Origin: Prevotellaceae bacterium
GTDB lineage: Bacteria; Bacteroidota; Bacteroidia; Bacteroidales; UBA932
Assembly: GCA_031259655.1 (NCBI GenBank)
Contig: JAIRLF010000122.1
Location: 1 to 12,682, forward strand
Length of the DNA: 12,682 nt
Reading direction: 5' to 3'
Shown here one piece after another: positions 1 through 12,682 of this stretch; positions within the stretch are counted from its first letter, which is position 1; every line of letters begins with the position of its first letter. Position numbers and translations under genes: made by a program. The notes beneath the pieces are model-generated. The model did no database searches, was not told where the DNA came from, and saw nothing but the letters and a program-made list of their open reading frames with translations.

Positions 1-1262
1 CAAAAATTTTCGACAAACTGAAGATATTAGCCGAGGCTGCGAAATACGATGTTTCCTGTGCCTCAAGCGGTACGACGCGAAATAATCCGGGGAAAGGCAT
101 TGGTTCGGCATCGGGTTGGGGTATTTGTCACAGTTTTACGGAAGACGGTCGTTGCGTCTCTCTATTAAAAATCATGTTGACAAATTGTTGTATTTACGAT
201 TGCGCATACTGTGCCAATCGCAGGAGTAACGATATTGCACGTACGACATTCAGCGTGTCGGAATTAGTTGAACTGACTATTGAATTTTACCGCAGAAACT
301 ATATCGAAGGTTTGTTTTTGAGTTCGGGAATTGTTCGTAACGCCGATTACACAATGGAACGAATGGTGCGTGTAGCTAAAGATTTGCGTACGGTTCACAA
401 CTATAACGGATATATACACTTGAAAAGTATCCCGGGCACAAGTTCCGGGTTGATAGCCGAAGCGGGTTTGTATGCCGACCGGTTGAGTTGCAATATCGAG
501 ATGCCTTCGGAAGAAAGCCTTACATTAGTCGCGCCCGACAAGAACTATCAAAGCGTGTATACTCCAATGCATTACATTCAGCAGGGCTTTTTACAGGGTA
601 AGGAAGAACGGAAGAAATACCGTCATGCTCCGCGTTTCGCTCCTGCCGGTCAAAGCACGCAGATGATTATCGGCGGCTCGCCGGATAACGATATGAAAAT
701 ACTGAACTTGTCCGATTCGCTGTACCGGCGTCCGGCGATGAAACGGGTTTACTATTCGGGATATATCCCCATAAACACTCAGGACGCACGGTTGCCTGCT
801 ATCAATACTCCTCCTCTCGTGCGCGAAAACAGGCTGTATCAGGCTGACTGGCTGATGCGGTTCTACCATTTCGATGTCGAAGAGATTGTGAATGACGCAC
901 ATCCCAATCTCGAATTAGACATAGACCCGAAACTGTCGTGGGCTTTGCGGCATCCGGAAGTTTTTCCGGTAAACATCAATACCGCCGATTACGAAATGAT
1001 ATTGCGCGTTCCGGGTATTGGAGTGAAATCAGCCAAACTGATTGTGAGTTCGCGCCGTTACGGGCAACTCAATTCCGGACATTTGCAGAAAATTGGCGTA
1101 GTGATGAAACGCGCCCGATTCTTTATCACCTGCAACGAACTCGTTGCAAACACCGTGCACGAAACCGGACCGGAATACATTCGCAATGCTTTGACCGCTC
1201 CCGTTAATCCACGGAAAAGACAAACTAACGACAAACAACTTGTTATCGATTTTGGAGGATAA
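1..1262 (+). CDS. Putative DNA modification/repair radical SAM protein (5' partial)
   Basis: The frame is open from the first complete codon at position 3, so the gene starts just upstream of the window; about 57 codons precede the first internal ATG at 174. The protein carries the radical SAM cluster motif CxxxCxxC (CIYDCAYC, bases 189-212), which binds a 4Fe-4S cluster and S-adenosylmethionine. Near the C-terminus (about bases 970-1060) a helix-hairpin-helix is visible around LRVPGIGVKSAKLI, a DNA-binding element. This combination, plus the N-terminal YDVSCASSGTTR stretch, matches the family annotated as putative DNA modification/repair radical SAM protein (TIGR03916). About 419 residues are visible, close to the usual full length, so only a few codons should be missing. 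The substrate is unknown. The stop codon abuts the ATG of the partner gene, indicating co-translation. Family assignment is from recalled motifs; the DNA role is a family-level prediction. Confidence 0.88.
   Translation, partial: KIFDKLKILAEAAKYDVSCASSGTTRNNPGKGIGSASGWGICHSFTEDGRCVSLLKIMLTNCCIYDCAYCANRRSNDIARTTFSVSELVELTIEFYRRNYIEGLFLSSGIVRNADYTMERMVRVAKDLRTVHNYNGYIHLKSIPGTSSGLIAEAGLYADRLSCNIEMPSEESLTLVAPDKNYQSVYTPMHYIQQGFLQGKEERKKYRHAPRFAPAGQSTQMIIGGSPDNDMKILNLSDSLYRRPAMKRVYYSGYIPINTQDARLPAINTPPLVRENRLYQADWLMRFYHFDVEEIVNDAHPNLELDIDPKLSWALRHPEVFPVNINTADYEMILRVPGIGVKSAKLIVSSRRYGQLNSGHLQKIGVVMKRARFFITCNELVANTVHETGPEYIRNALTAPVNPRKRQTNDKQLVIDFGG
1254..1258 (+). promoter_or_regulatory. Ribosome-binding site GGAGG for the DUF4130 gene
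   Basis: GGAGG lies inside the last codons of the radical SAM gene, four bases before the ATG at 1263. It supports that start and tight coupling of the two genes. It is a stronger Shine-Dalgarno sequence than elsewhere in this window. Confidence 0.7.
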
Positions 1263-2039
1263 ATGCTTTACTTTATTTACGATAATACTTTCGAAGGACT
1301 GCTGACCTGTGTTTTTGAAGCGTTCAACCGCCGCGAATTTCCACAACGAATTGTGCGAACAGACAGTGCGCCGCTTTTATTTACCGAATCGTTCAAAGTG
1401 ATAACCGACGAGGTCAAAGCGGAACGGGTGTTGAATGCGCTTGGAAAAAAAATCTCGCCTTCGGCTTTGCGTATGCTTTTCGTCGTTTTCCTGTCCGAAC
1501 AGGACGGGATAGAAATCGTCATTTTCCGTTACATCCAAAAAGCGTTGACTGCATCAAAAAGTATCGAAATGAATTTTGCCGACGCCGACGTCCTCGCACT
1601 GTCGAAAATCTACAAAAAAGTAATGCGCGAAGAAGAGCATGTCCGTCAATTTGTCCGTTTCCAAAAAACTGCCGACAATATCTATTTTGCCGTGATAGAG
1701 CCTGTTTATAATGTCTTGCCTTTGACTGCCGGTTTTTTCAAAACCCGCTATGCCGACCAGCAATGGATTGTCTACGACACAAAACGAAAATATGGCTTGT
1801 TCTACGATTTAAATACCGTCGAAACAGTGTCTTTCGACAATTTGGATATCTCGCCCGTCTCGGGAGATGTTAACCCTCAAAAATTAGACGAATCGGAACT
1901 CCATTTCCAAACCTTGTGGAAAGATTATTTGAAAGCTATCACAATTCGCGAACGCTTGAACCCAAAACTCCAACGGCAATTTATGCCCGTGCGATTCTGG
2001 AAACACTTAACCGAATTGAAAATCGAGAATTATACGTAA
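1263..2039 (+). CDS. Probable DNA metabolism protein, DUF4130 domain
   Basis: This 258-residue protein begins with a MLYFIYDNTFEGLLTCVFEA stretch that is characteristic of the family called probable DNA metabolism protein (TIGR03915). A DUF4130-type region covers roughly residues 85-250, with the conserved KIYKKVMREEEHVRQFVRF segment near residue 115-135. Members almost always sit beside the radical SAM protein found immediately upstream. In many other bacteria the protein is fused at its C-terminus to a uracil-DNA glycosylase-like domain; here it ends at the DUF4130 region, so it is the short form. The stop of the upstream gene and this start codon are adjacent with no gap. The biochemical role is not known; a link to DNA base modification or repair is inferred from the partner and from the fused forms. 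Confidence 0.85.
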   Translation: MLYFIYDNTFEGLLTCVFEAFNRREFPQRIVRTDSAPLLFTESFKVITDEVKAERVLNALGKKISPSALRMLFVVFLSEQDGIEIVIFRYIQKALTASKSIEMNFADADVLALSKIYKKVMREEEHVRQFVRFQKTADNIYFAVIEPVYNVLPLTAGFFKTRYADQQWIVYDTKRKYGLFYDLNTVETVSFDNLDISPVSGDVNPQKLDESELHFQTLWKDYLKAITIRERLNPKLQRQFMPVRFWKHLTELKIENYT

Positions 2040-2094
2040 CGACCTTTGCTCGAAGTTAGCTATGACAGTCGTTGCCACAGATTTGAGCTACGAT
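2040..2094. other. Convergent intergenic gap, no clear terminator
   Basis: This 55-base stretch lies between two convergent genes. Only a weak pairing TAGCT (2057-2061) with AGCTA (2086-2090), separated by 24 bases and without a T-run, can be seen. I do not call a terminator. Confidence 0.5.
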
Positions 2095-2709
2095 TTACGA
2101 CTTAGTAAACAGTCCGCTTACCAACACAAAATATTCGGGCAACTTTCCTTCTTTGCTCCATTTCAGTTCGATATTCAACAGTTGCGACGAGGTTTTACTA
2201 ATGTCGAAACCAAACGATTCGAGCGATGGACGGATTTTGTGAGGATATAAACAAGGTTGCCCCTTGATGCGCATACATGTTCCTTGCGGACAGATATGAC
2301 AAGCTCCGGCAAAGAAAGCGCGACTGTCAAAATAGAATTTTTCCAAGTCTAATAACCTGTTATCCAAATCGCGACGCACTTCTTCGACAATTCGATAAGT
2401 TGCGCCCGTACAGCGTTCCCAATCTGCGATTTCGTTTCTAAGCGCCTCATCTAATGTGATTTTAGTTCCAATAATATAAGCTCTTTTGTATTTAAGCAAA
2501 TGTTCGGTTGTATCGAAATCGAAAGGAGGGCAAGCCCAGCAGGCATTGTAACGGTTGCACTGTTTACAAAACTCGATGAATCTGCCTGCGTCACGGTATT
2601 GGCGGAGATATTCTCCCGTTTCAATCGTTGCGACGACATTTTTCAATCGATAGTCTATGCCTTCCGCCTCAAATTCAAATGATTTATATAATTCTGAAAA
2701 GTCTGACAT
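2095..2709 (-). CDS. DUF2284 family cysteine-rich metal-binding protein
   Basis: This 204-residue protein has two cysteine clusters: C48-x2-C51 and C57-x2-C60 followed by PPF, and C137-x2-C140-x4-C145 with C153 followed by YPHK. This arrangement is typical of DUF2284, described as predicted metal-binding proteins, and suggests an iron-sulfur cluster or zinc site. The sequence IRPSLESFGFD after the second cluster is also family-like. There is no signal peptide, so it is probably cytoplasmic. The start at 2709 is preceded by AAGGTAGAG, an acceptable ribosome-binding site. It begins 12 bases after the stop of the MurF-Alr gene and is probably its operon partner, which is not an obvious functional match. 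Its 3' end faces the plus-strand DUF4130 gene across a 55-base gap. Function unknown. Confidence 0.82.
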   Translation of the reverse strand: MSDFSELYKSFEFEAEGIDYRLKNVVATIETGEYLRQYRDAGRFIEFCKQCNRYNACWACPPFDFDTTEHLLKYKRAYIIGTKITLDEALRNEIADWERCTGATYRIVEEVRRDLDNRLLDLEKFYFDSRAFFAGACHICPQGTCMRIKGQPCLYPHKIRPSLESFGFDISKTSSQLLNIELKWSKEGKLPEYFVLVSGLFTKS

Positions 2710-2721
2710 CTCTACCTTTTA

Positions 2722-5217
2722 TCAATCGGAAATATAAACGCGTTTCACACGTTGCGAAATGCTTGTTAAGACCTCATAAGGAATTGTTCCTATTGCATTT
2801 GCAATTTCGGAGACAGAAATAGCGCCGCCCATGATAATCACCCTGTCGCCTTCTTTTGCGTCTATACCCGTTATGTCTATCATACAGGCATCCATGCAGA
2901 TATTGCCTATAATCGGGGCAGATTTCCCGTTCACTACGAAATACCCTTTGCCGTTGCCGAGTTTACGGTTCAATCCATCGGCATATCCTATTGGCACAGT
3001 GGCTATTGTTTTCGGAGTTATCGCCACTCCATGCCTGCCGTAACCAATGGTTTCGCCTTCGTCAATCTGCTTTATCTGTACGATAGCGCTGCTAAGAGTT
3101 CCGACGTTTGCAAGATATTTGCTATTTTCCTCTGTTGCAACACCGTAAAGACCAATTCCCAATCGCGCCATATCGAATTGAGCCTCGGGAAAACGTTCGA
3201 TTCCCGCTGAATTTAAAATGTGTTTGATAAAAGAATATCCCGTTTCCTTTTCCAGTGATTTACAGAATCTTTTGAATTTTTCGATTTGCGAGACGGTAAA
3301 TTCGTCATGCCTGAGTTCGTCTGAGGCAGCGAGATGCGAAAAAACAGATGCTATTTTAACTTCCTGTCTGTTTTTAAGGATATTGCAGAGTTCGGGCAAG
3401 TCATTTTCGATAAAACCGAGCCGATGCATCCCCGTATCGACTTTTATGTGTAGCGGATAATTGTTTACCCCCATTCCGGATGCGGTTTTCAAGAACGTAA
3501 TCAAGGAGTTGAGGCTATAAATTTCCGGTTCGAGCAGATACTCAATCATGATATCGAAATTGTCGGGTTCGGTGTTCAATACGACGACAGGCATAGTAAT
3601 TCCTGCTTCCCTGAGATTTACGCCTTCGTCAGCGTATGCCACCGCCAGGTAATCAACTCTGTGATACTGCAGTAATGCCGCTATTTCCGCAGAACCGTGT
3701 CCGTATGAGGAGGCTTTTACCATAGCCATCAACTTAACTCCATCGTTCAGTTTCGACCTAAAATAGTTCAGATTATTTACAATTGCATTCATGTTGATTT
3801 CCAGAACAGTTTGATGCACTTGAATTTCCAGCAAACGCGATATTCTTTCAAAACGAAATTGCCGCCCGCCTTTCAAAAGAACAGCTTCGTTGTTGAAATT
3901 AGCTTTATTGCAGTGTAACAGAAATTTATCTGTATCGCGATAAAACTTGCAGTCCGGAATATTCGAGTTTGCGATAAAATATTCGGAATTTCGTTCCAAA
4001 GCTTCCCCGATTCCGATAAAACGAGTGATTCCTCTCGATTGCAACAATTTAGAGACTTGCAAATAAAGTTTTTTCCGGTCGGATTCGCTTTGCATAATGT
4101 CGGACAAAATCAAAGTTTTTTTCTTGTGCTGCGTCAATCCGTCCAAAAAATTCAGCGCAATTGTAAGCGAATTGAGGTCCGAATTGTACGAATCGTTGAT
4201 TATCGTGCATTTGTTGATGCCTTCTTTCAATTCCAAACGCATGGCGACCGGAGTAATATTCGCTATATTTAGCTTTAACAAATTGATGTCAAGCCCTTCC
4301 GACAAAGCAAAAGCAATACAGTGCATAGCATTTTCTATAGATGCCGAATCGGAAAACGGGATTTCAAACTCTGCTTCATTTTCGATATTATCTCTTAATA
4401 CACTGTTGTTTAATCTTATCTTGACAAGTGTCTTATTCCGGACATTTGTTTTACTCAAAACTGTCAAATTAGATTCGTCGCCATATCCCCAAGTAAAAGT
4501 GGAATACGTGTGTTTCGATTTTGAAACAGCCTGATGTATATCGCAATAGTCCGAACAATATATCAGCAATTTAGAGCGTTCGAACAATTGAAGTTTTTCT
4601 CCGATTTTCTGTTCGATATCCGTAAAATTTTCCTGATGGGCGTCGCCAATGTTGGTGAATATCCCAATATCAGGATGTAATATTTTTTCTAACCGTTTCA
4701 TTTCTCCGGGTAACGAAATGCCGGCTTCGAATATTCCAAGCTCTGAAGCGCTGTCTGTCATCAATATAGATAAAGGCGCGCCTATCTGCGAATTATAGCT
4801 TTTGGGACTGCGGCTGACTGTTTTTATGTCCCGAAAAATTTGGTATATCCATTCTTTTACGCAGGTTTTCCCGTTGCTTCCGGTTATACCCAACACAGGA
4901 AACGAAAAGGTATCTCTATAATTTGCAGCTATATCCTGAATTGCTCTCAGTGTATTTTCTACCGCAATAATATTTCCTTCGACAATATTTTCTACTCGAT
5001 AATCCTTATTCACAATGAAATTGCGAATGCCTTTCGCATAAAGTTCTTCGATATAATTGTGTCCGTCGTGCCGTTCGCCTTTTATAGCAACAAAAAGCGC
5101 TGTCTCGGATTTATCAATCCGGTTACGGCTATCAACGAAAATGTGATTTATAACCACATCATTCCCAAAATATGCACATCCGAGAATGCCGGAAATTTCG
5201 GAAAGTTTATACTGCAT
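2722..5217 (-). CDS. murF-alr: Bifunctional MurF / alanine racemase fusion
   Basis: This 831-residue cytoplasmic fusion joins two consecutive cell-wall steps. Residues 1 to about 465 are MurF, UDP-N-acetylmuramoyl-tripeptide:D-Ala-D-Ala ligase, with the ATP-binding loop GITGSNGKT at 110-118, the TNIGDAHQENF segment near 188-198, and NDSYNSD at 341-347. Residues from about 470 to the end are alanine racemase, which makes D-Ala from L-Ala. The PLP lysine K501 sits in AMVKASSYGHG, the second catalytic base Y726 in TIGYGRHG, and the CMDACM motif at 774-779. VPIGYADG and VDTGMHRLGF are further racemase signatures. Both halves look intact. This fusion is common in Bacteroidetes. It is preceded by a NIPSNAP-like lipoprotein gene 42 bases upstream and followed after 12 bases by the DUF2284 gene, so the three are probably transcribed together. 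I see no clear promoter directly upstream of its ATG. Confidence 0.96.
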   Translation of the reverse strand: MQYKLSEISGILGCAYFGNDVVINHIFVDSRNRIDKSETALFVAIKGERHDGHNYIEELYAKGIRNFIVNKDYRVENIVEGNIIAVENTLRAIQDIAANYRDTFSFPVLGITGSNGKTCVKEWIYQIFRDIKTVSRSPKSYNSQIGAPLSILMTDSASELGIFEAGISLPGEMKRLEKILHPDIGIFTNIGDAHQENFTDIEQKIGEKLQLFERSKLLIYCSDYCDIHQAVSKSKHTYSTFTWGYGDESNLTVLSKTNVRNKTLVKIRLNNSVLRDNIENEAEFEIPFSDSASIENAMHCIAFALSEGLDINLLKLNIANITPVAMRLELKEGINKCTIINDSYNSDLNSLTIALNFLDGLTQHKKKTLILSDIMQSESDRKKLYLQVSKLLQSRGITRFIGIGEALERNSEYFIANSNIPDCKFYRDTDKFLLHCNKANFNNEAVLLKGGRQFRFERISRLLEIQVHQTVLEINMNAIVNNLNYFRSKLNDGVKLMAMVKASSYGHGSAEIAALLQYHRVDYLAVAYADEGVNLREAGITMPVVVLNTEPDNFDIMIEYLLEPEIYSLNSLITFLKTASGMGVNNYPLHIKVDTGMHRLGFIENDLPELCNILKNRQEVKIASVFSHLAASDELRHDEFTVSQIEKFKRFCKSLEKETGYSFIKHILNSAGIERFPEAQFDMARLGIGLYGVATEENSKYLANVGTLSSAIVQIKQIDEGETIGYGRHGVAITPKTIATVPIGYADGLNRKLGNGKGYFVVNGKSAPIIGNICMDACMIDITGIDAKEGDRVIIMGGAISVSEIANAIGTIPYEVLTSISQRVKRVYISD

Positions 5218-5256
5218 TTAACAATTAATAATCAATGATTAACAATTAATAATCAA
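5218..5256. repeat. Two tandem copies of an 18-bp AT-rich repeat
   Basis: TTAACAATTAATAATCAA occurs perfectly at 5218-5235 and again at 5239-5256, a 21-base period that fills most of the 42-base gap between the lipoprotein stop and the MurF-Alr start. At the junction of the copies, TAATCA and TGATTA (5230-5241) form a small inverted repeat around one base. Short AT-rich repeats of this look are often seen between genes in Bacteroidetes. Role unknown. Confidence 0.8.
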
Positions 5257-5259
5257 CCG

Positions 5260-6027
5260 CTAAAATTGCGAGTAAGGCAGAGGCGACAATAAACGGTTTT
5301 TATTGTTGGTTGCCGTGTAGGCATATTCTTTCATATCTCTGATACGCAACCAGTCAGGATGTTTAACAAATTCGCTCCAAACGGCATTTCGCGTCGGTTC
5401 GTCCTTATACCATGTGAGATATATTATTGACGGCATACGAATGCCCGCCAATACCTCGCCGTAACAGACCGAATTGATTCCTACTTTATCGAAAACAGCA
5501 ATTTCATCAGCATTGAACATCTTGATTTTTCGCTGATTGGCTTCTTCATTGGGACTTTTGTAGTGACGCAATTCGAATAAAGTACGGTCTTTGTCCGGCG
5601 TTCGCATTTTTGGAATTTTGTCGAAAGCCTCGCATAATAAACTTTCAAACTCCGAATATACGGGATTTGGCGCTGTTTGGTCGTAAAACGATTGCGCCGC
5701 CTTTTTGAAAACTTCGTCGTTCCAAATCTCCTGTTTAACGTTAAGATAGCTTGCAATATCCTTATATACAAGCAATAAATAACGAACAGAGTCTGTTTCT
5801 TTATGCAATTTGAATGCACCGACAGTAACGCCTTGCCGATTGTAAGCCGGTATCAAAGTTTCGCTAAAAAAATTGTCGAGCGGCTCCGCTCCATTGTTGT
5901 TAAGCGTATAAATACGCCACTCGTAAATCTCTTTTACGGTTACATTTTCGTTTGGCGCACCGTCGTTACATGCGCCAAATAACATAATTGTTACTATAAT
6001 AATCACCCGATTTAACCTTTTACACAT
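5260..6027 (-). CDS. NIPSNAP-like lipoprotein
   Basis: This 255-residue protein starts with a basic and hydrophobic signal peptide ending in the lipobox LFGAC (Cys20), so it should be lipidated and anchored in an envelope membrane. The mature part seems to contain two NIPSNAP-type ferredoxin-like repeats. The first begins near residue 34 with YEWRIYTLNNNG and runs to about 130. The second begins near residue 145 with LFELRHYKSPNE and runs to the end; it includes a MPSIIYLTWYKDEPTRNAVW segment typical of these domains. NIPSNAP proteins have no agreed catalytic role. Divergent promoters separate it from the plus-strand PemK-like gene. It is likely the first gene of the minus-strand operon with MurF-Alr, but a role in cell-wall synthesis is not shown. 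Confidence 0.82.
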   Translation of the reverse strand: MCKRLNRVIIIVTIMLFGACNDGAPNENVTVKEIYEWRIYTLNNNGAEPLDNFFSETLIPAYNRQGVTVGAFKLHKETDSVRYLLLVYKDIASYLNVKQEIWNDEVFKKAAQSFYDQTAPNPVYSEFESLLCEAFDKIPKMRTPDKDRTLFELRHYKSPNEEANQRKIKMFNADEIAVFDKVGINSVCYGEVLAGIRMPSIIYLTWYKDEPTRNAVWSEFVKHPDWLRIRDMKEYAYTATNNKNRLLSPLPYSQF

Positions 6028-6061
6028 ATCGTTATCGTTTTATGTAATATAAAATTATCAG

Positions 6062-6073
6062 GTACAAATGTAC
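6062..6073. promoter_or_regulatory. 12-bp palindrome, possible operator
   Basis: GTACA-AA-TGTAC is an inverted repeat with 5-base arms. It covers the minus-strand -7 box and lies just upstream of the plus-strand -33 box, a position where a dimeric regulator could affect both divergent promoters. Its short length means chance occurrence is possible. Confidence 0.35.
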
Positions 6074-6092
6074 AAAATATTTGGAATTCAAA
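6065..6092 (-). promoter_or_regulatory. Predicted Bacteroidetes promoter for the lipoprotein-murF-alr operon
   Basis: Read on the minus strand, TACATTTG (plus coordinates 6072 to 6065) matches the -7 consensus TAnnTTTG. A TTTG at 6092-6089 lies 16 bases upstream of it, somewhat short of the best spacing. Transcription would start near 6058, about 30 bases before the ATG at 6027. Confidence 0.55.
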
Positions 6093-6109
6093 AAAAAGTT
6101 GTATCTTTG
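6080..6109 (+). promoter_or_regulatory. Predicted Bacteroidetes promoter for the PemK/sigma-like operon
   Basis: TTTG at 6080-6083 and TATCTTTG at 6102-6109 fit the -33 and -7 consensus with an 18-base spacer. The start of transcription would fall near 6115, giving a leader of roughly 16 bases before the ATG at 6132. This decides the start of the downstream gene, since the upstream in-frame TTG at 6081 lies inside the promoter. Confidence 0.72.
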
Positions 6110-6131
6110 CGGCTCGAAAAATTGGGTCTTT

Positions 6132-6536
6132 ATGAAAGATTGGAAGCAGATATTGTTAAACATTTACACGCCTGAAATCGGTTCCGTTTGGGCTGTGCAT
6201 AATGGTATATGGAATAATCTGTTCGCATCCAACAAGTATTCGAACGATTATCACCCTGCCGTAGTTGGAAAAATAAATGAAGACAAAATAAGTTGTAAAA
6301 TCATACCGGGAACAACGAAAGAATACTTGAAAGGAACCGGCGTATTCAAAGTCCGGTTCAACACATACAATCCCGATTATCAGATAACTCACTTTCTGAT
6401 AAACCTCTGGATGACCATTAGCAATAAAGAACTGTTCAAAATGAAAAGAGGTTGGGACGGCGTTGAAATGTTAAATGAAACGCAAATCAAAGGATTGAAA
6501 ATGCAAATCAAATTTTATTGGGGAATAGATGTTTAG
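6132..6536 (+). CDS. PemK/MazF-like small protein
   Basis: This 134-residue protein has no close relative that I recognise by name, but its pattern follows the PemK/MazF fold in order. GSVWAVHN (17-24) is the first strand, HPAVVGKI (41-48) corresponds to the usual RP-VVV motif, CKIIPGTTKEY (55-65) to the usual VVPITS motif, and FLINLWMTISNKEL (88-101) to the 'D..rtvdksrl' region. The C-terminal LNETQIKGLKMQI helix (114-126) fits the terminal helix of MazF toxins. The conserved arginine is replaced by H41; the threonine pair T61-T62 is kept. MazF proteins cleave RNA; whether this one does is unknown, and no classical small antitoxin gene is beside it. The start is the ATG at 6132, just after the promoter. 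The 3' end overlaps the sigma-like gene by 8 bases. Confidence 0.65.
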   Translation: MKDWKQILLNIYTPEIGSVWAVHNGIWNNLFASNKYSNDYHPAVVGKINEDKISCKIIPGTTKEYLKGTGVFKVRFNTYNPDYQITHFLINLWMTISNKELFKMKRGWDGVEMLNETQIKGLKMQIKFYWGIDV

Positions 6537-7479
6537 AGTTGATTATATACAAGAATTGATTTCGGGAAACCTTTCGAAAGAAGGTTATAATAACATACTT
6601 AACAGTATCTCGCTTTTTACGAAAAAATATAACTGGGCGAAATGTATTATTGTTCAAGCCGATAAATCAACATACTGGTCGGCTGAAGACATAAAAGAAC
6701 TGACGCATCAATTCTTTTCGTGGGCGCTCGAAAAAGGAAAATTTGTTTACCTGAATAAAATTCCGGAAAACTATCTTTCGTATTACTTTTCGCAAATATT
6801 AATGTCCTTTGTCTCAGTGCGAATCAGCGAAGAACAGCAAAAAACCGGATTGAGTTTCGAAAAATGCAAAAAATTGGTGTCGACCATCGTCACTGAGAAA
6901 TATTTCTCAAAATCAATTGATGAAACAGCATATATATACGATAAACCTTTTGACAAAGAGAATATTAAAGATGTCGGAGAAACAGATAACCTGTTAAAAA
7001 ATCTGCCACATTACAATATTCCCGAATCCACAAAGCAGTACAAACCATTGATTCTAACAGCAATACAAGACATCTTCAACATTGCGGAATCGCCTGTCGC
7101 CGTCCAAAAGCTAATTGAAACAGTCTTTGAACTGTTCGACCAAACATCGCTTCCTAACTTCGACATACAAACAGAAGAAGACGATAAAGAAGAAAATACA
7201 GAAGTCAACAGCCACAAATACAGCGTTATAATTAACAATCTGCTTGCCGGAATATCAAACGAAGACGCAAAAATCATATCGGAATACCTTTTCCAATCCC
7301 ATGGAGAAATATCATTATCCGAACTCGCAAACAAATATAATCTCCCCAAAAGTACAATACACCACAAAATAGAAACTTTCAAGAAAAAAATATTGCAAAA
7401 TTATATCCCTGTCAACGAGGAAGATGGAATAAAATTTATACAAAAATTGTCGGAAACATTGGACGAATTGGCAAAATAA
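6529..7479 (+). CDS. Divergent sigma-70-like HTH protein
   Basis: This 316-residue protein reads like a strongly diverged sigma-70 factor. Residues 5-115 are helical, and YWSAEDIKELTHQFFSWAL (49-67) resembles sigma region 2 (the 'aeD..Qe.f...w' pattern) followed by a YLSYYFSQILMSFVSVRI segment. An acidic linker (TEEDDKEENTE, 215-225) precedes residues 228-292, which resemble sigma region 4: GISNEDAKII, then the helix-turn-helix LSELANKYNLPKSTIHHKI (263-281), then a basic helix. The linker of about 110 residues between the regions is longer than in ordinary ECF sigma factors. It starts within the last codons of the PemK-like gene (8-base overlap), so translation is probably coupled. It may direct RNA polymerase, or may be a DNA-binding regulator that keeps the sigma architecture. 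The assignment rests on pattern reading only. Confidence 0.58.
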   Translation: MFRVDYIQELISGNLSKEGYNNILNSISLFTKKYNWAKCIIVQADKSTYWSAEDIKELTHQFFSWALEKGKFVYLNKIPENYLSYYFSQILMSFVSVRISEEQQKTGLSFEKCKKLVSTIVTEKYFSKSIDETAYIYDKPFDKENIKDVGETDNLLKNLPHYNIPESTKQYKPLILTAIQDIFNIAESPVAVQKLIETVFELFDQTSLPNFDIQTEEDDKEENTEVNSHKYSVIINNLLAGISNEDAKIISEYLFQSHGEISLSELANKYNLPKSTIHHKIETFKKKILQNYIPVNEEDGIKFIQKLSETLDELAK

Positions 7480-7498
7480 CGGTATATATATAATAAAA

Positions 7499-7516
7499 GG
7501 AAAAAGGAAAAAGGAA
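7499..7516 (+). repeat. AAAAAGG heptamer repeats forming the ribosome-binding region
   Basis: GG-AAAAAGG-AAAAAGG-AAG occupies the end of the 43-base gap between the sigma-like gene and the next gene, ending six bases before the ATG at 7523. The AAGGAAG part can serve as Shine-Dalgarno. Two full heptamers plus partial units are present. Confidence 0.6.
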
Positions 7517-7522
7517 GTTTTT

Positions 7523-8482
7523 ATGAATACAATAATACAATTTTTGCAAGATGATAACACCACGCAAGAGAAAATAAAAAAAATCAACGCTCTTGACAAA
7601 GACATCAAAAATATCAATCAGTTATTTAATAACCAAAATATTGCTCAAAGCAGACACGTGAAACTAAGACCGAAAATTCAACCAAACCAAATTTGGTTGG
7701 TAAAAAACGAATATCTTGATTTCCTCGGCAATACACAAAAAACAAACCACCCGTTCTTAGTATTAATAACCGGCGATATCGACGAAATCGACGAAGAAGA
7801 ATATGTAAGAACGCTTATAGTCAGCCCTTTCATAGAAATGGCAGCCAAACAGGACGAAATATGCAACGATTCCTCAATCACAGGTTTTCCCTTTCTGGTC
7901 GAAACATGGAACGAACAACCCGTATTGACCGAAATTCTTGATGAATATGTTGGCTATTATGAAGTAAAACAAGCTTTTTCAAGTTATGAGACATTGACCT
8001 CCGTACAACAGGAATTTCGAGAAGTGGAAATATCAAGAGCAAAATATCTCAACCATTCCATTATCGCATTATTGTCTTTTATGGATAACACTACAAATAA
8101 AGAATTTAGTGCAATAATATCTTTCTCCGGCACAACGCAATTCCTTTATTATCCGCAAGAAAGCCTGTATACAGATATTCATGCGATACACGAATCCGAA
8201 CACGAATATTTGTCAGTAAACAAATCGGGTGTAAAACAACAAAATAAACACATTTCGTATTATAACAAAACCTTACCATTTGATATATATATCGAGAAAA
8301 ATGTGGATGGTTTCGTTTTAACGGTTTTCACTACCGACAATGTTGAACTGTTTGACTCAAAAAATGTGAAAATAAACGGTTTATCACGCCATGAACAAAT
8401 AGTTTTTTCGCCATTAACAAAAGGATTATACACCATAAACTCAAAACAAATTCAAAAACCCGTCACAATAAGATTAAAATAA
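7523..8482 (+). CDS. Protein with PemK-like domain and C-terminal beta domain
   Basis: This 319-residue protein is unfamiliar as a whole. Residues 1-45 are polar and helical. Residues 53 to about 185 look like a second PemK-type domain: QPNQIWLVKNEY (53-64), HPFLVLITGD (76-85), RTLIVSPFIE (96-105), FPFLVETWN (122-130), then VGYYEV and a helix. The HP pair aligns with H41-P42 of the first gene of this operon, suggesting related domains, but the threonine usual after the VxP strand is replaced (SPFIE), so RNase activity is doubtful. Residues 195-319 are beta-rich, ending in a repeat-like segment (PFDIYIEKNVDGFVLTVFT and a terminal KGLYTINSK) that suggests a small beta-sandwich. There is no signal peptide. 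It follows the sigma-like gene after 43 bases and is the last gene before the atp promoter. Possible roles are partner, inhibitor or sensor for the other two proteins; all are inference. Confidence 0.62.
   Translation: MNTIIQFLQDDNTTQEKIKKINALDKDIKNINQLFNNQNIAQSRHVKLRPKIQPNQIWLVKNEYLDFLGNTQKTNHPFLVLITGDIDEIDEEEYVRTLIVSPFIEMAAKQDEICNDSSITGFPFLVETWNEQPVLTEILDEYVGYYEVKQAFSSYETLTSVQQEFREVEISRAKYLNHSIIALLSFMDNTTNKEFSAIISFSGTTQFLYYPQESLYTDIHAIHESEHEYLSVNKSGVKQQNKHISYYNKTLPFDIYIEKNVDGFVLTVFTTDNVELFDSKNVKINGLSRHEQIVFSPLTKGLYTINSKQIQKPVTIRLK
7685..7698. repeat. 14-bp perfect palindrome inside a gene
   Basis: AACCAAATTTGGTT is a perfect palindrome within the codons for the first strand of the PemK-like domain of the third operon gene. 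It may be a chance result of codon choice or an internal regulator site. Confidence 0.4.
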
Positions 8483-8496
8483 TCCGGAATAAATAT

Positions 8497-8504
8497 TACC
8501 TTTG
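8497..8504 (+). promoter_or_regulatory. Predicted -7 promoter element for the atp-containing operon
   Basis: TACCTTTG matches the Bacteroidetes -7 consensus. No clear TTTG -33 element lies at the right distance upstream; the expected place is an AT-rich stretch at the end of the preceding gene. Transcription would start near 8510, which makes the in-frame TTG at 8502 an unlikely start and favours the ATG at 8520. Confidence 0.5.
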
Positions 8505-8519
8505 CAGGCTGATATTTTG

Positions 8520-8909
8520 ATGATGTTAAAGTTTAGGACATATCTTTTTGAACTGATATTGTGGATGTTGTTACCATCAGTTAGCGGATGGATTATATTT
8601 GAGATTTTCACAAAATACCGTTTCGATTCATATCCGGTGATACCTGCCGGCATGATTGTTTTAGGCATAATTTTCTTTTTCATATTGAAAAAAATCCCTG
8701 ACGTATCCGAAAATAACAGAATATTACTGTTTTACTTTAATGTTGTTATAAAAATGGCGCTGTCGTTAGCGTTAATTTTGTTCGTGGTACTGAACGACAG
8801 AACGAACGCTTTGTATTTTATAATCACATTCTTTGTGTTTTACGTTTTTTTAATGATATTTGAAATACGATGTTTCAACAAAATAATAAAATTAGTGTCG
8901 GGAAAGTAA
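8520..8909 (+). CDS. AtpI-like small membrane protein upstream of atpB
   Basis: This protein of about 129 residues has four hydrophobic segments. Measured from the ATG at 8520 they fall roughly at residues 9-27, 39-57, 66-87 and 92-112. It has no other recognisable motif. In Bacteroidetes a poorly conserved protein of this size and topology usually precedes atpB and is thought to correspond to ATP synthase protein I, which helps assembly of the membrane rotor ring or ion supply. The assignment rests on topology and position, 8 bases before atpB. Two adjacent ATG codons (8520 and 8523) are possible starts; both follow a predicted promoter with a very short leader. Confidence that it is a real gene is high; the AtpI role is less sure. 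Confidence 0.68.
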   Translation: MMLKFRTYLFELILWMLLPSVSGWIIFEIFTKYRFDSYPVIPAGMIVLGIIFFFILKKIPDVSENNRILLFYFNVVIKMALSLALILFVVLNDRTNALYFIITFFVFYVFLMIFEIRCFNKIIKLVSGK

Positions 8910-8917
8910 AAATATAG

Positions 8918-9973
8918 ATGAAAAAAATTGCAACCATATTATTATTAATGATTTGTTCTGTGGCTCTCAAAGCAGAGAATAGCGAATCAGCTCAGGGACA
9001 AGACAATGGCTCTTTTCGTATAAAAGATTTCATATTCGGTCACATAGCCAACGATTACGAATTTCATATAACCGATATAGGCAAAGATCAAATATCTGTA
9101 CCTTTGCCTGTTATCGTGCGTAACAAAAACGGTCGATGGTTCTTTTTCATGTCGTCGAAATTTCATCATAAACACGAGAGTTACAATGGATTTCATATAG
9201 CAAGCGAAGGAAAATATTCGGGTCAAATAGTCGAAACGCTTTCCGACGGTTCGGAATATCGTCCTGTTGATTTGTCTATTACCAAAAATGTGTTTACTAT
9301 TTTACTGACAGTTACGTTGTTGTCTATCCTATTCATATCCATACGAAAAAGATACACAAGCGACCCGTTACGGAAACCAAAAGGATTTCAGGCGTTATTA
9401 GAGCCTGTGATACTGTTTGTAACCGAAGATATCGCAAAAGCGGCAATAGGCAAGGGATATGAAAAATACACAAGTTTCTTGCTGACAATGTTTTTCCTTA
9501 TCTTGACACTCAATTTTACGGGATTGATTCCGATTTTTCCTTTCGGGGCAAACGTCACGGGAAATATCAATGTCACAGCAGCTTTGGCTTTGTGTACGTT
9601 CACAGTAACAATGATAAGCACAACAAAAGCATACTGGCATCACAAATTGTGGACTCCCGGAGTTCCTTTACTGTTGAAAGCGCCCATGCCTTTGATGCCG
9701 ATGGTGGAAATAATTTCGATTTTTACGGGACCGTTAGCATTGGTTATTCGTCTGTTTGCAAATATTCTTTCGGGACACATGGTTGTCACAGTGCTTTTAG
9801 GGTTGATTTTTGTGTTCAGTTCGCTCGGGGCGCTGATTGACAGCTTTATTTCGGTGATTGCCATTGTATTCTCGATATTTATGATGATATTGGACGTGTT
9901 GGTATCATTCATACAGGCATACGTATTCACTTTGCTTTCAGCTCTATATTTCGCTTCGGCTAAAGAGGGTTAA
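8918..9973 (+). CDS. atpB: F0F1 ATP synthase subunit a
   Basis: This 351-residue protein is subunit a of the membrane sector of ATP synthase, forming the proton (or sodium) half-channels against the c-ring. It has an N-terminal signal peptide (about residues 1-19, ending VALKA) and a soluble extension with FIFGHIANDYEFHITD, both typical of the long Bacteroidetes form. The membrane core follows from about residue 125. The essential arginine is R278 in PLALVIRLFANILSGH, and the last helix has FIQAYVFTLLSALYF. The protein looks complete. It follows the AtpI-like gene by 8 bases. Unusually, the next gene is an MFS transporter 16 bases later rather than atpE, so the rest of the F-type ATPase must be encoded elsewhere if it exists. 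Confidence 0.95.
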   Translation: MKKIATILLLMICSVALKAENSESAQGQDNGSFRIKDFIFGHIANDYEFHITDIGKDQISVPLPVIVRNKNGRWFFFMSSKFHHKHESYNGFHIASEGKYSGQIVETLSDGSEYRPVDLSITKNVFTILLTVTLLSILFISIRKRYTSDPLRKPKGFQALLEPVILFVTEDIAKAAIGKGYEKYTSFLLTMFFLILTLNFTGLIPIFPFGANVTGNINVTAALALCTFTVTMISTTKAYWHHKLWTPGVPLLLKAPMPLMPMVEIISIFTGPLALVIRLFANILSGHMVVTVLLGLIFVFSSLGALIDSFISVIAIVFSIFMMILDVLVSFIQAYVFTLLSALYFASAKEG

Positions 9974-9989
9974 AATTAAAAAAAATCGG

Positions 9990-11168
9990 ATGACGAATAA
10001 AAATTCTCTTTGGACGGAAGATTTTATAAAGTCGTGTTTGGCAAATTTTCTCATGTCGTTTGCCTTTTACCTGCTCATGTCCACTTTGCCGATATATTTA
10101 GTAAAAGACTTAAATATAAAACATTCCGAAGTAGGAATCGTTTTATCGTCCTACACTTTGGCGATGTTGTTTGCAAGGTCGCTTTCTGGATATTTGGTCG
10201 ATACTCTGTCACGGAAATATTTGTTTATGTTTTCGTTAGTGTTTTTTTCGATATTGTTTGGCGGATATATTCCGGCGACGACCATCACAATGTTCATGAT
10301 ATTGCGTTTTTTTCACGGCGCCGCCTGGGGCGTTACGACCGTTTCGGGCAATACCATCGCAATAGATATTATCCCTTCGTCGCGAAGAGCCGAAGGGATA
10401 GGATTTTATGGATTGAGTATGAACCTCTCCATGGCTATCGCGCCTTGGGCAGGTTTGTTGATATACAATAGCTTAGGATATATATCCTTAGTTGTTTTTT
10501 GTGTATTTGTGAGCGCAGTCGCCTCATTAATAGTTTGGTCGATGAAAATCAAACCGCGCAAACCGAACAGGGAGACCGCGCCTAAACTGTCGCTCGACAG
10601 ATTTATTCTTGTGAAAGCATTGCCTGTCAGCGTGAATCTCATATTTTGCGCAATCGCATACGGCACTTTGATATCCTACGGAGTTTTATATGGCGAAGAA
10701 ATCGGGATAAACAATCCCGGCGTGATGTTTCTGTTTATGGCTTTGGGACTTGGTTTGTCGCGTATTTTTTCGGGAAAATTAGTCGACAAGGGAAATGTTC
10801 ACCCTGTCTCGGTGATAGCGACTGTTATACTTGCTGTTTCGTTTGCGATATTTGCTTTGGTTCATAATGTATATGTCTATTCCATAGCATCTTTTATGAT
10901 AGGATTAGGTTTTGGAAGCATCGCTCCTGCATTCCAGACGATGTTTGTAAATATGGGAACAAACAATCAGCGCGGAACGGCTAACTCTACATATCTCACC
11001 TCTTTCGATATCGGAATCGGAGCGGGTATGCTTATCGGCGGTTATGTCTCGGCACAAGCTAACATGGCTATGGTTTATGTTGTAAGCGCCTCGTTATGCG
11101 CGATTGCAGCAGTGTATAACTTCGTGATAACTATACCTGTGTACGATAAATTAAAAATTACGAAATAA
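9990..11168 (+). CDS. MFS transporter
   Basis: This 392-residue inner-membrane protein shows about 12 hydrophobic segments, the usual length and topology of the major facilitator superfamily. Motif A between segments 2 and 3 is visible as GYLVDTLSRK (67-76), with a degenerate repeat, GKLVDKG, in the second half. RFFHGAAWGVTTVSGNTIAI and the following SSRRAEGIGFYG stretch belong to the segment 4-5 region of the drug/metabolite-type MFS families. The likely role is proton-coupled efflux or uptake of a small molecule; the substrate cannot be read from the sequence. It lies 16 bases after atpB and 10 bases before the HD-domain gene, so it is probably part of the same transcript. Confidence 0.9.
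   Translation: MTNKNSLWTEDFIKSCLANFLMSFAFYLLMSTLPIYLVKDLNIKHSEVGIVLSSYTLAMLFARSLSGYLVDTLSRKYLFMFSLVFFSILFGGYIPATTITMFMILRFFHGAAWGVTTVSGNTIAIDIIPSSRRAEGIGFYGLSMNLSMAIAPWAGLLIYNSLGYISLVVFCVFVSAVASLIVWSMKIKPRKPNRETAPKLSLDRFILVKALPVSVNLIFCAIAYGTLISYGVLYGEEIGINNPGVMFLFMALGLGLSRIFSGKLVDKGNVHPVSVIATVILAVSFAIFALVHNVYVYSIASFMIGLGFGSIAPAFQTMFVNMGTNNQRGTANSTYLTSFDIGIGAGMLIGGYVSAQANMAMVYVVSASLCAIAAVYNFVITIPVYDKLKITK
10370..10400 (+). repeat. 10-bp perfect inverted repeat inside the MFS gene
   Basis: TATCCCTTCG (10370-10379) and CGAAGGGATA (10391-10400) are perfect inverse complements around an 11-base loop. The loop also allows a competing hairpin, CTTCG-TCG-CGAAG (10375-10387). It lies in codons for the conserved IIPSSRRAEGIG segment, so coding constraint may account for part of it. 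Confidence 0.6.
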
Positions 11169-11178
11169 AAATTGCAAC

Positions 11179-12408
11179 ATGAATAAGAAATATAAGGTGA
11201 AAATTATCAACGACCCTGTGCATGGATTTATAACGGTTTCGTCGCCTTTGATTTATTCAATTCTTGAACATCCTTATTTCCAACGTTTACGCAGCATAAA
11301 ACAACTCGGATTGACATATCTTGTCTATCCCGGAGCTTGTCACAACAGGTTTCAACATGCGCTCGGAGCAATGCACCTTATGGGACGCGCTCTCAATACG
11401 TTGAAAGACAAAGGTCACGAAATCACACATCAGGAAATGGAAATGGCTTTGGCAACCATACTTCTGCACGACATCGGTCACGGACCTTTCAGTCATACCC
11501 TCGAATCAAGCATCGTCGAAGGTATATCGCACGAAACAATCTCAATGATTTTTCTTGAACAACTCAGCAAAGAATTCAACGGAAAACTTGATTTGGCAAT
11601 AGAAATTTTCTCGAAAAGATACAAAAAACGTTTTTTCAACGAGTTAGTAAGCGGACAGTTGGATGTTGACAGGTTGGACTATTTGAGACGCGACAGTTTT
11701 TTTTCGGGAGTTGTCGAAGGGATGATTGGCATCGAACGCATTATTAGCATGTTGGATGTGCATGACGACGAGCTTGTAATAGAGGCAAAAGGTATTTATT
11801 CTATCGAAAAGTTTCTGATTTCCCGACGATTGATGTATTGGCAGGTTTATCTGCACAAGACTGTTTTGTCTGCCGAAATTGTATTGATGCAAATCTTTCG
11901 ACGGGCAAAATATCTCGCGCGTAATGGTGAAAAATTATTTGCTTCGCCCGCGCTCTCATTTTTTCTCTATAATTCGGTGGACGACAAAGTTTTTGTTCCG
12001 GGAAATGCGGATGTTCTCAACCATTTTGCTTCGTTATGCGACGGCGACGTCGAAAGCGCTGCCATGGTCTGGATGTCTCATACCGACAAAATTCTCTCCG
12101 AATTATGTAAAATGCTGATGTATCGCATTCTGCCGCGGACAGAGTTAAGTGCGACGCCTTTTCCCGAAGACAAAATCGAAGATAAACGACGCGCTACCAA
12201 ACAGCGATTCGGATTGAGCGACAAAGATATCGACTATTTTGTGATTTCCGGAACAGTGAGCAATACGGCATACTCTCCTAACAAACAATCAATTCGTATT
12301 AAATATAACGACGGACGGCTTATGGATATTTTCGAAGCCTCCGACATGCTAAAGCATTCCAATATCGATGAAGAAGTACACAAATACATGCTTGTATATC
12401 CTAAGTAA
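11179..12408 (+). CDS. HD-domain phosphohydrolase (dNTPase/SAMHD1-like)
   Basis: This 409-residue cytoplasmic protein belongs to the HD superfamily group COG1078, related to dGTP triphosphohydrolases and SAMHD1. The metal-binding residues appear in order: H60 in NRFQHALGAMHL, H97-D98 in LLHDIGHGPFSH, and an aspartate in QLDVDRLDYLRRD (D162 or D164). The opening KIINDPVHGFITV and RLRSIKQLGLTYLVYPGA are also typical of the family, and the length is normal. Likely activity is hydrolysis of dNTPs to deoxynucleosides and triphosphate, though for most bacterial members the substrate is untested. The start ATG at 11179 follows the MFS stop by 10 bases. Its last 41 bases overlap the start of the next gene. 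Confidence 0.9.
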   Translation: MNKKYKVKIINDPVHGFITVSSPLIYSILEHPYFQRLRSIKQLGLTYLVYPGACHNRFQHALGAMHLMGRALNTLKDKGHEITHQEMEMALATILLHDIGHGPFSHTLESSIVEGISHETISMIFLEQLSKEFNGKLDLAIEIFSKRYKKRFFNELVSGQLDVDRLDYLRRDSFFSGVVEGMIGIERIISMLDVHDDELVIEAKGIYSIEKFLISRRLMYWQVYLHKTVLSAEIVLMQIFRRAKYLARNGEKLFASPALSFFLYNSVDDKVFVPGNADVLNHFASLCDGDVESAAMVWMSHTDKILSELCKMLMYRILPRTELSATPFPEDKIEDKRRATKQRFGLSDKDIDYFVISGTVSNTAYSPNKQSIRIKYNDGRLMDIFEASDMLKHSNIDEEVHKYMLVYPK

Positions 12409-12682
12409 GGTCTTAGTAATTTTGATTTTATGTGCAGAAACTTGTTTTGCGCAAAGCAATAAAACTGTTTCGGCAGAAGCTCTGCAACTGAAAAACGCCG
12501 GTTTGGTCGATATTCGGGATTTGGACAGTTCTATCATTGTGCATTTATTGTATGCAACCGATAATAATTTCGTCGGCGAACAAATGTACAAGTCTCTGCG
12601 CGAAGCATACTTACAACCTGAAGCGGCTGAAAAACTCGTTCGAGCGCAACAATATCTCAAACAAGACAATCCCGATTACACG
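12368..12682 (+). CDS. D-alanyl-D-alanine dipeptidase, VanX/M15D family (3' partial)
   Basis: An open frame runs from ATG 12368 to the window end (105 codons, no stop), so the 3' end is cut off. It starts MKKYTN and continues with a hydrophobic stretch ending ETCFAQS, which reads as a signal peptide cleaved near residue 28-29; the enzyme should act outside the cytoplasm. The mature start has AGLVDIRDLDSSIIVHLLY followed by ATDNNFVGEQMY and LQPEAAEKLVRAQQYL, a close match to the N-terminal part of VanX-type zinc dipeptidases that cleave D-Ala-D-Ala. The active-site arginine and zinc ligands lie beyond the window and cannot be checked. The start overlaps the HD-domain gene by 41 bases in another frame; a start at TTG 12389 is possible but would shorten the basic N-region of the signal peptide. 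Confidence 0.82.
   Translation, partial: MKKYTNTCLYILSKVLVILILCAETCFAQSNKTVSAEALQLKNAGLVDIRDLDSSIIVHLLYATDNNFVGEQMYKSLREAYLQPEAAEKLVRAQQYLKQDNPDYT

What the first reader, a model, noticed from the sequence alone, without database searches (positions are those of the whole stretch)
6132..8482. Unassigned three-gene unit: PemK-like, sigma-70-like, PemK-like plus beta domain
Two proteins with apparent PemK/MazF-type folds flank a protein with sigma-factor architecture, behind a dedicated promoter and with an 8-base overlap between the first two genes. I do not know a described system with this composition. Seen: the shared HP and VxP strand patterns, the HTH, the spacing. Known: MazF proteins are RNases and sigma factors direct transcription. 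Inferred: the unit may couple RNA cleavage or a MazF-derived binding domain to a dedicated transcription switch, as a stress, defence or toxin-regulation module. Lower GC by eye suggests possible transfer.
Basis: partly seen in the sequence, partly recalled or inferred. Interest (0 to 1): 0.72.

Follow-up and report, generated by a model that had tools for sequence, protein, structure and literature searches.

The report
Sigma-like factor with MazF-fold partners
Three bacterial genes appear to encode a gene switch in which a toxin-shaped protein that has probably lost its cutting residues may hold a transcription factor in check; elsewhere the same three genes begin a longer, probably defence-related operon.

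Summary

In three genomes A-B-C is followed by a P-loop ATPase, a protein of unknown type, a MoxR AAA+ ATPase and an HExxH-vWA protein. A distant locus pairs sigma and C-like genes with a Lon-like gene; another pairs A and a C-like gene near TPR-CHAT and caspase genes. The closest precedent is CalpL/T/S of type III CRISPR, where a protease releases a sigma factor from anti-sigma CalpT.

Best reading: a CRISPR-independent sigma/MazF-fold anti-sigma switch, here without adjacent protease partners. Sequestration and release are inferred. I found no description of this combination in the literature held.

The parts
6080..6109 (+). Bacteroidetes-type promoter match TTTG-N18-TATCTTTG upstream of A
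   Evidence: same motif at the same distance in L002; the full motif was not found upstream of A in L003, L004, L016, L090, L091. The consensus is recalled.
6132..6536 (+). gene A, 134 aa, PemK/MazF-like by motif (HP at 41-42 where MazF has RP; PGT at 59-61)
   Evidence: H41, P42, P59, G60, T61 in 24 of 24 sequences; fold not modelled; no Pfam family
6529..6536 (+). 8-base overlap of A stop and B start (ATGTTTAG)
   Evidence: 8 bases in 6 of 6 loci
6529..7479 (+). gene B, 316 aa, sigma-like transcription factor
6529..6903 (+). B residues 1-125, helical, possible sigma region 2 equivalent
   Evidence: model; not supported by profile comparison
7210..7413 (+). B residues 228-295, sigma region-4-like HTH
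7523..8482 (+). gene C, 319 aa, MazF-fold protein with C-terminal beta domain; proposed anti-sigma factor
7667..7993 (+). C residues 49-157, MazF/CcdB-fold barrel
8165..8239 (+). C residues 215-239, low-confidence linker between the N-terminal part (24.9 kDa) and the C-terminal domain (9.3 kDa); candidate cleavage region
   Evidence: pLDDT under 50 (residues 1-23 and 37-46 are too); masses; cleavage is inference
8240..8479 (+). C residues 240-319, C-terminal beta domain ending IRLK
   Evidence: model; conserved ending; several homologues stop before it

Best explanation
A-B-C is a regulatory switch. B is a divergent ECF-like sigma factor. C is a MazF-fold protein without MazF's usual catalytic pair that binds B and acts as its anti-sigma factor, as CalpT does for CalpS. 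A is a second, smaller MazF-like protein made in translational coupling with B, probably part of the resting complex. In full-length loci the downstream machine (P-loop ATPase D, E of unknown type, MoxR AAA+ F, HExxH-vWA G) would sense a threat and remodel or cut C, probably in its disordered linker, releasing B to transcribe its targets. In the window this machine is absent next to the triplet, so the switch would answer to another protease or to a machine elsewhere. Shown: gene order, selection, the predicted fold of C, the region-4 similarity of B, the full operon in three genomes. Inferred: complex formation, sequestration, proteolytic release, the role of A.
For: C barrel = MazF/CcdB. B region 4, bridged by the distant B' (L015), which passes the Pfam Sigma70_r4 cut-off at 27.2 versus 24.1 bits, hits SigB/F/G at 8e-8 (below that model's cut-off) and shares a short C-terminal motif with B (E 0.001 for a single comparison, 43 columns with 12 gaps). 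C' beside it matches C over the barrel (E 3.9e-7 by profile; E 8e-5 as a single comparison), and the next gene is Lon-like. A and a C-like gene overlap in L091 near a WYL gene, two caspase genes and a TPR-CHAT gene. Full A-G operons: L009, L016, L090, with P-loop, HExxH and DxSGS motifs in all three. Known precedents: CalpT/CalpS/CalpL and Csx30/CASP-sigma/Csx29. A, B and C diverge in step: Mantel r 0.71, 0.92, 0.70 over 14 loci, 0 of 5000 permutations each. dN/dS 0.15, 0.14, 0.19 (NG86). C's parts of 24.9 and 9.3 kDa resemble the 33 to 23 kDa cut of CalpT.
Confidence: 0.55

Rival explanations
1. A derived toxin-antitoxin module: A (or C) is an active MazF-type RNase with His in place of Arg, B is the DNA-binding antitoxin and autorepressor, C is an accessory.
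For: A keeps H41 and T61 in 24 of 24 sequences, at places compatible with MazF's Arg and Thr; overlapping genes; neighbours of L004/L009 include AbiEii and DUF6088 genes (AbiEi_4 below cut-off). C has a nearly invariant Arg96 away from the aligned position, so another active site cannot be excluded.
Against: C shows no Arg or conserved Thr at the aligned places. B is a 316-residue protein with region-4 similarity, unlike MazE (recalled). Full operons add MoxR-vWA machinery.
Confidence: 0.17
2. B is an ordinary HTH regulator, not a sigma factor, and A-B-C is the regulatory head of the D-G operon; A and C sense a ligand or bind nucleic acid.
For: Generic HTH families match more members than Sigma70_r4; region 2 not detected; WYL regulators near L016 and L091.
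Against: The model's best structural neighbours are mostly sigma factors and some align both domains; distant B' is sigma r4; the triplet persists without adjacent D-G.
Confidence: 0.17
3. The window copy is a decaying remnant of the seven-gene operon with no function of its own.
For: D-G absent downstream; a second C copy in G118 is only 206 aa long; none of the 12 congeners searched has C.
Against: The window and L002 share the same bases after C, so their 12% divergence arose without D-G directly behind C, yet dN/dS is 0.14-0.19 and the ORFs, the overlap and the promoter motif are intact.
Confidence: 0.1

Closest known systems
CalpL/CalpT/CalpS (type III CRISPR Lon protease system)
   Same: A sigma factor and a partner encoded together; the partner acts as anti-sigma and is recalled to be a MazF homologue; a Lon-like gene neighbours the distant L015 pair
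   Different: No SAVED-Lon gene among the six nearest flanking genes scanned and no close-spaced direct repeats of 20 bases or more in the window; an extra small MazF-like protein A; full operons carry MoxR, HExxH-vWA and a P-loop ATPase instead
Type III-E Csx30/CASP-sigma with Csx29 (TPR-CHAT)
   Same: Protease-releasable sigma inhibitor in a defence locus; L091 has TPR-CHAT near A and C-like genes
   Different: Relation of Csx30 to C not tested; no Cas7-11 gene was looked for here
[quoted passage not shown] 2020, PMC7159879)
   Same: MoxR AAA+ plus a vWA protein that also carries a peptidase-like HExxH motif, in the full operons
   Different: NTPase D has an intact P-loop motif, while their iSTAND is inactive; the HExxH motif is N-terminal to the vWA; PemK, MazF and sigma factor have no occurrence in that paper's text
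MazF/PemK and CcdB toxins
   Same: Predicted fold of C residues 49-157
   Different: Arg and Thr not seen at the aligned positions of C; fused to helices and a beta domain; operon with a sigma-like gene

Membership tests
Calp (CalpL/T/S) | sigma factor encoded next to a MazF-fold partner | tested here: met
   region 4 of B and predicted fold of C; region 2 inconclusive
Calp (CalpL/T/S) | adjacent SAVED-Lon protease | tested here: not met
   six nearest flanking genes scanned: NIPSNAP, MurF-Alr, an unassigned small protein, ATP synthase a subunit, MFS, HD
Calp (CalpL/T/S) | type III CRISPR locus | tested here: inconclusive
   no close-spaced direct repeats of 20 bases or more in the window; cas genes elsewhere in the genome not searched
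Calp (CalpL/T/S) | partner inhibits the sigma and is cut to release it | not testable with these tools
   needs biochemistry
sigma-70/ECF sigma factors | region 4 HTH | tested here: met
   (0 of 40 shuffles as good); below Pfam/NCBIfam cut-offs for B itself, above the Pfam cut-off for B'
sigma-70/ECF sigma factors | region 2 (core binding, -10 recognition) | tested here: inconclusive
MazF/PemK RNases (PF02452), protein C | SH3-like MazF barrel | tested here: met
   predicted model only
MazF/PemK RNases (PF02452), protein C | catalytic Arg/Thr (positions recalled) | tested here: inconclusive
   His in 44 of 49 at the Arg position, no conserved Thr at 101-105; the position rests on a weak hhalign register, and Arg96 is nearly invariant
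MazF/PemK RNases (PF02452), protein A | MazF barrel | tested here: inconclusive
MoxR-vWA ternary systems | MoxR, vWA and a third component at the locus | tested here: not met
   not among the flanking genes scanned in the window; MoxR and vWA present in L009 by Pfam and in L016 and L090 by homology; a VMAP or iSTAND was not identified there

The most novel reading that the evidence does not exclude
MazF-fold proteins have been repurposed as anti-sigma factors well beyond CRISPR, with interchangeable release machines: Lon-like, TPR-CHAT/caspase, or a MoxR plus HExxH-vWA apparatus. The window shows the bare switch, kept under selection without its machine beside it.
Probability: 0.4. Interest if true: 0.8.

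Novelty: new variant of a known kind. Interest (0 to 1): 0.66.

Why it matters
If true, the CalpT/CalpS principle (a toxin-shaped protein that silences a sigma factor until a protease frees it) is not a CRISPR peculiarity but a general module that different sensing machines can drive. It would link MazF evolution, sigma-factor control and MoxR-vWA conflict systems, and give a directly testable function to protein families now mostly annotated as hypothetical.

Tried and rejected
Searches without a match for C: viral contigs (51 stretches matched a pattern, none confirmed), plasmids, phages. PDB sequence searches: none for A; for C only BST2 rows and for B keratin, generic HTH regulators and others, best E 0.011, taken as noise; none for C' and one weak TPR-protein row for the L091 C-like protein. 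PADLOC gave only weak HTH matches for B (best E 0.001, Csa3), none for A and C and only weak rows for D-G. PHROGs gave only weak rows of mostly unknown function. Rfam: none in the window at the gathering threshold. Pfam on homologues: no PemK among 4 families for A or the 25 listed of 37 for C. Por_Secre_tail in 4 of 50 C homologues (E 0.02) was not followed: no signal peptide was apparent by eye.

Rarity (the genome that the query came from, or was centred on, is counted each time): C in 1 of 118 relatives, 2 of 395 of the phylum, 2 of 299 of the L009 genus, 1 of 394 of the L003 family and 4 of 393 of the order, one of these a fragment with two stops that was not followed. C' in 1 of 79 of its family.

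Literature: searches in the held PMC library. PMC7159879: outline, sections 8 and 20, passages. PMC8195603, PMC12839542, PMC10028731, PMC11417357, PMC12751052, PMC11229360: passages only. The other papers: listings only. Rouillon et al. 2023: not held, recalled.

Full report
What is there. Three intact genes, A (6132-6536, 134 aa), B (6529-7479, 316 aa) and C (7523-8482, 319 aa), lie between a NIPSNAP gene on the other strand and a small membrane-like gene (atpI-like by position) plus the ATP synthase a-subunit gene. A and B overlap by 8 bases, as they do in 6 of 6 loci where both are intact. A promoter-like TTTG-N18-TATCTTTG lies upstream of A and is conserved in the closest relative, L002; the full motif was not found in the other five upstream regions examined.

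Homologues. Searches gave 137 proteins for C (120 listed), 20 for A and 108 for B, the queries included; those carrying a source name were mostly called hypothetical. Two records carry A, B and C under neighbouring locus tags. Over 14 loci the distances of A, B and C correlate (Mantel r 0.71 A-B, 0.92 B-C, 0.70 A-C; 0 of 5000 permutations each). Eight of the 14 triplets were grouped by equal contig length in the hit lists, which is a proxy for linkage (two of the eight are backed by locus tags); the window, L002, L003, L009 (read as L004), L016 and L090 were read directly.

Protein A. No Pfam family. A full-length alignment to PemK proteins is collinear and places H41-P42 on Arg-Pro and the PGT motif on the region of the MazF Thr, but its score is not above shuffles (9 of 40 as good global, 0 of 40 local; 2 of 60 with more homologues). 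A and C show no significant similarity to each other. I treat the fold of A as likely, not shown.

The longer operon. L009, L016 and L090 carry A-B-C-D-E-F-G in the same order: D, about 1180 aa with a P-loop and a VDE motif; E, about 510 aa, perhaps coiled by eye; F, a MoxR-type AAA+ (PF07728, 1.4e-12 for L009); G, HExxH plus vWA (PF13519, 7.9e-9 for L009; motifs in all three). L009 and L016 belong to genomes of one genus. L003 shows A-B-C and the start of D before its contig ends. Neighbours include AbiEii, DUF6088, Vsr, WYL, Schlafen-AlbA and AAA_21 genes, a defence-island-like setting. In L091 A overlaps a C-like gene without B, near WYL, two caspase genes and a TPR-CHAT gene.

The window version. 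C is followed directly by the atpI-like gene and atpB. L002, a different record 88% identical over 3.1 kb, ends about 100 bases after C, but those bases match the start of the same gene, so the lack of D behind C is not a fault of one assembly. D was not found elsewhere in the window's genome (77.7% complete) or in G118; E, F and G were not searched there. Between these two copies dN/dS is 0.15, 0.14 and 0.19 for A, B, C, against 0.10 for 194 codons of NIPSNAP (NG86; YN00 gave 0.19 and 0.23 for A and B and failed for C). The triplet has thus been maintained without D-G directly behind it. In five of five congeners with the atpI-atpB pair none of the window's upstream genes matched, so the spot is variable.

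Mechanism. In CalpL/T/S the anti-sigma CalpT (33 kDa) holds the ECF sigma CalpS and is cut by the Lon protease CalpL to a 23 kDa fragment. That CalpT is a MazF homologue is recalled; a reference title seen ('SAVED by a toxin') fits. In type III-E, Csx30 inhibits CASP-sigma and is cut by TPR-CHAT Csx29. Here a sigma-like gene and a MazF-fold gene recur together, and Lon-like, CHAT/caspase and HExxH-vWA/MoxR genes lie at different versions of the locus. The simplest common reading is a releasable sigma/anti-sigma switch. None of the interactions is shown.

Verdict. A new variant of a known kind. In the searches made I found no description of a sigma/MazF-fold pair outside CRISPR or coupled to MoxR-vWA; most subscription papers are not in that library.

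Noticed in passing
L010:3711-4331 (-) and L010:2246-3484; window 11179-12408: G118 holds a second C copy, 206 aa, lacking the beta domain, preceded by what reads by eye as the end of a B gene at the contig edge; it lies beside an HD-domain-like gene that resembles by eye the HD gene of the window, which sits 2.7 kb downstream of C.
   Followed up: partly
window 8502-9973 and 9990-11168: atpI-like and atpB genes are followed directly by an MFS gene rather than other ATP synthase genes; the same order is seen in congener L085.
   Followed up: no
L015:3054-5855: On the contig of the distant sigma/C-like/Lon-like locus, some 7 kb away, lie another sigma-like gene (Sigma70_r2 just below cut-off), a following gene with TPR-like look by eye, and a caspase C14 gene.
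   Followed up: partly
window 2722-5217 (-): MurF-like ligase fused to alanine racemase.
   Followed up: no
window 3-2039: Radical-SAM-like gene (by eye) followed at once by a second gene; recalled as a putative DNA-repair pair, not tested.
   Followed up: no
L091:8804-9811: C-like protein with a hydrophobic, possibly membrane-spanning segment and TPR-like C-terminus by eye, which would place a MazF-like barrel at the membrane.
   Followed up: no
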